Below, piece after piece: positions 1-64,000 of a stretch of DNA of 64,000 nt (the first letter of the stretch is position 1; the number at the start of each line of letters is the position of its first letter). A program made the translations under genes and the position numbers. The stretch is from an uncultured SAR86 cluster bacterium (GTDB lineage: Bacteria > Pseudomonadota > Gammaproteobacteria > Magnimaribacterales > Magnimaribacteraceae): the NCBI GenBank assembly GCA_902574355.1, contig CACGNN010000003.1, positions 1 to 64,000 of the forward strand, read 5' to 3'. The notes beneath the pieces are model-generated. The model did not search any database and was not told the origin of the DNA. It saw only the letters and a list, made by a program, of their open reading frames with translations.

Positions 1-359
1 ATGAAAGAATGCATCTGATGTTCTTTATTGAAATAGCGAAACCTAATTTTTTTGAGAGACTCCTTGTTCTATTGGCGCAAGTGATATTCGGGTTTTTTTA
101 CTTAACAATGTATTTATTTTTCACCAGGACAGCTCATAGAATGATCGGTTATTTCGAAGATGAGGCTGTAAAGAGTTACACAGAGTATTTACAAAAGGTT
201 GAAGATGGTGAAATTGAAAATTTCCAAGCTCCTCTACTTGCCATTCAATATTACGGATTAGATCGTAATGCTAAACTTTCTGATCTAATAATAGCCGTAA
301 GAAATGATGAACAAAAACATAGTGAAGTAAATCATTCTTACGCAGATAACTATTCTTAA
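1..359 (+). CDS. aox: Alternative oxidase, C-terminal part (gene cut by window start)
   Basis: The frame is open to the left edge: the first complete codons read E-R-M-H-L-M, the start of the conserved NERMHLM block of alternative oxidases, so the gene begins before base 1. Alternative oxidase is a di-iron ubiquinol oxidase that reduces oxygen to water without pumping protons. Visible iron-ligand blocks are ERMHL, the Glu in FEDEAVKSYTEY, and Glu and His in NDEQKHSEVNH near the C-terminus. The hydrophobic stretch between the first two blocks is the membrane-bound helix pair. About 118 residues, roughly half the usual protein, are present. The match to the family across all blocks is strong; its regulation cannot be judged because the start lies outside. 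Confidence 0.93.
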   Translation, partial: ERMHLMFFIEIAKPNFFERLLVLLAQVIFGFFYLTMYLFFTRTAHRMIGYFEDEAVKSYTEYLQKVEDGEIENFQAPLLAIQYYGLDRNAKLSDLIIAVRNDEQKHSEVNHSYADNYS

Positions 360-389
360 ATCTTTCCATTTTTAATACTTGTTTTTAGC

Positions 390-408
390 TTAGAATTGCT
401 TATTCTAA
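390..408. promoter_or_regulatory. 7-bp inverted repeat ahead of the GMC gene
   Basis: TTAGAAT (390-396) and ATTCTAA (402-408) are perfect inverted repeats separated by five bases, ending 22 bases before the GMC oxidoreductase ATG. It may be an operator or a weak AT-rich hairpin after the oxidase gene. There is no T-tract, so a terminator is unlikely. In AT-rich DNA such repeats also occur by chance. Confidence 0.25.
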
Positions 409-430
409 AAATCTTAATTAGGGGGATTTA

Positions 431-2050
431 ATGGAAAGAAATTTTGACTACATTGTCATTGGTGCTGGAAGTGCGGGTTGTGTAATGGCTAACAGACTCT
501 CTGAGAATGGGAAAGATTCTGTTCTTAGTATTGAGGCGGGTGGCAAAGATAGAAACTTCTTTATTCATATGCCCTCAGGCTATTCACAAATAGTACCTAA
601 AAAAAGTAACTTAAATTATGGTTATGAAACTCAGCCTGAACCAACTACTAATAATAGAAAACTTTACTGGCCAAGAGGTAAGGTTTGGGGTGGTTCATCT
701 TCGATAAATGCTATGGTCTATATTCGTGGTCACTCCTATGACTATGATCTATGGAGACAGCTTGGTAATACAGGATGGTCATATGATGATGTTCTGCCGT
801 ATTTTAAAAAAGCTGAAAATTTTCAAGGTGATGGTGATGATGAGTTTCATGGATTTGATGGACCATTGAATGTAAAAAAATCTTCCCGAACAGATGATCT
901 TTTAATGGATGTTTTTTTAGAAGCAGGCCAAGAAGCCGGTTTCCCATTAACTGATGACTTTAATGGTAAAGAACAAGAGGGATTCTCTAGATACGAACAT
1001 ACCATGAAGGATACAACTTTTGGACCTAGAAGATGGAGTGCTGCAAGAGCATATCTTCATCCTGCACTCAAAAGAAAAAACCTTTCAACAGAGACAAATG
1101 TACAAGTTAATAAGATTCTTTTTGAAGGGAAGAAAGCCATCGGTGTCGAGTATCTAAAAGATGGAGAGACAATCATTTGTAAATCAAATAAGGAAATAAT
1201 TTTGTCTGCTGGGGCTATTAACTCTCCTCAGATACTAATGAATAGCGGAATAGGGGACTCTGTAGAATTAAAAAAACATAATATAAATATTGTTCATGAG
1301 TTAAAAGGAGTTGGAAAAAATCTTCAAGATCATTATGGAGTACTAAATTCCTTTTATGCAACTCAGCCAGTAACACTTCATAGATCAGCTGGTTTATTAA
1401 ATACAGGGTTATCTGGAGTGAAATACCTTTTGTTTGGTACTGGAGATGCTGCATACCCCCCGACAAGTGCTGGAGCTTTCTTCAAATCTAGTCCTGATAA
1501 AGACATACCAGACACTCAACTTCATTTTACTTCAATTCAGACAAAGGATCTTCATGGCCGAGAAGGTGTGGACAAGGATCATGGATTCACAGCTGTAATT
1601 TATATATGTAGACCACAAAGTAGGGGGCATATAGCACTTAAAAGCTCTGATCCAAGTGATGAGCCTCTCATGTTCCCGAATTATTTATCTGAAGAACAAG
1701 ACATGATAGATACCAGAAATGCACTTAGAGAAACAAGAAGAGTTTTTTTACAAAAGGCATTTGATCCTTACAGAGGAGATCAATCTAAGCCTGGTAGTGA
1801 TGTGGATGTTGACGATGATGATCAACTAGATGAGTGGATTCGCAATACAGGAGAAACCCTTTATCATCCTGTAGGCACTTGCAAAATGGGTGACGACGAC
1901 ATGGCGGTTGTAGACAATAGTCTACAGGTGCATGGTCTTAAAGGACTCAGAGTTGTGGACGCTTCGATCATGCCTACACTGATTGGAGGTAATACTAATG
2001 CACCTACAATCATGATTGCTGAGAAGGCAGCAGATTCCATTAGACAATAA
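431..2050 (+). CDS. GMC-family FAD oxidoreductase (choline/alcohol dehydrogenase-like)
   Basis: A 539-residue flavoprotein of the glucose-methanol-choline family, which oxidises alcohols to aldehydes or acids. The N-terminus carries the FAD dinucleotide fold (IGAGSAG, about residues 10-16). A second family signature, GGSSSINAM, lies near residue 87. The C-terminal block has YHPVGTCKMG with the likely catalytic His near 479 and GGNTNAPT near 521-528, where Asn takes the second active-site position. The family includes BetA choline dehydrogenase and alkane/polyethylene-glycol alcohol dehydrogenases; the substrate cannot be settled from sequence. A run of five G (421-425) precedes the ATG and may serve as ribosome binding site. 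It stands alone between the oxidase and tRNA-Ser. Confidence 0.9.
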   Translation: MERNFDYIVIGAGSAGCVMANRLSENGKDSVLSIEAGGKDRNFFIHMPSGYSQIVPKKSNLNYGYETQPEPTTNNRKLYWPRGKVWGGSSSINAMVYIRGHSYDYDLWRQLGNTGWSYDDVLPYFKKAENFQGDGDDEFHGFDGPLNVKKSSRTDDLLMDVFLEAGQEAGFPLTDDFNGKEQEGFSRYEHTMKDTTFGPRRWSAARAYLHPALKRKNLSTETNVQVNKILFEGKKAIGVEYLKDGETIICKSNKEIILSAGAINSPQILMNSGIGDSVELKKHNINIVHELKGVGKNLQDHYGVLNSFYATQPVTLHRSAGLLNTGLSGVKYLLFGTGDAAYPPTSAGAFFKSSPDKDIPDTQLHFTSIQTKDLHGREGVDKDHGFTAVIYICRPQSRGHIALKSSDPSDEPLMFPNYLSEEQDMIDTRNALRETRRVFLQKAFDPYRGDQSKPGSDVDVDDDDQLDEWIRNTGETLYHPVGTCKMGDDDMAVVDNSLQVHGLKGLRVVDASIMPTLIGGNTNAPTIMIAEKAADSIRQ

Positions 2051-2078
2051 TAGACATAGCCTTAGAATAGACGATCCC

Positions 2079-2169
2079 GGAGAGGTGGCTGAGTGGTTGA
2101 AAGCGCTCCCCTGCTAAGGGAGTATAGGGTAATCCCCTATCGAGGGTTCGAATCCCTCTCTCTCCGCCA
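2079..2169 (+). tRNA. tRNA-Ser (anticodon GCT)
   Basis: The 7-bp acceptor stem GGAGAGG pairs with TCTCTCC (one G-T pair). The anticodon loop CTGCTAA carries GCT at 2113-2115, flanked by the stem CTCCC/GGGAG. A long variable arm (TAGGG...CCCTA) marks a class II tRNA, and the T-arm loop is GTTCGAATC. CCA is encoded at 2167-2169. It reads AGC/AGU serine codons. Confidence 0.97.
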
Positions 2170-2243
2170 GCCTATCTATGCAAATAAAAAAATAACATCC
2201 ACAACTTAATTCAGTTAATATTTCTGTATAACAAGGAATAATT

Positions 2244-2726
2244 ATGAATTTAAAAAGTTTAGTTTTAACATTTTTAACAATTTTTTTAATTAACTGTTCA
2301 GGAACAGATAAAACTGAGCAAAATAAAAAAATGGCAGGAGATTTTCTTGATTTAGCATTATCAGAAAATCCAAAGTCGGCCCAACCTTTAACGCATCCAG
2401 ATTTTACCTTTACTTTTATGGGAGAGACTGAAATATCGAATATTGCATTTGATAGAGAAGCTTACTTTGATGATTGGATACCCAATGTTGTTGGTGCTTT
2501 ATTGCCAAATGGCATAACTTTAACTACTACAGATATGATTGGAGATGAGAACGGTGTGGCCGTTATTATGGAAGGAGATGCCGAAGGTATAAACGGTGAA
2601 TATGATAATAAGTATGTTTTTGTTTATAAATTTAAAGATGGAAAAATATTATCTATAAATGAATATAACAGTGATCTATTGGTGGCAACTAGACTGTATA
2701 AAAATAAATTAGTACCAATTGATTAG
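2244..2726 (+). CDS. NTF2-like (SnoaL-type) lipoprotein of unknown role
   Basis: A 160-residue protein with a lipoprotein signal: a hydrophobic stretch, then a lipobox ending L-I-N-C at Cys18, so the mature form is probably anchored in a membrane facing the periplasm. The remainder has the helix-then-curved-sheet pattern and spacing of small NTF2/SnoaL-like domains (FLDLALSENP, then alternating strands ending NEYNSDLL). Such folds bind or convert small hydrophobic ligands, but I see no decisive catalytic set. A short purine-rich site (AAGGAAT) precedes the ATG. The next gene, also a lipoprotein, starts 24 bases later in the same direction, so the two are probably co-transcribed. Confidence 0.7.
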   Translation: MNLKSLVLTFLTIFLINCSGTDKTEQNKKMAGDFLDLALSENPKSAQPLTHPDFTFTFMGETEISNIAFDREAYFDDWIPNVVGALLPNGITLTTTDMIGDENGVAVIMEGDAEGINGEYDNKYVFVYKFKDGKILSINEYNSDLLVATRLYKNKLVPID

Positions 2727-2750
2727 ATCAATTAATTTTAAGGAGATATC

Positions 2751-3815
2751 ATGATTTTAAAACTTCTATTGGTTTTCAAAAAAACCCTTTTACCTTTTAT
2801 TTTTCTTATTATTATTGGTTGCTCTGCTGAAGATAGTTCATCTAATAAATCTTCATGGAGTTTATCCGAGGGAATGGAATATCCGAAAGGTAATCAACTT
2901 TCTAGAGCCGAAGATGGTGTCATACTTGATGATGGAACTTTAATCGTTGCTGATCAAAGACATGGTTTAGCTAAAATTGATCTATCTGGAAATGTAACTC
3001 CTTTTGGTAATTTTGAAGCTTTGGAATATGCACATAATCCTCCAAAAGTTGAATCCGGGCCAAACGGCGTGCACCTGTCACCGGATAAAAAATTTGTCCT
3101 CACTGCGGATGTCTTCAATGGAAAAATCTATAAATCTTCTATTGAAAGTAACTCAACAGAAATTCTCTATTCTCATGAGTATGGAGTAAACACTGCGAGA
3201 GAAGATTCAACTGGAGCAGTTTGGTTCACTCAATCAACTGAAAATAAAAATGAGGAAAGAGTGTTTGAAGCTCTAGAGAGAGCTATTCCAGACGGTGCCT
3301 TATATCGTATTTCAAGTTCTGAAGGTGAAGTAACTCCTGAATTGATTATAGACGGACTTTATTTTGCGAACGGATTTTACATAGATGAGAAAAGTAACAA
3401 ATTTTATCTCTCAGAAATGATGAAAAATAGAGTCCTCGTATTTGATTTGGATTTGTCAACAGGCTCACTTTCAAACCAAGTGATATTAGCAAGTATACCA
3501 ACGCCTGATAATATGGAACTCAATCATGATGGCAGATTATGGGTAGCATCACTATTGTCAAACCAAATTTTGGCAATAGATTTAGAAACTGGAGACACTT
3601 CAGTTGTATTTGATGCACAGACAAAGGTAGGTTATGAAAATTTGCAAATAGGCTTACAAGATATGGAGAATGGAGAAGGTTTCGCAGATCTTCTAACTGA
3701 AGAACTTATAGGTGACATGCCTGGGCTTCTAACAGGGATGATAATTGGAGATAATTCTCAGCCATTCTATGTAGCCAATTTAGGCTCCGCGCTAATAAAA
3801 GTCTCTAAAGAATAA
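2751..3815 (+). CDS. SMP-30/gluconolactonase-like beta-propeller lipoprotein
   Basis: A 354-residue exported protein with a lipobox (IIGC, Cys near 24). The body shows repeated propeller-blade patterns typical of SMP-30/gluconolaconase and strictosidine-synthase-like proteins: GPNGVHLSPDKKFVLTAD, then ANGFYIDEKSNKFYLSE, and finally DNMELNHDGRLWVA near the end. Known members are metal-dependent lactonases or related hydrolases. A good ribosome binding site (AAGGAGAT) lies just before the ATG. It follows the NTF2-like lipoprotein in the same direction, and the pair may act on the same exported substrate, which is inference. The precise reaction is unknown. Confidence 0.75.
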   Translation: MILKLLLVFKKTLLPFIFLIIIGCSAEDSSSNKSSWSLSEGMEYPKGNQLSRAEDGVILDDGTLIVADQRHGLAKIDLSGNVTPFGNFEALEYAHNPPKVESGPNGVHLSPDKKFVLTADVFNGKIYKSSIESNSTEILYSHEYGVNTAREDSTGAVWFTQSTENKNEERVFEALERAIPDGALYRISSSEGEVTPELIIDGLYFANGFYIDEKSNKFYLSEMMKNRVLVFDLDLSTGSLSNQVILASIPTPDNMELNHDGRLWVASLLSNQILAIDLETGDTSVVFDAQTKVGYENLQIGLQDMENGEGFADLLTEELIGDMPGLLTGMIIGDNSQPFYVANLGSALIKVSKE

Positions 3816-3918
3816 AATATAACTACCTATTGAATTTTTAAGTTTATAAAGATCTACTGTAGGCTTTAATTTTATCCCAGTATATTATTCGTTTTTAAAT
3901 TGGATCAAGGAGGTATCT

Positions 3919-4734
3919 GTGAGTGCTTATTCATCATCAAATCCGGTGACTATTTCAACTCTTAATGAAATGAAAGCAAGAGGAGAGAAAATTGCTTGTC
4001 TCACTGCATATGATGCAACATTTTCAGCATTAGAGAGCTCTTGCGGTATAGAAGTTATTCTAGTTGGTGATTCCTTAGGAATGATTTTACAAGGTCATGA
4101 CAGTACCTTGCCTGTAACAATGGAAGATATTCTCTATCATCTCGATAGTGTAAAAAGAGCAAACTATGGTTCTATGATAATGGCTGATATGCCATTTATG
4201 AGTTATGCATCAGAAGAACAAACACTTGAGAATGCAGCGGCCTTGATGAGGGCTGGTGCAAATTGCGTCAAACTTGAAGGAACTTCGTGGATAAGTAGAT
4301 CAACAGAACTTCTTGCTGAAAGAGGGATTCCAGTTTGTGCTCATATGGGTTTAACTCCGCAATCTGTTAATAGAATAGGTGGTTATATCGTGCAAGGCAG
4401 AAATCCTGATAAAGCAGAAGAGTTAATAAAAGAGGCTAAATTACTAGAAGAGTCTGGTGCAAGTATGCTTTTGTTAGAGTGTGTTCCTTCGGAATTAGCA
4501 AAAAATATAACTGAATCTCTGGAGATACCCGTAATAGGAATAGGAGCTGGTGTCGAAGTAGATGGTCAAATAATGGTAAATTATGATCTACTTGGTATTA
4601 CTCAAATGGAAAAGCCACCTAAATTTGTGAAGAATTATCTGCTAGAAGCATCTAGTATTGAGGAAGCCATAAAAAATTATGTCTCAGAAATAAAAGAGAA
4701 AAAATTTCCTGGTATAGAACATAGTTTCAAGTAA
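3919..4734 (+). CDS. panB: 3-methyl-2-oxobutanoate hydroxymethyltransferase
   Basis: PanB transfers a hydroxymethyl group from methylene-tetrahydrofolate to 2-oxoisovalerate, making ketopantoate for pantothenate and CoA synthesis. Length (271 residues) is normal. Conserved blocks are visible: YDATFSALESSCGIEVILVGDS (metal-binding Asp), GHDSTLPVTMEDI, KLEG, HMGLTPQS and the Glu/IGIGAG region. The start is GTG at 3919, chosen because a strong AAGGAGG site (3907-3913) sits six bases upstream. The stop overlaps the panC ATG by one base (TAATG), so the two are translationally coupled. Confidence 0.96.
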   Translation: MSAYSSSNPVTISTLNEMKARGEKIACLTAYDATFSALESSCGIEVILVGDSLGMILQGHDSTLPVTMEDILYHLDSVKRANYGSMIMADMPFMSYASEEQTLENAAALMRAGANCVKLEGTSWISRSTELLAERGIPVCAHMGLTPQSVNRIGGYIVQGRNPDKAEELIKEAKLLEESGASMLLLECVPSELAKNITESLEIPVIGIGAGVEVDGQIMVNYDLLGITQMEKPPKFVKNYLLEASSIEEAIKNYVSEIKEKKFPGIEHSFK

Positions 4735-5561
4735 TGTTAATTATTTCCGATATTGCTGAGCTTGAAGAGGCATTAAGGATACACCGAACAGAATGCAAGC
4801 ACTTATCCTTAGTCCCTACGATGGGAAATCTTCATGAGGGCCATTTAAAGTTAGTAAACCAAGCAAGTGAAATTTCAGATTTTGTATGTGTTTCTATTTT
4901 TGTTAATCCTCTTCAGTTTGGGCCAAAAGAGGATTACATTGCTTATCCCAGAACTTTAGATGAAGATATTAGTAAACTAGAAAACACAAATTGTTCTCTT
5001 CTATTCCTTCCAGAGTCAAAGGATTTACTTCTTAATATACGAGAATGCAAAGCCGATCCTTACTTGTCCTCAATTTTATGCGGAAAAACAAGAACGAATC
5101 ATTTTGATGGAGTAGTCACGATAGTCAACAGACTCTTTGAATTATTTAAACCAAAATCAACTTATTTTGGTGAAAAAGACTACCAACAATTGATGATTAT
5201 TAAAGAGTTTATTACTAGAAATGATTTGAATATTAAGATTGAAGGAATATCAACTGAAAGAGAGGAGTCTGGTTTAGCAAAAAGTAGTAGGAATAAGTAT
5301 TTGAGCAGTGATGAAAAAGAGAAGGCAACCTTAATCTATAAAAGCTTGTGCAAAGTAAGACAGTCTATTCTAGATTTATCGTCTTTAGATCAGGCTCTAG
5401 ATGAAGCTATTGAATTGTTGGAAGAAAATAGTTTTAAAGTTGACTACTTCGAGGCAAGATCTAGAGTAAGTTTAAAGTCATCTAATGATCTCGAAGAGAT
5501 TATCCTTTTTTGCGCAGCTACTATCAATAATGTGAGATTAATAGATAACCTTAAGGTTTAA
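4734..5561 (+). CDS. panC: Pantothenate synthetase
   Basis: PanC condenses pantoate and beta-alanine with ATP to form pantothenate. The HIGH-type nucleotide site is PTMGNLHEGHLKLV near residues 28-41, followed by FVNPLQFGPKED, FGEKDYQQL and SSRNKYLS. Length (275 residues) is typical. It starts inside the panB stop codon. No panD is visible in this window, so beta-alanine must come from elsewhere. A phosphotransferase gene follows after five bases. Confidence 0.96.
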   Translation: MLIISDIAELEEALRIHRTECKHLSLVPTMGNLHEGHLKLVNQASEISDFVCVSIFVNPLQFGPKEDYIAYPRTLDEDISKLENTNCSLLFLPESKDLLLNIRECKADPYLSSILCGKTRTNHFDGVVTIVNRLFELFKPKSTYFGEKDYQQLMIIKEFITRNDLNIKIEGISTEREESGLAKSSRNKYLSSDEKEKATLIYKSLCKVRQSILDLSSLDQALDEAIELLEENSFKVDYFEARSRVSLKSSNDLEEIILFCAATINNVRLIDNLKV

Positions 5562-5566
5562 TTGGT

Positions 5567-6460
5567 GTGAAACGAATACATGAAAAAGATTTATTTGAAG
5601 TATCAGATACTCTTTATCCTCATGGAAGGCTTATTAACGCAAAAAGGTTAGAGGGAGGGTTTTCATGCGATGTCTTCATTCTGGATATACAAATAGCTCA
5701 TAAAGAATCCAAATTAGTTTTTCGATCTGAGGGCTCTTATCCAGCTGATAACTCAATTGAAACAGAATTTAATTTACTCAAAGTACTCAATACAACCAAC
5801 ATACCGGTTTCTGAAGCAATTTATTTAGACACAAGCTGCAAGATTTTACATAGACCTTTCATGATAATGTCTTACTTAGATGGATCTTTAGGAACTTCTA
5901 ATGAAAAAGTAATTTGCGATCATGAATTGATGGCAACTCAACTCAGAAATATCCATCAAATAGAAATTGATAAATTACCTGAGTTATTTCATAGAGTTGA
6001 TCCTCTAGATCAATTACTTTCTTATATTCCAAAAGGAAGAGATTGGAATGAGATTAGAAGCTTTATAAAAAATCTTTCTATAGATGAATATAAAGGAAAA
6101 AAATGCCTTTTACATGGAGATTATTGGCCCGGGAACATACTTTGGAACAATGAAAACATAAGCGGTATTCTTGATTGGGAATATGCCGCTATTGGAGATC
6201 CGCTAGCAGACCTTGCTGTGACTTGTTTGGATGCAAGATACTCTAGTGGAGAAATAGGAATGAATTCCTTCAAGCAAAAGTACCTTGGAAACGAAAAGAT
6301 TGATGAATATAGGTTTAATCTTTGGTTAATTTATATTGCTGCATCTACATTGCATTACATAAATAATTGGAACCTGGATAAGCAAAAAAAATCTATAATG
6401 AAACGAGAGTCAAAATTAACGATATTGAGTTCTTTTAACATTATTAAGAATCAGTCATAG
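5567..6460 (+). CDS. Aminoglycoside phosphotransferase-fold kinase (ACAD10-type APH domain)
   Basis: A 297-residue protein with the APH/choline-kinase fold. It shows an N-terminal nucleotide-binding lobe (RLEGGFSCDVFIL), the central hinge (FMIMSYLDG), the catalytic loop HGDYWPGNILW and the metal-binding ILDWEYAAIGDPLADLA. Relatives with this pattern often sit next to acyl-CoA dehydrogenases and resemble the kinase domain of human ACAD10. Here the neighbours are pantothenate genes, so a role in CoA-related metabolism is possible but unproven. The start is GTG, with a weak AAGG about ten bases upstream and only five bases after panC, so it is likely in the same operon. Confidence 0.8.
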   Translation: MKRIHEKDLFEVSDTLYPHGRLINAKRLEGGFSCDVFILDIQIAHKESKLVFRSEGSYPADNSIETEFNLLKVLNTTNIPVSEAIYLDTSCKILHRPFMIMSYLDGSLGTSNEKVICDHELMATQLRNIHQIEIDKLPELFHRVDPLDQLLSYIPKGRDWNEIRSFIKNLSIDEYKGKKCLLHGDYWPGNILWNNENISGILDWEYAAIGDPLADLAVTCLDARYSSGEIGMNSFKQKYLGNEKIDEYRFNLWLIYIAASTLHYINNWNLDKQKKSIMKRESKLTILSSFNIIKNQS

Positions 6461-6487
6461 GATAGTCATATAATTACTTAGATTTTC

Positions 6488-6528
6488 ATTGAGTAATGAT
6501 GCATATTCATTAAACCTATAGACTCAAT
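6488..6528. repeat. Nested inverted repeats before the Cys-rich secreted protein
   Basis: ATTGAGT (6488-6494) is complementary to ACTCAAT (6522-6528). Inside them AATGA (6495-6499) pairs with TCATT (6507-6511). Together they could form a bulged stem. There is no T-tract, and the element lies about 44 bases before the next ATG, so it may be an operator or RNA structure, or chance. Confidence 0.25.
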
Positions 6529-6571
6529 AAAGAATGAAATGTTATTCTGATTTAAATTCTGGGGATATCTT

Positions 6572-7123
6572 ATGAGAGAATATATTGTAGTAATTTTTTT
6601 AGGCATTTTCGCTTTATCAGTTTCAAGTTCACCGATCTGTAATATCAATCAAGAACTTAACAAAGATACTGCAAGTAAATTAAGTGAATTTAGAGATCAG
6701 ACCTATTCAACTTGTTTAACATGTGCTGATAGTTCTTGTCAGTTGAAAGCCTGGCCTGAAGAAAAAAAAGGTGATGAGGCAGTGTGTAAAATTCTTTTTT
6801 GCACACCTAGTTATGTTTCCAAATTTTTTGAAAAGCCCGATAACGTTAAATCAGGTAAAACTAAAATTGAATTTTCCTACATTATTAATTCCAAGGGGAA
6901 AATAAAAGAGGTAGAAGTAAAATCTGCCAAAGGTGTCATGAATGCTAGGGAGTCATATAAATACTTACAAAGCTTTACTTCTAAAACTCAATTTGAGCCC
7001 TTACTAGTTAATGATAGGGCAATAACATTAATCGATATTAAAGGAGAACATATTGCCTACACAGGAAAATACGAAGACATTGATAAAAATATGCCTGTAA
7101 ATCAAGGGATTTGGAGAAATTAG
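6572..7123 (+). CDS. Cys-rich secreted protein with a TonB-C-like domain
   Basis: A 183-residue protein with a signal peptide (MREYIVVIFLGIFALSVSSS) and six or so cysteines in the first half (SPIC, STCLTCADSSC, AVCKILFC). The second half reads like the C-terminal domain of TonB-family energy transducers: IEFSYIINSKGKIKEVEVKSA, then a helix, then TQFEPLLVNDRA. No membrane anchor remains after the signal peptide, so it is not a classical TonB. It may be a periplasmic protein using the same fold. I do not recognise a named family. The following sulfotransferase starts 15 bases later. Confidence 0.6.
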   Translation: MREYIVVIFLGIFALSVSSSPICNINQELNKDTASKLSEFRDQTYSTCLTCADSSCQLKAWPEEKKGDEAVCKILFCTPSYVSKFFEKPDNVKSGKTKIEFSYIINSKGKIKEVEVKSAKGVMNARESYKYLQSFTSKTQFEPLLVNDRAITLIDIKGEHIAYTGKYEDIDKNMPVNQGIWRN

Positions 7124-7138
7124 TTAGTTTAAAATTAG

Positions 7139-8230
7139 ATGATCGAAAAATCTAAGCTTATTCGTGAATTAGAATTGGTTTCCACGGATAAGGAATTTGT
7201 CGAGCCATATAATGTATTGATAGATTCCCTTAATGATGAGGCTAATTTAGGTTCTATCGGGCAAATAGCTATTGAATATCAATTAAAACAACACATAAAT
7301 AACCGAATACTCATCGATAAGGCTTATAGTTTAAAAAATCATTCAGTATCAAAACCTCTCATTGTCATTGGTTTGCCTAGATCAGGAACAACATTTTTAT
7401 TTAATCTTTTAAGCAAAGATCAAGATAACAGAAGCCCCTTGTTTTGGGAGATGATGAAGCCTTTTCCTTTGCTAAATAAAGACGGCATTAGAAAGAAAGT
7501 AAGAATTTTGCAATCTGATTTAATTTTATTCTTTAAAGAAAGATTTATACCAAATCTAGATAATCTTCACAAAATAAAATCTACTAGTCCTGAAGAATGT
7601 TTACTAATTAAGGTATTTGGTCTGCAAAGTATTTTATATTTCTATATGGCGAATGTTCCTACTTACTTAAATTATTTATCAAATTGTGATACTCGGATTA
7701 GTTATTCATGGCACCATAAATTTTTAAGTATTCTTGAGAATCAACTAAAGCCCACGAGATGGTTACTAAAAGATCCCAGCCACCTGGGTAATCTTAAAGA
7801 AATATTAAGCGTTTATCCTGATGCATGCTTTATTCACATTACTCGGGATCCTGCCGAAACTATTCCTTCGATTTGTAGCTTAACCGCGCAAGTAAGAAAA
7901 GGGTTTTCGAAAGACCTGGATACTAAGCGCTTGGGTCAAGACACACTTAATTTTTGGGCAAAATCAAATGACAAGAATGAAGCCGAAAGATCTGATTTAA
8001 CCTCAAATCAATATATGCAAGTTCAATATGATGATTTATTAGATGACCCAATTAATTTAATAAAAGACATATACAAGAATTTTTCTATTTCTTTGGACGA
8101 TCAAACTCTATCTCTTATGAATGCTTATATCGAGGAAGGTTCCAGTGATGCGAAAGCTGAACATAAATATTCTCTAGAAGATTATGGACTTGAAAGGGCA
8201 GAAGTACATAATAAGCTTAATTATTCTTAG
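7139..8230 (+). CDS. Sulfotransferase family protein
   Basis: A 363-residue PAPS-dependent sulfotransferase. The 5'-phosphosulfate loop is GLPRSGTTFLFNLLS near residues 79-93, and the 3'-phosphate site is FIHITRDPAETIPSI in the second half; WLLKDPSHLGNL lies between. Such enzymes move sulfate from PAPS to hydroxyls or amines of lipids, sugars or small molecules. This one resembles the broad bacterial Sulfotransfer_3 group; the acceptor is unknown. Just downstream is a fragment related to APS kinase, the enzyme that makes PAPS. Confidence 0.85.
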   Translation: MIEKSKLIRELELVSTDKEFVEPYNVLIDSLNDEANLGSIGQIAIEYQLKQHINNRILIDKAYSLKNHSVSKPLIVIGLPRSGTTFLFNLLSKDQDNRSPLFWEMMKPFPLLNKDGIRKKVRILQSDLILFFKERFIPNLDNLHKIKSTSPEECLLIKVFGLQSILYFYMANVPTYLNYLSNCDTRISYSWHHKFLSILENQLKPTRWLLKDPSHLGNLKEILSVYPDACFIHITRDPAETIPSICSLTAQVRKGFSKDLDTKRLGQDTLNFWAKSNDKNEAERSDLTSNQYMQVQYDDLLDDPINLIKDIYKNFSISLDDQTLSLMNAYIEEGSSDAKAEHKYSLEDYGLERAEVHNKLNYS

Positions 8231-8244
8231 TTTATTACTTAAAT

Positions 8245-8397
8245 ATGAAAATTCTTGTTATGGAATTACCCGGGAGTGGTAAAACCTATTTATCCGAAAG
8301 ACTTCAGCCAATGTTAGAGTCTGCATGGTTTAATGCTGATAAAGTCAGGTCTATGGCGGGTGATTGGGGTTTTAGTGAGGAAGGGGATCTAGATTAA
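8245..8397 (+). pseudogene. Truncated APS-kinase-like P-loop gene remnant
   Basis: A 50-codon reading frame (ATG at 8245, TAA at 8395) encodes a P-loop, LPGSGKTYLSERL, followed by AWFNADKVRSMAGDWGFSEE. This order matches the N-terminal quarter of adenylylsulfate-kinase-like proteins, where FNADxVR follows the P-loop and GFSEEDR continues the chain. The frame then stops, and a different gene begins three bases later. The Walker B and lid regions are absent, so it can hardly be a working kinase. It most likely records a deletion that fused the start of a cysC-like gene to the next gene's upstream region. A real micro-protein is a less likely alternative. Confidence 0.6.
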
Positions 8398-8400
8398 CGC

Positions 8401-9357
8401 ATGAAAATTTGTTTGAGCGAGTTTACCTATAATTCTTTTGAGGAGTTGTTTGAGAAAAACTTCAAAAATGATGATTTCATTCTTATAGATTCAGAGGCAC
8501 AAGTAATCTCTGGAGAGGGCAAGCCAGATATTGCCTTGGTCTCTTATGAACTTATGTTCAAGGCTTTGAAGTCAGAAAGTTTTTTCGAAAGGTATCTCGC
8601 TTTGATTGATGAGTGTTCTTTTGTTCAAGGATCATGGGCTGGTACCGAATCTCCTCAAGCACAAGCCTTAATTTCTCATGCTAAAATTTTTTCTCATGGA
8701 GGTGGTCTTCATGCCATTCCAATAGCTACTTATGTTTTTGCACAGATTTTAAGATCTATAAAATCTATAGATGCTCACATTGAACTACAAAGAGAAAAGA
8801 GCTGGAAACAAATGATGTCTGTCGGAGAGCTTACGGATATGATAATAGGAATCACTGGATTTGGTGGCATAGGACAAGAAGTAGCAAGAATAGCTAAAGC
8901 TTTTCGCATGAAAGTATACGCTACAAAGAGAACACCTGTAATATCAGATAATCTTGATCAGTTATTCAAACCAAGTGAACTGGATGAGATGCTTCCTCTT
9001 TGCGACTTTGTAATAAATTGTCTTCCATCTAGTGAAGAAACTTATAAAGTTTTTTCAAAGTCTCGATTTGAGTTAATGAAGACATCCTCAATGTTTATAA
9101 ATGTAGGCAGAGGAGAATCAGTAGATGAAGTTAGTCTTGCGGAAGCTCTTCAAGAGAAGAAAATATTATGTGCTGCTATTGATACAACCGATCCAGAACC
9201 TCTTGATTCGAGTTCACCTTTATGGACTCTAGAAAATTGTTTTATTACCCCTCACGATTCAGCTTGGGGTCCTAGGGCACCTTTGAGAGCAGTTGAACTT
9301 TTTATTGATAATTACAGGCGTTTGAAAGAGGGTAAAAAATTACTTAATCAAGTATAA
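8401..9357 (+). CDS. NAD(P)-dependent D-isomer-specific 2-hydroxyacid dehydrogenase
   Basis: A 318-residue oxidoreductase of the glyoxylate/hydroxypyruvate reductase group. The Rossmann motif GITGFGGIGQEVARIA is near residues 150-165. Catalytic-site blocks are NVGRGESVD (Arg), DPEPLDSSSPLW (Glu) and TPHDSAWG (His). It interconverts 2-hydroxyacids and 2-oxoacids; the substrate is not evident. It begins three bases after the truncated kinase frame, which leaves no room for its own promoter, so it relies on upstream transcription. A strong bidirectional terminator follows directly. Confidence 0.85.
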   Translation: MKICLSEFTYNSFEELFEKNFKNDDFILIDSEAQVISGEGKPDIALVSYELMFKALKSESFFERYLALIDECSFVQGSWAGTESPQAQALISHAKIFSHGGGLHAIPIATYVFAQILRSIKSIDAHIELQREKSWKQMMSVGELTDMIIGITGFGGIGQEVARIAKAFRMKVYATKRTPVISDNLDQLFKPSELDEMLPLCDFVINCLPSSEETYKVFSKSRFELMKTSSMFINVGRGESVDEVSLAEALQEKKILCAAIDTTDPEPLDSSSPLWTLENCFITPHDSAWGPRAPLRAVELFIDNYRRLKEGKKLLNQV

Positions 9358-9382
9358 AAAAGGCCGCTTGTGCGGCCTTTTT
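9356..9382. terminator. Bidirectional rho-independent terminator
   Basis: GGCCGC (9362-9367) pairs with GCGGCC (9372-9377) around the loop TTGT. The stem is extended by A-tract and T-tract on either side. It lies between two convergent genes and has T-runs for both strands. Confidence 0.93.
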
Positions 9383-9395
9383 AGTTGGAGAAGGT

Positions 9396-10826
9396 TTAGC
9401 CAGTAAAGCCTACAACAGCTTTAACTTCTAAGAATTCTTCGAATCCAAATAGACCCCATTCTCTTCCATTTCCAGACTGTTTATACCCACCAAATGGAGT
9501 TGTAAAATCTGCACCGGCTCCATTAATAGCAATACTTCCAGCTCTTATTCTGTTTGCAACTTTTTTAGCATGCTCTACATCCCCAGAAGATACATAGCCA
9601 TAAAGGCCGTACTCAGTATCATTAGCGATTTCAATTGCTTCTTCCTCATCCTTATAAGGAAGGATTGAAAGCACAGGGCCAAATATCTCTTCTCTTGCAA
9701 TTGTCATATCGTTGTTAACATTTGCAAATACTGTTGGTCTAACAAAGTATCCTGCATTTAGACCTTCGGGTTTTCCTGGTCCGCCTGCTATAAGTTCAGC
9801 TCCTTCTTCAATTCCTTTCTCAATAAGACCTTGAATTTTATTGAATTGAACATCGCTTACTACTGGTCCGATACCAGTATCTTCTGCAAAAGGGTCACCG
9901 ACTTTTGTAGCCTCAGCCGTTTTCTTTGCAATTTCTTTTGCTTCTTCGTGCCTAGATTCTGGAACCAACATTCTAGTAGGGGCATTACAAGACTGACCGC
10001 TATTATTGAAACAGTGCTTTGCACCTCCAGATATAGCAGATTCAAAATCTGCATCATCTAAAATTATGTTTGCAGATTTTCCTCCTAATTCTTGAGCCAC
10101 TCTCTTAACAGTATCCGCAGCTCCCTTGGCAACCGCTATTCCGGCTCTTGTTGAGCCAGTAAAAGACATCATATCAATGTTGGGATGCGAAGACATTGCT
10201 TCGCCTACTGTAGGACCATCACCATTGACAAGATTGAAAACTCCTGCAGGTACACCGGCTTCATGAAGTATTTCAGCAAAGATCATTGCATTTAAAGGGG
10301 CCATTTCAGTTGGTTTTAGAACCATCGTACATCCTGCCGCTAATGCAGGCGCTACTTTGCAAGAGATCTGATTAATGGGCCAATTCCATGGAGTAATCAT
10401 ACCAACAACACCTATAGGCTCGCGTCTTAGGACTGTTTTTCCTCTAGTTTCTTCCCATTCAAAGTTTTGTAAGACTTCTATTGCCTGTGCAAAATGACCA
10501 AGGCCGGTTGCGGCTTGAGCTGCTTTCGATAAAGATAATGGGGCTCCCATTTCTGAAGAAATAGTTTCAGCTATTTCGTCATATCTAGATTGATAGACCT
10601 CAACAATCTTGCCAAGTATCGCTAATCTTTCTTCGACCGTGGTTTGGCTAAAGCTATCAAAAGCTTTTGAGGCTGCTTTGACAGCGTTATCTACGTCAGC
10701 CGAGCTACCCATAGCAATTTGTCCTATTACTTCTTCATTAGAAGGGTTTAAAACATCAAACATATTTTTTCCTTCCACAGGATCAACCCATTCTCCGTTT
10801 ATATAAAATTGTTCATAAGTTTTCAT
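9396..10826 (-). CDS. NAD(P)-dependent aldehyde dehydrogenase
   Basis: A 476-residue aldehyde dehydrogenase superfamily enzyme. Visible blocks are TPWNWP (oxyanion Asn region), the KPTEMAP cofactor site, FTGST, the general-base Glu in AQELGGKSANI and the catalytic Cys in NNSGQSCNAPTR near residue 280, and EEIFGPVL near 380. It converts aldehydes to acids; the substrate is not fixed by sequence. A start at ATG 10826 fits the usual N-terminus (YINGEWVDP). It lies 71 bases downstream of the carboxyltransferase gene in the same direction and may be co-transcribed, fitting breakdown of an aldehyde through an acyl-CoA intermediate. Confidence 0.92.
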   Translation of the reverse strand: MKTYEQFYINGEWVDPVEGKNMFDVLNPSNEEVIGQIAMGSSADVDNAVKAASKAFDSFSQTTVEERLAILGKIVEVYQSRYDEIAETISSEMGAPLSLSKAAQAATGLGHFAQAIEVLQNFEWEETRGKTVLRREPIGVVGMITPWNWPINQISCKVAPALAAGCTMVLKPTEMAPLNAMIFAEILHEAGVPAGVFNLVNGDGPTVGEAMSSHPNIDMMSFTGSTRAGIAVAKGAADTVKRVAQELGGKSANIILDDADFESAISGGAKHCFNNSGQSCNAPTRMLVPESRHEEAKEIAKKTAEATKVGDPFAEDTGIGPVVSDVQFNKIQGLIEKGIEEGAELIAGGPGKPEGLNAGYFVRPTVFANVNNDMTIAREEIFGPVLSILPYKDEEEAIEIANDTEYGLYGYVSSGDVEHAKKVANRIRAGSIAINGAGADFTTPFGGYKQSGNGREWGLFGFEEFLEVKAVVGFTG

Positions 10827-10897
10827 TATTACTCTCCGTATATTTGATATCTAAGTATATATTAGGATTAAACAAAGTTAAGTTATATTTACAATGT

Positions 10898-12436
10898 TTA
10901 CCTGCTCATTAGACTGGCTTTCAGTTGGCTTTGGATTCTTTCAGCCCATAAAGAAATATATTTTCTTGTCTCCCTAGGATCTATTATTTCATGAACTGAA
11001 AAAGCTTCCGCCCTAGGAAACGGATTTTGATTTTTAGCCATTTTTTCTTCTAGCTCTTTTCTTTTTGCTTCAGGATCTTCCGCCTCAGAAATTTCCTTTT
11101 TAAAAGCTACAGCCACTCCACCTTCTAGTGGAAGCGGTCCAGACTCTGCAGAAGGCCAGGCGAGAACATAACCATCTGGACCATAATGAGCTGCAGCAGC
11201 TACCCCGAATGATTTTCTAATCATTACCGTAGTCCATGGAACAGTAGATTCTGTAGTTGCTAATACTGCTTCAGTACCGTGTAAAATTGTTCCAGCCTTT
11301 TCTGCATCTGGTCCTATTAGGAATCCTGGTTCGTCTACTAAGCTTACAATTGGAATATTAAAAGTGTCACATAATCGTATGAATCTCGTGGTTTTTTGAG
11401 CACCCTCTGCGGACATGGACCCAGCATAAAAATTTGAATCATTAGCAAAAATCGCAACTGCATACCCATTAATCCTTGCAAAGCCGGTAATTATGCCTCG
11501 TCCATAATATCTAGTCATTTCAAAGAAAGATCCCTTATCAAATATAAAATTGACTATGTCTCTCATTTCATAGGATCTTTTCCTATCTTTTGGAATAATT
11601 GATAGTAAATCTTCTTCCATTCTTTCTATAGGATCATCACAATCTATTTTTTCAGTAATTTCATATTTATTTTGAGGAAAATAAGAAAGGAACTTCTTGA
11701 TTTGTAAGAATGCATCTTCTTCTGTGGAGGCAACATTATCTGTCACGCCATTTACCTTGTGGATTTCTGAACCACCTAACTCTTCTTTAGACATCTTTTT
11801 TCCAAAAGCTCTTTCCACAACCGCAGGACCTGCAACAAGTATTTGAGCCGTTTCTTTTGTCATTACTCTAAAGTGTGAGCCAACAAATCTAGCAGCAGGC
11901 ATACCTGCAACAGGACCTAACGCTGCTGATGCTACTGGAATTTCTTTCAAAGTATCTGCAATAGATTTAAACCTAGACCTTGAAAAGACGGGATCACCTC
12001 CATAGCCTCCAGATTTTTTTCCAGGACCAGCAACAGATCCGCCACCACCTTCATGAAGCCTGATAAGTGGGATTTTGTACTTAAGGGCAAGCTCCTCTGT
12101 ATAAACACTTTTTCTTAGACCTGCTGAATTAGGTGATCCACCTTTAACCGTAAAGTCTTCTCCACCAACTACAACTTGTTTATTATTAATTTTCCCAAAA
12201 CCTAGGATAAAATTTGCGGGTGTTAAAGATTCCAACTTACCTTCATCATTAAGTTCTGACCCGCCTGCGATTTCACCTTGTTCTTGAAAAGAGTTAGGAT
12301 CTAACAAAAGCTCTATTCTTTCTCTTAAAGTTAGCCTTCCTTTTGCATGTTGAAGCTTAATAGCATCCTTTCCACCTTGTGCTTTAGCAAGTTTTCTTCT
12401 TTTTTTAATTTCTGTTGTTTCTTTCTTCCAACTCAT
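10898..12436 (-). CDS. Acyl-CoA carboxylase carboxyltransferase subunit
   Basis: A 512-residue carboxyltransferase with the crotonase-type double fold. Visible features are GRLTLRERIELLLD at the N-terminus, GEDFTVKGGS, LHEGGGGSVAGPGKK, then in the C-terminal half NDSNFYAGSMSAEGAQK, SLVDEPGFLIGPDAEKAG and RKSFGVAAAAHYGPDG. It belongs with propionyl-, methylcrotonyl- or geranyl-type acyl-CoA carboxylase beta subunits. These transfer carboxyl from biotin to an acyl-CoA and need a biotin-carboxylase partner, which is not in the window. A substrate call would be a guess. tRNA-Arg lies just upstream. Confidence 0.88.
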   Translation of the reverse strand: MSWKKETTEIKKRRKLAKAQGGKDAIKLQHAKGRLTLRERIELLLDPNSFQEQGEIAGGSELNDEGKLESLTPANFILGFGKINNKQVVVGGEDFTVKGGSPNSAGLRKSVYTEELALKYKIPLIRLHEGGGGSVAGPGKKSGGYGGDPVFSRSRFKSIADTLKEIPVASAALGPVAGMPAARFVGSHFRVMTKETAQILVAGPAVVERAFGKKMSKEELGGSEIHKVNGVTDNVASTEEDAFLQIKKFLSYFPQNKYEITEKIDCDDPIERMEEDLLSIIPKDRKRSYEMRDIVNFIFDKGSFFEMTRYYGRGIITGFARINGYAVAIFANDSNFYAGSMSAEGAQKTTRFIRLCDTFNIPIVSLVDEPGFLIGPDAEKAGTILHGTEAVLATTESTVPWTTVMIRKSFGVAAAAHYGPDGYVLAWPSAESGPLPLEGGVAVAFKKEISEAEDPEAKRKELEEKMAKNQNPFPRAEAFSVHEIIDPRETRKYISLWAERIQSQLKASLMSR

Positions 12437-12444
12437 AATTCTAG

Positions 12445-12518
12445 TGCCCCGTACAGGATTTGAACCTATGGCCTCTGGATTAGGAATCCAGCGCTCTATC
12501 CGACTGAGCTAACGGGGC
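12445..12518 (-). tRNA. tRNA-Arg (anticodon CCT)
   Basis: Read on the minus strand, acceptor GCCCCGT pairs with ACGGGGC, followed by discriminator A. The anticodon stem CTGGA/TCCAG encloses the loop TTCCTAA with CCT at 12484-12482. T-loop GTTCAAATC is normal. CCA is not encoded: after the discriminator the sequence reads CTA. It decodes AGG. Confidence 0.96.
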
Positions 12519-12578
12519 ATTTTAAAGTCATTTTAGCAATTTAGTCTTGATTTTAAATTTTCTTTGATTATTATTCAT

Positions 12579-12632
12579 TAAGCACCGATTTGAACCAGAT
12601 TGCGGGTGCTTTATAAATACTGCTAAATAGGA
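12579..12632 (+). promoter_or_regulatory. SAM-II/SAM-V-type S-adenosylmethionine riboswitch aptamer
   Basis: A 7-bp stem (AAGCACC 12580-12586 with GGTGCTT 12605-12611) encloses a loop GATTTGAACCAGATTGC and is followed by ATAAATAC, TGCTAAA and AGGA. The order and wording match the SAM-II pseudoknot aptamer (GAUUUAACCGUAUUGC, then UGAUAAAUGUAGCUAAAAAGGG) and its marine relative SAM-V. The downstream gene is metY, a known target of these classes. A terminator lies 12 bases further, so control is probably by premature termination when SAM is abundant. CCAG at 12595-12598 is complementary to CTGG at 12662-12665, a possible antiterminator pairing (inference). Confidence 0.85.
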
Positions 12633-12644
12633 TTCATGAAGACA

Positions 12645-12678
12645 AACCTGTTTAGCGAAAGCTGGCAGGTTTTTTTTT
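12645..12678 (+). terminator. Riboswitch-linked rho-independent terminator before metY
   Basis: AACCTG (12645-12650) pairs with CAGGTT (12666-12671). An inner AGC/GCT stem is closed by a GAAA tetraloop, and nine T follow (12670-12678). It sits between the aptamer and the metY ribosome binding site, where a transcription attenuator should be. Confidence 0.9.
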
Positions 12679-12689
12679 GGAGAAATAAG

Positions 12690-13988
12690 ATGAGTTACGA
12701 AGGTAAAAATTTAGAAACAATAGCACTGCATGCAGGCTGGAGAGCAGATGCGACTACAGGATCAGTAGCTGTTCCAATACACCAAACAACTAGTTATCAG
12801 TTTGAAAGTACTGAAAAGGCTGCAGATCTATTCGCTTTAGCGGAATTAGGTAATATTTACACAAGAATAATGAATCCTACTACAGCTGTTCTCGAAGAGA
12901 GGATGGCAGCTCTTGATGGAGGTGCAGCTGGTTTAGCAGTTTCATCGGGACAAACCGCCTCGGCATATTCCATTCAGAACCTAGCCAGAGCTGGAGATAA
13001 TATTGTTGCTTCTTCTCATTTATATGGAGGTACTTATAACCAGTTCAAAAATAATCTATCCGAAATGGGCATTGAAGTTAGATTTGTTGATCCAACAGAT
13101 CCTTTGATGTTTATCAAGGCTTCAGACACCAAAACACGAGCTTTTTTTGGAGAAACTCTTCCTAATCCAAAGCTACAAGTTTTTCCTATTAAAGAAGTTG
13201 CAGATCTTGGAAGAAAAAATGGAATTCCTCTAATAGTTGATAATACAGCCGCTCCAATATTTTGTAGGCCCTTTGATCACGGAGCAGCAATAACTACCTA
13301 CTCGACCACAAAATATATTGGAGGTCACGGAACTTCAATAGGAGGGTTAATAATAGATGGCGGAAATTTTGATTGGACCGAAGCTGGTTCGGAACGACAA
13401 CCAACTCTTAATACACCCGATCCTTGCTATAACGGAGTAGTTTGGACTGAAGCTACTAAAGAAATGGGGCCGATAGCCTATATTATGAAAGCTAGAACTA
13501 CCTTGCTTAGAGATCTAGGCGGAGCAATGAGTCCATTTAATGCTTGGTCATTCATTCAAGGTCTTGAAACTTTACCTTTAAGGATGAGAGAGCACGGTAA
13601 GAATGCCCTTCAGGTTGCTCAATATCTTGAGGATAATAGTCTTGTCTCTTCGGTAACTTATCCTGGAATTTCAGAAGGCATTAGTAAAGAGAGGGCAGAT
13701 TCATATTTAACAGGTGGCTATGGTGCTCTAATAGGTTTTGAGTTACCTGGAGGAGTCGAAGCTGGAAGGAAATTTATTGATTCTTTAGAGCTTCTTTACC
13801 ATGTTGCAAATATTGGAGATTCCAGATCACTGGCAATTCATCCGGCCTCAACAACGCACAGTCAATTAACCGCAAAAGAACAATTATCTGCTGGTGTAAC
13901 ACCTGGATATGTAAGACTATCGGTTGGTATTGAAAACGTAGAAGATATTATTGATGATATTGATCAAGCCATTAAAAAGGCAAGTTAG
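12690..13988 (+). CDS. metY: O-acetylhomoserine sulfhydrylase (aminocarboxypropyltransferase)
   Basis: A PLP enzyme that makes homocysteine (or methionine) from O-acetylhomoserine and sulfide or methanethiol. I place the start at ATG 12690 (432 residues, MSYEGKNLETIALHAGW), because GGAG at 12679-12682 is well placed, and an in-frame ATG at 12636 would lie inside the terminator. The PLP-binding Lys lies in TYSTTKYIGGHG; other blocks are RIMNPTTAVLEERMAALDGG and SLAIHPASTTHSQL near the C-terminus. Length is normal for the family. Expression is probably governed by the SAM riboswitch upstream. It stands alone; the acetylating enzyme is not in this window. Confidence 0.94.
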   Translation: MSYEGKNLETIALHAGWRADATTGSVAVPIHQTTSYQFESTEKAADLFALAELGNIYTRIMNPTTAVLEERMAALDGGAAGLAVSSGQTASAYSIQNLARAGDNIVASSHLYGGTYNQFKNNLSEMGIEVRFVDPTDPLMFIKASDTKTRAFFGETLPNPKLQVFPIKEVADLGRKNGIPLIVDNTAAPIFCRPFDHGAAITTYSTTKYIGGHGTSIGGLIIDGGNFDWTEAGSERQPTLNTPDPCYNGVVWTEATKEMGPIAYIMKARTTLLRDLGGAMSPFNAWSFIQGLETLPLRMREHGKNALQVAQYLEDNSLVSSVTYPGISEGISKERADSYLTGGYGALIGFELPGGVEAGRKFIDSLELLYHVANIGDSRSLAIHPASTTHSQLTAKEQLSAGVTPGYVRLSVGIENVEDIIDDIDQAIKKAS

Positions 13989-14006
13989 TTTATTAACGAA
14001 ATTTAC

Positions 14007-14480
14007 CTAAAGCTTGGTTGGATTTTCAATACCAGGATAAACATCTTCTGGATCGAATACTTTCTCCGATTCGGTAAAATTTAGTACAACTTCATCTTTC
14101 TCTATTGAATCGACTGAACGATAAAAGCAGGATTTATAACCAACATGGCAACTTGCCCCCAAGCCTCCTATGGTGACTTTTAGCCAGATGGAATCTTGAT
14201 CATCATCTATAAGTATTTCATCTATTTTATGAACCATTCCACTAGACTCACCTTTTTTCCATAAAGCTTTTCGACTTCTGCTCCAGTAATGTGCTTCTTT
14301 GGTAAGAATTGTTTTATCTAAAGCTTCTTTATTCATATAACCAAGCATTAACACCAAGTCTGATTTAGTTTCAGTAACTACAACAGGGATAACATCCTCT
14401 GAATTAAATTTAGGTGCAAGAATATTCCCTTCTTCTACAAATTCAACAGACGATCGTTGGGCAAATTTTATTTTATTCAC
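14007..14480 (-). CDS. hisI: Phosphoribosyl-AMP cyclohydrolase
   Basis: HisI opens the purine ring of PR-AMP in the third step of histidine synthesis. The signature HYWSRSRKALWKKGESSG (Arg-rich substrate site) and the zinc-ligand block ASCHVGYKSCFYRS are clear. At 157 residues it is somewhat longer than the usual 110-130: it has about 28 extra N-terminal residues before IPVVV. HisE is not fused. It converges on metY with only 18 bases between the stops, and diverges from the ccm operon. Confidence 0.93.
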   Translation of the reverse strand: MNKIKFAQRSSVEFVEEGNILAPKFNSEDVIPVVVTETKSDLVLMLGYMNKEALDKTILTKEAHYWSRSRKALWKKGESSGMVHKIDEILIDDDQDSIWLKVTIGGLGASCHVGYKSCFYRSVDSIEKDEVVLNFTESEKVFDPEDVYPGIENPTKL

Positions 14481-14585
14481 AATTTTTCCTATAAAGCAGT
14501 TTTATTTTAACAGAACATAAATGTCTCAAGCCAATAGCATCTAAAATTCAGTTTAAAGTAGTTTTTTGTTAAAATAGGCTTATCA

Positions 14586-15185
14586 ATGCTTCCTAATTTA
14601 AAAGTAGAGAACCTGTCTTGTGTTCGATCAGAAAAAGCTATATTCAAAAATTTAAACTTTGAAGTTCTGCCTGGTCAAAATATAGAGATTATTGGCTCAA
14701 ATGGCTCTGGAAAGACTACATTACTGAGAACTCTATTAGGTCTTATAAACAAAGAGGAAGGGATTATTAATTGGTTGGATGAAGATAATAATTTCAATGA
14801 ATATCGAACTTTTGACTGTTTCTATCAAGGTCACCAAATGGGTATTAAGAACATGCTTACGGTTTTTGAAAACTTGAAGTTAACTCATAACGCAAAAGGG
14901 ATGAACGAAGAGGATATAAATAAGTGCCTCGAGAGAGTGGGTCTTTATAAGATAAATGAGATGGCATCAGATCTATCTGTAGGACAAAAAAAGCGAATTT
15001 CAATTGCAAGATGGTTACTTAAAGACTTTAAAATTTATTTTATTGACGAACCTTTTTCCGCTTTAGATGACCCTGCCTCTGATTTAATAAAAGAAATAAT
15101 TAACGAACTTAATCATAAGGGCAGTTCATTTGTTATTACAGGGCACAGATCTTCAAATATTAACGCAACCCTTATTGAGATTTGA
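14586..15185 (+). CDS. ccmA: Heme exporter ATP-binding protein CcmA
   Basis: First gene of the cytochrome c maturation operon. The 199-residue ABC ATPase has Walker A GSNGSGKTT (37-45), the signature LSVGQKKRISIARWL near 130 and Walker B IYFIDEPFSALD near 150. With CcmB, CcmC and CcmD it energises release of heme-loaded CcmE in the inner membrane. It starts 105 bases after the divergent hisI, where the operon promoter should lie. The next gene begins one base after its TGA. Confidence 0.95.
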   Translation: MLPNLKVENLSCVRSEKAIFKNLNFEVLPGQNIEIIGSNGSGKTTLLRTLLGLINKEEGIINWLDEDNNFNEYRTFDCFYQGHQMGIKNMLTVFENLKLTHNAKGMNEEDINKCLERVGLYKINEMASDLSVGQKKRISIARWLLKDFKIYFIDEPFSALDDPASDLIKEIINELNHKGSSFVITGHRSSNINATLIEI

Positions 15186-15186
15186 T

Positions 15187-15861
15187 ATGAGGAGTTCAGT
15201 ATTGGATTGGTTAGGAATTATTTTAAAAAGGGATCTAATTATTGCTTTTAGAAGATCGTCCACATATATAACTCCATTAGTCTTTTTTTTAATTGTTATT
15301 ACTTTTTTCCCTTTAGCTCTGGGACCTCAAGAAAGTTTATTAAGTTCTTTGGCTCCTGGAGTAATTTGGATTGCCGCTTTATTGGCTTCATTGCTTGCAG
15401 TAGAGAGTATATTTAGTGAAGACTTTAGAGATGGTTCTCTAGATGATTTCTTTGTTTCTTTAGAACCTTCCTTTATCTTGGTATTTGCAAAAGTAATGAT
15501 CCACTGGTTAATTACCGGGCTTCCAATTCTCATTGCTTCCTCTCTTGCAGCTATTATTCTATATCTTCCATTAGAAAGTTTTGTTCCGATGATTTTAAGC
15601 CTGCTCCTTGGAACATCTTTTATGAGTTTGTTGGGTGCTCTAGGTGCAGCTTTATCTTTAGGAAAATCGGCTATTCTAAGCGCAATTATAGTCTTACCTT
15701 TTTCTATACCAACATTATTAATGGGTACTTCTGTAGTAACTTTTTCGCTCAATAACCAAGATTATTCAGGTTTTCTAATGATGATGGGTGCCATGCTTGC
15801 AATAGGTATCCCATTGCTATGTTTGTTAACTGTAGAAGCTTTACTGTTGAATTATGACTAG
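15187..15861 (+). CDS. ccmB: Heme exporter membrane protein CcmB
   Basis: A 224-residue membrane protein with about six hydrophobic segments and the CcmB start pattern LGIILKRDLIIAFRRSSTYITPLVFFLIV followed by FPLALGP. The start is taken at ATG 15187, one base after ccmA stops; a longer frame from 15130 would run through the end of ccmA and gives an N-terminus unlike the family. It forms the membrane half of the CcmAB transporter. Its end overlaps ccmC by eight bases. Confidence 0.94.
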   Translation: MRSSVLDWLGIILKRDLIIAFRRSSTYITPLVFFLIVITFFPLALGPQESLLSSLAPGVIWIAALLASLLAVESIFSEDFRDGSLDDFFVSLEPSFILVFAKVMIHWLITGLPILIASSLAAIILYLPLESFVPMILSLLLGTSFMSLLGALGAALSLGKSAILSAIIVLPFSIPTLLMGTSVVTFSLNNQDYSGFLMMMGAMLAIGIPLLCLLTVEALLLNYD

Positions 15862-16609
15862 GATTTGGAATGTCACCAAAAGGTGGTTTATTGAAATGGG
15901 ATCGCCTCCTTTATTTTATCGATGGTCTTCAAAGATTATTCCTTGGTTGGGGATTTTGGCCATAATTTTTCTATCAGTAGGACTTTTTTGGGGATTATTA
16001 ATTGCTCCTACTGACTATAAGCAAGGTGATGTTTATAGAATTTTATATGTTCATGTCCCTTCAGCGATACTTGGTCAGTCTATTTTTATGTTTATGGCAG
16101 CTTGCGGTCTTATTAATGTTGTCTGGAGAGCAAAGATATCGGGAATGATGTTGAAATCTGCTGCACCTATAGGAATGAGCTTCACTCTCATAGCTTTAGT
16201 AACAGGTTCCGTGTGGGGCAAACCAACCTGGGGAACTTGGTGGGTATGGGATGCGCGTCTCACTTCAACTCTTATATTGCTATTTATTTATGCTGCCTTA
16301 ATAGGTCTGTATTCATCAATAGACGATAAAACCAAAGCTGATAGGGGAGTCTCTATCTTGTCGATTGTAGGTTTGGCGATTATACCCGTGATAAAGAAAT
16401 CAGTAGATTGGTGGCAAACACTTCATCAGCCGTCTACTTTTACATTGACTTCTTCTCCCTCAATGTCTCCTGAAATGTATCAACCTCTTTTATTGTGCGT
16501 GATCGGATTTTATTTGATTTTCGCTTTTACATTAACTTTAAATCTCAGGAATGAGGTCATTGATAGAGAAAGATCAAAGAATTGGGTCAAGCAAATATTT
16601 GTAAACTAA
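15854..16609 (+). CDS. ccmC: Heme handling protein CcmC
   Basis: A 251-residue membrane protein carrying the tryptophan-rich WWD signature WGTWWVWDARLTS in its middle. Heme-ligand histidines appear in YVHVPSA and TLHQPS. CcmC loads heme onto the CcmE chaperone on the periplasmic side. Six hydrophobic segments are visible. It overlaps ccmB and is followed by the tiny ccmD three bases later. Confidence 0.95.
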   Translation: MTRIWNVTKRWFIEMGSPPLFYRWSSKIIPWLGILAIIFLSVGLFWGLLIAPTDYKQGDVYRILYVHVPSAILGQSIFMFMAACGLINVVWRAKISGMMLKSAAPIGMSFTLIALVTGSVWGKPTWGTWWVWDARLTSTLILLFIYAALIGLYSSIDDKTKADRGVSILSIVGLAIIPVIKKSVDWWQTLHQPSTFTLTSSPSMSPEMYQPLLLCVIGFYLIFAFTLTLNLRNEVIDRERSKNWVKQIFVN

Positions 16610-16612
16610 GAG

Positions 16613-16765
16613 ATGTTAGAAAACCTTATTAATCTACTTTATATGGATGGCAATGGTCTTTTTGTATGGTTCTGTATGGCTTTTCTTATTCTTGTTCTCA
16701 GTCTAAACATCTTTTATGCCATTAAAAAGAAAAGAAAACTTATTAAATTAATTAGATCTTTATGA
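16613..16765 (+). CDS. ccmD: Heme exporter small subunit CcmD
   Basis: A 50-residue protein with one membrane segment (GLFVWFCMAFLILVLSLNIF) followed by a basic tail (KKKRKLIK), exactly the size and layout of CcmD. CcmD stabilises CcmC-CcmE and helps release holo-CcmE. It fills the 152-base space between ccmC and ccmE and overlaps the ccmE start by four bases (ATGA). Sequence conservation in this family is low, so the call rests on place, size and topology. Confidence 0.85.
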   Translation: MLENLINLLYMDGNGLFVWFCMAFLILVLSLNIFYAIKKKRKLIKLIRSL

Positions 16766-17187
16766 ACCCATTAAGAAAACAGAGACTCTATGCTTTGATT
16801 GCAGTTCTAATAGGATCACTGCTAGCAACTTGGCTAGTTGTTTCAGCTTTATCTGAGAATATGAATTTGTTTTATTCACCTAGTGAAATATTAGAAGTTG
16901 ATATTGATGAAAATGTTTTGATTAGAGCTGGAGGAATGGTGAAGCAAGGCTCTATTGAAAAAAGTAAAGATTCTTTAAATGTCAGATTTACTGTTACAGA
17001 TTATCAAAATGAGTTGATAATAAATTACGAAGGAATATTGCCCGATTTATTTGACGAAAATGCTGGAGTAGTTGTAAGAGGAAATTTGAAAACTGATGGC
17101 ACCTTTAAGGCGATTGAAGTTCTCGCTAAGCATGATGAGAATTATATGCCTCCCGAAGTCGCTAATATAATTGAGGCAAACGAATGA
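16762..17187 (+). CDS. ccmE: Heme chaperone CcmE
   Basis: A 141-residue periplasmic heme chaperone with an N-terminal membrane anchor. The heme-binding site is LAKHDENYMP, with the covalent His at 124 and Tyr at 128. The OB-fold body includes IRAGGMVKQGSI and VVVRGNL. It carries heme from CcmC to the CcmF/H ligase. Its stop overlaps the ccmF start by four bases. Confidence 0.96.
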   Translation: MNPLRKQRLYALIAVLIGSLLATWLVVSALSENMNLFYSPSEILEVDIDENVLIRAGGMVKQGSIEKSKDSLNVRFTVTDYQNELIINYEGILPDLFDENAGVVVRGNLKTDGTFKAIEVLAKHDENYMPPEVANIIEANE

Positions 17188-19091
17188 TACCTGAATTCGG
17201 CCATTTAATTTTAATTGTCCATTTAATTTTGAGTTTATTGGGTGGAACACTGCCACTTCTAGCAGTTTATGGGAACTATAGATCTCTTGAGATTTCATTA
17301 AAGAAACTATCATTTATGCTTTTTATATTGATAACAATCTCTTTTCTATCTTTAATTTATTCTTTTCTAGTAGATGATTTTTCTGTCGCATATGTCGCCC
17401 AAAACTCAAATATCAATTTACCAGTTTATTATAAGTTAGCTGCAACATGGGGTGCCCATGAAGGATCATTGGTTCTGTGGATTCTAGCAATGAATGCCTG
17501 GCTAATAGGCTTTATCTTTTTTACACATTCTAAAGATAAAGACTTCTTGTCAACCGTTTTTTCTATTTCTTGTCAGGTTATCTTTGCTTTTTCACTATTT
17601 ACACTCTTCACATCCAATCCTTTTGAGAGAATTCTGCCTATACCTCCTTTAAATGGAGCTGATCTTAATCCTTCACTACAAGATTTTGCTTTTACAGTGC
17701 ATCCACCCTTACTTTATTTTGGATATTCTGGTTTGTTGATCCCTTTTGCTATAGCAGTAGCTGCAATTTTGTTTAAAAAAGATACTAGAGAGTGGGCAAG
17801 TTATTCTAGACCTTGGACGCTTCTATCTTGCAGTTTCTTAACATTAGGAATAGCGTTAGGAAGTTGGTGGGCTTATTATGAATTAGGTTGGGGTGGATGG
17901 TGGTTTTGGGATCCTGTAGAAAATGCAGCTTTCGTACCTTGGCTTTTATCAGTTGCTTTATTTCATTCTTTGATAACCAGTCAAAATAGAGGAGTTTTTG
18001 GTAAGTGGTCTATTCTTCTTTCAATCTTTGCTTTTGCTACCAGCTTACTAGGTACTTTTTTGGTTAGGTCTGGAATATTAACTTCTGTGCATGCCTTTGC
18101 TTTAGATCCTGAAAGAGGCGTATTCCTCTTAGCTATTCTTGCTTTCTTTGTAATTGGAAGTCTCTTTATCTACTCAATAACGGACTTTGGACATGTTGAA
18201 GAAAATAAATATGAGCTCACTTCTAAAGAATTTGGTTTCTTATTGAATAACCTGCTACTTGTAGTTCTTGCTATCTCAATTTTATTTGGAACAATTTTCC
18301 CCCTTATCTACGAAGCATTTACCGGAGGAAAGCAAATATCGGTAGGGGCACCTTACTTTGAAATTATACTTTTTCCCTTTGCCCTTGCATTAGGATTGCT
18401 TCAAGGCGTTGCTCTTTACCTTTCTTGGGGTAAATCTTCGTCTTTTGATTTTTTACCTAGACTACTCATTGAGTCTTTATCTATATTTTCGCTAATCATT
18501 CTCATTTTATTTGTTCTCTTTGATAATCTATATCTCAGTTCTTTTGCGACAATATTTTTAGCGTCGTGGATACTAATGGGAACATTACAAATAACCAAAA
18601 AAAGAAATTTGAGTTATTGGAATTTCTTAAGAAAGAGATTAGCTGTGACATTTGCCCATGCAGGAATGGCTATTCTGATCATTGGAGTAGGGGTAGTATC
18701 AAGTTACTCTCTGGAAAAAGAGATAATCTTAGCGCCAGGAGATTCAACAGAATTTAGTGATCAAACCATTAATTTCCAATCTATAGATGATCTATTGGGA
18801 CCAAATTACACATCCAAATCTGCTGTTGTATCTTTTGATGATGGAGGGGAACTTTCTAATATAGTAACTGAGAAAAGAACTTATTTACCCTCAGGCCAGA
18901 TAACAACTGAGGCAGGAATTCAAGCAGACCTTTTCAAAGATTTATACGTGTCTATTGGAGATAATTTACAATCTAATATTTGGTCTTTTAAAGTTCAAAT
19001 TAAACCTTTTATCCGTTGGATTTGGCTAGGTGCTCTGTTGATCGCAATCGGTAGTTTCTTGGCGGGGGTAAGACAATTTAAAAGAAGATGA
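17184..19091 (+). CDS. ccmF: Cytochrome c heme lyase subunit CcmF
   Basis: A 635-residue polytopic membrane protein. The WWD motif GWGGWWFWDPVENAAFVPWL is in the middle, and WGAHEGSLVLW, TVHPPLLYFGY (heme His) and LVRSGILTSVHAFA are all present. CcmF, with CcmH, attaches heme to apocytochrome thiols in the periplasm. Length is close to normal (about 650). It overlaps ccmG by four bases. Confidence 0.96.
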   Translation: MIPEFGHLILIVHLILSLLGGTLPLLAVYGNYRSLEISLKKLSFMLFILITISFLSLIYSFLVDDFSVAYVAQNSNINLPVYYKLAATWGAHEGSLVLWILAMNAWLIGFIFFTHSKDKDFLSTVFSISCQVIFAFSLFTLFTSNPFERILPIPPLNGADLNPSLQDFAFTVHPPLLYFGYSGLLIPFAIAVAAILFKKDTREWASYSRPWTLLSCSFLTLGIALGSWWAYYELGWGGWWFWDPVENAAFVPWLLSVALFHSLITSQNRGVFGKWSILLSIFAFATSLLGTFLVRSGILTSVHAFALDPERGVFLLAILAFFVIGSLFIYSITDFGHVEENKYELTSKEFGFLLNNLLLVVLAISILFGTIFPLIYEAFTGGKQISVGAPYFEIILFPFALALGLLQGVALYLSWGKSSSFDFLPRLLIESLSIFSLIILILFVLFDNLYLSSFATIFLASWILMGTLQITKKRNLSYWNFLRKRLAVTFAHAGMAILIIGVGVVSSYSLEKEIILAPGDSTEFSDQTINFQSIDDLLGPNYTSKSAVVSFDDGGELSNIVTEKRTYLPSGQITTEAGIQADLFKDLYVSIGDNLQSNIWSFKVQIKPFIRWIWLGALLIAIGSFLAGVRQFKRR

Positions 19092-19609
19092 AAAAAATTA
19101 TAGATGCTTTACCTCTAGTTGTTTTTGCCTTATTAATCATTGTACTTTTCTCTTTTTTAAGCGACAAAGATGATCAGTTAGAAACAGCACTGATAGATAG
19201 CTCTTTTCCAGATTTCAACCTTGGAGCGTTATCAGATGAATCTAGGCTCTTAACAAAACGAGACATAATTAAATTACCAGCACTGATTAATGTTTGGGCT
19301 ACATGGTGTATAGCTTGTAGGGTTGAACATCCTTTTTTGATGAAATTAAAAGAAGAATCAAGACTCACAATATATGGCCTAAATTACAAAGATAATAAAT
19401 TTAAAGCTCTTGAATTACTTGAAAGAGATGGAAACCCATTTGAATTTTCAATATATGATTTTGAAGGTCGGTTAGCGATTGATTTAGGAGTTTATGGTGC
19501 GCCTGAAACTTTCTTTATTGATAAAAATGGTCTTATTCGAGAAAGACATGTTGGAGTAATAGATGAAAGAGTGTGGGAAGAAAAATTTTCTAAATATCTT
19601 AATGAATAA
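19088..19609 (+). CDS. ccmG: Thiol:disulfide interchange protein CcmG/DsbE
   Basis: A 173-residue membrane-anchored thioredoxin-fold protein. The active site is WATWCIACRVEHP with Cys74 and Cys77; GVYGAPETFFID supplies the cis-Pro loop. It reduces the CcmH or apocytochrome disulfide before heme attachment. The sequence between the cysteines (Ile-Ala) differs from the more usual Pro-Thr/Ser. Reductant may come from the DsbD-like protein at 51.8-53.9 kb. It overlaps ccmH by eight bases. Confidence 0.95.
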   Translation: MKKIIDALPLVVFALLIIVLFSFLSDKDDQLETALIDSSFPDFNLGALSDESRLLTKRDIIKLPALINVWATWCIACRVEHPFLMKLKEESRLTIYGLNYKDNKFKALELLERDGNPFEFSIYDFEGRLAIDLGVYGAPETFFIDKNGLIRERHVGVIDERVWEEKFSKYLNE

Positions 19610-20009
19610 ACCCTTTCTTTTTTTATTATTTATCATTTTTTCTCTGCAAGTAAGTGTTGAGGAGGGGCAAGTAAATTTTGATAACGATGCATATCCATTT
19701 ACAAGTGAGATAAAAGAGTCATTATTTTATTCTCTTCTAAATGAGTTAAGGTGTCCTAAATGCCAAAGCTCAAATCTTGCAGGTTCCAATTCACCTATTT
19801 CAAATGATTTGAAGCGAGAAGTTTACGAGTTAGTTGTAGAAGGAAAATCCTCTAAACAGATTAAAGATCATCTAGTTGATAGATATGGTAATTTTATTAT
19901 CTATAATCCGCCTATCGAGCCAGCTACATATGCATTATGGTTCGGTCCATTCATTTTGATACTCCTATCGGCCTTATTAATTATTTTAGTTAGGAAAAGA
20001 ATAATTTGA
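19602..20009 (+). CDS. ccmH: Cytochrome c maturation protein CcmH (short CXXC form)
   Basis: A 135-residue protein: signal segment, the redox block LRCPKCQSSNLAGSNSPIS (Cys51, Cys54), then a C-terminal membrane helix (FGPFILILLSALLIILV). The ATG at 19602 is chosen because it is directly followed by the signal peptide (MNKPFLFLLFIIFS). It is the reduced-apocytochrome handling subunit of the heme ligase. The TPR part found in the fused E. coli CcmH is separate here, as ccmI. Confidence 0.95.
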   Translation: MNKPFLFLLFIIFSLQVSVEEGQVNFDNDAYPFTSEIKESLFYSLLNELRCPKCQSSNLAGSNSPISNDLKREVYELVVEGKSSKQIKDHLVDRYGNFIIYNPPIEPATYALWFGPFILILLSALLIILVRKRII

Positions 20010-20674
20010 TGAGCTATATCTATTTTTTTTTAATCATATTTATTCCTTTGTATGCTGTATTAGCTGACAAGGACAATTTTTTTAAATTTAATATCAAAAT
20101 AATTATTGCTGGATTAGTTTCAGTTTCTTCTTTGCTAGTTTATAAAAATTTACTCTCTGATGGGTCTCTAGAGTTAGCGTATCAGAAACAATCATTGGAG
20201 ATATTTCTTAGAGAAGATCATCAAGAAAAAGAAAATAAAAGAGAACAAGTAAATAACTTGATTACTCAGCTGGTTAAAAAAAGAGATGTTGAGCCAGGAG
20301 AATTATATATTCTTGCACGTCAGTTAAAGAATACTAATGAATTTATACTTTCTAGAGGTCTTTACGAGGAGATTTACAATAGATTTGGTAATGATTTGGA
20401 CGGAGAAGTAGTTGCTGAATATGCCCAAGTATTGTTTATGAGTGAGGGTAGAAAATTTAATGACTCCATATATATTTTGTTAGAAGAAGCACTTAAAAAA
20501 AATCCAAATAATCCTTCAGCCTTAACTCTAAAGGGTTTGGCTGAACTTGAAAAAAGTAATCCTCAATTAACTATTCAATTATGGAACCAAGCTATTCCAT
20601 TGTTAAATTCTGAAAAAGAGAAAGATGATTTAAGGTCGCTCATAGAAGCAGTAAAAAAAAGAAAAAATCAGTAG
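20009..20674 (+). CDS. ccmI: Cytochrome c biogenesis TPR protein CcmI (short)
   Basis: The last gene of the operon; its ATG lies in the ccmH stop (TGATG). It encodes two N-terminal membrane segments, a charged helical stretch (residues 65-100), then TPR-like helices (LYILARQLKNTNEFILSRGLYEEI, PNNPSALTLKGLAELEKSN). CcmI presents apocytochrome to the CcmF/H ligase. At 221 residues it is about half the size of well-studied CcmI proteins and lacks their extended C-terminal region. The call is supported by position and layout. Confidence 0.82.
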   Translation: MSYIYFFLIIFIPLYAVLADKDNFFKFNIKIIIAGLVSVSSLLVYKNLLSDGSLELAYQKQSLEIFLREDHQEKENKREQVNNLITQLVKKRDVEPGELYILARQLKNTNEFILSRGLYEEIYNRFGNDLDGEVVAEYAQVLFMSEGRKFNDSIYILLEEALKKNPNNPSALTLKGLAELEKSNPQLTIQLWNQAIPLLNSEKEKDDLRSLIEAVKKRKNQ

Positions 20675-20709
20675 TTTATAGAGCCTTTATAGACTAAAAT
20701 TTCAAAGCA

Positions 20710-20753
20710 AATGAAAGTTAATTTTGTTTCATTCATGCCTTTTTTCAAGGCAT
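20710..20753. repeat. Two small hairpins between ccmI and smc
   Basis: AATGAAA (20710-20716) is complementary to TTTCATT (20727-20733). Next, ATGCCTT (20735-20741) pairs with AAGGCAT (20747-20753) around a TTTTC loop. The second could be a weak terminator for the ccm operon, but its 3' side lacks a clean T-run (TGGTTTCTTA). They may instead shape the smc leader. Confidence 0.35.
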
Positions 20754-20784
20754 TGGTTTCTTACCCCCTAAAGGAATTACATAT

Positions 20785-23253
20785 ATGAGACTCAATTCTA
20801 TCAAGCTTTCTGGCTTCAAATCTTTCGTTGATCCAACTTCTGTTAGCTTTCCATCAAGTATGTCATGCATTGTTGGCCCAAACGGTTGTGGGAAATCTAA
20901 TGTGATAGATGCCGTTCGATGGGTTCTTGGTGAGAGTTCAGCAAAAAATTTAAGAAGTGAATCTATGACTGATGTAGTTTTCAATGGCTCCTCTTCACGC
21001 AAACCAGTCTCAAAAGCTTCAGTAGAATTATTTTTTGACAATAAAGAGGGACGTATAGGTGGAGAATTCTCAAGTTATAGTGAAATTTCCGTAAGGCGAA
21101 GTTTAGAATTAGATGGTCAATCTAACTACTATTTAAACGGAACAAGCTGCAGAAAAAAAGATATTACTGATGTTTTCTTAGGCACAGGATTAGGGCCTAG
21201 ATCGTATGCAATTATCGAACAAGGGATGATATCGCAATTAGTTAGCGCTAAACCTGAAGAAATGAGAGGCTACATAGAAGAAGTAGCCGGCATCTCACGA
21301 TACCTTGAGAGAAAAAAAGAAACCGAATCAAGAATAAAAAGAACTAAAGAAAACTTATCAAGATTAGATGATTTGAGGGAAGAGATTACAAGATTATTAT
21401 TTAAACTCCAGAGACAAGCTAAGGCTGCAGAAAAATATCATGAGCTGAGAAAAGAAGAGACGCAAGCTCAATTAATACTTTTAGGCTCTAAATGGAGAGA
21501 TGTTTCATCAGCATTAATAGTAAAAGAACAGGAAGTAAAGAATCAGGAACTCAAAGTCGAAGAGATAAATTCTGAAAAAAATACATCTGATAGCGAGATT
21601 ATTAAACTAAGGGCGAAGCAAATTGAGCTACAGACTGCATTAGATAAAGTTCAACAAGAGTTTTATAGTTTCGGTGCCGAAATATCTAAAACAGAACAAG
21701 ATATTTCTCTTAAAAAAGACAGAGTTAATGAAATAAATGAAAAAATTTCCACTAATTCAATTCTTATTGATGCACGATCTAAGGATTTACAAAATATTGA
21801 GGAAAATAAATCGTCTACTCAGAAAGAACTCATTAATATTGAAAAGGAATTAGAGTTTCTTAAAGAGTCGGGTGATGAGGAATCTAATAAAGCTGAGGCT
21901 AAGAAAATAGAAGGCTCTTGGCTGGTATTTATAACTCGAACTAAAAACTTAATAGTAGATCTTTCTACTGCTATTGAAAATATACAATCCAAGTTATTTA
22001 AAAAAGAATCAGTAGAAGATGTATTTGCAAAAGTAGATTCTATTAGGAAGGAGATAAGTAATCTAGAATCTGAACCTGTAAAGTTAACTAAGTTAACGCA
22101 AGATTTTTTGATTAATGCATCTGAAGGTGCGAAGCAACAAAGAATAAACTTAATTGATAAAACTGATAAGTATGCTGAATTACAGGCAAAACTTGCTTCA
22201 CTTAATTCTGAAGGATCTCATTTAGACGGGAAGATGCATGATCTAAAAAAAGAAAATTCTAAACTTGAAGAAGAGTTGAATGAATTGAAAGAGCCAATCA
22301 GTGAAATACAAAATAAGCTAGATTCACTTTTATCAGATAGACTCAAGGTTGAGGATAAATTACTACAATCAAGGAAAGATATTGAAGAATGTAATGCCTC
22401 TATTCATAACATAGAAAGAGAAAAGATCGAGAAAGAGCAAGCCGCAATAACACTTAGAGAATTGTTAGAAAATCTAAGGTTAGACAGACAAGCCTCTAAG
22501 ATTGAACAAGAAAATATTGAATCACAAGTTGTTGGTTTAAATGGAAATCTCTCAAAAATAAAAGAAGATTTAGATGAAGACAAAACAGTTGAGAATTATG
22601 CTGCTGAATTAGAGCAAATAGAATTAAAGATTTCTAGATTGGGTGCAATAAATCTAGTAGCAATGGAAGAATATGATCAAGAGTTAAAAAGAAAGACATT
22701 ACTTGATGAGCAACATAAAGAACTTATGGAAGCTCTTGAAACTCTAGAAAGAGCTATAACTAAAATCGATAAAGAGACTCGTACCACTTTTAAAGATACT
22801 TTTGATAAATTAAACAAAAGTCTATCTCTTTCTTTCCCAAAATTATTTGGGGGAGGTCATGCTGAATTGGTGATGCTGGGAGATGATTTACTCACCTGTG
22901 GAATAGGAATTACTGCAAGACCACCAGGAAAAAAGAATGCAAGCGTTTCTCAATTATCAGGTGGCGAGAAAGCACTCACTGCCATAGCTACTGTCTTCGC
23001 TTTTTTTGAACTTAATCCAGCCCCTTTTTGTCTTCTTGATGAGGTAGATGCGCCTTTAGATGATCTCAATACCATGAGATTTATCGACCTTGTTGAGGAA
23101 ATGTCTCAGAGAGTCCAGTTTGTATACATCACTCACAATAAGATTTCTATGGAAAAAAGTAAGCATCTTATGGGAGTCACAATGCAAGAGCCCGGTGTTT
23201 CTAGAATGGTAGCAGTTGATGTGGATCAAGCTGTGGAAATGGCTGCAAGTTAA
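20785..23253 (+). CDS. smc: Chromosome partition protein SMC, short form without a recognisable hinge
   Basis: Both ATPase halves are intact: Walker A GPNGCGKS (31-38) and the Arg-finger region at the N-terminus; signature LSGGEK (724-729) and Walker B LLDEVDAP (750-757) at the C-terminus. Between them are two long charged coiled-coil stretches, about 165-370 and 430-640. Bacterial SMC is normally about 1150-1190 residues with a globular, glycine-containing hinge in the middle; this one has 822. The central part (about 370-430) is a helical segment with no hinge-like motif. It sits before zipA and ligA, the normal gammaproteobacterial place for smc, so it is presumably the cell's chromosome SMC. 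ScpA and ScpB genes are not in the window. Confidence 0.88.
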   Translation: MRLNSIKLSGFKSFVDPTSVSFPSSMSCIVGPNGCGKSNVIDAVRWVLGESSAKNLRSESMTDVVFNGSSSRKPVSKASVELFFDNKEGRIGGEFSSYSEISVRRSLELDGQSNYYLNGTSCRKKDITDVFLGTGLGPRSYAIIEQGMISQLVSAKPEEMRGYIEEVAGISRYLERKKETESRIKRTKENLSRLDDLREEITRLLFKLQRQAKAAEKYHELRKEETQAQLILLGSKWRDVSSALIVKEQEVKNQELKVEEINSEKNTSDSEIIKLRAKQIELQTALDKVQQEFYSFGAEISKTEQDISLKKDRVNEINEKISTNSILIDARSKDLQNIEENKSSTQKELINIEKELEFLKESGDEESNKAEAKKIEGSWLVFITRTKNLIVDLSTAIENIQSKLFKKESVEDVFAKVDSIRKEISNLESEPVKLTKLTQDFLINASEGAKQQRINLIDKTDKYAELQAKLASLNSEGSHLDGKMHDLKKENSKLEEELNELKEPISEIQNKLDSLLSDRLKVEDKLLQSRKDIEECNASIHNIEREKIEKEQAAITLRELLENLRLDRQASKIEQENIESQVVGLNGNLSKIKEDLDEDKTVENYAAELEQIELKISRLGAINLVAMEEYDQELKRKTLLDEQHKELMEALETLERAITKIDKETRTTFKDTFDKLNKSLSLSFPKLFGGGHAELVMLGDDLLTCGIGITARPPGKKNASVSQLSGGEKALTAIATVFAFFELNPAPFCLLDEVDAPLDDLNTMRFIDLVEEMSQRVQFVYITHNKISMEKSKHLMGVTMQEPGVSRMVAVDVDQAVEMAAS

Positions 23254-23254
23254 T

Positions 23255-25941
<2,687 letters not shown>

Positions 25942-26544
25942 ATGTATAAAGTATTCATTAGTATTTTCATTTTAATAATATTGAATGCTTGCGCATCAAA
26001 TAGCCCTCCAAGTACTACCACAGATGTTTGTAAGATCTTTAAAGAAAGATACAGCTGGTATAAGGCTGCAAAAAAGACTGAGAAAAGATGGAAAATTCCA
26101 GTTTCTGTTTCAATGGCCATTATTAAACAAGAATCAAGCTTTAGAGCTGACGCACGACCAGAAAGAAGAAAGCTTTTAGGTTTTATCCCTTGGAAAAGAG
26201 TTACTAGTGCTAGAGGTTATGCTCAGGCAGTTGACGGCACTTGGGAGATGTACCTAAATGACCGAGGGGGGTGGTTTGTAAGTAGAAATGATTTTGAAGA
26301 TTCAGTCGATTTTGTAGGTTGGTATAATTATAAGACTCATAAGCAATTAGGCATATCCCTTACAAATGCTAGGGCTCTGTATTTGGCGTATCATGAAGGG
26401 CGAGGTGGATACAAAAGAGGAAGCTATAGAACTAAGCCATGGCTTCTATCAGTAGCAGACAAAGTCCAAAGACAAGCTGATAGGTATCAAGTACAATATA
26501 ACGGCTGCAAAAAGAAATTAGGAAGAAGATTCATTTTTTTCTAA
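25942..26544 (+). CDS. Lytic transglycosylase-like (SLT-fold) lipoprotein
   Basis: A 200-residue lipoprotein (lipobox LNAC, Cys17). The SLT fold is recognisable: VSMAIIKQESSFRADARP with the likely catalytic Glu64, SARGYAQAVDGTWEMY, and a late YLAYHEGRGGYKRGSY that resembles the AYNAG-type block. Such enzymes cut peptidoglycan glycan strands. It begins directly after the ligA stop, so it probably shares the smc-zipA-ligA transcript. Confidence 0.82.
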   Translation: MYKVFISIFILIILNACASNSPPSTTTDVCKIFKERYSWYKAAKKTEKRWKIPVSVSMAIIKQESSFRADARPERRKLLGFIPWKRVTSARGYAQAVDGTWEMYLNDRGGWFVSRNDFEDSVDFVGWYNYKTHKQLGISLTNARALYLAYHEGRGGYKRGSYRTKPWLLSVADKVQRQADRYQVQYNGCKKKLGRRFIFF

Positions 26545-26553
26545 AACTTACAT

Positions 26554-27081
26554 ATGAAACATAAAATTAAAATATCAATTACTGTAGCTTTCTTTTCATT
26601 ACTTGCCTCATGCGCTAACTCTCTTGTTGTTCAATCTGACTATGATTCACAGTATGACCTATCTGCTTATAAATCTTACTCGATCGTTGCGCCGTCTCTT
26701 GATGATCAAGATGAGATGATCAGCATAAACCCTATTCTTATTCAAAGAATTGCAAGATCATTAGACTCTGTATTAACTCAAAAAGGACTTAATAAGTCTG
26801 ATAAGGCTGATATAACAGTGAGATTTTATATAGGCACAATGAGAGAAATAGAAAGATCAACAGACCTTGGAGGCTATGGTTATTATCGATACGGATACCT
26901 GGATTCAAGGGACCAACGTTTTATCAGGTCAGAAAAAGATGAAATATCAATTAGATTTCATGATACAAAGACTGACGATGTTGTGTGGTATGCCTTCACT
27001 AGATTTAAAAGAGGGAGTGATAAATATGATCAAGCTGGCGTAGATTCTTTAATCAAAGAGGTCCTTTCTAATTTTAATTAA
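26554..27081 (+). CDS. DUF4136-type lipoprotein
   Basis: A 175-residue lipoprotein with lipobox LASC near residue 20. The pattern YDLSAYKSYSIV near residue 35, a helix (ILIQRIARSLDSVLTQKGLNKSDKADITVRF) and IRFHDTKTDDVVWYAF in the second half fits the DUF4136 family of outer-envelope lipoproteins, whose function is unknown. It follows the transglycosylase-like gene by nine bases. Its end overlaps the convergent mnmC gene by eight bases. Confidence 0.78.
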   Translation: MKHKIKISITVAFFSLLASCANSLVVQSDYDSQYDLSAYKSYSIVAPSLDDQDEMISINPILIQRIARSLDSVLTQKGLNKSDKADITVRFYIGTMREIERSTDLGGYGYYRYGYLDSRDQRFIRSEKDEISIRFHDTKTDDVVWYAFTRFKRGSDKYDQAGVDSLIKEVLSNFN

Positions 27082-28786
27082 ACCTTTCAGGAGACAAAGA
27101 CTCTAATTCTCTGCCCATCAAAGGAGGTGCCTCTCCTGAGATCATACTGGCAATAATTTCAGCGCTAATAGGGGCAGTAACAGACGCTCTTGAGCCATGA
27201 CAGGTATTGATATAGATACCATCTTTCTTTCCCACAATAGGCATATGGTCTTTAGAAACTGCTCTGTGACCTGTTTGTCCAGAGACTACATTCATTTCTT
27301 CATCTATTAATAACTTTAAGTTATTCAAATTATATAAATGTTCATCTTCAGATAAATCAGTATCTTCATTATCGCTATAACTTGAGCCGACTAGATGAAT
27401 ACTATTTACTCGAGGTGAAATATATCCTTTTGCGCAAATAGGTAATTTGATTTTTGAAACACTATCTAGACTTTCTATGTGGGTTACTTGACCTCTTTTT
27501 ATACTGATGGCATCAATATCGAAAATCTCAGTAGTATCGCTGCCCGTACATAAGCAAACATTCTGATATTCAAATTCTTGCTTTCCAATATTCAAATGAA
27601 CAGTTTCTCTATTTTTCGTTATGTTTTTTATAGGAGAAGAAGTAAAAACATTTATTTTTGGAGATTCTATGAGAAATTTACACATTTCTTCAGGCAGGAT
27701 ATATCCTGCATCTTCATAGAAAAGCCCATTAAATTTAATGTCTATTCCTGATATGTCTGATGCTTCATTAGGATCAATAAATCGGTAGATCTCCCCATCA
27801 GCTCTTTTTTCAAGGAGAGATGATTGTCTCTTTTCAGTAGCTGCATCATGGTTAAGTATAATAACTCCTGTTCTTTTCCATGCATCTGTTTTTAACCGTT
27901 TATAAAAATTTGTTGCAAAGATATATGAATGGAGGGTGAAAGAACCAAAAGCAGTGTCGTGGGCAGAAAGTCTAGGATAGGTTACGAGTAGCTCATGTGA
28001 AGAAGCACCTGAACAAATTTTGTCAGACTTTTCATACAAATCAACTTCTATGCCTTTTTTGGCAAGTGTGTAACTCAATATACATCCTGCTATCCCAGAT
28101 CCTATAACAGCCACTTTGGTATTTGAAGTATTCTTTTTTAGTCGCGTATCGACATTACCTTTAAGCATATGTCTTTTTTCTGAAAACCCCTCTTCTCTAT
28201 TATGATTGAAACCAGATTCGGTTAAATTATTTTTAACAAATCCAGATGACGTATAGGTAGAAAATGTAGTTTTTTCATGACAAGATTTATGAATACACTT
28301 AAATAACTTTTTTGACCAAAGATCAGGATTTTTTGAAGGAGAGAATCCATCTAGATACCACGCATCTACTTTATCCATTAATTTAATATATTCTTGAGTA
28401 CTTTCAATTTCTCCAATTATTAAATTAAGAATAATTCTCCCATCAAATAATGATATTTTTTGAGCACCTTGAATATTTCTTGGATAACTAAGTTCAAATT
28501 CTGAAATATATTCTTTAAGATCCGGGCAAGAAATATTTAATTTTTTAAAATCACTCAATCTAAATAGATATTTATCAAACGAGTAAAACTCTAAGACCTG
28601 GTTTTGCTTTGCATGATTCAACCAACTCTTGCATGTGGTTAAAAAATTAATTCCGATACCAAAACCTATTTCACCAATAAAAAATTTAGAATTTTCTCCC
28701 AAGTTTTCAAACCTTTCATTGAGATTATTACCTTTTATAAATACATGATTACATTCGGCAACTGCACCCTTAACAGAAGAGTACAA
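27074..28786 (-). CDS. mnmC: Bifunctional tRNA wobble-uridine modification protein MnmC
   Basis: MnmC finishes 5-methylaminomethyl-2-thiouridine at tRNA position 34. The N-terminal methyltransferase has GEIGFGIGINFLTT and the signature DAWYLDGFSPSKNPDLW; the C-terminal FAD oxidoreductase begins VAVIGSGIAGCILSY near 224 and has HLVGSSY and GHRAVSKDHMP late. The family normally starts about 25 residues earlier with an FDD block. The same frame does continue upstream (SEEFDDLYSS), but contains no ATG or GTG there, and it runs back into the preceding terminator. The first usable start is TTG 28786, with AGAAGAG about ten bases before. At 570 residues it is shorter than E. coli MnmC (668). Confidence 0.87.
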   Translation of the reverse strand: MYSSVKGAVAECNHVFIKGNNLNERFENLGENSKFFIGEIGFGIGINFLTTCKSWLNHAKQNQVLEFYSFDKYLFRLSDFKKLNISCPDLKEYISEFELSYPRNIQGAQKISLFDGRIILNLIIGEIESTQEYIKLMDKVDAWYLDGFSPSKNPDLWSKKLFKCIHKSCHEKTTFSTYTSSGFVKNNLTESGFNHNREEGFSEKRHMLKGNVDTRLKKNTSNTKVAVIGSGIAGCILSYTLAKKGIEVDLYEKSDKICSGASSHELLVTYPRLSAHDTAFGSFTLHSYIFATNFYKRLKTDAWKRTGVIILNHDAATEKRQSSLLEKRADGEIYRFIDPNEASDISGIDIKFNGLFYEDAGYILPEEMCKFLIESPKINVFTSSPIKNITKNRETVHLNIGKQEFEYQNVCLCTGSDTTEIFDIDAISIKRGQVTHIESLDSVSKIKLPICAKGYISPRVNSIHLVGSSYSDNEDTDLSEDEHLYNLNNLKLLIDEEMNVVSGQTGHRAVSKDHMPIVGKKDGIYINTCHGSRASVTAPISAEIIASMISGEAPPLMGRELESLSPERFN

Positions 28787-28827
28787 ATCATCAAACTCTT
28801 CTGAAAAGAGGGTATTATTTTTTAAAG

Positions 28828-28872
28828 AAAAAGGCGCAAACTCAGAATATAAAAAAGAGTTTGCGCCTTTTT
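28828..28872. terminator. 16-bp perfect inverted-repeat terminator
   Basis: AAAAAGGCGCAAACTC (28828-28843) and GAGTTTGCGCCTTTTT (28857-28872) are perfect complements around a 13-base loop, with T-runs in both directions. On the minus strand it ends the acyl-CoA dehydrogenase operon, and mnmC coding similarity begins immediately after it. Confidence 0.92.
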
Positions 28873-28886
28873 TGATATTTTTTTCT

Positions 28887-30116
28887 CTACTTATTTCCTG
28901 TAGGTATTTCGTTAAAAGGTAGTCCTTTATCCGCTCTCATATCTTGAGGCATACCAAGTACCTGTTCTGAAATAATATTTTTAAGAATCTCATCTGTACC
29001 ACCGGCAATTCTTATTCCAGCAGCTCCATAAAATCCATATTGATACATAGATTGTTCGGCACCTTCTTCATCTGTTCTCAAAATACCAGCAGAATCAAGC
29101 ATATCTAAACCAAAATTAGCAATTTCTTGAAGTTTATTTCCACTTACTATTTTAGTTATAGATGATTGTGGTCCAGGTGTTTCACCTCTTGATAGGGCTG
29201 AAATATTTCTATACTTTGCATATTTCAATCCACTCTGTTGACAATACCAATCAGCTAGCTTTTCTCTGACCGAATCATTCTCGATAGCTAATTTGCCATT
29301 TAGGTCTTGTCCTCTGGCTAAAGAAAAAGCTTCTTCAAAGTCAGGTCCAGAGGCATCACCAACAGCCAATCTTTCATTCATTAGAGTAGTAAGGGATACT
29401 TTCCACCCATCTCCTACAGCCCCGAGTCTTTGACTATCAGGTATTTTCACATCTGTGAAATAGACTTCATTGAAATTAGCTCCACCAGAAATTTGTTTAA
29501 TTGGCTTCACTTCTATTCCCGGAGATTTCATGTCAACAAAAAAGAAAGTTAAACCTTTGTGCTTAGGTGCAGAAGGATCACTTCTGGTTACAAGTATTCC
29601 GTAATCACTAAAGTGGGCACCGGAAGTCCAAACCTTTTGTCCGTTAATAGTCCAAGTGTCACCATCCAGTTCGGCTTTAGTTTTGATACCTGCAACATCT
29701 GATCCTGCAGCTGGTTCGCTGAAAAGTTGACACCAAATTTCTTCGCCGGTAGCTAGAGGAGGTAGATATCTTTCTTTTTGTTCCTCGGTTGCATACATCA
29801 TCATTACTGGTCCAGCCATTCCTTGACCAATTTCAAGATAGCCTCCAGGTACTTTGAATTTCGAGACTTCTTGGCCCCATATTACCCTCTCTATAGGAGT
29901 TGATTCTCTGCCACCATATGTTTTAGGCCAATGAAGACATGCCCAACCACCTTCATGAAGTTTCTTTTGCCATACTTTGACCTGCTTTAGGCCTTCTTCT
30001 TCTGATGAGGCTCTCCAACTATCTTTTGGTCCTTCTTTAAGCTCAGCATTTGATGCAAGCCATTCGTAAGCTTCTTTTCTAAATTTAGCTTCTTCGGGAG
30101 TATCATTAAAGTCCAT
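28887..30116 (-). CDS. Acyl-CoA dehydrogenase (large-type, 409 residues)
   Basis: An FAD-dependent enzyme that introduces the alpha-beta double bond into acyl-CoA. Conserved regions include CQLFSEPAAGSDVAGI (flavin site), WTINGQKVWTSGAHFSDYGILVTRSDP, and C-terminal GIRIAGGTDEILKNIISEQVLGMP. The start (MDFNDTPEEAKFRKEAYEWL) is typical of bacterial heteromeric dehydrogenases. It lies nine bases after a second, shorter dehydrogenase on the same strand. Such long/short pairs are known from steroid side-chain degradation, where two different subunits form one enzyme; that use here is inference. Ends before the 28.8 kb terminator. Confidence 0.9.
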   Translation of the reverse strand: MDFNDTPEEAKFRKEAYEWLASNAELKEGPKDSWRASSEEEGLKQVKVWQKKLHEGGWACLHWPKTYGGRESTPIERVIWGQEVSKFKVPGGYLEIGQGMAGPVMMMYATEEQKERYLPPLATGEEIWCQLFSEPAAGSDVAGIKTKAELDGDTWTINGQKVWTSGAHFSDYGILVTRSDPSAPKHKGLTFFFVDMKSPGIEVKPIKQISGGANFNEVYFTDVKIPDSQRLGAVGDGWKVSLTTLMNERLAVGDASGPDFEEAFSLARGQDLNGKLAIENDSVREKLADWYCQQSGLKYAKYRNISALSRGETPGPQSSITKIVSGNKLQEIANFGLDMLDSAGILRTDEEGAEQSMYQYGFYGAAGIRIAGGTDEILKNIISEQVLGMPQDMRADKGLPFNEIPTGNK

Positions 30117-30125
30117 ATCTTTCTC

Positions 30126-31229
30126 CTATATTTGATTGGCTCTTTCTAAAGAACCGATTAGTTTATCTTTCCAAATTGATTGGCTACCTATATTGGCAGC
30201 AAGTTGACGACATCTTCTATAGTAGAGATGACAGTCAAATTCCCAAGTAAAACCCATACCTCCATGAGTTTGAATATTTTCTTTCGAGCACTCATGAAAG
30301 GCCTGACTTGCACTTACGCGACAAGTAGCAGCAGCAGTGGGCAATTCTGGAGCATTGGTACTTAACGCCCAAGCTCCGTAGTAGCAATTTGAGCGAGCAA
30401 GTTCAACAGCTATAAACATGTCTGCTAGCTTATGCTTTATTGCTTGGAAGGAAGCAATAGATCTTCCAAATGCATATCTTCCCATAGCATATTCCTTAGC
30501 CATATCCATACAAGCCTCTGCACCTCCTAATTGCTCAAAGGAAAATAAAACAGCTGCTCTATCAAGTAAGCTTAGAACATCTGACCAGTCTGACTTGAGT
30601 TCAGTCGCTGGAGTATTACTAAAAGCGATAGAGGCATGAGATCTTGAAGGATCTAAAGTAGTTTGAGGCTCTATTTCTATACCATCAGCTGTGCTGTCAA
30701 CCAAATAAAGACCTACGCCTGAACCATTATTAGCTGTAACTATAAAAGTATTTGCTACATCTCCGTCTGCTACGGCAATTTTTGTACCCGATAAAGTCCC
30801 ACCGGAAAAAGAACAACTGATATTAGCTTCTGTAGGTGATGTATTGGTTTCACTATGAGCAAAAGCGCCTATTTTTTCTCCAGATGCAAGGCCGGGAAGA
30901 TAAGATTGTTTTTGAGACTCGTCACCGAAATTTATTATGGCTTCAGAAGCTAGGTACACACTTGAAGAAAAGGGAGTTGGAGCCAAACTTCTTCCAAGTT
31001 CTTCAGCAATAACACATAACTCCAAGTAGCCTAATCCTAGTCCACCATATTCTTCAGGAATTGCAGTAGCGGTAAAACCCATTTCTATGATTTGAGACCA
31101 GAGATCTTCATCATAAGATGCTTCTCCTTCTAATACATTTCTGGCTCTTTTAACTGATTCTTCTTTTTCAAGAAATTTTCTAGCAATATCTTTTAATTGC
31201 ATTTGATCAGCAGAAAATTCAAAATTCAT
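30126..31229 (-). CDS. Acyl-CoA dehydrogenase (short-type, 367 residues)
   Basis: Second acyl-CoA dehydrogenase of the pair. N-terminus MNFEFSADQMQLKDIARKFLEKEE, then PEEYGGLGLGYLELCVIAEELGRSLAP, and a C-terminal block AFHECSKENIQTHGGMGFTWEFDCHLYYRR are typical. The usual flavin-site Thr/Ser block in the middle is degenerate (AFAHSETNTSPTEANI), as often seen in the partner subunit of heteromeric dehydrogenases. It is the promoter-proximal gene; three CTATTT(T)AGA repeats lie just upstream. Confidence 0.88.
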   Translation of the reverse strand: MNFEFSADQMQLKDIARKFLEKEESVKRARNVLEGEASYDEDLWSQIIEMGFTATAIPEEYGGLGLGYLELCVIAEELGRSLAPTPFSSSVYLASEAIINFGDESQKQSYLPGLASGEKIGAFAHSETNTSPTEANISCSFSGGTLSGTKIAVADGDVANTFIVTANNGSGVGLYLVDSTADGIEIEPQTTLDPSRSHASIAFSNTPATELKSDWSDVLSLLDRAAVLFSFEQLGGAEACMDMAKEYAMGRYAFGRSIASFQAIKHKLADMFIAVELARSNCYYGAWALSTNAPELPTAAATCRVSASQAFHECSKENIQTHGGMGFTWEFDCHLYYRRCRQLAANIGSQSIWKDKLIGSLERANQI

Positions 31230-31238
31230 AATATTCCT

Positions 31239-31288
31239 CTATTTAGATCTAATTCTATTTTAGATTAATTGTTAAACTCTATTTTAGA
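31239..31288. promoter_or_regulatory. Three direct repeats CTATTT(T)AGA in a divergent promoter
   Basis: CTATTTAGA at 31239-31247/8, CTATTTTAGA at 31255-31264 and again at 31279-31288 lie between the divergent acyl-CoA dehydrogenase operon and a coiled-coil membrane protein. Each is close to an inverted repeat (TCTA...TAGA). Repeated spacing suggests operator sites for an unknown regulator. AT-rich background lowers the certainty. Confidence 0.4.
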
Positions 31289-31337
31289 ATCTATTGTATA
31301 TGCGATCAAATAGAATGAAAGAGCAAATTAAGAAACT

Positions 31338-32015
31338 ATGAATCAAAATCTTAGTGAAGAAAAAAAGGACATAAAACCTGAAAGACCAGATTTGTCCTCA
31401 AATAGAAGAGCGAGAAAAACGGGTGGAGGAGGTTTTTTATTCTCCTCTTTGATTCTAATATTGAATTCAATAGGTTTAATAATTTTATTCTTGTGGTTTT
31501 TTAATACCTCAGGGAATCAGCAACAAGCCGGGCAAAATTTTGTAGAAAGAATTAGCGTTTTGGAAGAAAGACTCGCGCAAAAGGATCAACAGATAAATAT
31601 CTTATCTGAAGAAGTCGATGCAGATTTAAAGTTTGTTAATAAAGAAGTAAGAAAGTTATGGGATCTTAGCAATAAGAGAAATAGAAAAAATATATCTGAA
31701 AATCTAAATTCAATTGAAAATTTGAATGAGAAAATTGAAAGCATAGACAAAAAAGATGAAGTTTTATCCGCTCAACAAAGAGCTCTAACACTCGAGTTAG
31801 CTAGGATTAAAAATATTCAAGATAATATTAATAGTCAGCTAGATAATTTTGATGATATTAATCCTAATGAAACAGGATCAGATAGATTGGCAGATATTGA
31901 GGAAAGTATTGACTCCTTCAATGCATATCGCGTTCAGGTAAATCAATCATTACTTAATCTAAGAGAGCAGCTTAATGATCTGGAGTTAGCTCTATCGCAG
32001 GCTGAAAACGAATAG
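31338..32015 (+). CDS. Single-span membrane protein with long coiled coil
   Basis: A 225-residue protein with a basic, hydrophilic N-terminus (residues 1-30), one membrane helix (FLFSSLILILNSIGLIILFLWFF) and then an almost wholly charged helical stretch to the end (EERLAQKDQQINILSEEVD, EDLKFVNKEVRKL-type heptads). The tail is predicted to extend into the periplasm or cytoplasm as a coiled coil. I do not recognise a family with certainty. It is divergent from the acyl-CoA dehydrogenase pair and followed by tRNA-Leu. Confidence 0.7.
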   Translation: MNQNLSEEKKDIKPERPDLSSNRRARKTGGGGFLFSSLILILNSIGLIILFLWFFNTSGNQQQAGQNFVERISVLEERLAQKDQQINILSEEVDADLKFVNKEVRKLWDLSNKRNRKNISENLNSIENLNEKIESIDKKDEVLSAQQRALTLELARIKNIQDNINSQLDNFDDINPNETGSDRLADIEESIDSFNAYRVQVNQSLLNLREQLNDLELALSQAENE

Positions 32016-32054
32016 GTTACTTTCTTCAATTGTATGCCTATAATGATCGCTCTC

Positions 32055-32139
<85 letters not shown>

Positions 32140-32143
32140 ATAG

Positions 32144-33052
32144 TTAATTTACTTGTTGCAGTTTTCCGTAAGTTTTGAGCATTAAATCTCTCATCCATTT
32201 TGATGAGGACTCGTTGTCATTATTCTCATGCCAATATAGATGCAAAACCAGTGGGTCAATATCAAAAGGTAATTCTCGCCAAGCTAGATTTCTATCAACG
32301 GCAAATCCTTTTGTGGTCGTTATGGCCATATCTGACTGTTCAACAATGTAAGGTGCCACCAGGAAGTGTTGAGCTCTTAAATATATATCCCTACTTAACC
32401 CCAATTTGTACAAAGTCATATCTACATGACCCATCCCAGTCTTTCTGTTTGAAATATGGATATGTGATAGATCTAAATAATCTTCTATAGTAATTTTTTG
32501 TTTTTTTAGAATTGGATGATCTTTTCTTACGATCATCACATAATCTTCTTGATATATTTTTTCATGTTTTAGGTGTTGATCACTTTGAAGGGGAGGGTCA
32601 ATGCTAAAATCTATTGCACCTGAAGCAAGTTCTCTAGGAGCATCTTTTCTTGCAGTGAGGTAGGTCTCAACTTTTACCTTAGGAGCTATCTCTGCAAGTT
32701 CTTTGATCAATAAAGGAAGAAGTCTATATTCTGAGGTATCACCAATTGAAATTTTAAAAGTCATGTTTGCAGTCGAGGGATCAAACTTTTCACTTACAGA
32801 AATAGTATTCTGTATCAGCGATAAAGCGTTTCTTATATCTCCAATCAATTGATTTGCAACAGGTGTTGGAATCATTCCTCTTGATGTTCTTATAAATAAC
32901 TCATCGTTAAAAAGGTCCCTTAACCTTGCCAACGCATTACTTACAGCCGGTTGTGTAATACCAAGAACCTGCCCAGACTTAGTCAAGTTTTTTTCTGTGT
33001 AGATGACATCAAATGCTATGAATAAATTTAGGTCTGTATCTTTAATTTTCAT
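32144..33052 (-). CDS. LysR-family transcriptional regulator
   Basis: A 302-residue regulator with an N-terminal winged helix-turn-helix (LNLFIAFDVIYTEKNLTKSGQVLGITQPAVSNALARLR, recognition part TQPAVSNALARLR) and a C-terminal periplasmic-binding-like effector domain (FKISIGDTSEYRLLPLL onward). It is transcribed away from an acyl-CoA dehydrogenase gene 149 bases off, so by the usual LysR arrangement it probably controls that gene. Its NodD/NahR-like N-terminus (IRTSRGMIPTPVA) hints at an aromatic or lipid-like inducer, but this is weak. Confidence 0.9.
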   Translation of the reverse strand: MKIKDTDLNLFIAFDVIYTEKNLTKSGQVLGITQPAVSNALARLRDLFNDELFIRTSRGMIPTPVANQLIGDIRNALSLIQNTISVSEKFDPSTANMTFKISIGDTSEYRLLPLLIKELAEIAPKVKVETYLTARKDAPRELASGAIDFSIDPPLQSDQHLKHEKIYQEDYVMIVRKDHPILKKQKITIEDYLDLSHIHISNRKTGMGHVDMTLYKLGLSRDIYLRAQHFLVAPYIVEQSDMAITTTKGFAVDRNLAWRELPFDIDPLVLHLYWHENNDNESSSKWMRDLMLKTYGKLQQVN

Positions 33053-33095
33053 ATTGGATTAGATTTTTTTGCAGAATTAACTGAGATTTATAGAC

Positions 33096-33105
33096 TAACT
33101 AGTTA
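33096..33105. promoter_or_regulatory. Candidate LysR operator palindrome
   Basis: TAACTAGTTA is a perfect 10-bp palindrome in the shared upstream region of the LysR gene and the divergent dehydrogenase. GATTTATA occurs twice nearby. LysR proteins bind dyads in such positions; this one is a candidate only. Confidence 0.3.
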
Positions 33106-33201
33106 TATATCTCTATGATTTACAAAATTGATAATAAAACGTTATAACTAAGATTTATAATACACCAAAACAGTATTTATATAAATGATAAGGGAAAAAA
33201 A

Positions 33202-34449
33202 ATGAGTTTTGAATTTTCTGATAGATCCAAAGATTTGCAATTGCGTATCTCTAAATTTTTAGATGATCATGTTTATCCGGCGGAAGCAATATATGCTCAA
33301 CAAATGGAAGAATTTACGCAGCAAGGGGATAGATGGCAAATTCCAAAAATAATTGAAGATAAAAAAGAAATAGCAAAGTCTGAAGGTCTTTGGAATTTAT
33401 TTCTTCCAGAGAATCCTATGGGCGAAAGTATGAGTAACTTGGATTATGCACCTTTAGCTGAAATTATGGGAAGATCAGGTTTGGCTTCAGAAATATTTAA
33501 TTGCTCTGCTCCGGATACTGGAAATATGGAAGTTTTGGCAAGATATGCAAATGAAGAGCAACAAGAAAGATGGTTGAAGCCGTTATTGAATGGGGAGATA
33601 AGATCTGCTTTTGCAATGACTGAACCTGCGGTTGCTTCTTCTGATGCTACAAATATTTGTTCATCTGCTGTGTTAGACGGAGATGAGTATGTGATAAACG
33701 GTGAGAAGTGGTGGACATCAGGAGCAGGCGATCCTCGATGTAAAGTTCTCATTTTTATGTGCATGACAAATCCAGATAATCCCAAACATCAAAGGCAATC
33801 GCAGATTATTGTTCCAATGGATACTCCTGGAATAAAAATTGAACAAATGATGCACGTATTTGGCTATGATGATGCCCCTCACGGACACGGTCGTGTTTCG
33901 TTTAAAGACGTAAGAGTACCAAAAGAGAATTTACTTCTTGGTGAAGGTAGAGGTTTTGAAATATCTCAAGGAAGACTAGGACCTGGAAGAATTCACCACT
34001 GTATGAGAACCATAGGAGTTATGGAAAGAGCACTTGAATTTATGATCAAACGATCTGAAGAAAGAGTTGCATTTGGAAAGAAAATTTCAACTTTAGGTGC
34101 TAACTATGACTATATAGCTGAAAGCAGAATAGATATTGAGACATCTAGATTGCTCACTTTAAATGCAGCGCATATGATGGATACAGTTGGAAATAAAGTA
34201 GCTAGAAGTGAAATCGCTCAAATAAAGGTACATGTACCTATTGTTGCATGCAGGTTAATTGACAGAGCGATACAAATGCATGGTGGTGGCGGAGTCAGTC
34301 AGGACTTTCCTCTAGCAAGCATGTACGCTCACATGAGAACCCTCAGACTAGCTGATGGACCTGACGAAGTTCATAGAAGAGTAATTGCGAGGGAAGAACT
34401 TTCCAAATATTCCGACCAATCTGCAGAAACTATTGTCACAAGAGATTAA
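33202..34449 (+). CDS. Acyl-CoA dehydrogenase (ACAD10/11-like)
   Basis: A 415-residue dehydrogenase. Typical blocks are [70 protein letters not shown] and the C-terminal [12 protein letters not shown]. The DGPDEVH ending is common to ACAD10/ACAD11-type enzymes, which act on long or hydroxylated acyl chains. It is divergent from the LysR gene, its probable regulator. The APH-fold kinase at 5.6 kb resembles the other half of ACAD10 but is far away here. A terminator follows. Confidence 0.9.
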
Positions 34450-34470
34450 ACTTTCACATTATTAATTAAT

Positions 34471-34495
34471 AAAAGGTCCAAAAGGGCCTTTTATT
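34471..34495. terminator. Rho-independent terminator between convergent genes
   Basis: AAAAGGTCC (34471-34479) pairs with GGGCCTTTT (34484-34492, one G-T pair) around AAAA, followed by ATTTTA. It ends the dehydrogenase gene, overlaps the stop of the convergent esterase gene, and may serve both strands. Confidence 0.85.
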
Positions 34496-35495
34496 TTATA
34501 AGCTCTTTAAACTCCTCACATATCTCATCAATAGAATTATTTATACCTGGCACTTCTAGCATATTAAAGAAACCATGTATGTATGAAGGGTATTCTTTGT
34601 AAACAACAGTAACATTGTCTTGTTTCATCTTTTCTGAATATTGCAGTCCTTCATCTCTCAATGGATCAAAACCCGCGGTGATTATTAAAGCCGGGGGAAG
34701 GCCGTTAAACTTCTCTGCCAGCAAAGGAGAAACTCGTGGATCATTTTTTAGATCATCTGAATCCAGATAATGATCAACAAACCACTTCATCAACTCCTCA
34801 GTAAGCACAAATCCTTTATTACAATCCTTTACCATAGAATCAGTTACCAATCTAAGATCGGTAGCAGGGTAGATAAGAAGTTGAGCATTTGGTAGAGCTT
34901 TTTCTTTTTTTTCCCTCTCAATACATATTGAAGTAGCTAAGTTTCCACCGGCACTGTCTCCACCTACCGATATCATTTCTGGATCAACCCCTAAGAACTC
35001 TGCATGATTTGATATCCATTCGTAAGCATCAAGACAATCATTAAAGGGAATAGGAAATTTATATTCTGGTGAGAGTCTGTAATTTACTGAAAATATTTTT
35101 ATATTTAATTTCTTGCAGATGTATCTGCAGATATTGTCATGAGTATCAGTATCACCGATTACCCAACCGCCTCCATGAAAGTAAACTAGTGATGATCCAG
35201 ATTTATTGATACTATCAGAAGAATATTCTCTTACTTCTATGGTATCGCCTTCAACTGGCACTTTGTGGTTTGATGTAATTATCTCTTCAAGGCCAATACT
35301 GGAACTATTCTGAGATACATAGTTCCCTCGTAGATCTGCTGGAGAGATATCTTTATATTGGATCCCTAACTTTTCATTTTGCTCACAAATAAGTTGAAAT
35401 GCAGGAAGTAATTTTCTTTCTCCTAGTGTGATTTGTTTTTTGCCAGATAACCATAGAAGGATAAAATTGGGCAACTTCAGTATTAAGCTGATCAT
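34491..35495 (-). CDS. Alpha/beta hydrolase, hormone-sensitive-lipase-type esterase
   Basis: A 334-residue esterase. The oxyanion-hole motif HGGGW is at 107-111 and the nucleophile elbow GGDSAGG has Ser181. The likely acid is in DPLRDEG near 283 and the His in YIHGFFNM near 312. These hydrolyse short to medium acyl esters. No signal peptide is evident, although the first 16 residues are hydrophobic. It has a terminator on both sides, so it is a single-gene unit. Confidence 0.9.
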   Translation of the reverse strand: MISLILKLPNFILLWLSGKKQITLGERKLLPAFQLICEQNEKLGIQYKDISPADLRGNYVSQNSSSIGLEEIITSNHKVPVEGDTIEVREYSSDSINKSGSSLVYFHGGGWVIGDTDTHDNICRYICKKLNIKIFSVNYRLSPEYKFPIPFNDCLDAYEWISNHAEFLGVDPEMISVGGDSAGGNLATSICIEREKKEKALPNAQLLIYPATDLRLVTDSMVKDCNKGFVLTEELMKWFVDHYLDSDDLKNDPRVSPLLAEKFNGLPPALIITAGFDPLRDEGLQYSEKMKQDNVTVVYKEYPSYIHGFFNMLEVPGINNSIDEICEEFKELIK

Positions 35496-35501
35496 GATTT
35501 A

Positions 35502-35527
35502 CAAAAAGGCTCCCTTGAGAGCCTTTT
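35502..35527. terminator. Rho-independent terminator upstream of the esterase gene
   Basis: AAAAGGCTC and GAGCCTTTT are complementary around CCTTGA, with A- and T-runs outside. On the minus strand it ends the small secreted-protein gene that precedes the esterase. Confidence 0.85.
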
Positions 35528-35533
35528 AAATGT

Positions 35534-35917
35534 TTAATTGGAAGCTTCTCTGACTTGCCTGGAATCGACTAAAGTATGAGATGAGCAATTAGTCATTTTC
35601 TCAAACTCTCCGTGGATCTCTGCTCCTTTTCCTTCAGCAAAATATTCTTGAAAACCAGAACCCATGGTTGCATAACTGCTCCATGATCCTGCCCAAACAA
35701 AATCAACATTTCCTAGATTACTTGTAAAACTTGGTGTCATAACATATGCCGAGTATGATTGATCATCAAGTTCATCAACAACTTTATTCCATTTGACAAC
35801 CCAATTATCCAAGTCTTCCATATCGTATCCGTCTGCAAATTTACAGCTCCAGAATTCAACAGGAGCTGAAAATAGCGTCAAAGGAAGAAAGCCGATTATA
35901 AATATAATTTTTTTCAT
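35534..35917 (-). CDS. Small secreted protein of unknown function
   Basis: A 127-residue protein with a signal peptide (MKKIIFIIGFLPLTLFSAPV). The mature part has two Cys (SCKFADG and TNCSSH) and an alternating strand/helix pattern (EFWSCKFADGYDMEDLDNWVVKWN, then VDFVWAGSWSSYATM). It looks like a small ferredoxin-like alpha+beta domain. Its length, signal and layout recall the secreted gene at 37.7-38.2 kb, although sequence likeness is low. No named family recognised. Confidence 0.6.
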   Translation of the reverse strand: MKKIIFIIGFLPLTLFSAPVEFWSCKFADGYDMEDLDNWVVKWNKVVDELDDQSYSAYVMTPSFTSNLGNVDFVWAGSWSSYATMGSGFQEYFAEGKGAEIHGEFEKMTNCSSHTLVDSRQVREASN

Positions 35918-36015
35918 TTTTTTTCTCCTAAAGAATATACCTTAAAGTTTTATCTCTTAAGAATAAAGAATTAATAAGGAGAATTTATAGATGATATGAT
36001 TACAACCTTTTTAGT

Positions 36016-37416
36016 ATGTACGACATTTTAATAATTGGAAGCGGACCTGCAGGATATGTTGCTGCAATAAGAGCTGCACAACTTGGAAAGAAAGTAGGGT
36101 GTATTGAGCAATCATCTATTGGTGGAACTTGCTTAAATATAGGCTGTATTCCATCAAAATCGTTACTCGATTCTTCGTACAAGCATTATCAATTGGAAGA
36201 CCAGTATTCAAAACATGGTATAGAAATAAAGGATGTAGGTATTGACTTGAAAAAGATGATGTCTAGGAAAGATGAAGTAGTAGGACAGCTTACTAATGGA
36301 GTAAGTGCATTATTTAAGTCAAATAAGATTGATCTGATTGAAGGTAAAGCAAAAATCCTTTCTGATATATCAATTGAAGTATTTAAAGACGGTGAAAGTC
36401 ATATTTATGAAACCAAGAATATCATTATTGCTAGTGGTTCTAGCCCTGCAGAATTAAATAATATCAACTTCTCAAGTAACATCGTCGATAGTGAGGGCGC
36501 TTTGAAGTTCGAAAAAATACCAAAACAATTAGTAGTTATTGGAGCAGGCATAATCGGGCTGGAATTAGGAAGTGTTTGGGCAAGATTAGGCTCCAAAGTA
36601 ACAATTTTGGAAGCTCAACAAGAGTTCTTGCCAATGTTGGATGCAAGGATGTCTAGACAAATTCTTAGAGAATTTAATAAACAAGGGTTAGATATAAGAT
36701 TTGGGTCTAACATTTTAGATATTTCAGATACAACGAGTGGTTTGGAAGTTAGGTTCCAAGAAAATGAAAAAGATATTAATCTGAAGGCTGAAAAAATAAT
36801 TATAGCAATAGGAAGAAAGCCTAATACTCAAGATTTATTCAATACTGATTTAGTTTCTATAGATGATAAAGGCTTCATCGAAGTCGATGAATATTGCCAG
36901 ACTAAGACTAAGAGCATATGGGCAATTGGAGATGCCGTGAGAGGACCAATGCTAGCTCATAAAGCTTCAGAAGAAGGAATTATGGTTTCGGAAAGAATAG
37001 CTGGTGAGAATTTTCTTATAAATTACGCACATATTCCTAATGTCATTTATACCCATCCAGAGGTTGCTTGGGTAGGTAAAAATGAAAAAGAACTTAAGAG
37101 TCTAGAGGTAGATTACAAATCTGGATCTTTCCCTTTTGCAGCTAGTGGAAGAGCTTTAGCATCTGGTGAGTCAACTGGGTCTGTTACCATCCATGCTGAT
37201 AATGAAACAGATCAAATATTAGGCATTCAGGTTTTTGGACCTTCTGCATCCGAGATTATGCACCAAGGCTTGATTGCAATGGATAATGAAATAACATCGG
37301 AAAAATTCAGTTCAACTATATTCAGTCACCCCACTGTCTCTGAGGCTCTTCACGAGGCGACACTTGCGATGAATCTAAAGGCTATTCATATTCAAAATAG
37401 AAAAAAGAAAAAGTAA
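36016..37416 (+). CDS. lpdA: Dihydrolipoyl dehydrogenase
   Basis: A 466-residue FAD/NAD disulfide oxidoreductase. FAD motif IGSGPAGYVAA (7-17), redox site GGTCLNIGCIPSK with Cys39 and Cys44, NAD motif VIGAGIIGLELGSVWARLG, and the C-terminal HPTVSEALHEA with the catalytic His-Glu. It reoxidises lipoamide of 2-oxoacid dehydrogenases or the glycine cleavage system. No E1 or E2 genes are near, so the partner complex is unknown. It is separated from flanking genes, which run in the other direction. Confidence 0.95.
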   Translation: MYDILIIGSGPAGYVAAIRAAQLGKKVGCIEQSSIGGTCLNIGCIPSKSLLDSSYKHYQLEDQYSKHGIEIKDVGIDLKKMMSRKDEVVGQLTNGVSALFKSNKIDLIEGKAKILSDISIEVFKDGESHIYETKNIIIASGSSPAELNNINFSSNIVDSEGALKFEKIPKQLVVIGAGIIGLELGSVWARLGSKVTILEAQQEFLPMLDARMSRQILREFNKQGLDIRFGSNILDISDTTSGLEVRFQENEKDINLKAEKIIIAIGRKPNTQDLFNTDLVSIDDKGFIEVDEYCQTKTKSIWAIGDAVRGPMLAHKASEEGIMVSERIAGENFLINYAHIPNVIYTHPEVAWVGKNEKELKSLEVDYKSGSFPFAASGRALASGESTGSVTIHADNETDQILGIQVFGPSASEIMHQGLIAMDNEITSEKFSSTIFSHPTVSEALHEATLAMNLKAIHIQNRKKKK

Positions 37417-37419
37417 CCC

Positions 37420-37737
37420 TTAGTCCTCTAAATAGGAGCAACAATAATCAAATATAGTTTGTACTTTTAGTTTAAAAGAAGAGTCTTTTGGCACCTCAAA
37501 AGACATACCCGTCTTCAATTCCTTCCAATTCTCCTCTCCAGAAATTAAAACTTCAATTTCACCAGATGTAATTTCCACTAATTCTTTCTGGCTGGTATTA
37601 AATTCATACTCACCAGGAAGCATAATTCCGAGGGTTTTTTTACTTCCATCTGCAAAAAGTACGTTTCTACTTGTTACATTTCCATCGAAATAAAAGTTAG
37701 CCTTTTTTTCTACACTAACATTTTCCAGCACGGTCAT
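37420..37737 (-). CDS. ppnP: Pyrimidine/purine nucleoside phosphorylase PpnP (cupin fold)
   Basis: A 105-residue cupin of the YaiE/PpnP family, which splits nucleosides with phosphate. The pattern matches closely: NVSVEKKANFYFDGNVTSR at the start, KKTLGIMLPGEYEFNT, VEITSGEIEVLIS, WKELKTGMSFEVPKDSSFKLKV and C-terminal DYCCSYL. Length is close to the E. coli protein (94). It is convergent with lpdA, three bases between the stops. Confidence 0.9.
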   Translation of the reverse strand: MTVLENVSVEKKANFYFDGNVTSRNVLFADGSKKTLGIMLPGEYEFNTSQKELVEITSGEIEVLISGEENWKELKTGMSFEVPKDSSFKLKVQTIFDYCCSYLED

Positions 37738-37747
37738 TCCTTCTTAT

Positions 37748-38152
37748 CTATCTAGCAATCAAGTTCACAACTGCAAATTCTTCAACTGTAGTTCCACATT
37801 TCTGCGCTACTTGGTCATAAAGATCAGACCATGTCTTATCATTTGCTTGCCAATCAAAAGCTTTTTCCATGGCCTCAATCGAGTCATGTAGGTCAACTGC
37901 TCCTATAGTTCCATCGGACCAAACTCCTGGTGATGAAGAGTAGGAGACAGGACTATTTGCTCTTTCGTAAGCGATTATTTTTTTTACCATCTCAATCGAT
38001 TCATCAACTTTTCCTGAGGGACATTCACCTTTATAAGTAACGATTACTTGACCAGGTTTCGCTACGGGCATTAGCATTTCATTCGAAGCATGATGCATAG
38101 CAAAAATACTAATTGAACTCATTAATAAAAGGGTTCCTAAAATATATCTCAT
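37748..38152 (-). CDS. Small secreted protein of unknown function
   Basis: A 134-residue protein with a signal peptide (MRYILGTLLLMSSISIFA). The mature part contains two Cys (GECPSG, KCGTT), one long helix (VDESIEMVKKIIAYERAN), then GVWSDGTIGAVDLHDSIEAMEKAFDW. The overall pattern of strand, helix, Trp-containing strand and helix is like the secreted protein at 35.5 kb. No family recognised. Ten bases separate it from ppnP. Confidence 0.6.
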   Translation of the reverse strand: MRYILGTLLLMSSISIFAMHHASNEMLMPVAKPGQVIVTYKGECPSGKVDESIEMVKKIIAYERANSPVSYSSSPGVWSDGTIGAVDLHDSIEAMEKAFDWQANDKTWSDLYDQVAQKCGTTVEEFAVVNLIAR

Positions 38153-38201
38153 ATCAACTCCTATAGTAATTTATCTAATCATAGCACCAAGAATTGAGTG
38201 T

Positions 38202-38423
38202 TTAGGGATAAATCTCATTCATCCTCTTGCAACTTACCCATTTCTTTCTAAGCTTATTTCCATAATTCGGGAAAGTTCTATCACACTTTTTCTTTTGAAT
38301 CTCTTCGACTTTATTCAATTTAGAATCGTCAGTATTTATAGGATTCAAGATTTGATCTTGAAAAGAAAAAGAATAAAGATTAAGCGAGGATAGAAAGCAT
38401 AATAAAACCAAAAATTTTTTCAT
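38202..38423 (-). CDS. Small secreted Cys-containing protein
   Basis: A 73-residue protein with a signal peptide (MKKFLVLLCFLSSLNLYSFS). The mature ~50 residues contain KKKCDRTFPNYGNKLRKKWVSCKRMNEIYP: basic, with two Cys that could form a disulfide. Unknown function. It is the last gene of the small-gene string and lies nine bases after the preceding small gene. Confidence 0.5.
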   Translation of the reverse strand: MKKFLVLLCFLSSLNLYSFSFQDQILNPINTDDSKLNKVEEIQKKKCDRTFPNYGNKLRKKWVSCKRMNEIYP

Positions 38424-38432
38424 AGATATATC

Positions 38433-38657
38433 CTAGTTTCGTTTATTTTCCTTTAGGTTATCGAATACTAAATCAACTTCTTTTTCTTCGAGACCTTCAC
38501 CAAATTCATTAATCAGCTGTGACATATCATCATATTCCTCTTCATCACCTATGAGAGATCTTTTACTAAATTCGTCCTCTGACATTAGTTGACGCATAGG
38601 TGGCTTGATTTCTTCAACACCTGCTCTCCAAAACAATTTAAGCAATTTTTTTATCAC
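38433..38657 (-). CDS. Small acidic protein in small-gene string
   Basis: A 74-residue soluble protein: short basic N-terminus (MIKKLLKLFWRAG), then acidic (MSEDEFSKRSLIGDEEEYDDMSQLI). It starts with GTG that overlaps the stop of the preceding 53-codon gene (TAGTG), which indicates translational coupling. No family recognised. Confidence 0.5.
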   Translation of the reverse strand: MIKKLLKLFWRAGVEEIKPPMRQLMSEDEFSKRSLIGDEEEYDDMSQLINEFGEGLEEKEVDLVFDNLKENKRN

Positions 38658-38818
38658 TATTCAAAAGGCTCCCAAAGCTCTTTAGGAAAACCTTTCTTTG
38701 ACCGCTCAGTTGAGTAACCTTTAAAGAAAATTTTCCTACCTTTCCTGTCTTTTTTTGTATCACCAATTTTATAAAGTTTTTTTGGCATAGACGTAAGATC
38801 ATTAATTAAAGTTTCCAT
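38657..38818 (-). CDS. 53-residue basic protein in small-gene string
   Basis: An ATG at 38818 opens a 53-codon frame ending in TAG at 38657. The product is basic and soluble, with MPKKLYKIGDTKKDRKGRK then FFKGYSTERSKKGFPKELW. It overlaps both neighbours (17 bases with the membrane gene before it, one base with the acidic gene after it), as in tightly packed operons. The composition looks coding, but no family is recognised. Confidence 0.5.
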   Translation of the reverse strand: METLINDLTSMPKKLYKIGDTKKDRKGRKIFFKGYSTERSKKGFPKELWEPFE

Positions 38819-39008
38819 TTGTTATGAGCAACCATACAAAAAAGCCACTCACTACAAATATAGAGATATAGACACTCCATTTATTTGACATTTGTCTTCT
38901 TGCTTTTTCAATATCTGGATTTCCTTCTTTATTAGAGTTATCGGATAAATTTCTAAACCATAATATTCCGATAAAAATTAATATAGCTAATAGAATTAAT
39001 TCAATCAT
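38802..39008 (-). CDS. Small two-span membrane protein
   Basis: A 68-residue protein with an N-terminal membrane helix (LILLAILIFIGILWF), a polar middle (NSNKEGNPDIEKARRQMSNKW) and a second helix (VYISIFVVSGFFVWLLI). Unknown function; part of the packed string of small genes on the minus strand. Confidence 0.5.
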   Translation of the reverse strand: MIELILLAILIFIGILWFRNLSDNSNKEGNPDIEKARRQMSNKWSVYISIFVVSGFFVWLLITNGNFN

Positions 39009-39014
39009 ATTTCT

Positions 39015-39086
39015 TTAGAGAAAGAGTTCAATTACAAGTCCAATTATAAGACAAATGCCTATTACCCAATTCACCCAGTTATTCAT
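39015..39086 (-). CDS. Possible 23-residue membrane micro-protein
   Basis: ATG at 39086 opens a 23-codon frame, almost entirely one membrane helix (MNNWVNWVIGICLIIGLVIE). It overlaps the preceding gene's stop by eight bases and ends six bases before the next gene. Position between coupled genes supports translation, but such short hydrophobic frames arise by chance. Confidence 0.3.
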   Translation of the reverse strand: MNNWVNWVIGICLIIGLVIELFL

Positions 39087-39264
39087 TCAAATTAGTATAT
39101 TCTTTTTTCTTTCTATAAATGTAGATGATTTCAGGAATACCTAAAAGATTAAAAATTAAAAAAAATAAAAAAGACTTTTTTTCATTTAGTTTGGATGCGA
39201 TCCAACAAGCATGGTATGTCCAATATACTTCCCAAGCAGCTAATATAACTAATAAAATTATCAA
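39079..39264 (-). CDS. Small two-span membrane protein (DUF5652-like)
   Basis: A 61-residue protein with two membrane helices and the pattern YWTYHACWIASKLNEKKSFLFFLIFNLLGIPEIIYIYR, which resembles DUF5652-type small membrane proteins (a Trp/Lys-rich loop, then FxxxxxxNxxGIxxIxY). The start is TTG and no clear ribosome binding site is seen. Function unknown. Confidence 0.5.
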   Translation of the reverse strand: MIILLVILAAWEVYWTYHACWIASKLNEKKSFLFFLIFNLLGIPEIIYIYRKKKEYTNLNE

Positions 39265-39312
39265 AATTTGAGGATTATTTTAGACATTAAAAATAATCTT
39301 AATTACTCTTTC

Positions 39313-39561
39313 TTAATCATTTATTTTCTTCCATGGTAGAAAGTGTATCTTCCCAACTAAGGTGTACCTTGCTAGCCAACCTAATCCAGAACAAGAAAAG
39401 AAAACAAATAAAGCAAACACAATTAAACCAAACCTTTGAATATTATATAGATTTGGAAGGACACTAATATAAAGCGCAGTGAGCGCAAAAAGAATTCCCG
39501 ATAGGAAACTTCCCCAATGAACAACTAAACTAAATCCTTTAAGTATATTTATCAGGGCCAT
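39313..39561 (-). CDS. Small membrane protein
   Basis: An 82-residue protein with two or three hydrophobic spans (VVHWGSFLSGILFALTALYI, FGLIVFALFVFFSCSGLGWLA). Begins with ATG, GAGG lies about ten bases before. Unknown family. Same strand and spacing as the other small genes here. Confidence 0.5.
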   Translation of the reverse strand: MALINILKGFSLVVHWGSFLSGILFALTALYISVLPNLYNIQRFGLIVFALFVFFSCSGLGWLARYTLVGKIHFLPWKKIND

Positions 39562-39626
39562 TTTTATTTATCCTCAAAATCTGTGGGGATTATCTGAGTA
39601 AATAAAACTTCACTAAGTTTTTTCAT

Positions 39627-40025
39627 CTAGAATAATCTCGAACTTTCAATATCCTGCAGTCTTATTTCTCTAGCCTCAGCAGATTCCTCAATAGTAATTC
39701 TTTTACATTGGAAAGTTTGCAAAGCGCATCCTGGACATTTTTTTAAAGTTACCTGACCTGTATTTCTATTGATAAGCGCATCTTCATTATTCACAACAAA
39801 TTTAATTTCGGTCGGCTTTATTTCGATACTTTTCAAAATAAGCGGAGTTTTGGGTTCATCATATCTCCAAGCTAGATGCTCATTTCTGACTAAATCAATT
39901 TGAAACCAATAAGTTTCTTCACATTCCAGTTGGATAGTTTCATCATCTGTTCTTACATCAGCCCAAGCATTAGCAGAGGTTATTAGGGCTAGCAAGATAA
40001 GTAGGAGGGTGGTTAGAGTTTTCAT
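39627..40025 (-). CDS. Secreted protein of unknown function in small-gene string
   Basis: A 132-residue protein with a clear signal peptide (LLLILLALITSANAWA). The mature domain is beta-rich with four Cys (LECEETYWFQ, KKCPGCALQTFQCKR), probably forming disulfides. It resembles no family I can name. It is the largest gene of the minus-strand small-gene string. Confidence 0.6.
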   Translation of the reverse strand: MKTLTTLLLILLALITSANAWADVRTDDETIQLECEETYWFQIDLVRNEHLAWRYDEPKTPLILKSIEIKPTEIKFVVNNEDALINRNTGQVTLKKCPGCALQTFQCKRITIEESAEAREIRLQDIESSRLF

Positions 40026-40052
40026 ATCTGCTCTCTTAATCTTTATACCAAG

Positions 40053-40193
40053 TTAGAGTGCGAATAAGCCCATAAAAAACATGACAATAGCGAAAGCAAT
40101 TGCAGCCTCCGGAACATCAACTCTCTCTTTTTTGTCTTTAAAGAAATAGAAACACCCGAAAGCAACTGAGAGGACTATTAAAAATATACCCAT
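40053..40193 (-). CDS. 46-residue two-span membrane protein
   Basis: ATG at 40193 opens a 46-codon frame: helix one (GIFLIVLSVAFGCFYFF), a charged loop (KDKKERVDVPE), helix two (AAIAFAIVMFFMGLFAL). Its ATG overlaps the stop of the 47-codon gene before it (TAATG), a sign of coupling. Unknown function. Confidence 0.5.
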   Translation of the reverse strand: MGIFLIVLSVAFGCFYFFKDKKERVDVPEAAIAFAIVMFFMGLFAL

Positions 40194-40336
40194 TAATCAA
40201 ACTCCTCTAGGTCATGTATCTGGAAATATTTTCTTTTCACTTTGTTATTCCTCCTGTGTTGGTGTCCTTTAATCCCATTAGAAACCTTAACCTCTTTATC
40301 TAGAACAAGGTCTCTAGGATTAGGTAAACTAGACAT
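40193..40336 (-). CDS. 47-residue basic protein at the head of the small-gene string
   Basis: ATG at 40336 opens a 47-codon frame with a soluble, basic middle (NGIKGHQHRRNNKVKRKYF) and acidic end (HDLEEFD). GTAGAG lies shortly before the start. It is coupled to the next gene by TAATG. No family recognised. Confidence 0.5.
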   Translation of the reverse strand: MSSLPNPRDLVLDKEVKVSNGIKGHQHRRNNKVKRKYFQIHDLEEFD

Positions 40337-40341
40337 GATTC

Positions 40342-40434
40342 TTACTCTACTACTTTACAACCCATTTTGGCTAAAAATGTTTGAGCATATGATATATATA
40401 GCGCAGGTGAGGTGGTAGGTTCATGCCCGGGGTC
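40342..40434 (-). other. Open frame without a normal start, upstream of the small-gene string
   Basis: On the minus strand a 30-codon frame runs from just after a TAA to a TAA at 40342. It encodes DPGHEPTTSPALYISYAQ followed by TFLAKMGCKVVE, with a coding-like composition unlike the AT-rich surroundings. The only ATG is seven codons from its end. It may be a decayed gene end, a frame entered by frameshift, or chance. The rest of 40337-40555 holds no gene that I can support. Confidence 0.3.
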
Positions 40435-40555
40435 TTATAGAGTTATGTTATTATTCGGCTTAAAGATGTAGCTCAGGGCAGAAAAGCAGTCAACTTCAAA
40501 GGTGTTTTGCAATGCAAATGCAATGAATAAAATACCTATAGCTCTGAAACGCAGT

Positions 40556-40633
40556 AGACACGTAGCTCAGTCTGGTTAGAGCACCACCTTGACATGGTGG
40601 GGGTCGGTGGTTCGAGTCCACTCGTGTCTACCA
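40556..40633 (+). tRNA. tRNA-Val (anticodon GAC)
   Basis: Acceptor AGACACG pairs with CGTGTCT; discriminator A and encoded CCA (40631-40633). D-arm GCTC...GAGC, anticodon stem CCACC/GGTGG with loop TTGACAT and GAC at 40591-40593; T-loop GTTCGAGTC. It decodes GUC/GUU. Confidence 0.97.
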
Positions 40634-40636
40634 AAC

Positions 40637-40804
40637 CTATTGCCCTTCTTCAGTTTCTTCCTCTTTATCTGATAATACACTTCCAACTACTTTAAGGGGA
40701 ACTTCAACCACTTTAACAGCTGTTGATACAGCTGTTGAGGTTAAACTAGCTACCGCACAACTTGATAAAGAAAATACCATGAAAATTAAAAAGAAAGATT
40801 TCAT
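40637..40804 (-). CDS. Small lipoprotein (55 residues)
   Basis: ATG at 40804 opens a 55-codon frame. It has a lipoprotein signal ending LSSC (Cys15), then a repetitive AVASLTSTAVSTAVKVVEVPLKVV stretch and an acidic tail. Very small lipoproteins with this ASxxSTAVxxxxKVV pattern are widespread in gammaproteobacteria, without known function. It ends four bases after tRNA-Val on the other strand. Confidence 0.65.
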   Translation of the reverse strand: MKSFFLIFMVFSLSSCAVASLTSTAVSTAVKVVEVPLKVVGSVLSDKEEETEEGQ

Positions 40805-40870
40805 TTTTTACACCTAGTTAAATAACTTTATTACAATACACTTTTATCATATTGAATTATAGAGATTAAA

Positions 40871-41281
40871 ATGGTCACACTTTTTTATGCCTGCACACTC
40901 ACAATACTTGCATTGATATTGGCTTATTTAACTGGTCGTCAAAGATTTAAAACTGGAACAAATCTTGGCTTAGGTGATAGCTTTGAATTGTTACAAATAT
41001 CAAGAGCTCACGCTAATTTGTTAGAAAATGCACTTCTTTTTCTTATTCTTTCATTCCTTCTTGAGACAGTTGGAAACATTCCAACTCTGGCTATCGCGAT
41101 TCTTGGAGATGTTTTTTTAATCTCTAGGATATTTCATGCTTATGGTATCACCAGAGAAGGGGCAAGCAGCATATTTAGAGCACTAGGTACTATCGGTAGT
41201 CTAATAGTTTTGATTACTCAATGCATTTGGGGCTTTATTATCTCGATAAGTTGGTTGGCGAACAATAATTGGGGCCTTTAA
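40871..41281 (+). CDS. MAPEG-family membrane protein
   Basis: A 136-residue protein with four membrane helices. The conserved helix-two block is present as ISRAHANLLENALLFLILSFLLE, followed by a late RIFHAYGI. Eukaryotic MAPEG members are glutathione-dependent enzymes; bacterial ones are mostly uncharacterised. The Msr gene downstream begins six bases after it, so the two are probably co-transcribed. Confidence 0.85.
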   Translation: MVTLFYACTLTILALILAYLTGRQRFKTGTNLGLGDSFELLQISRAHANLLENALLFLILSFLLETVGNIPTLAIAILGDVFLISRIFHAYGITREGASSIFRALGTIGSLIVLITQCIWGFIISISWLANNNWGL

Positions 41282-41287
41282 TTTAAG

Positions 41288-42568
41288 ATGAAAAAGTTTC
41301 TTACTCTTTATAGTGTCTTTTTAAGTGTTCTGTTATTTTCTTCTGAGAATGAATCTACAAGCCATATAGAGAAAATCGTACTAGGCTCTGGTTGTTTTTG
41401 GGGGGCGGAGAAAGGTTATGAGACGCTAGATGGAGTCTTAGATGCTGTATCCGGTTACGCTGATGGAGAAGGGGTTAGACCAACTTATAGAGACATTACA
41501 AAGTTCTCTAATAAATTTAACCCAAATAATCATGCTGAGGTTGTAGAGGTTACCTACAACAAAAATTTAATTACACTTGAAGAGTTAATAATTCATTATT
41601 TAGAATCTCATGATCCTACTCAGCTTAATAGGCAGGGTAATGACATAGGAACTCAATATAGATCAATAGTTTTGTATTCAGATCAGGCGCAGCAGAGCAA
41701 AATCTTGGAATTAATCGCGGAATATCAAACATTACTTAGAAAAGGTGGATACGGTGATATTCAAACAATCGTAAAGCCTTTATCACAGTTCTTTGTTGCA
41801 GAAAACTTTCATCAAGACTACATAAAAAAGAATCCGAATGGTTATTGCCCAGATCATTCAACCGGCATTAAGTTTGTTAGGAATGATTATGAGCCGAAAA
41901 AAGACAATAATCTTTTAAAAATTGGAAAGAGTATATTAGTAATTGAACCTGAAGGTTTCTGTCCATATTGCCAAAAATTTCGTGAAGATGTTTCGGATGA
42001 ATACGCAGGAAGCATACCTCTGGTTTACAGAGATGCATCTAACTTGGAAGGTCTAGTGATAAAAACTCCAACATGGGCTACTCCTACTATCCTTTTTTTG
42101 GAAAGAGGTTCTGAAGTTTTCGGACATCAGGGATATCTTTCACCAAAAGAATTTTATCAAGCCTTGGGTTTATTTAAGCTAGGAAATACTGAGGCATACC
42201 GAGTGGCATTTAATGACGGGACAGATGCAAGATATTGCAAGGAATACGAAATTTTTAAAAATACACCCGATGGGGTTTTCATCGATAAACTTAGTGGAGC
42301 CCCTTTATTTGATACAAAATATAGATTTAATTCCAGAACAGGCTGGTTATCTTTTACGAGACCTTTAGAAGGTTCAGTATACAGACTCGCAGATAATAGT
42401 TATGGAATGAGAAGGATTGAAATTAGATCTGTTACTTCGGATATACATTTAGGTCATGTATTTCCAGATGGGCCAAATGGTTTACCGAGATACTGTATTA
42501 ATGCTACAGTTTTAGAATTCTTAACTAGGGATGAATACAATAAGATAAAAATAAAGGAGAAGGTATGA
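41288..42568 (+). CDS. msrAB: Exported MsrA-thioredoxin-MsrB fusion
   Basis: A 426-residue protein with three domains after a signal peptide (residues 1-18). MsrA comes first (GSGCFWGAEKG, catalytic Cys36; NHAEVVEV, GTQYRS). A thioredoxin-like domain follows at about 210-295, with CPYC (Cys225, Cys228) and cis-Pro in TWATPTILF. MsrB is last (HLGHVFPDGP and catalytic Cys403 in RYCINATVLEF); its zinc-binding CXXC pairs are absent. MsrA and MsrB repair S- and R-methionine sulfoxide in proteins. In the Neisseria PilB fusion the thioredoxin domain is at the N-terminus; here it lies between the two reductases. It overlaps the VOC gene by four bases. Confidence 0.92.
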   Translation: MKKFLTLYSVFLSVLLFSSENESTSHIEKIVLGSGCFWGAEKGYETLDGVLDAVSGYADGEGVRPTYRDITKFSNKFNPNNHAEVVEVTYNKNLITLEELIIHYLESHDPTQLNRQGNDIGTQYRSIVLYSDQAQQSKILELIAEYQTLLRKGGYGDIQTIVKPLSQFFVAENFHQDYIKKNPNGYCPDHSTGIKFVRNDYEPKKDNNLLKIGKSILVIEPEGFCPYCQKFREDVSDEYAGSIPLVYRDASNLEGLVIKTPTWATPTILFLERGSEVFGHQGYLSPKEFYQALGLFKLGNTEAYRVAFNDGTDARYCKEYEIFKNTPDGVFIDKLSGAPLFDTKYRFNSRTGWLSFTRPLEGSVYRLADNSYGMRRIEIRSVTSDIHLGHVFPDGPNGLPRYCINATVLEFLTRDEYNKIKIKEKV

Positions 42569-42945
42569 AGGGAAAAATAGCTAAATATGTGACAGTTGGA
42601 ACTAATGATTTAGAACGAGCAAAAAGCTTTTATGATGCTTTGTTTGAAGATATGGGAGCAACCAGCTTTGGACCTAATGAAAGAAGTTTTTTTTGGACTA
42701 TCCCAGGAGACGACACAAATTTTGCAGTATTTGTACCTTACGATGGTGAAGAGGCAACTGTTGGAAATGGAAGCATGGTAGGTTTTACTATGGAAACTGA
42801 AGAAGATGTCAATGCTCTTTATGAAAAGGCTATATCTCTGGGAGCTTCAGACGAAGGTGCCCCAGGACAAAGGGCGCCCATTTTTTATGGTGGATATGTC
42901 AGAGACTTAGACGGCAACAAACTTACTATCTGTAAGTTTGGTTAG
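42565..42945 (+). CDS. VOC (glyoxalase/bleomycin-resistance) family protein
   Basis: A 126-residue protein with paired beta-alpha-beta-beta-beta units: YVTVGTNDLERAKSFYDALF at the start and YVRDLDGNKLTICKFG at the end. The family includes lyases, dioxygenases and binding proteins. The metal-ligand positions cannot be assigned confidently (no His in the first strand). Its ATG overlaps the Msr stop. Function unknown. Confidence 0.85.
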   Translation: MKGKIAKYVTVGTNDLERAKSFYDALFEDMGATSFGPNERSFFWTIPGDDTNFAVFVPYDGEEATVGNGSMVGFTMETEEDVNALYEKAISLGASDEGAPGQRAPIFYGGYVRDLDGNKLTICKFG

Positions 42946-43313
42946 ATTTATAGAAGATCAGCAATAGTATCGAATATTACATAAGCGAGTAATATTCTTA
43001 TAGTGAGTGCAGTTTTTAGCGAATCACTCATTTCAATACCCCATTTCTTCTTGGTATTATTTGGCGTTATTTCAGCAGACATAAGCTTAGGTCGAGCTTA
43101 CAAAGCTTGCAATGAAGTACACTCCCATTACCAAAGGAATGAAATAGCTGATTTCTTTTCCTATTTTGCCGAGGGTTTTAAGTTTGAGATTTTTTTTAGT
43201 TTCCATACCTTACAGCATGCAATCTCTATGCCAAACCCTTTATTTCCTTATCAAAGTAATTCGAGCTAATTTAGTGCAAACGCCAATTCATTTGTATAAA
43301 AAACGAACAATTG
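42946..43313. other. 368-base stretch with no well-supported gene
   Basis: The stretch starts with a hairpin (AATATTAC 42973-42980 with GTAATATT 42989-42996), which may end the upstream transcript although no T-run follows. A GTG-started plus-strand frame of 88 codons (43003-43269) covers most of the rest. It has no ribosome binding site, no recognised similarity and a composition near background, so it is either a decayed gene or chance. Nothing else was seen. Confidence 0.5.
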
Positions 43314-44162
43314 CTATTTTCTTGCTGTAACTATCCAAGTTGCACTTGGAAACAACAGCCCATCGCCATTGTGAAACTCTGAAAACTTAAGAATTAATGC
43401 TTTAAGAATTTCATCTTTCAGTTCTTCTTTTGAATTTTTAAGCATTTCAGTCACTACAGGATTAATAGTTAAGTAGTCTTCACAAGCCTCTTCAATAGAT
43501 TTTCCTGAAAACATAACAATGTCTTCTTGATTATCTTCTATCTCTATATCTTTAAAATTAGATTGATTGAGAATATCTGAAATATAATTTTTATCTTCAA
43601 ACGCAAATGGTCCAGGACTCTTTGGAGGAGGAGAGGGAAGATCGAGGTACTCTTTTATGACTTGTAAGGATAAACTCTGCCAAGGATTTAAAGATGGATT
43701 TTGCCAACATACAAAACTGAGTTGACCATTTTCTTTTAAAGATTTGTATATGTTTGAATATGCCTGGTACGGATCTTCAAAAAACATAACGCCAAATCTA
43801 GAAAAGGCAATATCAAAATCCGATGGCATATCATCAACTTGCACATCCAAAACTTGAAAATTAGCATTAGATAAAGATTGATCAGAAGCATTTTTAGCTG
43901 CCCTAGCCAGCATAGGCTCGGATATGTCTACCCCTATGATCTCTCCTTGTCCTAATTGCTTTGCAATTTCTAGAGTAGTTGCGCCGCAACCACAACCAAT
44001 ATCTATTATTTTTGTTACTCCACTTAAATCTAGTTTACTTATGGCTTTAGTCCCCAATGGATTAAGCATAATATCCATCTCACTTTGTTTGTTTACCCAA
44101 ACATCACCACCTGAACCAGACCAGAATTCTTTCTGTTTTAAATTTATTTCTTCCATAGTCAT
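43314..44162 (-). CDS. Class I SAM-dependent methyltransferase
   Basis: A 282-residue methyltransferase. Motif I is IIDIGCGCGATTLEIAK near 51-67, followed by IIGVDISEPML, FQVLDVQVDDM and FDIAFSRFGVMFFEDP. It resembles UbiE/small-molecule methyltransferases. The substrate is unknown. It diverges from the cystathionine beta-synthase gene. Confidence 0.85.
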   Translation of the reverse strand: MTMEEINLKQKEFWSGSGGDVWVNKQSEMDIMLNPLGTKAISKLDLSGVTKIIDIGCGCGATTLEIAKQLGQGEIIGVDISEPMLARAAKNASDQSLSNANFQVLDVQVDDMPSDFDIAFSRFGVMFFEDPYQAYSNIYKSLKENGQLSFVCWQNPSLNPWQSLSLQVIKEYLDLPSPPPKSPGPFAFEDKNYISDILNQSNFKDIEIEDNQEDIVMFSGKSIEEACEDYLTINPVVTEMLKNSKEELKDEILKALILKFSEFHNGDGLLFPSATWIVTARK

Positions 44163-44216
44163 ATCCTTTTATTGATTCATATCATTTTATAAGAATTAAT
44201 GTAAGATTTGCACCTT

Positions 44217-45593
44217 ATGAATATGGACGTGAATGACTCCCTTTTAGATCTAATAGGTAATACACCTATGATGAAATTGAAATCTCTTGATACAGGGCCT
44301 TGTGACCTTTATGTGAAGTTAGAATTAAACAATCCTGGAGGATCCATAAAAGATAGAGTCGGTCTTTCTATTATTGAGGAAGCAGAGAAGTCGGGTGAAC
44401 TTAAACCCGGTGGAACAATTATAGAAGCAACAGCAGGTAATACTGGAATTGGGTTAGCATTAATAGCTGCGTTAAAAGGTTATAAAATTATTTTGGTAAT
44501 TCCAGACAAGATGAGTAGAGAAAAAATCTTACACCTCGAAGGGCTTGGCGCTGAGATAATTTTAACAAGATCTGATGTTCCGGAAGGTCATCCTGAATAT
44601 TATCAAGATATGGCTAGGAAGTTAGCCCAAGAAACACCAGGAGCATTTCTTGCAAATCAATTTGGCAATCCTGCTAATCCAACTGCTCATAGGACAACCA
44701 CTGCACCTGAAATATGGGAGCAAATGCAAGGTAATATTGATGCAGTAGTAGCAGGGGTAGGCTCTGGCGGAACACTTACAGGACTTGCAGAGTTCTTCAA
44801 GTCTAAAGATCCATCTATCTGCATGGTTGCAGCCGATCCTGAAGGTTCAATAATTTCAGATGCAGTTCTTAAAGGCGAATATAATTACGATGGCGGAAGC
44901 TGGCTAGTAGAGGGTGTAGGAGAAGATTTCATTCCAGATACATTCGAGGTCTCTCTTATGGATGATGCTGAAACAGTCTCAGATAAAGAAGCTTTTGAAG
45001 TCTTACAAATTATTTTGAAAGAAGAAGGTATTCTTGGCGGATCTTCCACGGGCACTTTGGTTGCTGCTGCAGCAAAGTGGTGTCGTAAGCAAAAGGAACA
45101 TAAAAATGTTGTGACCTTTATATGTGACACAGGTAACAAATATTTATCAAAAGCTTTCAATAAGGCCTGGTTACAGGATAACAATCTCCTTGATTTGAAG
45201 ACACATGGAGACTTAAGGGATTTAATCAACAGAAGAGCTGATAAAGGAGAAATGATAAGTGTTAACGAAACCGATTCTCTTCTTGTTGCATATAATAGAA
45301 TGAGAGCATCGGATGTCTCTCAAATCCCGGTTATGAATAACAATAAGTTAATGGGTATTCTCGATGAAGAAGATTTACTTTTTGCAGTCAGCAAAGATCA
45401 ATCTTCTTTCTCTAATAATGTTTCTGATTATATGATGGATCATTTAGACACATTACAATTTGATGCATCGAAAGATGAATTACTTTCAATACTTACTGAA
45501 GGAAAAGTAGCCATAATTTATGATAATAAAACTTTTATTGGTTTTGTGACTAAAGTAGATTTAATTAATTACTATCGTAATAAATTCAAGTAG
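44217..45593 (+). CDS. cbs: Cystathionine beta-synthase
   Basis: A PLP enzyme that condenses serine and homocysteine to cystathionine. PLP Lys45 lies in NPGGSIKDRVG; the phosphate-binding block is GSGGTLTG and the AGNTGIGLA loop is near 80-88. The C-terminal 120 residues hold two CBS domains (VNETDSLLVAYNRMRASDVSQIPVM and the final segment), which often bind adenosyl ligands. I start at ATG 44217; no strong ribosome binding site separates it from an ATG two codons later. The gamma-lyase-like gene follows after four bases, an arrangement typical of reverse transsulfuration. Confidence 0.93.
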   Translation: MNMDVNDSLLDLIGNTPMMKLKSLDTGPCDLYVKLELNNPGGSIKDRVGLSIIEEAEKSGELKPGGTIIEATAGNTGIGLALIAALKGYKIILVIPDKMSREKILHLEGLGAEIILTRSDVPEGHPEYYQDMARKLAQETPGAFLANQFGNPANPTAHRTTTAPEIWEQMQGNIDAVVAGVGSGGTLTGLAEFFKSKDPSICMVAADPEGSIISDAVLKGEYNYDGGSWLVEGVGEDFIPDTFEVSLMDDAETVSDKEAFEVLQIILKEEGILGGSSTGTLVAAAAKWCRKQKEHKNVVTFICDTGNKYLSKAFNKAWLQDNNLLDLKTHGDLRDLINRRADKGEMISVNETDSLLVAYNRMRASDVSQIPVMNNNKLMGILDEEDLLFAVSKDQSSFSNNVSDYMMDHLDTLQFDASKDELLSILTEGKVAIIYDNKTFIGFVTKVDLINYYRNKFK

Positions 45594-45597
45594 TTTT

Positions 45598-46764
45598 ATG
45601 TCTGTAAAAAAGAATAAACAAGGGTTTGAAACAAGAGCTATTCATGCTGGACAAGAACCCGATCCAACTACTGGGGCCATAATGACTCCTATTTATACAA
45701 GCTCAACTTACGTGCAAGAAAGTCCAGGAGTTCACAAGGGCTATGATTATTCAAGAAGTACTAACCCAACTCGCAAAGCACTGGAATCTTGCATAGCTGA
45801 TCTAGAGGGTAGTACTTTCGGATATGCTTTTGCTTCCGGTATGGCAGCGAGTGCAACTGTATTAGAACTACTAGATGCCGGTGATCATGTGATTGCAATG
45901 GATGATTTGTATGGGGGAACTTATAGACTTTTTGAGAATGTAAGAAAACGCTCTGCTGGACTCGATTTTACATTTTGTGATTTAAGTGATCTAAATAACC
46001 TTGAAGCATCAATTAATGATAAGACGAAAATGATTTGGGTTGAGAGTCCTACAAATCCTCTTCTTAAAATCGCCGATTTATCTGCCATCTCTACTTTTGC
46101 AAAAAAACATAACCTAATCTCAGTTTGCGATAATACTTTCTGCTCTCCTTACGTTCAGAACCCTATAGAACTAGGTTTTGACATTGTCGTTCATTCTGCC
46201 ACCAAGTACTTGAATGGTCATTCGGACTTAATAGGAGGAGTCGTAGTTTGTTCACCAGATAAAGAAAAAATGGCTAACGAAATTCTTTATCTGCAAAATG
46301 CTGTAGGTTCAATTATGAATCCATTTGATTCATTTTTGCTATTGAGAAGTTTAAAGACCCTGCCTGTTAGAATGGAAAGACATTGTAAAAATGCTCAGGA
46401 CATTGCTGTTTTCTTAGAGTCCCATTCTGCAATAGAGAAGGTAATTTATCCTGGTCTAGAAAGTCATCCACAACATAATATTGCCAAGCAGCAAATGAAT
46501 GGATTCGGAGGCATGATATCGGTGGTTATAAAAGGCGGTTTAGAAAGTGCAACTTACTTTCTCGAAAAAACAAAATTATTTTCTTTGGCAGAGAGTCTAG
46601 GGGGTGTGGAGAGTCTCATTGAGCATCCAGCAATCATGACTCACGCATCAATTCCACCTGAAGTTCGAGAAGAAATAGGAATAAGTGATGGTTTAGTGAG
46701 GCTTTCAGTAGGCATAGAGTCTATTGACGATTTATTGGAAGATATAGAAAGTTCTTTAACCTAA
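45598..46764 (+). CDS. Cystathionine gamma-lyase or gamma-synthase
   Basis: A 388-residue Cys/Met-metabolism PLP enzyme. PLP Lys203 lies in VHSATKYLNGHSD; RSTNPTRKALESCIADLEG and the C-terminal SLGGVESLIEHPAIMTHAS are present. Sequence alone does not divide lyase from synthase. Adjacency to cystathionine beta-synthase favours the lyase (cystathionine to cysteine). The two could supply cysteine from methionine-derived homocysteine. It converges on pyrB, overlapping by four bases. Confidence 0.9.
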   Translation: MSVKKNKQGFETRAIHAGQEPDPTTGAIMTPIYTSSTYVQESPGVHKGYDYSRSTNPTRKALESCIADLEGSTFGYAFASGMAASATVLELLDAGDHVIAMDDLYGGTYRLFENVRKRSAGLDFTFCDLSDLNNLEASINDKTKMIWVESPTNPLLKIADLSAISTFAKKHNLISVCDNTFCSPYVQNPIELGFDIVVHSATKYLNGHSDLIGGVVVCSPDKEKMANEILYLQNAVGSIMNPFDSFLLLRSLKTLPVRMERHCKNAQDIAVFLESHSAIEKVIYPGLESHPQHNIAKQQMNGFGGMISVVIKGGLESATYFLEKTKLFSLAESLGGVESLIEHPAIMTHASIPPEVREEIGISDGLVRLSVGIESIDDLLEDIESSLT

Positions 46765-47774
46765 TTATCTAAACCTACTTTCCAGTTGACTATTCTTGAA
46801 GATTCCTCAATTTTTTTCTCTACACCCAGCACTAAAGCAAACATTGCCATCCTAATTACAACACCATTATCCGCCTGCCTAAAAATTGCTAGATTGGGAT
46901 TTTCGTATAGGTCGCTATCTAATTCATTTGCATCACTTCTAGAGTCTCTGGGTAAGGGATGCATAATTACAGTATTAGGTTCACAATTAGCAGTATAAAT
47001 AGATTGATTGAGGCTAAGAAGTCCTCTGTATTTATTAGCATCCGATTTACTTTTAAATCTTTCTTCTTGAATTCTGGTTACATAAATAATGTCAACTTCA
47101 GATATACCTTCTTCAAGATTCTCAGTCTCAGAGAGATTTAGACCAGATTCACTTAGCTGATTTAATAACTCTAGAGGAAGTTTTAGTTCTTTAGGAGAAA
47201 TAAGATTTAATTTTACATTAGAGTAAAAAGAGAGAATTTTACATAGTGAGTGAACGGCTCTTCCATATTTCAAATCTCCCACTAAGGCAATTCTAAGGCC
47301 ATCTAAATTTTTATTATTTTCTGACAGTTCTTTTTGAATAGTATAGAGATCTAGAAGAGCTTGAGAGGGATGCTCATTTGATCCGTCCCCAGCATTTATC
47401 ACCGGAACTCTACTTGAATCTGCAAAGCGTTTTACAGATCCATTTTCAGGATGTCGCATAACTATAATATCGCTATATCCACTAAGAACTTGAGCTGTAT
47501 CTGCAAGAGATTCACCTTTCGCTAGGGAAGAGCTTCCTACTTCTGTAATCTCTCTAACATTTCCTCCAAGTAGGTTGAACGAGGCTCCGAAGCTTATCCT
47601 AGTTCTTGTGCTAGGTTCAAAGAACATGTTCCCTAGTATCGCGCCTTCAAGCACTCTTGTTATTTTTTCTTTGGAAGCGAAAGGTTCTAATTTGTCTGCA
47701 ACAGAAAATAATTTTTCTATGCCTTTACGATCGAATTGATCTATAGAAAGGATGTGGTTACCGCTAAAATCCAT
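46761..47774 (-). CDS. pyrB: Aspartate carbamoyltransferase catalytic subunit
   Basis: A 337-residue transcarbamylase of pyrimidine synthesis. The carbamoyl-phosphate site FFEPSTRTR near 52-60, KGESLADTAQ, DGSNEHPSQALLD and MHPLPRDSR are clear. It is some 25 residues longer than the E. coli subunit. No pyrI or pyrC gene is adjacent. Its stop overlaps the end of the convergent gamma-lyase gene. Confidence 0.95.
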   Translation of the reverse strand: MDFSGNHILSIDQFDRKGIEKLFSVADKLEPFASKEKITRVLEGAILGNMFFEPSTRTRISFGASFNLLGGNVREITEVGSSSLAKGESLADTAQVLSGYSDIIVMRHPENGSVKRFADSSRVPVINAGDGSNEHPSQALLDLYTIQKELSENNKNLDGLRIALVGDLKYGRAVHSLCKILSFYSNVKLNLISPKELKLPLELLNQLSESGLNLSETENLEEGISEVDIIYVTRIQEERFKSKSDANKYRGLLSLNQSIYTANCEPNTVIMHPLPRDSRSDANELDSDLYENPNLAIFRQADNGVVIRMAMFALVLGVEKKIEESSRIVNWKVGLDN

Positions 47775-47815
47775 CTATTATTAACTTTTGAGATGGCATC
47801 TTATCATCTTTAGCT

Positions 47816-49903
47816 TTAATTTAGATAGTTTAAGAAAATTGGAGATGACCAAGCCCTTTCTCCAATAGGAGCTAAGCAATCATCAGAAGGCTCAAATTCC
47901 GGTCCACTTGCATAACAGGGTTTAATCTTTATACATTCTCCCTTTTCGTTGTATTCACAACGAAGAGGATCTCCTCCTACAGCAAGGCTTTCTTCTTGAA
48001 TTGCTCTTATGTAGTAAACTGAACTAACTTTGTCTTTAGTAAATTCTTTGTCTTCGAAAGACACTAAACAACCTTGGCCGGTATCATTGCAGTCAAAAAC
48101 TAACCATGGGTCTTGAATAGCATTATCCAACGCATCTAAATTTTCGGTAGGTATTATTTTAATGACCTCAATTCTATCTATCAAATTTCTTTCATTAGTT
48201 GGGTTGTAGCACTCATTTAAGCATAGACGTTCTACCTCCTTTTTTGACATAGAATTATTTACATAATCAGGACACCCGGGAAGCTGTTTATAGGATCCAA
48301 CAGCTCTTACTTCAAAAAATGGATTCTCAGAAAAAGCTAATTCACTTCCCATAGGAACTTCTTCCTGACCATTAATTAAATTAAACCAAAGTAAGATTCT
48401 TTCACCCGATGTTGCATATACTTCTCTCTCATACAAAGAATCATAAATTTTGTTCCTATCTAGCTTATCAGCATGTACTGCAACCAAACCTCCTGTTGAA
48501 TAAAAGGATGCACCTCGTTCAGGAGGTAAAATCCAAGTTAAATTATCTTTAGCTCCCCAAGAATCCCCCATCGATTTTCTTGCAAATTCTTTATAACCAG
48601 CACCAGCCCTGGCTTTGTGATTATCCGTTGAACCTATAAGACCCAATTTAAAGGAATTTAAGACTCCACCTGTATTAATTTGAGATGCTAATGCAGCTTG
48701 AGAGCTCATAGCAGGCCTGTAGGTATAGGCTGGAAGAAAAGAATCTTTTAGTTGTCCACATTGATTCCAATCTTCTTCTGTTGCTTTTTCAACTAGACCA
48801 AATCTTAATAATCCTGAGGCATTATTAGCAAACTGTTCTTTAATATCATTCGCTTTATCTACACATGCAACACCAGTTTCCTTTTTACATTGCTCATTAA
48901 CTATTATTCCCGCCCTCCAACAACAAGGCTCAAAGTTATCTGTTGGAGGAGGGCATTTGAATATTCCTGGAGAAATTTCTTCAGTATGAAGAAACTTTTG
49001 ATAGATTTCCGAATTTCCATGACCCGAATATACTTCCATAAGTCTTTGTTTATCAGGGTCATGATTACCATTATAGAGTTGGGAGCTCATACTAGAATTC
49101 GCTGGAGAGTGAATTCCCCATGTTGTCCCATGAGGTATGACAATTGCTTCTAAACCTAGCTCATCGAGTTTACTAAATAATTCTTTGGGAGTTTCGGCCC
49201 TTTCCTTGCATTCCTCATATAAATTTCTCTCTTGATCACAAAAGGGGATCGAATAGGATTCGTCTCTAAATTTTAGAAAATCAAAATCAATTGCCTCCGG
49301 GGGAAAATCTGCCACTAAGGGCAAATAAGGTGTTAGACCATTTTCAATCAACAAATCAAGACCGGTAAGGCCTGCTCCAATAGGTACATCAGGAACATTA
49401 TTTAAATCTCTAAGGATTACATTTTTATGAGCATAATGGGTTTCTGGATTAGCCCCCATTTGTGTCCATTCCCAACCGGCAAAAACAACCAGATCCTTAT
49501 TATCTTCATCCGAAATAGAATCACAGTTCCTCATAGATTCTAAGGAATCTTGCCACATCTTCTGAGTCATACCTTCTGCGTGATCAGTAATTGAAAAAAA
49601 GTCTAATGAAGAGCAAAAACGTGCAAAATTACATGCATCAGCTGGAGGATGAACTCCTTCTCCTTGAAGCATGGGTAAGCTGAAGAGAAAAGCATCTTGT
49701 GAAAAGGTAGTGTGAACATGCAAATCACCAAAGAATATTTGCTTTTCACTTAATGTAACATTATCAACCGGTCTTGGGGAATATACTAATTCTCCATCTT
49801 CAGGAAGATTGCCGACTAGGCCCGAAGAGGAAATAGAGACGTAGATAAATATTAAAAGGAAAGGACTTAAAACTAATCCTATTAATTTTAAGACTCTAAG
49901 CAT
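47816..49903 (-). CDS. DUF3604 protein (PHP-like metal-binding domain), exported
   Basis: A 695-residue protein with an N-terminal membrane/signal segment (LIGLVLSPFLLIFIYVSI). The DUF3604 pattern is clear: FFGDLHVHTTFSQDA near 58-72, FFSITDHAEGM, WEWTQMG, VIPHGTTWG, GSTDNHKARAGAG and late GGLVAVHAD. The HxH and DH motifs resemble metal-binding PHP phosphoesterases. No member has a well-established reaction that I know of. Its ATG lies inside the end of the PhyH gene (eight-base overlap), so both are translated together. Confidence 0.88.
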   Translation of the reverse strand: MLRVLKLIGLVLSPFLLIFIYVSISSSGLVGNLPEDGELVYSPRPVDNVTLSEKQIFFGDLHVHTTFSQDAFLFSLPMLQGEGVHPPADACNFARFCSSLDFFSITDHAEGMTQKMWQDSLESMRNCDSISDEDNKDLVVFAGWEWTQMGANPETHYAHKNVILRDLNNVPDVPIGAGLTGLDLLIENGLTPYLPLVADFPPEAIDFDFLKFRDESYSIPFCDQERNLYEECKERAETPKELFSKLDELGLEAIVIPHGTTWGIHSPANSSMSSQLYNGNHDPDKQRLMEVYSGHGNSEIYQKFLHTEEISPGIFKCPPPTDNFEPCCWRAGIIVNEQCKKETGVACVDKANDIKEQFANNASGLLRFGLVEKATEEDWNQCGQLKDSFLPAYTYRPAMSSQAALASQINTGGVLNSFKLGLIGSTDNHKARAGAGYKEFARKSMGDSWGAKDNLTWILPPERGASFYSTGGLVAVHADKLDRNKIYDSLYEREVYATSGERILLWFNLINGQEEVPMGSELAFSENPFFEVRAVGSYKQLPGCPDYVNNSMSKKEVERLCLNECYNPTNERNLIDRIEVIKIIPTENLDALDNAIQDPWLVFDCNDTGQGCLVSFEDKEFTKDKVSSVYYIRAIQEESLAVGGDPLRCEYNEKGECIKIKPCYASGPEFEPSDDCLAPIGERAWSSPIFLNYLN

Positions 49904-50780
49904 TCAGTCCACGACCTCTAATAGAGATCCACTCATTAGTTGGACTATCAATAGCTCCATAATCAGTACCGGTTTCAGCAAAATGATAAACCATTGCTGT
50001 TCTTCTAGAATCAGATTTATTGTCATAGGATTTATGCATTAGGAAGCTGTGAAACAATAATAAATCCCCTTTATTTAAGGTCATAGGTATTTCATCACTG
50101 AAATCATGATCCTTTATTTCGGTATATCCATAATTTGATTCTTTTCTATCATCTGGGAGGTGTTCATGAAGATGTTCATGATGTGAACCGGGAAGAACTA
50201 CCAAACATCCATTATCTAGTGTCGCTTCGCTTGTTGCTAACCAAGCTGCAACTTGCGGTTCTCTGTCGAAAGGAAAATAAGAAGAATCTTGATGCCATGG
50301 TTGTCCCCATGCACCTGGATTCTTAAATATAAATTGGCTTAAAAAACAATCTATATCAGGTCCAATTATATCTTCCAGTAGATTGCACAAGGTATCATCT
50401 TTGATAAATGAATTAAAAATACCTTTTGAGTGAATTCTAAAGAGCTTGGATATTTCATCCTCGATGCTAGTAGCATTTTTACTCGGTTTCATTTCTCTTA
50501 TCGCTATGTGACCATCTCCCGCATAGGCATGACTAAAAGCACTATCCTCTGGAACAATAGATTTTATGATACTTATTACTTCAGCATTCATCTCATTACA
50601 GAAGTTCTCATCAACAAAATTAGGTATTAAAATATAGCCAGAATCATTCCAGCTTTTTTTCTGTTCTTCAGTCATATGCTTCGTGAGAGTTAACTCTCTT
50701 CTAGAAGTTCTTCCTACTTGCTCATTAATCTTACTTGAGAAATCCTTTTTAGCTTGTTGATCTATATCTTTTCTGTCCAT
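49896..50780 (-). CDS. Phytanoyl-CoA dioxygenase (PhyH) family protein
   Basis: A 294-residue Fe(II)/2-oxoglutarate-dependent oxygenase. The metal facial triad appears in WHQDSSYFP (His, Asp) and FHSFLMHKSYDN (His), with the 2-oxoglutarate Arg in SRRTAMVYHF. N-terminal GYILIPNFVDENFCNEMN matches the family. Substrates in this family range from phytanoyl-CoA to small osmolytes and antibiotics, so this is not settled. It is the first gene of the pair with DUF3604 and diverges from an SCP2 gene. Confidence 0.88.
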   Translation of the reverse strand: MDRKDIDQQAKKDFSSKINEQVGRTSRRELTLTKHMTEEQKKSWNDSGYILIPNFVDENFCNEMNAEVISIIKSIVPEDSAFSHAYAGDGHIAIREMKPSKNATSIEDEISKLFRIHSKGIFNSFIKDDTLCNLLEDIIGPDIDCFLSQFIFKNPGAWGQPWHQDSSYFPFDREPQVAAWLATSEATLDNGCLVVLPGSHHEHLHEHLPDDRKESNYGYTEIKDHDFSDEIPMTLNKGDLLLFHSFLMHKSYDNKSDSRRTAMVYHFAETGTDYGAIDSPTNEWISIRGRGLNA

Positions 50781-50872
50781 GACAAAAATTTTATCAATTT
50801 ATTTCCACATAGGGTGGTTTAAGTTCACTTTATTTGAGATGATGAGTTCACAAAAAATGAAATGGAGTAAAT

Positions 50873-51199
50873 ATGGCAACTTTTGAAGAATTAAAAACTG
50901 GACTTGAAACTGCCTTTGATGCTGAAGGTGCTAAAGGAATAGAAGCAACAATTCAAATTAATATTGAAGATCTAACAAATTTCTATGTGGATATAAATGA
51001 TGGAGCTTTATCTGTTGTAGAGTCTGAGCATGAAGATCCAGGTTTAACTTTAACTTTTGACAGCCAAGAGACTATGGAAAAAGTATTTTCTGGAGATCAG
51101 CAAGCGGCAATGGGAGCTTTTATGCAAGGAAAAGTTAAGTTTTCAGGAGATATGGGATTAGGACAAAAGCTAGGATCAGTATTTAAAGCCCCGGAATAA
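50873..51199 (+). CDS. SCP2 sterol-carrier-like protein
   Basis: A 108-residue one-domain protein of the SCP2 type: IEATIQINIEDLTNFYVDINDG, LTLTFDSQETMEKVFSGDQQAAMGAFMQGKVKFSGDMG, ending KLGSVF. The fold binds acyl-CoA or sterols in a tunnel. It is divergent from the PhyH gene, and both may handle lipid-derived CoA esters (inference). Confidence 0.9.
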   Translation: MATFEELKTGLETAFDAEGAKGIEATIQINIEDLTNFYVDINDGALSVVESEHEDPGLTLTFDSQETMEKVFSGDQQAAMGAFMQGKVKFSGDMGLGQKLGSVFKAPE

Positions 51200-51204
51200 A
51201 TCTC

Positions 51205-51816
51205 TCAAGAGGCATATTTTACAGAACACCCATAAGGCTTTGTAATTGGTGAAGATATTTCTTCGCCTGTGCCCATCTCTTTCAAACTGTCTTTTACATA
51301 GTTCTTTGCTTTAAGAAGATCTCTACTCATAAACCCTCTACCACCAGCATCATCAATAGCTCCCTGGTATTTCATTAGGCCTTCCTCGTTGATTATATAC
51401 ATATGAGGAGTAGTCTTAGCATCATAAATTCGACCCACTTCGCCTGTTGGATCGAATAGAACATGTGTTGGAGAAGCCTTTCTTGTAATGGTTAGCGCAT
51501 TGGCTTCATCAGATGAAACGTATCCTTGGGTACCTGGAGCTGAGGAAATAATACTCAACCATATGATTTCTTCTTCTTTGGCAAATTCTTGGGTAGACTG
51601 CATATTTCCTGTCTCGTAATGCTTTGCAACATAAGGACATCCATGATTTGTCCACTCCAGTACAACTTTTTTACCTATGAATGAACTTAGAGATATTTCG
51701 TTTCCATAGCTATCAGATAATTTGAACTCGGGTGCGCTATCCTCATTTTCTACATAACTCGATAAGAATTGTGAAAAATAGAAAATCAGGAAAGTGAGAG
51801 TAATAAATTTTTTCAT
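51205..51816 (-). CDS. Exported redoxin (AhpC/TSA thioredoxin-fold) protein
   Basis: A 203-residue protein with a signal peptide (FITLTFLIFYFSQFLSSYV). The thioredoxin fold has FKLSDSYGNEISLSSFIGKKVVLEW and the reactive site NHGCPYVAKHY with a single Cys in place of CXXC, typical of the peroxiredoxin-like group that retains only the first Cys. TTPHMYIINEEG supplies the cis-Pro. It starts at the base where the DsbD-like gene ends, so the two are one operon. Confidence 0.85.
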   Translation of the reverse strand: MKKFITLTFLIFYFSQFLSSYVENEDSAPEFKLSDSYGNEISLSSFIGKKVVLEWTNHGCPYVAKHYETGNMQSTQEFAKEEEIIWLSIISSAPGTQGYVSSDEANALTITRKASPTHVLFDPTGEVGRIYDAKTTPHMYIINEEGLMKYQGAIDDAGGRGFMSRDLLKAKNYVKDSLKEMGTGEEISSPITKPYGCSVKYAS

Positions 51817-53864
51817 CAGCTAAGCTCGTTTAGATATCTTAATAGAATATCTTCTGTAAGAATTTCTGGCAAGATAATGGGTTCTCCCTCTGAAGGATAC
51901 AGTAAATATAGAGGTACACCAGTTCTACCAAATTGTTCTAACTTTTTGGCAATGACTCCATCTTTCCTAGTCCAATCCGCCTCAAGATAGATAATATTTC
52001 GTTTACTCATTAATTCAGTCACTTTCTTTGAACTTAAAGCAACTCTTTCATTTACCTTACAAGTAATACACCAGTCAGCTGTGAAATTTAAAAAGACAAG
52101 TTCTTTAGCTTCTCTGTATTCATTCAATATTTCTTCACTAAAAACTATCTCTTCTTGAGTATCTTTAGTGCTGTATTCAGTAGGAATAATTGATATTGAA
52201 CCTACAACCAAAATCAAAACAACAAATCTTACCAACCACCTTATCCACTTTTGAGGTGAAGTATTCTTTTCTAATATCCATAATGAAAGGCTGATAACTA
52301 GACCGCCAACTAAGACCAATAAAACTGTATTGCTATCTACCTGACCGCTTAATACCCACAAAAGCCAAAGTGCGGATGCCCACATAGGAAATGCCATAAA
52401 TTGTTTGAACGTCTCCATCCATGCACCAGGTTTTGGTAAGAAAGATAATAATGAAGGTTTTACACTGAGCACCAAGTAAGGAAGTGCGAATCCAAGTCCT
52501 AAGCTAAGAAAAATAAGAAATGAATTTCCACTGGGCTGTAGCAATGCAAAACCAATTGCAGAACCCATGAAAGGAGCTGTGCAAGGCGAGGCCACTACTA
52601 CCGCCAAGATGCCTGTAAGGAAAGATTCAAGAGATTCATTCTTTACTTGGGCCATAGAGCTCAATTGCCCCATTTGACTTCCAAAGACTAAATTACTCAT
52701 AAACATGAAGCCTAGTGCAACAAATAAATAAAAGAGAATACTTATGACTAAGGGGTACTGTAGTTGAAATCCCCAACCTATATTTTCACCACTTGATTTT
52801 AATAAGATTAAAAGTAGGGCAATTAACAAGAAACTCAAGATTACCCCTAAGGTATAAAATAATCCAAATTTATAGGCTTGTGAGGATGAATTTTCTCCAT
52901 GTTCCATAAATCTCAAAATTTTGATACTTAGTATGGGAAATACACATGGCATGATGTTAAGGATCAATCCGCCAAGGAAAGCAAACACAATCAATAGCAA
53001 TATTCCTTGCTCGTTTTTTGGTAAATCTGCAGTCAGAGGGAATGATATTTGATAATAGGATTTACCTTCTTTGTTTGACGCCTCTATTACACCTTCGAAT
53101 TTACTTAAATTAAGATCAGCTTTAGAAGCTTTAATTTCTAAAATGAAACTATTTTGATTCTTTTCATAAATTTGTTCTTCAACGTAACTGGTTAAGCCAT
53201 ATTCTTTGGGAAAGAAATAGATATCATCAAAATGTTCTCCATCTTTTATATCAGTCTGAAGGAAGAAACTATCATCTAATTTCTCAATTCGATATTCTTG
53301 ATTAAAGTCACTAGGAACCGTTTCTAAATAATGATTTATTTCTTCTCGATAAGATGAAGATATGAATAAACCTTCATTTATTTGAATGTCTACGATACCT
53401 TCTTGAGGAATACATATATCTTTGCACGTAAACCAACCAACTTTCGCTTCAATATTTATAGGAAACTCAATGTCATTTGAAGAAGATATCTTTGTTAACA
53501 AAACCACTTCATTGTTGTAACCAAAAGTCATTAAGGGCTCAACGGGAATTCTTTCTGGTCCTGGCCAAAGAATTGATGAAGCTTCTAAACCTTTTGGCAA
53601 TATCCAATCTATAGTAGCTCCTTCACCGGCATCACCTGGATTTTCCCAGTAGGTATGCCAATCTTTTGCAAGTTTAAATTTAACACCCAACACAAAACTA
53701 TCTCCAGGTTGAATGGAGTATGTTTCTGAAATTAGTTCGATGCTTGAGTCGCTTTCATAGTACTTTGCCTCTGAAAACACATTGTGATTCGTAAAGATAA
53801 CTTCACAAAGAATTAAGAACTTTATGATATTCTTATTAAGTTTGTAATTAATCTCTTTAAGCAT
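51816..53864 (-). CDS. DsbD-like thiol:disulfide interchange protein
   Basis: A 682-residue membrane protein that moves reducing power from the cytoplasm to the periplasm. N-terminal beta domain (SIQPGDSFVLGVKFKLAKDWHTYW; CKDICIPQEG pair) as in the DsbC/DsbD interaction type, then eight hydrophobic segments with the redox cysteines in NIMPCVFPIL and VVASPCTAPFMG, and a C-terminal thioredoxin domain with WCITCKVNE. It belongs to the ScsB/DsbD-like group. Likely recipients are the exported redoxin downstream, the Msr fusion and CcmG. Confidence 0.88.
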   Translation of the reverse strand: MLKEINYKLNKNIIKFLILCEVIFTNHNVFSEAKYYESDSSIELISETYSIQPGDSFVLGVKFKLAKDWHTYWENPGDAGEGATIDWILPKGLEASSILWPGPERIPVEPLMTFGYNNEVVLLTKISSSNDIEFPINIEAKVGWFTCKDICIPQEGIVDIQINEGLFISSSYREEINHYLETVPSDFNQEYRIEKLDDSFFLQTDIKDGEHFDDIYFFPKEYGLTSYVEEQIYEKNQNSFILEIKASKADLNLSKFEGVIEASNKEGKSYYQISFPLTADLPKNEQGILLLIVFAFLGGLILNIMPCVFPILSIKILRFMEHGENSSSQAYKFGLFYTLGVILSFLLIALLLILLKSSGENIGWGFQLQYPLVISILFYLFVALGFMFMSNLVFGSQMGQLSSMAQVKNESLESFLTGILAVVVASPCTAPFMGSAIGFALLQPSGNSFLIFLSLGLGFALPYLVLSVKPSLLSFLPKPGAWMETFKQFMAFPMWASALWLLWVLSGQVDSNTVLLVLVGGLVISLSLWILEKNTSPQKWIRWLVRFVVLILVVGSISIIPTEYSTKDTQEEIVFSEEILNEYREAKELVFLNFTADWCITCKVNERVALSSKKVTELMSKRNIIYLEADWTRKDGVIAKKLEQFGRTGVPLYLLYPSEGEPIILPEILTEDILLRYLNELS

Positions 53865-54714
53865 GTTTGAAGATTTAAAAAAAAGTTTTAACGAAGACGG
53901 TTTTGTAGTCGTAAGAGACTTATTTGATAGCTCTGAAATTAAATTTTACAGAGAAGTAATAAAAGAAGCTATTAAAGAGAGAAAACACTTTGACGAAAGG
54001 GTTTTAAAAGACAGATCAGAATATGAACAATCATTTACTCAATGTCAAAATTTATGGGAAGATTACATAGATATTAGAAAGTTAACTTTCGATCAAAGGG
54101 TTTGCAAAATAGCATCAAAGCTTTTAGATACTGAGGCAATCAGATTATGGCATGATCAAGCTTTAGTGAAAGAATCGGGTGGTAGAGAAACTGACCCTCA
54201 TCATGATCAGCCTTACTGGCCTATAAAGGAAACCCAAACAATAACAGCCTGGATCCCATTATGTGATATAGATGAGACTAATGGTCAATTAGGATTTTAT
54301 TCAGGCTCTCATAAGATTAAGGACAAAAAATTTATCAATATTTTCTCAGGCAAGGTTGATGAAAGTAATTTTTTGGAAACTGCCAAAGTAAGTCCAGATC
54401 AGATAAGTTATCAAGCTATGAAAGAGGGTGATGTTTCCTTTCACCATGGTTTGACTTTTCACAGAGCTAAATCAAATATTTCAAATTGTGACAGAATAGT
54501 GCATACCGCGATTTTTTTTGCTGATGGATGCACTAGAGGTGATGACAAATTTCATTTTAGCGTCGATAGATCTAACATAAAGGTAGGAGAAAAAATTGAT
54601 AGTGATGTAACTCCTATTGCTTTTCCTATTACTAGCCTTCCTGAGAGACCAAAAAATGGTATTTCAGATGATTTTATAGGTTATAAGATGTTTGGTTTAT
54701 TGCCTAAAGAGTAA
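53863..54714 (+). CDS. Second phytanoyl-CoA dioxygenase (PhyH) family protein
   Basis: A 283-residue Fe(II)/2-oxoglutarate oxygenase: GFVVVRDLFDSSEI at the start, metal motif DPHHDQPYWP (HxD), ITAWIPLCDIDETNGQLGFYSGSH and the distal His in HHGLTFHRAKSN. It diverges from the DsbD-like gene with a two-base overlap of starts, an unusually tight head-to-head arrangement. It converges on the SGNH hydrolase, overlapping by 11 bases. Substrate unknown. Confidence 0.88.
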   Translation: MFEDLKKSFNEDGFVVVRDLFDSSEIKFYREVIKEAIKERKHFDERVLKDRSEYEQSFTQCQNLWEDYIDIRKLTFDQRVCKIASKLLDTEAIRLWHDQALVKESGGRETDPHHDQPYWPIKETQTITAWIPLCDIDETNGQLGFYSGSHKIKDKKFINIFSGKVDESNFLETAKVSPDQISYQAMKEGDVSFHHGLTFHRAKSNISNCDRIVHTAIFFADGCTRGDDKFHFSVDRSNIKVGEKIDSDVTPIAFPITSLPERPKNGISDDFIGYKMFGLLPKE

Positions 54715-55477
54715 ACATTGTTTTTAAATGCTCTCTGACTAGTTTCGTCCAGATCTCATACCCTTTAGCATTTATATGTAGGCCATCTTCAACAAAAAGT
54801 TCAGGAATACGGACTCCCTCAGCTGATAACATAGCATCCCAGATATCAATAAAAGTTACCAAATCATCTTTGGAAGCTATTTCGGCTATCATCTCGTTAT
54901 AAGCTATCTCTTCTTTTTCTAAATAAACTCTAGCTGGAGATGGTTTTATACCTATTACGAATAAATGAACATCAGGCAAAGCTTGATGAACCTTGTCTTT
55001 TAAGATTTCGAAATCTTGAATAGTTTCCTCAGGTGTTTTTAGAGCAGTTAAGTCATTTGTTCCACAGAAGAAAACAATAGCTTTAGGAGAGTAACGCTGA
55101 ATAACATCTTCAAAATGATGATTTACATGGGCAATATGAGCACCACCAAAACCTCTGTTTAAAACTTTGAGAGGTTGCATATCATCTTCCAAAGAATTCC
55201 AAAATCTTATACTAGAACTACCTGTAAAAAGAACTTCAATTTCTCTAGGAAAATCTAACTTATCTTCTTCTAAGAATCCAGCTATGGCATCCTCATAAAA
55301 ATCTTTTTTACTCCAAGCATTGAGATAGAGTGCAGTCTTTTTTATCTCTACAGAAGAAATTTCTGTATTATTTAACTCTGCTTGAATTTTAATTCTTTCT
55401 TCTAAAATTTGAATATCATCAGAGCACCCAAAAAAGGTAAGTGCAAATAATATTGATACTAATCTGCTTATTTTCAT
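54704..55477 (-). CDS. SGNH/GDSL-type hydrolase lipoprotein
   Basis: A 257-residue lipoprotein (lipobox FFGC near 18). The SGNH pattern is present: VLFTGSSSIRFW (nucleophile Ser in block I), FGGAHIAHV (Gly, block II), FFCGTNDLTA (Asn, block III) and EDGLHINAKGY with the Asp-x-x-His pair. Such enzymes cut esters of lipids or acetylated sugars. It overlaps the yqgE gene end by four bases. Confidence 0.88.
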   Translation of the reverse strand: MKISRLVSILFALTFFGCSDDIQILEERIKIQAELNNTEISSVEIKKTALYLNAWSKKDFYEDAIAGFLEEDKLDFPREIEVLFTGSSSIRFWNSLEDDMQPLKVLNRGFGGAHIAHVNHHFEDVIQRYSPKAIVFFCGTNDLTALKTPEETIQDFEILKDKVHQALPDVHLFVIGIKPSPARVYLEKEEIAYNEMIAEIASKDDLVTFIDIWDAMLSAEGVRIPELFVEDGLHINAKGYEIWTKLVREHLKTMFTL

Positions 55478-56037
55478 GCGTTACCAAAATTAGGACTTAT
55501 CATTCGGATATCATAACCAACAATTTTTGACATTTCATTGATTTGGTCACTGGGATTTATTTTAAATATTAAATTACTATTTTCATCGAATGCAATCCAA
55601 GCATTATCTGAGATTTCAGTATTAAGCTGTCCTGGACCCCAGCCTGTATAACCTAGTGTTAACCTAAAATTTTTTGGACCATCTCCTCTAGCAATATCCT
55701 CTATAGCTTCAAAATCTGTACTCATATATACATGTTCGCTCACTTTAAGCGTTCCCTTCCAGCATTTATCTGAACTATGAAGTATAAATATTGCTCCAGG
55801 ATTTACTGGCCCACCTAAAAATACATTCCCTTTAGCGTTATCGACTTCACTAATCTTCAGGCCTCTCAGTAGCTCCTTTAAATCAAGGTCTAAAGGTCTA
55901 TTAAAAATTAAGCCAAGTGAACCTTGTTCATTATGATCACAAATATATATTAATGAGTCTGTAAAATAAGATGTTCCTTCTTCATTCGGAGAAAAGAAAA
56001 GAATTTTTCCTTTTATTTTGTCTTCATCAGTCCACAT
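55474..56037 (-). CDS. yqgE: YqgE/AlgH family protein
   Basis: A 187-residue protein of the UPF0301/AlgH family: GKILFFSPN, YICDHNEQGSLGLIFNRPLDLDL, VFLGGPVNPG, LGYTGWGPGQLNTEISDNAWI. The function is not well settled. The usual neighbour ruvX/yqgF is missing here. It starts at the stop of the Nudix gene and is followed by the SGNH gene, all in one direction. Confidence 0.93.
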   Translation of the reverse strand: MWTDEDKIKGKILFFSPNEEGTSYFTDSLIYICDHNEQGSLGLIFNRPLDLDLKELLRGLKISEVDNAKGNVFLGGPVNPGAIFILHSSDKCWKGTLKVSEHVYMSTDFEAIEDIARGDGPKNFRLTLGYTGWGPGQLNTEISDNAWIAFDENSNLIFKINPSDQINEMSKIVGYDIRMISPNFGNA

Positions 56038-56588
56038 TAACTATCTTCACCTAGCTTATATAAGTTGTAAAAATAAAAGGCACTTACAACCAAAGCATGT
56101 TCAATCTCCCGATTTTTTATCAAAGAGGGTATTTCGTCAATGTATTTGCTGATAATCTCAATATCCTCGGTTCCATCCAAATTCTGATCAGCAGATTTTT
56201 CGCAATTTAGAGCAAGGTATGTATAAGTATGGTTGGCCATAATGGCAGGATTAGATTCTACTCTTCCTATTTCAACAACTTCAGTTCCTTCAAAACCTGT
56301 TTCTTCTTTCAATTCTCGAATGGCTGCATGTTTTGGGTCCTCTCCATAATCAGCCATTCCTCCAGGTATTTCTAATGATGTCTTTTCTAAACCAAATCTA
56401 TATTGATTTACCAAAATTACCTCTCCTGAAGAGGTAATAGGAATAATATTTACCCACGTGGGTACTTCCATTACCCAAACTTTATGTTCTGTGCCAAGCT
56501 TTGGAGAAGTGACTAAATCTTCCCTCATTTTAAAGATTTTATTTTCCAATAAATATTTAGAAGAATTTTTTTCCCATTTCTTTATCAT
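56037..56588 (-). CDS. Nudix hydrolase (ADP-ribose pyrophosphatase-like)
   Basis: A 183-residue Nudix enzyme. The Nudix box GGMADYGEDPKHAAIRELKEETGF lies near 76-100, preceded by VILVNQYRFGLEKTSLEIP. These residues, especially QYRxGxxxxxxEIPGG, fit ADP-ribose or nucleotide-sugar pyrophosphatases. It heads the Nudix-yqgE-SGNH operon. Confidence 0.9.
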   Translation of the reverse strand: MIKKWEKNSSKYLLENKIFKMREDLVTSPKLGTEHKVWVMEVPTWVNIIPITSSGEVILVNQYRFGLEKTSLEIPGGMADYGEDPKHAAIRELKEETGFEGTEVVEIGRVESNPAIMANHTYTYLALNCEKSADQNLDGTEDIEIISKYIDEIPSLIKNREIEHALVVSAFYFYNLYKLGEDS

Positions 56589-56634
56589 GTACTTACCTTA
56601 AATTAAAAGTTTCTTAATAATTATCCTAACTCAA

Positions 56635-57144
56635 ATGAATTCAGAACAGTTCTTAAATTGGATTATAAGCAATCCTGAGTATGCTGGTCTTGCGATGTTT
56701 ATTATAGGTTTTTTTGAATCTTTTTTTATTTCAGGTGCCGTATGGCCTAGTGTAATTCTTTTATTATTTGCAGTTGGAATGAGTGAATCTGATATTAAAC
56801 TTACCTTCATTTGCATAGGAGCGGGATTAGGTTCTTGGGTTGGGGATACCCTAAGCTTTTACTGTGGTTTACTTTTTGGACCGAGACTGAAGAAACTAAA
56901 CTTTTTACAAAAAAGACAAGCTGTTTTTAATAGGGGAGAAGATTTTTTTAAAAAATATGGTTGGGGTGGAATTCTAATTGGAAGACTGATACCTGCAATA
57001 AGACCTTTTATTCCATTTATAGCCGGCATTTCATCGATGACACCTCTTGTCTTTTTTATTAGCTCAATAATTGCTTGCTTAATATGGTCAATTGCACTGG
57101 CAATTTTGATAATAGGAATAGATAATATAGTTAACTTTTTTTAA
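56635..57144 (+). CDS. DedA family membrane protein
   Basis: A 169-residue membrane protein with the DedA/SNARE-associated pattern: FIIGFFESFFISGAVWPSVI at the start, GSWVGDTLSFYCGLLFGPRL, and GRLIPAIRPFIPFIAGISSM. The family functions in lipid flipping and membrane homeostasis. Short for the family (about 200). The Bax-inhibitor-like gene follows by 14 bases. Confidence 0.9.
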   Translation: MNSEQFLNWIISNPEYAGLAMFIIGFFESFFISGAVWPSVILLLFAVGMSESDIKLTFICIGAGLGSWVGDTLSFYCGLLFGPRLKKLNFLQKRQAVFNRGEDFFKKYGWGGILIGRLIPAIRPFIPFIAGISSMTPLVFFISSIIACLIWSIALAILIIGIDNIVNFF

Positions 57145-57158
57145 TAACCAATAAAATT

Positions 57159-57917
57159 ATGTCAAAACATCAAGCTTTAGATACTTTCGGAAGATCAGGA
57201 AATCCTGTCTTCGGAAACAAATTTGATGGAGATGCTCAATTTAGAGATCTTCCTGTTGCACAAAAAATGACTTTAGATGGTACGGTAAATAAAACCGGAA
57301 TTCTTTTATCTTTGTGCTTCGTAACTGCAGCTATCAGCTGGAACATTCCTAATCCTGTATTAATGGGTTTTGGAGCAATCGGAGGAGTAATACTGGCCCT
57401 AATTACAATGTTTCGTCCTACATCGGCTGGTATGACTGCCCCTTTATATGCTGCTTCTCAAGGCCTTTTTCTGGGTGGTATAACGGTCATATTTGAATCC
57501 CAATTTCCGGGTATTGCTGTACAAGCTATCGGTCTTACTTTTGGAACACTAGCTTCTCTACTTGTATGTTACAAAACCGGCATAATTAAGCCGACCGAGA
57601 ATTTTAGACTAATGATAGTTAGCGCGACAGCAGGTATAGGACTGCTTTATATTGTTAATATTGGAATGCTCTTGTTTGGTGGAGGAGAAGGTATCGGATT
57701 CATACACTCTAATGGAATTATGGGAATTGGATTTAGTCTATTTGTAGTTGGTATTGCTGCATTAAACCTAGTTCTAGATTTTGATTTTATTGAACAAGGA
57801 TCTGAGAATGGACTTCCTAAACATATGGAGTGGTTTGGGGCATTCTCTTTAATGGTTACTCTCGTTTGGCTTTATTTAGAAATACTTAGATTACTTGCAA
57901 AACTAAGAAGTAACTAG
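57159..57917 (+). CDS. Bax inhibitor-1/YccA-type membrane protein
   Basis: A 252-residue protein with a soluble N-terminus of 45 residues and seven hydrophobic segments. Segments and the APLYAASQGLFLGGITVIFESQFPGIAVQA pattern match the long form of the bacterial Bax-inhibitor-1-like family. Proposed roles are calcium leak and regulation of membrane proteases. The small membrane gene after it begins directly at its end. Confidence 0.85.
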   Translation: MSKHQALDTFGRSGNPVFGNKFDGDAQFRDLPVAQKMTLDGTVNKTGILLSLCFVTAAISWNIPNPVLMGFGAIGGVILALITMFRPTSAGMTAPLYAASQGLFLGGITVIFESQFPGIAVQAIGLTFGTLASLLVCYKTGIIKPTENFRLMIVSATAGIGLLYIVNIGMLLFGGGEGIGFIHSNGIMGIGFSLFVVGIAALNLVLDFDFIEQGSENGLPKHMEWFGAFSLMVTLVWLYLEILRLLAKLRSN

Positions 57918-58130
57918 ATGGATTTAAATACCATCTTCTTTGGTGGTCTTGCATTGCTTTCTTTTGCAGTGTTTTTTTACTTAGGTAAGATGAAGGCTTC
58001 TAAGTCTCAGACTGATAGAGAGGATAGAATAAATTGGTCAGGTAGAAAGTTTTCGTTTAGGAGTTGTATAACGATAGCCCTTGCATTCTTTCTTATACTT
58101 TATTTCCTTAATTTCTTTATTCTTTCTTAA
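57918..58130 (+). CDS. Small two-span membrane protein
   Basis: A 70-residue protein with two membrane helices (IFFGGLALLSFAVFFYLG and SCITIALAFFLILYFLNFFIL) and a basic loop between. The ATG immediately follows the preceding stop. Unknown function. It converges on the iron-alcohol-dehydrogenase gene with one base between the stops. Confidence 0.6.
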   Translation: MDLNTIFFGGLALLSFAVFFYLGKMKASKSQTDREDRINWSGRKFSFRSCITIALAFFLILYFLNFFILS

Positions 58131-58131
58131 T

Positions 58132-59262
58132 CTACATTGCTTCTAAGAAAAGTTTTTCCCACTCTTCTTGGGTAGGTAGCCTCGGTGTTGTAGCATTACT
58201 AGGATCAGTCATTGAATGAGCTACAAGTCCTGGAATCATTTCTTCTGTAATTCCCATCTCTTTCAAACCACCAGGTAAACCGATAGCTTTATTAAGGATT
58301 TCTATTTCCTCAGCCAGATCATTAGATTTATCTTTTCCCATGGCACGCAATATTTTTGAATACTTATTGCCCACGTGATCTCTGTTGAACCTCAAGATTG
58401 TAGGCAAGATAACTCCATTTAACGTTCCGTGATGTAGTCTAAGTTCTTGGTCTGCACCAATTGCATGGCTCATGGAATGAACAGCGCCCAGCCCTTTTGA
58501 AAAAGCCATTGCTCCCTCAGTAGAGGCCATCATCATGTTCCATCTTGCTTCTTTATCTTGTCCATCTTTTACTGCCCTAATTAAGCTCTCTTCGCCAACA
58601 ACTTTTTCAACACCATCTAAACCAACTGCTTCGGCAGGCGGGTCTATAACTGGAGAAAGTATCGCCTCTATACAATGCGTTAAAGCGTCCATTCCTGCCC
58701 CTGCGGTAAGAACAGGGGGTAATCCTAGGGTAAGCTCCGGATCACATATTGCAGCATCAGGTCTTAAATGATCACTAGCTAAAATAAGCTTTCTTCCATC
58801 ATTCATAATTATCACTGCTCCTAATGATACTTCACTACCAGTCCCTGAAGTTGTGGGTATAGCTATCATTGGCATAGTTTCATTGATTTTTCCTACACCT
58901 CCCTCATTTACAGAATAATCTACTACATCTCCTTCATGATTAGCCATTAATGCAACTGCTTTAGCTAAATCCATGCTTGAACCACCACCAAAACCTATTA
59001 CTCCGTCACAATTATTTTCTTTGTATGCTTTGAGGGCAATATTTACTGCCTCTTCGGTAGGATTAGCAGGAGTTTCTTCATAGAAAGTAGGAGATAATTC
59101 ATTTGAAAGAAGACCCCTTATCTTATCGGACATCCCAATGGAGGCTAGGCCGGGATCAGTGCATATGAGTGGGTTTTTTACTCCAAGCTCTTGTAATACC
59201 GAAGATATATTTTTTATTGATCCATTTTCAAAGTAAGGTTTATTTAAATAATTTAGCTGCAT
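58132..59262 (-). CDS. Iron-containing alcohol dehydrogenase
   Basis: A 376-residue group III alcohol dehydrogenase. The NAD-binding block GVIGFGGGSSMDLAKAVAL is near 90-107, followed by PTTSGTGSEV, THCIEAILSP, and metal-ligand His residues in HSMSHAIG and LRLHHGTLNG. The start is ATG 59262, with GGAAAAAG just before; the longer frame to 59361 would add a hydrophobic-basic stretch not typical of the family and overlaps the recX upstream region. Substrate unknown. Confidence 0.92.
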   Translation of the reverse strand: MQLNYLNKPYFENGSIKNISSVLQELGVKNPLICTDPGLASIGMSDKIRGLLSNELSPTFYEETPANPTEEAVNIALKAYKENNCDGVIGFGGGSSMDLAKAVALMANHEGDVVDYSVNEGGVGKINETMPMIAIPTTSGTGSEVSLGAVIIMNDGRKLILASDHLRPDAAICDPELTLGLPPVLTAGAGMDALTHCIEAILSPVIDPPAEAVGLDGVEKVVGEESLIRAVKDGQDKEARWNMMMASTEGAMAFSKGLGAVHSMSHAIGADQELRLHHGTLNGVILPTILRFNRDHVGNKYSKILRAMGKDKSNDLAEEIEILNKAIGLPGGLKEMGITEEMIPGLVAHSMTDPSNATTPRLPTQEEWEKLFLEAM

Positions 59263-59333
59263 AATCTTTTTCCAAATAAAGAAATTAATTCTATATGTTT
59301 TTATAAATTTAGAAAGAATATACTTAATGAGGT

Positions 59334-59795
59334 ATGAAAATTTTAGATCAACCAAAAACAATTCGATTGAAGATTATGGATTTTCTCTCAAGAAGAGAAC
59401 ACTCCGCAAAAGAGATTTTTGAAAAACTTTCATACAGGGTTGAGTCTCAGGATATGTTGCTTCAAGCCATTGATGATCTAGTGGAAGATGGCTTATTAAG
59501 TGACGAAAGATTTGCCGAAAGTTATTTTCAAAGCAGAAAAAATAAAGGTTTTGGTCCCCTCAGAATCAAAAATGAACTTAGTCAACGAGGTATAAAAGAA
59601 AGTATTTTTGATTCTATTCAAAAAGATACTGATTGGACGGCATGTGCTCTGAAGGCTTTAAAAAAGAAAACGAACGGAAAAGATCTTATGGAAACAAAGG
59701 AGATTCTTAAATTAAAAAAATTCTTAAATTACCGAGGTTACGAATTTCAAGATATAGACAGGGCTTTTTCAGAATTCAATAGGGAAAATTTATAA
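59334..59795 (+). CDS. recX: Regulatory protein RecX
   Basis: A 153-residue protein of the RecX family, which caps RecA filaments. Characteristic three-helix repeats: IMDFLSRREHSAKEIFEKL, AIDDLVEDGLLSDERFAESYFQSRKNKGFGPLRIKNELSQRGI. Divergent from the alcohol dehydrogenase. recA is not in the window; recX is often next to recA, so the lack of recA is worth noting. Confidence 0.92.
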   Translation: MKILDQPKTIRLKIMDFLSRREHSAKEIFEKLSYRVESQDMLLQAIDDLVEDGLLSDERFAESYFQSRKNKGFGPLRIKNELSQRGIKESIFDSIQKDTDWTACALKALKKKTNGKDLMETKEILKLKKFLNYRGYEFQDIDRAFSEFNRENL

Positions 59796-59832
59796 AACTT
59801 CTTCTTACTTAAACTATACTAGTAAAGACAAC

Positions 59833-61467
59833 ATGAGTTACCAAGTTTTAGCTAGAAAATGGAGACCCAATGACTTTTCAGAAGTCGTCGGGCAAGAACA
59901 TGTCGTTCAGGCTCTATCAAATAGTTTAGATAATCAGAAGGTTCATCAGGCATTTGTATTAAGCGGTACCAGAGGTGTTGGAAAAACTACTATTGCACGG
60001 ATATTAGCTAAAAGTCTCAATTGTGAAGAGGGACTAGATTCTAAACCTTGCGGAAAATGCCCTACATGCTTATCAATTGCTGATGGAAGTTTTATGGATT
60101 TTCAGGAAATAGATGCCGCATCCAGCAGAGGAGTTGATGACACTAAACAACTTTTAGAAACAGTTATGCACATGCCTAGCTCTTCAAGATATAAAGTATA
60201 CCTTTTAGACGAAGTGCATATGCTTTCAACTCAGAGTTTCAATATGCTTCTAAAAACTTTAGAAGAGCCACCTGAGCATGTTATTTTTATTTTAGCTACT
60301 ACCTTACCTGAGAAAATTCCTGCTACTGTTCTTTCAAGATGTCTGCAATTTAATCTTAAAAACCTCACTAATAAACAATTAATAGAAAGACTCTCTTATA
60401 TTTTGAAAGAAGAGGATATTGATTTTGATATTAATGCTATAGAGCAAATAGCAAGAGCAGGAAGAGGAAGCTTGAGAGATTCTCTAACTATTACCGATCA
60501 AGCCATTGCTTTTTGCGAAGGTAAACTTTCTGATGAAGCTGTAGCTAGTATGTTAGGTACACTTCCCTCAGACAATGTACTTAAATTGATTAATAATATT
60601 GCTCAAAGGGATCCAAAGTCTCTATTGAATAATCTAAATGAAATCAACCAATTAAGTATCGATTATTTTAGGTTGATGGACTTAATTCTAGAAAACCTAC
60701 AATTACTATCTTTCGCCAAAGTTTCTGAAGAGATTCTTGATGAAATTGATCTCAATAAAGGGGAAGTATTGAAATTGATAGAGCTACTTTCTGAAGAAGA
60801 TTTACAAATGCTGTATCAAATAGGACTAATTGCTAAACGTGATATGGAATTAGCTCCAAGCCTGTCTGGTGGTTTTGATATGGCTCTTCTCAGAATGGTC
60901 TCTTTCATTCCTAATGAAATGGAAGAAGTTAAAAAAAAAGTTGAGTCATTGGAATTAGAAAATAAAACTGATACTTTTTCAAAAATAAGGAAGACTGAAA
61001 ATTCTACTGAAGATTTAAAAGAGGAAAAAGAAGAAATAAATCATGAAATTGAAGTAAGGAATTTTCAAAAACTAGATATCACCTCAGCAAATTGGAAGGG
61101 AGTGTTCGACCAATTAAAACTCGATCCGGGTACTAAGCAATTAGCTTCTCATTGCTCCTTTATCAAGTCTGATGAAACGGTAATTTATTTATCTATGCCT
61201 AGTGAAAAACTAAATGTTTTTAGTGGAAAGCATAGAAAACAACTTCAAGATGCTCTTTCTTCTCACTACAACACTCAATGTAACTTATTTTTGGAGGAGG
61301 GAGAGTACTCAGAGGAATCTCCAAATCAGATTAAGGAAGAAGAAAAAAGAAAAGAATTAAAACAGGCTCAAAGAGAAATTGAGCAAGACCCTAATGTTCA
61401 AAGTTTAGTTAAAGCTTTTGGAGCTAAGGTGGTAGAGTCATCAATAGAACCTAGAACAGAAAAGTGA
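59833..61467 (+). CDS. dnaX: DNA polymerase III tau/gamma subunit
   Basis: A 544-residue clamp loader subunit. Walker A SGTRGVGKTTIARILA near 44-59, four zinc Cys in CEEGLDSKPCGKCPTC, DEVHMLS (Walker B) and the sensor region LKTLEEPPEHVIFILATT are present, with LQFNLKN. Domains I-III end near 365. A linker rich in Lys/Glu follows, then a C-terminal domain (about 420-544) that should contact polymerase. E. coli tau has 643 residues. An A9 tract at the end of domain III may direct production of a short gamma form. recR overlaps its end by four bases. Confidence 0.94.
   Translation: MSYQVLARKWRPNDFSEVVGQEHVVQALSNSLDNQKVHQAFVLSGTRGVGKTTIARILAKSLNCEEGLDSKPCGKCPTCLSIADGSFMDFQEIDAASSRGVDDTKQLLETVMHMPSSSRYKVYLLDEVHMLSTQSFNMLLKTLEEPPEHVIFILATTLPEKIPATVLSRCLQFNLKNLTNKQLIERLSYILKEEDIDFDINAIEQIARAGRGSLRDSLTITDQAIAFCEGKLSDEAVASMLGTLPSDNVLKLINNIAQRDPKSLLNNLNEINQLSIDYFRLMDLILENLQLLSFAKVSEEILDEIDLNKGEVLKLIELLSEEDLQMLYQIGLIAKRDMELAPSLSGGFDMALLRMVSFIPNEMEEVKKKVESLELENKTDTFSKIRKTENSTEDLKEEKEEINHEIEVRNFQKLDITSANWKGVFDQLKLDPGTKQLASHCSFIKSDETVIYLSMPSEKLNVFSGKHRKQLQDALSSHYNTQCNLFLEEGEYSEESPNQIKEEEKRKELKQAQREIEQDPNVQSLVKAFGAKVVESSIEPRTEK
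60931..60939 (+). other. A9 tract in dnaX, possible slippage site for a gamma form
   Basis: Nine consecutive A encode three Lys at codons 367-369, just past the end of domain III. Adding one base gives a stop at once (AGT TGA); losing one gives K-L-S-H-W-N and a stop. Either would yield a product of about 370-375 residues, corresponding to a gamma-like clamp loader subunit. In other bacteria gamma arises here by ribosomal frameshift or transcript slippage. Confidence 0.45.
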
Positions 61468-62078
61468 GTAAAGTTAGCCCTCTAGTAGATAGCTTAATAG
61501 AGGCATTTCAGTGCTTGCCCGGCGTAGGCCCTAAGTCAGCACAGAGGATGGTTCTTCATCTTCTTGAAAGAAATAAGAATGCTGGCTTCATATTAGCGAA
61601 TGCCCTTACTAACGCCTTGGAAAGTGTGGATAAATGTTCTAATTGCAGAATATTTACAGAAGATGAGATTTGCCAAATTTGTTCAAATGAAAAACGTAAC
61701 AAGAAGCAAATATGTGTAGTTGAATCTGTTTCAGACGTATTTGCAATTGAAATGAGTAACCAATTTACAGGTCAATATTTTATATTGCATGGACATCTCT
61801 CACCGATTGACGATATTGGACCTGAAGAACTGGGACTTGAAAAACTATTTATAAGAGTTAGAGAAGAGGGGATAGAAGAAATTATTTTAGCTACCAATTC
61901 AACCCTAGAGGGAGAGACGACATCTCATTTCATTTATGACAAAATCAAGACTACAGAGAATCTTAAGGTGACAAAATTAGCTAGGGGTGTTCCTTTAGGA
62001 GGAGAATTAGAGTATGTTGATAGAGGAACTATAATTCATGCGTTTAGTGGAAGACAGAACATACGACTGGAAGACTAA
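61464..62078 (+). CDS. recR: Recombination mediator RecR
   Basis: A 204-residue protein of the RecFOR pathway. Helix-hairpin-helix LPGVGPKSAQRM near 18-29, zinc motif CSNCRIFTEDEICQIC, and Toprim part CVVESVSDVFAIE are clear. The start is GTG at 61464 overlapping the dnaX stop (GTGA). In many gammaproteobacteria ybaB sits between dnaX and recR; it is absent here. Confidence 0.95.
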   Translation: MSKVSPLVDSLIEAFQCLPGVGPKSAQRMVLHLLERNKNAGFILANALTNALESVDKCSNCRIFTEDEICQICSNEKRNKKQICVVESVSDVFAIEMSNQFTGQYFILHGHLSPIDDIGPEELGLEKLFIRVREEGIEEIILATNSTLEGETTSHFIYDKIKTTENLKVTKLARGVPLGGELEYVDRGTIIHAFSGRQNIRLED

Positions 62079-62486
62079 ATGAAGGTTTTCTTTGGTCTTC
62101 TTCTTACAACACTAGTAAATTTTACTTGTGGACTTGCAGGTTTTTACATAGCGAGTACATTCCTAGTTTCTTTTGTTCCTAAACAGCAAAACGCCATTAC
62201 CACTTATGACTTTTTATGGAGTTTCCTTCTCAAATTTACTGTCATTCTGATTTTAACTTGGATAATGTTCAGAGTCATGTCTATGTTAGATACACCAAAA
62301 AAAAGAATATTATTTATTTTTCTTCTGGGAAGTTCTTTTTCTATTTATAACGAAGTTGATATTTTTTGGTCTAATGATTCGCTAACTTGGAGTTTGGTTA
62401 TAATTATTGGTGAATCAATAAATTGGATAATGACAGGCTACTTGCTATCAAAATTTGTAAAGCCAAAACATTTAGGTGCTTTTTAA
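62079..62486 (+). CDS. Membrane protein of unknown function downstream of recR
   Basis: A 135-residue protein with four hydrophobic segments (LLLTTLVNFTCGLAGFYIAS, FLLKFTVILILTWIMF, RILFIFLLGSSFSIY, LVIIIGESINWIMTGYLLS). No family recognised. It begins at the base after the recR stop, so it is co-transcribed with recR. Membrane topology suggests four spans. Confidence 0.6.
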   Translation: MKVFFGLLLTTLVNFTCGLAGFYIASTFLVSFVPKQQNAITTYDFLWSFLLKFTVILILTWIMFRVMSMLDTPKKRILFIFLLGSSFSIYNEVDIFWSNDSLTWSLVIIIGESINWIMTGYLLSKFVKPKHLGAF

Positions 62487-62578
62487 AAGATATATCTAAG
62501 TCATTCCGCTCTTGAAATAAATATTTATGTTTTTTATTTACTCAGCAGTATTATACGTAACAATAATATATAAAAAAC

Positions 62579-63148
62579 ATGAGTATTAAATCTGATAGGT
62601 GGATCAAGGAAATGGCAATTAATCACGAAATGATTAAACCTTTCGAATTAGAACAAGTGCGTTTAGGAAAAAATGAAGAAAAATTAATTTCATACGGTAC
62701 TTCTTCATATGGCTATGATGTTAGATGTTCAAATGAATTTAAAGTCTTTACTAACATCAATTCTGCAACAGTTGACCCCAAGAGGTTTGATGAGGATAGT
62801 TTTGTTGATATTCAAAGCGAGGTTTGTGTAATTCCACCTAATTCTTTTGCGCTAGCTAGTACTATTGAATATTTCAAAATCCCTAGAAATGTTTTAACTA
62901 TTTGCTTGGGTAAATCTACTTATGCACGGTGTGGAATTATAGTGAACGTAACTCCTTTAGAACCAGAATGGGAAGGCCATGTTACGTTGGAGTTTTCCAA
63001 TACCACTAGCCTGCCTGCTAAAATTTATGCCAATGAAGGCGTGGCTCAGATGCTATTTTTAGAATCTGATGAAGAATGCGAAATTAGTTACAAAGATAGA
63101 GGTGGTAAATATCAAGGCCAAAGAGGTGTAACCTTACCTAAGGCCTAA
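62579..63148 (+). CDS. dcd: dCTP deaminase
   Basis: A 189-residue trimeric enzyme making dUTP from dCTP. Blocks: [65 protein letters not shown] with the catalytic Glu in PLEPEWEG, and a C-terminal GKYQGQ. Length is normal (193 in E. coli). It stands alone after a 92-base gap and converges on the DUF3108 gene, overlapping by four bases. Confidence 0.96.
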
Positions 63149-63840
63149 CCTATCTCTTGAAAGTCTTTAATCTTTATTTCGACTTCTCTATCATTCTTGT
63201 CATAAATTTTAATGACTGAGTAATCTAAATCAGGTGCTAGCCAAAATACTTGTGATCGATCACTTTCGTCATCAAATTTTCTAGAAACTTTATAAGCCTC
63301 ATAGGTGCCAAAAGACGTTTCAACAGATTCTTTATCTTTTTTTACACTATAAACTCTATTTTTGATGACACCTTTCCAATATACGATGTAAGAAATCTCA
63401 TCAGGAATATTTTCTTCACCAAATTCTCTAAAGTCTAGACGTAATTGCAACGATGCCGAACTGGGGCCTAATACATTATCTTCGAGAGCTATAATTCCTT
63501 GATCTTTATTTTCAATAAATGAAACTTCATTTTTGCTCCAATCAAATTCAGCCGAAGCCTTATACCTTCTGAATAATATTCTTTGGTTAAATTTATAGTT
63601 TAAGGGTTTAATTTGATTATCAATAAGTTCAAAAACCTCAGATTCCTCCCTTCTGACTATTGAACCCCCATCCAATAAAGATGTTAACTTCCAAGAGCCA
63701 TTATCAAGCTTGATCATTTCAACCTGCATTTCTCCGACATTACTTTGTAATGTAGCGCGAGAAGGTTTAATTTCTTCTGAAGCTGTTAATATTTGGATTG
63801 ATGCAGCAATAATTAATGCGAAGGCGTGTATTATTTTCAT
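63145..63840 (-). CDS. DUF3108 periplasmic protein
   Basis: A 231-residue protein with a signal peptide ([17 protein letters not shown]). The DUF3108 pattern is present: [34 protein letters not shown], and a late [15 protein letters not shown]. Function unknown. In gammaproteobacteria a DUF3108 gene commonly follows purN, as here: only three bases separate them. Confidence 0.85.
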
Positions 63841-63843
63841 TAT

Positions 63844-64000
63844 CTATACCTTTTTAATTATTTCCCCGTCAGACAAATAAATTTTTTTATTTGCTATTTG
63901 ATTAATAACCCATGGATAAAGCTCATGCTCTAATTCATGTATAGCTTTTTGCAGCTCATCTATATCTGTTGTTTCTACTTTTAAACTCGATTGGGCGCAA
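63844..64000 (-). CDS. purN: Phosphoribosylglycinamide formyltransferase, C-terminal end (cut by window edge)
   Basis: The frame is open to the right edge and ends with TAG at 63844. The 51 visible residues, AQSSLKVETTDIDELQKAI then HELEHELYPWVINQIANK, match the C-terminal end of PurN, where an E-H-x-(I/L)-Y-P motif is invariant. PurN adds formyl to GAR in purine synthesis. The rest of the gene, and any purM, lie beyond the window. Confidence 0.85.
   Translation of the reverse strand, partial: CAQSSLKVETTDIDELQKAIHELEHELYPWVINQIANKKIYLSDGEIIKKV

Follow-up and report, generated by a model that had tools for sequence, protein, structure and literature searches.

Introduction

The closest described counterparts of the locus reported here are genomic islands placed at tRNA genes in streamlined marine bacteria. 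The additive flexible island of 'Ca. Actinomarinales' consists of small cassettes at tRNA genes and, as described in the available part of that report, shows direct repeats of a tRNA part, transfer between genera and a tie to the sugar decoration of the cell envelope (PMC7771536). The accessible text on the Methylophilaceae describes tRNA-repeat islands (fGI-2) and tycheposons (fGI-3) that are likewise bordered by tRNA genes, with tRNA fragment repeats and a tyrosine recombinase; a tycheposon is defined there as a cargo element of 4-200 kb with a tRNA border and a tyrosine recombinase (PMC10872708). Phage satellites (PICMI and P4-like elements) are integrative elements of small size from marine environments, and have an accessory hotspot for restriction and unknown proteins, according to the portion available of a further study, the main text of which does not use the term tRNA (PMC10803314).

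A search of the literature on SAR86 islands, integrases and pangenomes, judged by titles and the opening parts of abstracts, returned no paper describing strings of the kind analyzed in this work. Integron cassette arrays provide another point of comparison, as they have a fixed leader before changing small genes. SAR86 bacteria are abundant, uncultured and ubiquitous in surface oceans. They are described as resistant to cultivation in the part of the source available (PMC3569297), which makes their gain of variable genes hard to study.

The SAR86 string and the Actinomarinales island are alike in having small cassettes at tRNA genes. However, the Actinomarinales cargo concerns envelope sugar decoration, whereas the SAR86 cargo consists of tiny membrane and secreted proteins distributed over three tRNA loci; in addition, the SAR86 loci have a common leader and paired repeats with a motif particular to each island, neither of which is mentioned in the available part of the Actinomarinales report (PMC7771536). 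The Methylophilaceae islands bear metabolic cargo and include large tycheposons, and small-protein strings are not mentioned in the accessible text (PMC10872708). By its size (~2 kb) and its lack of a recombinase, the SAR86 block does not fall under the definition of a tycheposon. No packaging, helper or virion link of the kind seen in phage satellites was found for the SAR86 elements. In contrast to integron arrays, they target a tRNA gene, and the recombinases identified are of the phage type. Since cassettes that target tRNA genes have already been described in other streamlined marine bacteria, the SAR86 case represents a variant of a known mechanism.

Small-gene string beside tRNA-Val(GAC)

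The analyzed stretch of 64,000 nucleotides, referred to below as the window, comes from contig 3 of a SAR86 gammaproteobacterial genome (1.435 Mb in 34 contigs). The named relatives that carry the o68 family described below are labeled either as SAR86 cluster bacteria or as MAGs of gammaproteobacteria. The comparison set comprised 35 genomes, namely that of the window, 18 more from the same genus and 16 from other genera of the family.

The string spans positions 38202-40336 on the minus strand and contains eleven frames, ten of which are supported as genes. It adjoins a tRNA-Val(GAC) gene on the plus strand (40556-40633; ARAGORN), the target gene of the elements considered here. Approximately 30 nt from the 5' end of the tRNA gene lies a direct-repeat pair of CATTGCA with a period of 11 (40508-40525, minus strand) that resembles an integrase arm site, followed by a common leader of ~64 bp (40337-40401, minus strand) that ends at the start codon of the first gene. 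The minus-strand frames then run in the order o47 (40193-40336), a soluble basic protein of 47 aa and the usual first gene after the leader; o46 (40053-40193), 46 aa with two TM-like segments; o132 (39627-40025), a secreted, beta-rich protein of 132 aa; a 20-codon frame that is probably not a gene (39564-39626); o82 (39313-39561), 82 aa with two TM-like segments, from the HW...GK..PW family; o61 (39079-39264), a DUF5652 membrane protein with an uncertain TTG start; o23 (39015-39086), a single-span peptide of 23 aa that also lies between o61 and o68 in relatives; o68 (38802-39008), 68 aa with two TM-like segments; o53 (38657-38818), a basic soluble protein with a probable start at 38788 (43 aa); o74 (38433-38657), an acidic soluble protein; and o73 (38202-38423), a secreted protein. 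The next gene, o134 (37748-38152, minus strand), encodes a secreted protein and is a stable flank of the hotspot; divergent relatives also have it next to lpd or tRNA-Val.

Several of the genes are tightly coupled. A TAATG at 40193 is common to o47 and o46, a TAGTG at 38657 is common to o53 and o74, and o61 and o23 overlap by 8 nt. The annotated 17-nt overlap of o68 and o53 probably results from a too-early o53 start, since the part of o53 conserved in relatives begins at an ATG near 38788. A TM-like or signal segment was found in seven of the ten supported products (o46, o132, o82, o61, o23, o68, and o73) and is absent from o47, o53, and o74. The original prediction, made from the sequence alone, had described short minus-strand frames at this place, coupled by TAATG, TAGTG and short overlaps, encoding mostly membrane or secreted products and adjoining a tRNA-Val gene, and all of these features were located as described.

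Conservation of gene order and selection on the frames

The gene status of the frames was assessed by tblastn of the window ORFs against the corresponding loci of relatives and by pairwise NG86 estimates of dN/dS. Orthologues in the same order were found in up to eight other genomes of the genus: both order and frames are kept in six of them (G013, G007, G009, G010, G012, and G006), and the order is partly kept in G011, where the contig ends, and in G014. The gene order therefore proved to be conserved in related genomes, as a check proposed earlier had asked.

The obtained dN/dS values were 0.04-0.42 for ten frames, with the exception of one o23 pair at 0.60; those of the neighboring core gene Ppnp were 0.07-0.09. 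Individual ranges were 0.04-0.33 for o47, 0.17-0.27 for o82, 0.11-0.60 for o23, 0.11-0.26 for o68, 0.15-0.40 for o53, 0.08-0.36 for o74, and 0.17-0.25 for o73. The 20-codon frame at 39564-39626 is the one that failed: purifying selection was not detected, and the frame is unsupported because two of three comparisons had zero synonymous changes and the third gave a dN/dS of 1.4. Based on these results, we concluded that ten of the eleven frames are real, intact genes under purifying selection. A broken fragment is all that G003 keeps of o47.

Islands and paired repeats at tRNA genes

Parts of three tRNA genes are duplicated in the genus, and the duplicated parts flank inserted islands. Positions 31-78 of tRNA-Val(GAC) are duplicated in G001, G007, and G013, with positions 1-43 also duplicated in G007; positions 27/32-76 of tRNA-Phe are duplicated in G001, G004, G014, and G017, and positions 1-41 of tRNA-Val(TAC) in G000, G013, G014, and G017. 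At the locus of the window, an intact tRNA together with a displaced fragment was thus found in three relatives (G001, G007, and G013). Tyrosine integrases (PF00589) were identified in three of the scanned islands (G007, G004, and the tRNA-Val(TAC) island of G013), part of the island ORFs having been scanned. The cargo of the related islands includes restriction enzymes of the AlwI, SinI, TdeIII and HpaII types, DNA methylases, a Fic protein, helicases and the PADLOC candidate PDC-S02.

In the window, the string has no tyrosine integrase, and the region 37401-40540 has no displaced tRNA fragment; the tRNA is present in its intact form only. A hidden degenerate tRNA copy in the string was also considered and rejected, as the alignment scores were within the range of 50 shuffles. 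Close to the tRNA of the window, a segment of 155 bp matches the end of the complete G007 island at 88% identity. In G009, o61 directly follows the tRNA, so that the junction lacking the o47-to-o82 block is visible there; a sequence closely similar to this junction lies behind the displaced half of the tRNA in G007.

The CATTGCA copies of the window lie at 40508 and 40519, in a position matching that of the GTACGGCA pair in G007 and of the pair in G008, and they fall within the stretch that contains the 155-bp match to the G007 island end; the repeat of the window itself is only 7 bp long. In G007, four copies of TACGGCA were counted within 19.9 kb; they form two pairs with an 11-bp period, one located between the tRNA and o47 and the other between the integrase and the displaced half of the tRNA. 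A second repeat pair was not found in the string of the window. With neither a second tRNA fragment nor a second repeat pair, no complete element is demonstrated in the window.

Such pairs are enriched around tRNA copies. Relative to an expectation taken from the 64-kb window as background rather than from composition-matched flanks, exact 7-mers with a period of 11 were found in 17 of 114 flanks (1.5 expected) and those with a period of 12 in 15 of 114 (1.3 expected), four of the latter 15 matches falling in coding repeats of a neighboring lipoprotein gene. Periods of 9, 10, and 13 gave 1, 1, and 0 of the 114 flanks, a set that excludes the duplicate locus L034 and tRNA matches of another tRNA type. 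The repeat motif varies among islands and agrees at the two ends of one island, being AGTGGTATA in G013, AAAGGGACACA in G007 and GCAGT, as read by eye, in the pairs of the G013 tRNA-Val(TAC) island; the match in G001 is looser. A motif that varies among elements yet agrees at both ends is the behavior of integrase arm-type sites, and we consider the paired repeats to be putative sites of this type.

Movement of gene families among tRNA loci

The distribution of the string genes was analyzed by whole-genome family searches in which any locus was allowed. The o68 family has 14 matches in 14 of the 35 genomes, all within the genus, at tRNA-Val(GAC) (eight), tRNA-Phe (four) and tRNA-Val(TAC) (two), the copies of G017 and G006, which lie at contig ends, having been assigned by their flanking genes. 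On the core-gene tree pruned to the 14 genomes that carry o68, its tRNA locus changes at least four times, and the gene is single-copy throughout. The o47 family, also confined to the genus, has 16 matches in 12 of the 35 genomes, 15 of them at tRNA loci or their flanks: four at tRNA-Val(GAC), eight at tRNA-Phe (some placed by flank), one each at tRNA-Val(TAC) and tRNA-Ser, and one in a tRNA-Phe flank on a contig without that tRNA. For the remaining copy (G018:C51), no tRNA was found within the 11.6 kb fetched around it. Relatives of o82 gave nine matches in eight of 19 genomes (five at tRNA-Val(GAC), two at tRNA-Val(TAC), one at tRNA-Phe by flank and one at tRNA-Ser). Among the 35 genomes, five of the six o132 matches lie at tRNA-Val(GAC) and one at tRNA-Val(TAC), and every one of the ten o74 matches is at tRNA-Val(GAC). 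The o61 family has 13 matches in the genus, seven at tRNA-Val(GAC), five at tRNA-Phe and one on a contig that has tRNA-Phe-locus neighbors but no tRNA, as well as seven matches in other SAR86-family genera; in three genomes of other genera that were inspected, o61 relatives had no nearby tRNA.

Clustering of all ORFs called at these loci identified 17 families (median length of at most 150 aa) that are represented at more than one of the three tRNA loci, a count obtained by single linkage with one family known to be merged; cluster F8 joins unlike proteins via common signal peptides and was therefore not used for o132. Overall, the same gene families were found at three tRNA loci, and rarely at a fourth, in different SAR86 species. 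A particularly close pair of relationships was observed for o46, which is nearly identical between G000 and two distant genomes, G003 and G017 (tRNA-Phe locus), at 93% and 89% of amino acids, respectively. The corresponding pS values of 0.21 and 0.17, compared to at least 0.47 for the other genes listed, at most 14 families per genome (except a spurious 20-codon ORF), indicate a recent transfer of o46 between distant species.

The string is composed of two or more blocks with separate distributions, namely o47-o46, o132-o82, o61-o23-o68, and o53-o74-o73. These differences across genomes speak against the earlier suggestion that the string is one small membrane-associated system.

Common leader ahead of the first gene

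Eleven strong copies of the ~64-bp leader were detected in 19 genomes, seven at tRNA-Phe (one assigned by a tRNA fragment) and four at tRNA-Val(GAC). Four kinds of first gene were found behind the leader: o47 follows six copies, a membrane protein family of 74-82 aa follows three, a 73-aa protein follows one, and an 89-aa protein follows a second copy (83%) in G003. Nine of 12 tRNA-leader intervals were aligned. With at most one mismatch, the 3' motif of the leader matched 11 times in the 19 genomes, ten of these matches being at tRNA-Phe, tRNA-Val(GAC) or tRNA-Val(TAC), compared to one match for a reversed control. In a genome from another genus of the family, a related leader lies 126 bp from the 5' end of tRNA-Val(GAC), with an ATG close after it, and another leader fragment is located near tRNA-Glu.

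A structured RNA was rejected as an explanation of the leader (fold z-scores of -0.95 and -0.79; no Rfam family in the leader), and an Rfam HPnc0260 match at 40595-40749 overlaps the tRNA in antisense and is probably spurious. Likewise, no consensus sigma-70 promoter was listed in the leader, and the region has fewer of them than shuffled sequences.

Origin of the string

The string is most probably cargo deposited beside tRNA-Val(GAC) in at least two events by elements that target tRNA genes by means of tyrosine integrases. Such a history would have produced two layers, an older block from o61 to o73 and a younger block from o47 to o82, the latter retaining the tRNA-proximal end of an element in the form of the repeat pair, the leader and o47. 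The leader may represent the promoter and start region of the tRNA-proximal gene row of the element. The integrase end would have been deleted in the lineage of the window, leaving the row as resident genes under selection, and islands without an integrase may have been moved in trans. With its integrase end gone, the o47-to-o82 block is probably fixed, and its genes are still under selection.

The conserved order of the six genes from o61 to o73 in relatives, the low dN/dS values and the confinement of o74 to the tRNA-Val(GAC) locus would also be expected of an ordinary vertical operon of lineage-specific small envelope proteins, located near a tRNA by chance and involving nothing mobile. We regard such an operon as very improbable, since other species carry o68, o61, o82, o47, and o46 at tRNA loci different from that of the window, o46 has moved recently, and the repeat pair and leader stand at the tRNA boundary; barring assembly errors, the relocations have already largely refuted it. 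Still harder to credit is a remainder of pseudogenes from a decayed island, in spite of the missing integrase end and the one relative with a broken o47, because the frames are intact and constrained, as indicated by dN/dS in ten of eleven. An island near the tRNA gene, as once proposed, is upheld by the element end and by the movement of families among tRNA loci, whereas the decay proposed with it is contradicted by these intact frames under purifying selection.

Two other explanations both appear unlikely. Short membrane proteins in coupled pairs, and the restriction enzymes, DNA methylases, Fic protein and PDC-S02 borne by related islands, are compatible with a dedicated anti-phage or toxin-antitoxin system of micro-proteins; however, the PADLOC search of the ten window proteins was empty except for one match, the blocks are distributed separately, and o61 is a DUF5652 gene that is present in other genera. 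Alternatively, the leader could be the recombination point of an integron-like platform, at which new first genes are swapped behind a fixed promoter. Its sharp edges before four kinds of first gene, the second copy in one string and the related leader at tRNA-Val(GAC) in another SAR86-family genus agree with such a platform, but homologous recombination at a conserved promoter would give the same picture.

Deposition by tRNA-targeting elements may be part of a wider exchange, although we propose this extension only tentatively. In a distributed SAR86 small-protein exchange, the fixed leader and the arm sites beside tRNA genes would serve as landing pads. Integrases acting in trans, with arm motifs that diverge, would there exchange rows of tiny genes for membrane and secreted proteins from locus to locus and from species to species, which would amount to a counterpart, at the level of the envelope, to the restriction cargo. 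Counts of the arm repeats, the tRNA cores and the leader, all of them short signatures, can be taken from metagenomes, so that element movement and small-protein turnover become measurable. In addition, a set of unannotated genes of 40-130 aa now falls into defined families with a probable route of dissemination.

Protein families and possible function

The o61 protein belongs to DUF5652 (PF18893; E = 1.8e-10, 40.8 bits against a Pfam cut-off of 23.4), a family of unknown function for which our literature search found no paper that names it. The remaining window proteins had weak matches only in Pfam, PADLOC, PHROGs, and NCBIfam. The statement that no family explains the set thus holds for all products except o61. 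The sole PADLOC match among the ten window proteins was a partial one to o132 (E = 0.011). The structure model of o132 had a pLDDT of 82, and no fold was assigned to this protein because its best PDB match (E = 0.17) was not significant; a model of a 413-aa element protein (pLDDT of 48) was not used. Searches of IMG/VR gave no match for o68, o47, o82, the G007 integrase or the exact leader, and a phage collection gave none for o68, so a phage origin was not retained. As a best guess, offered with low confidence, the products may be accessory proteins of the envelope that change phage entry or superinfection; the guess derives from complete islands that carry restriction systems beside such proteins. 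Some islands consist of a single gene, an example being the trypsin-like protein at tRNA-Val(TAC) in the genome of the window.

Inserts at tRNA genes of the SAR86 genus

A one-gene mini-island was found at tRNA-Val(TAC) in the genome of the window, outside the window itself (locus L123 5899-7563, G000:C3). It comprises a tRNA fragment (1-41), a 431-aa trypsin-like protease, and the intact tRNA, with no integrase between the fragment and the intact tRNA. In the related genome G017, a second tRNA 3' half accompanied by paired repeats lies within about 220 bp after tRNA-Phe; the interval (L136 1924-2265) holds no large gene, an element almost without content. Two other SAR86 elements each encode a protein of 413-461 aa (L033 15089-16330 and L054 8244-9629) that matches phrog_4756, a family of unknown function, and is weakly related to proteins from large phages of Vibrio, Aeromonas, and Klebsiella.

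In the window (39966-40025) and in relatives, secreted proteins at these tRNA loci share signal-peptide DNA, and their mature parts are unlike. The signal peptide of the 132-aa secreted protein o132 in the window's genome (G000) differs from that in genomes G010, G012, and G013, as if it had been exchanged.

Annotation of the window

The minus-strand Rfam HPnc0260 match at 40595-40749, which scores above the gathering score and overlaps tRNA-Val antisense, is probably spurious. The small frame o53 (38657-38818) probably starts at an internal ATG near 38788, which would abolish its overlap with the 68-aa frame o68.
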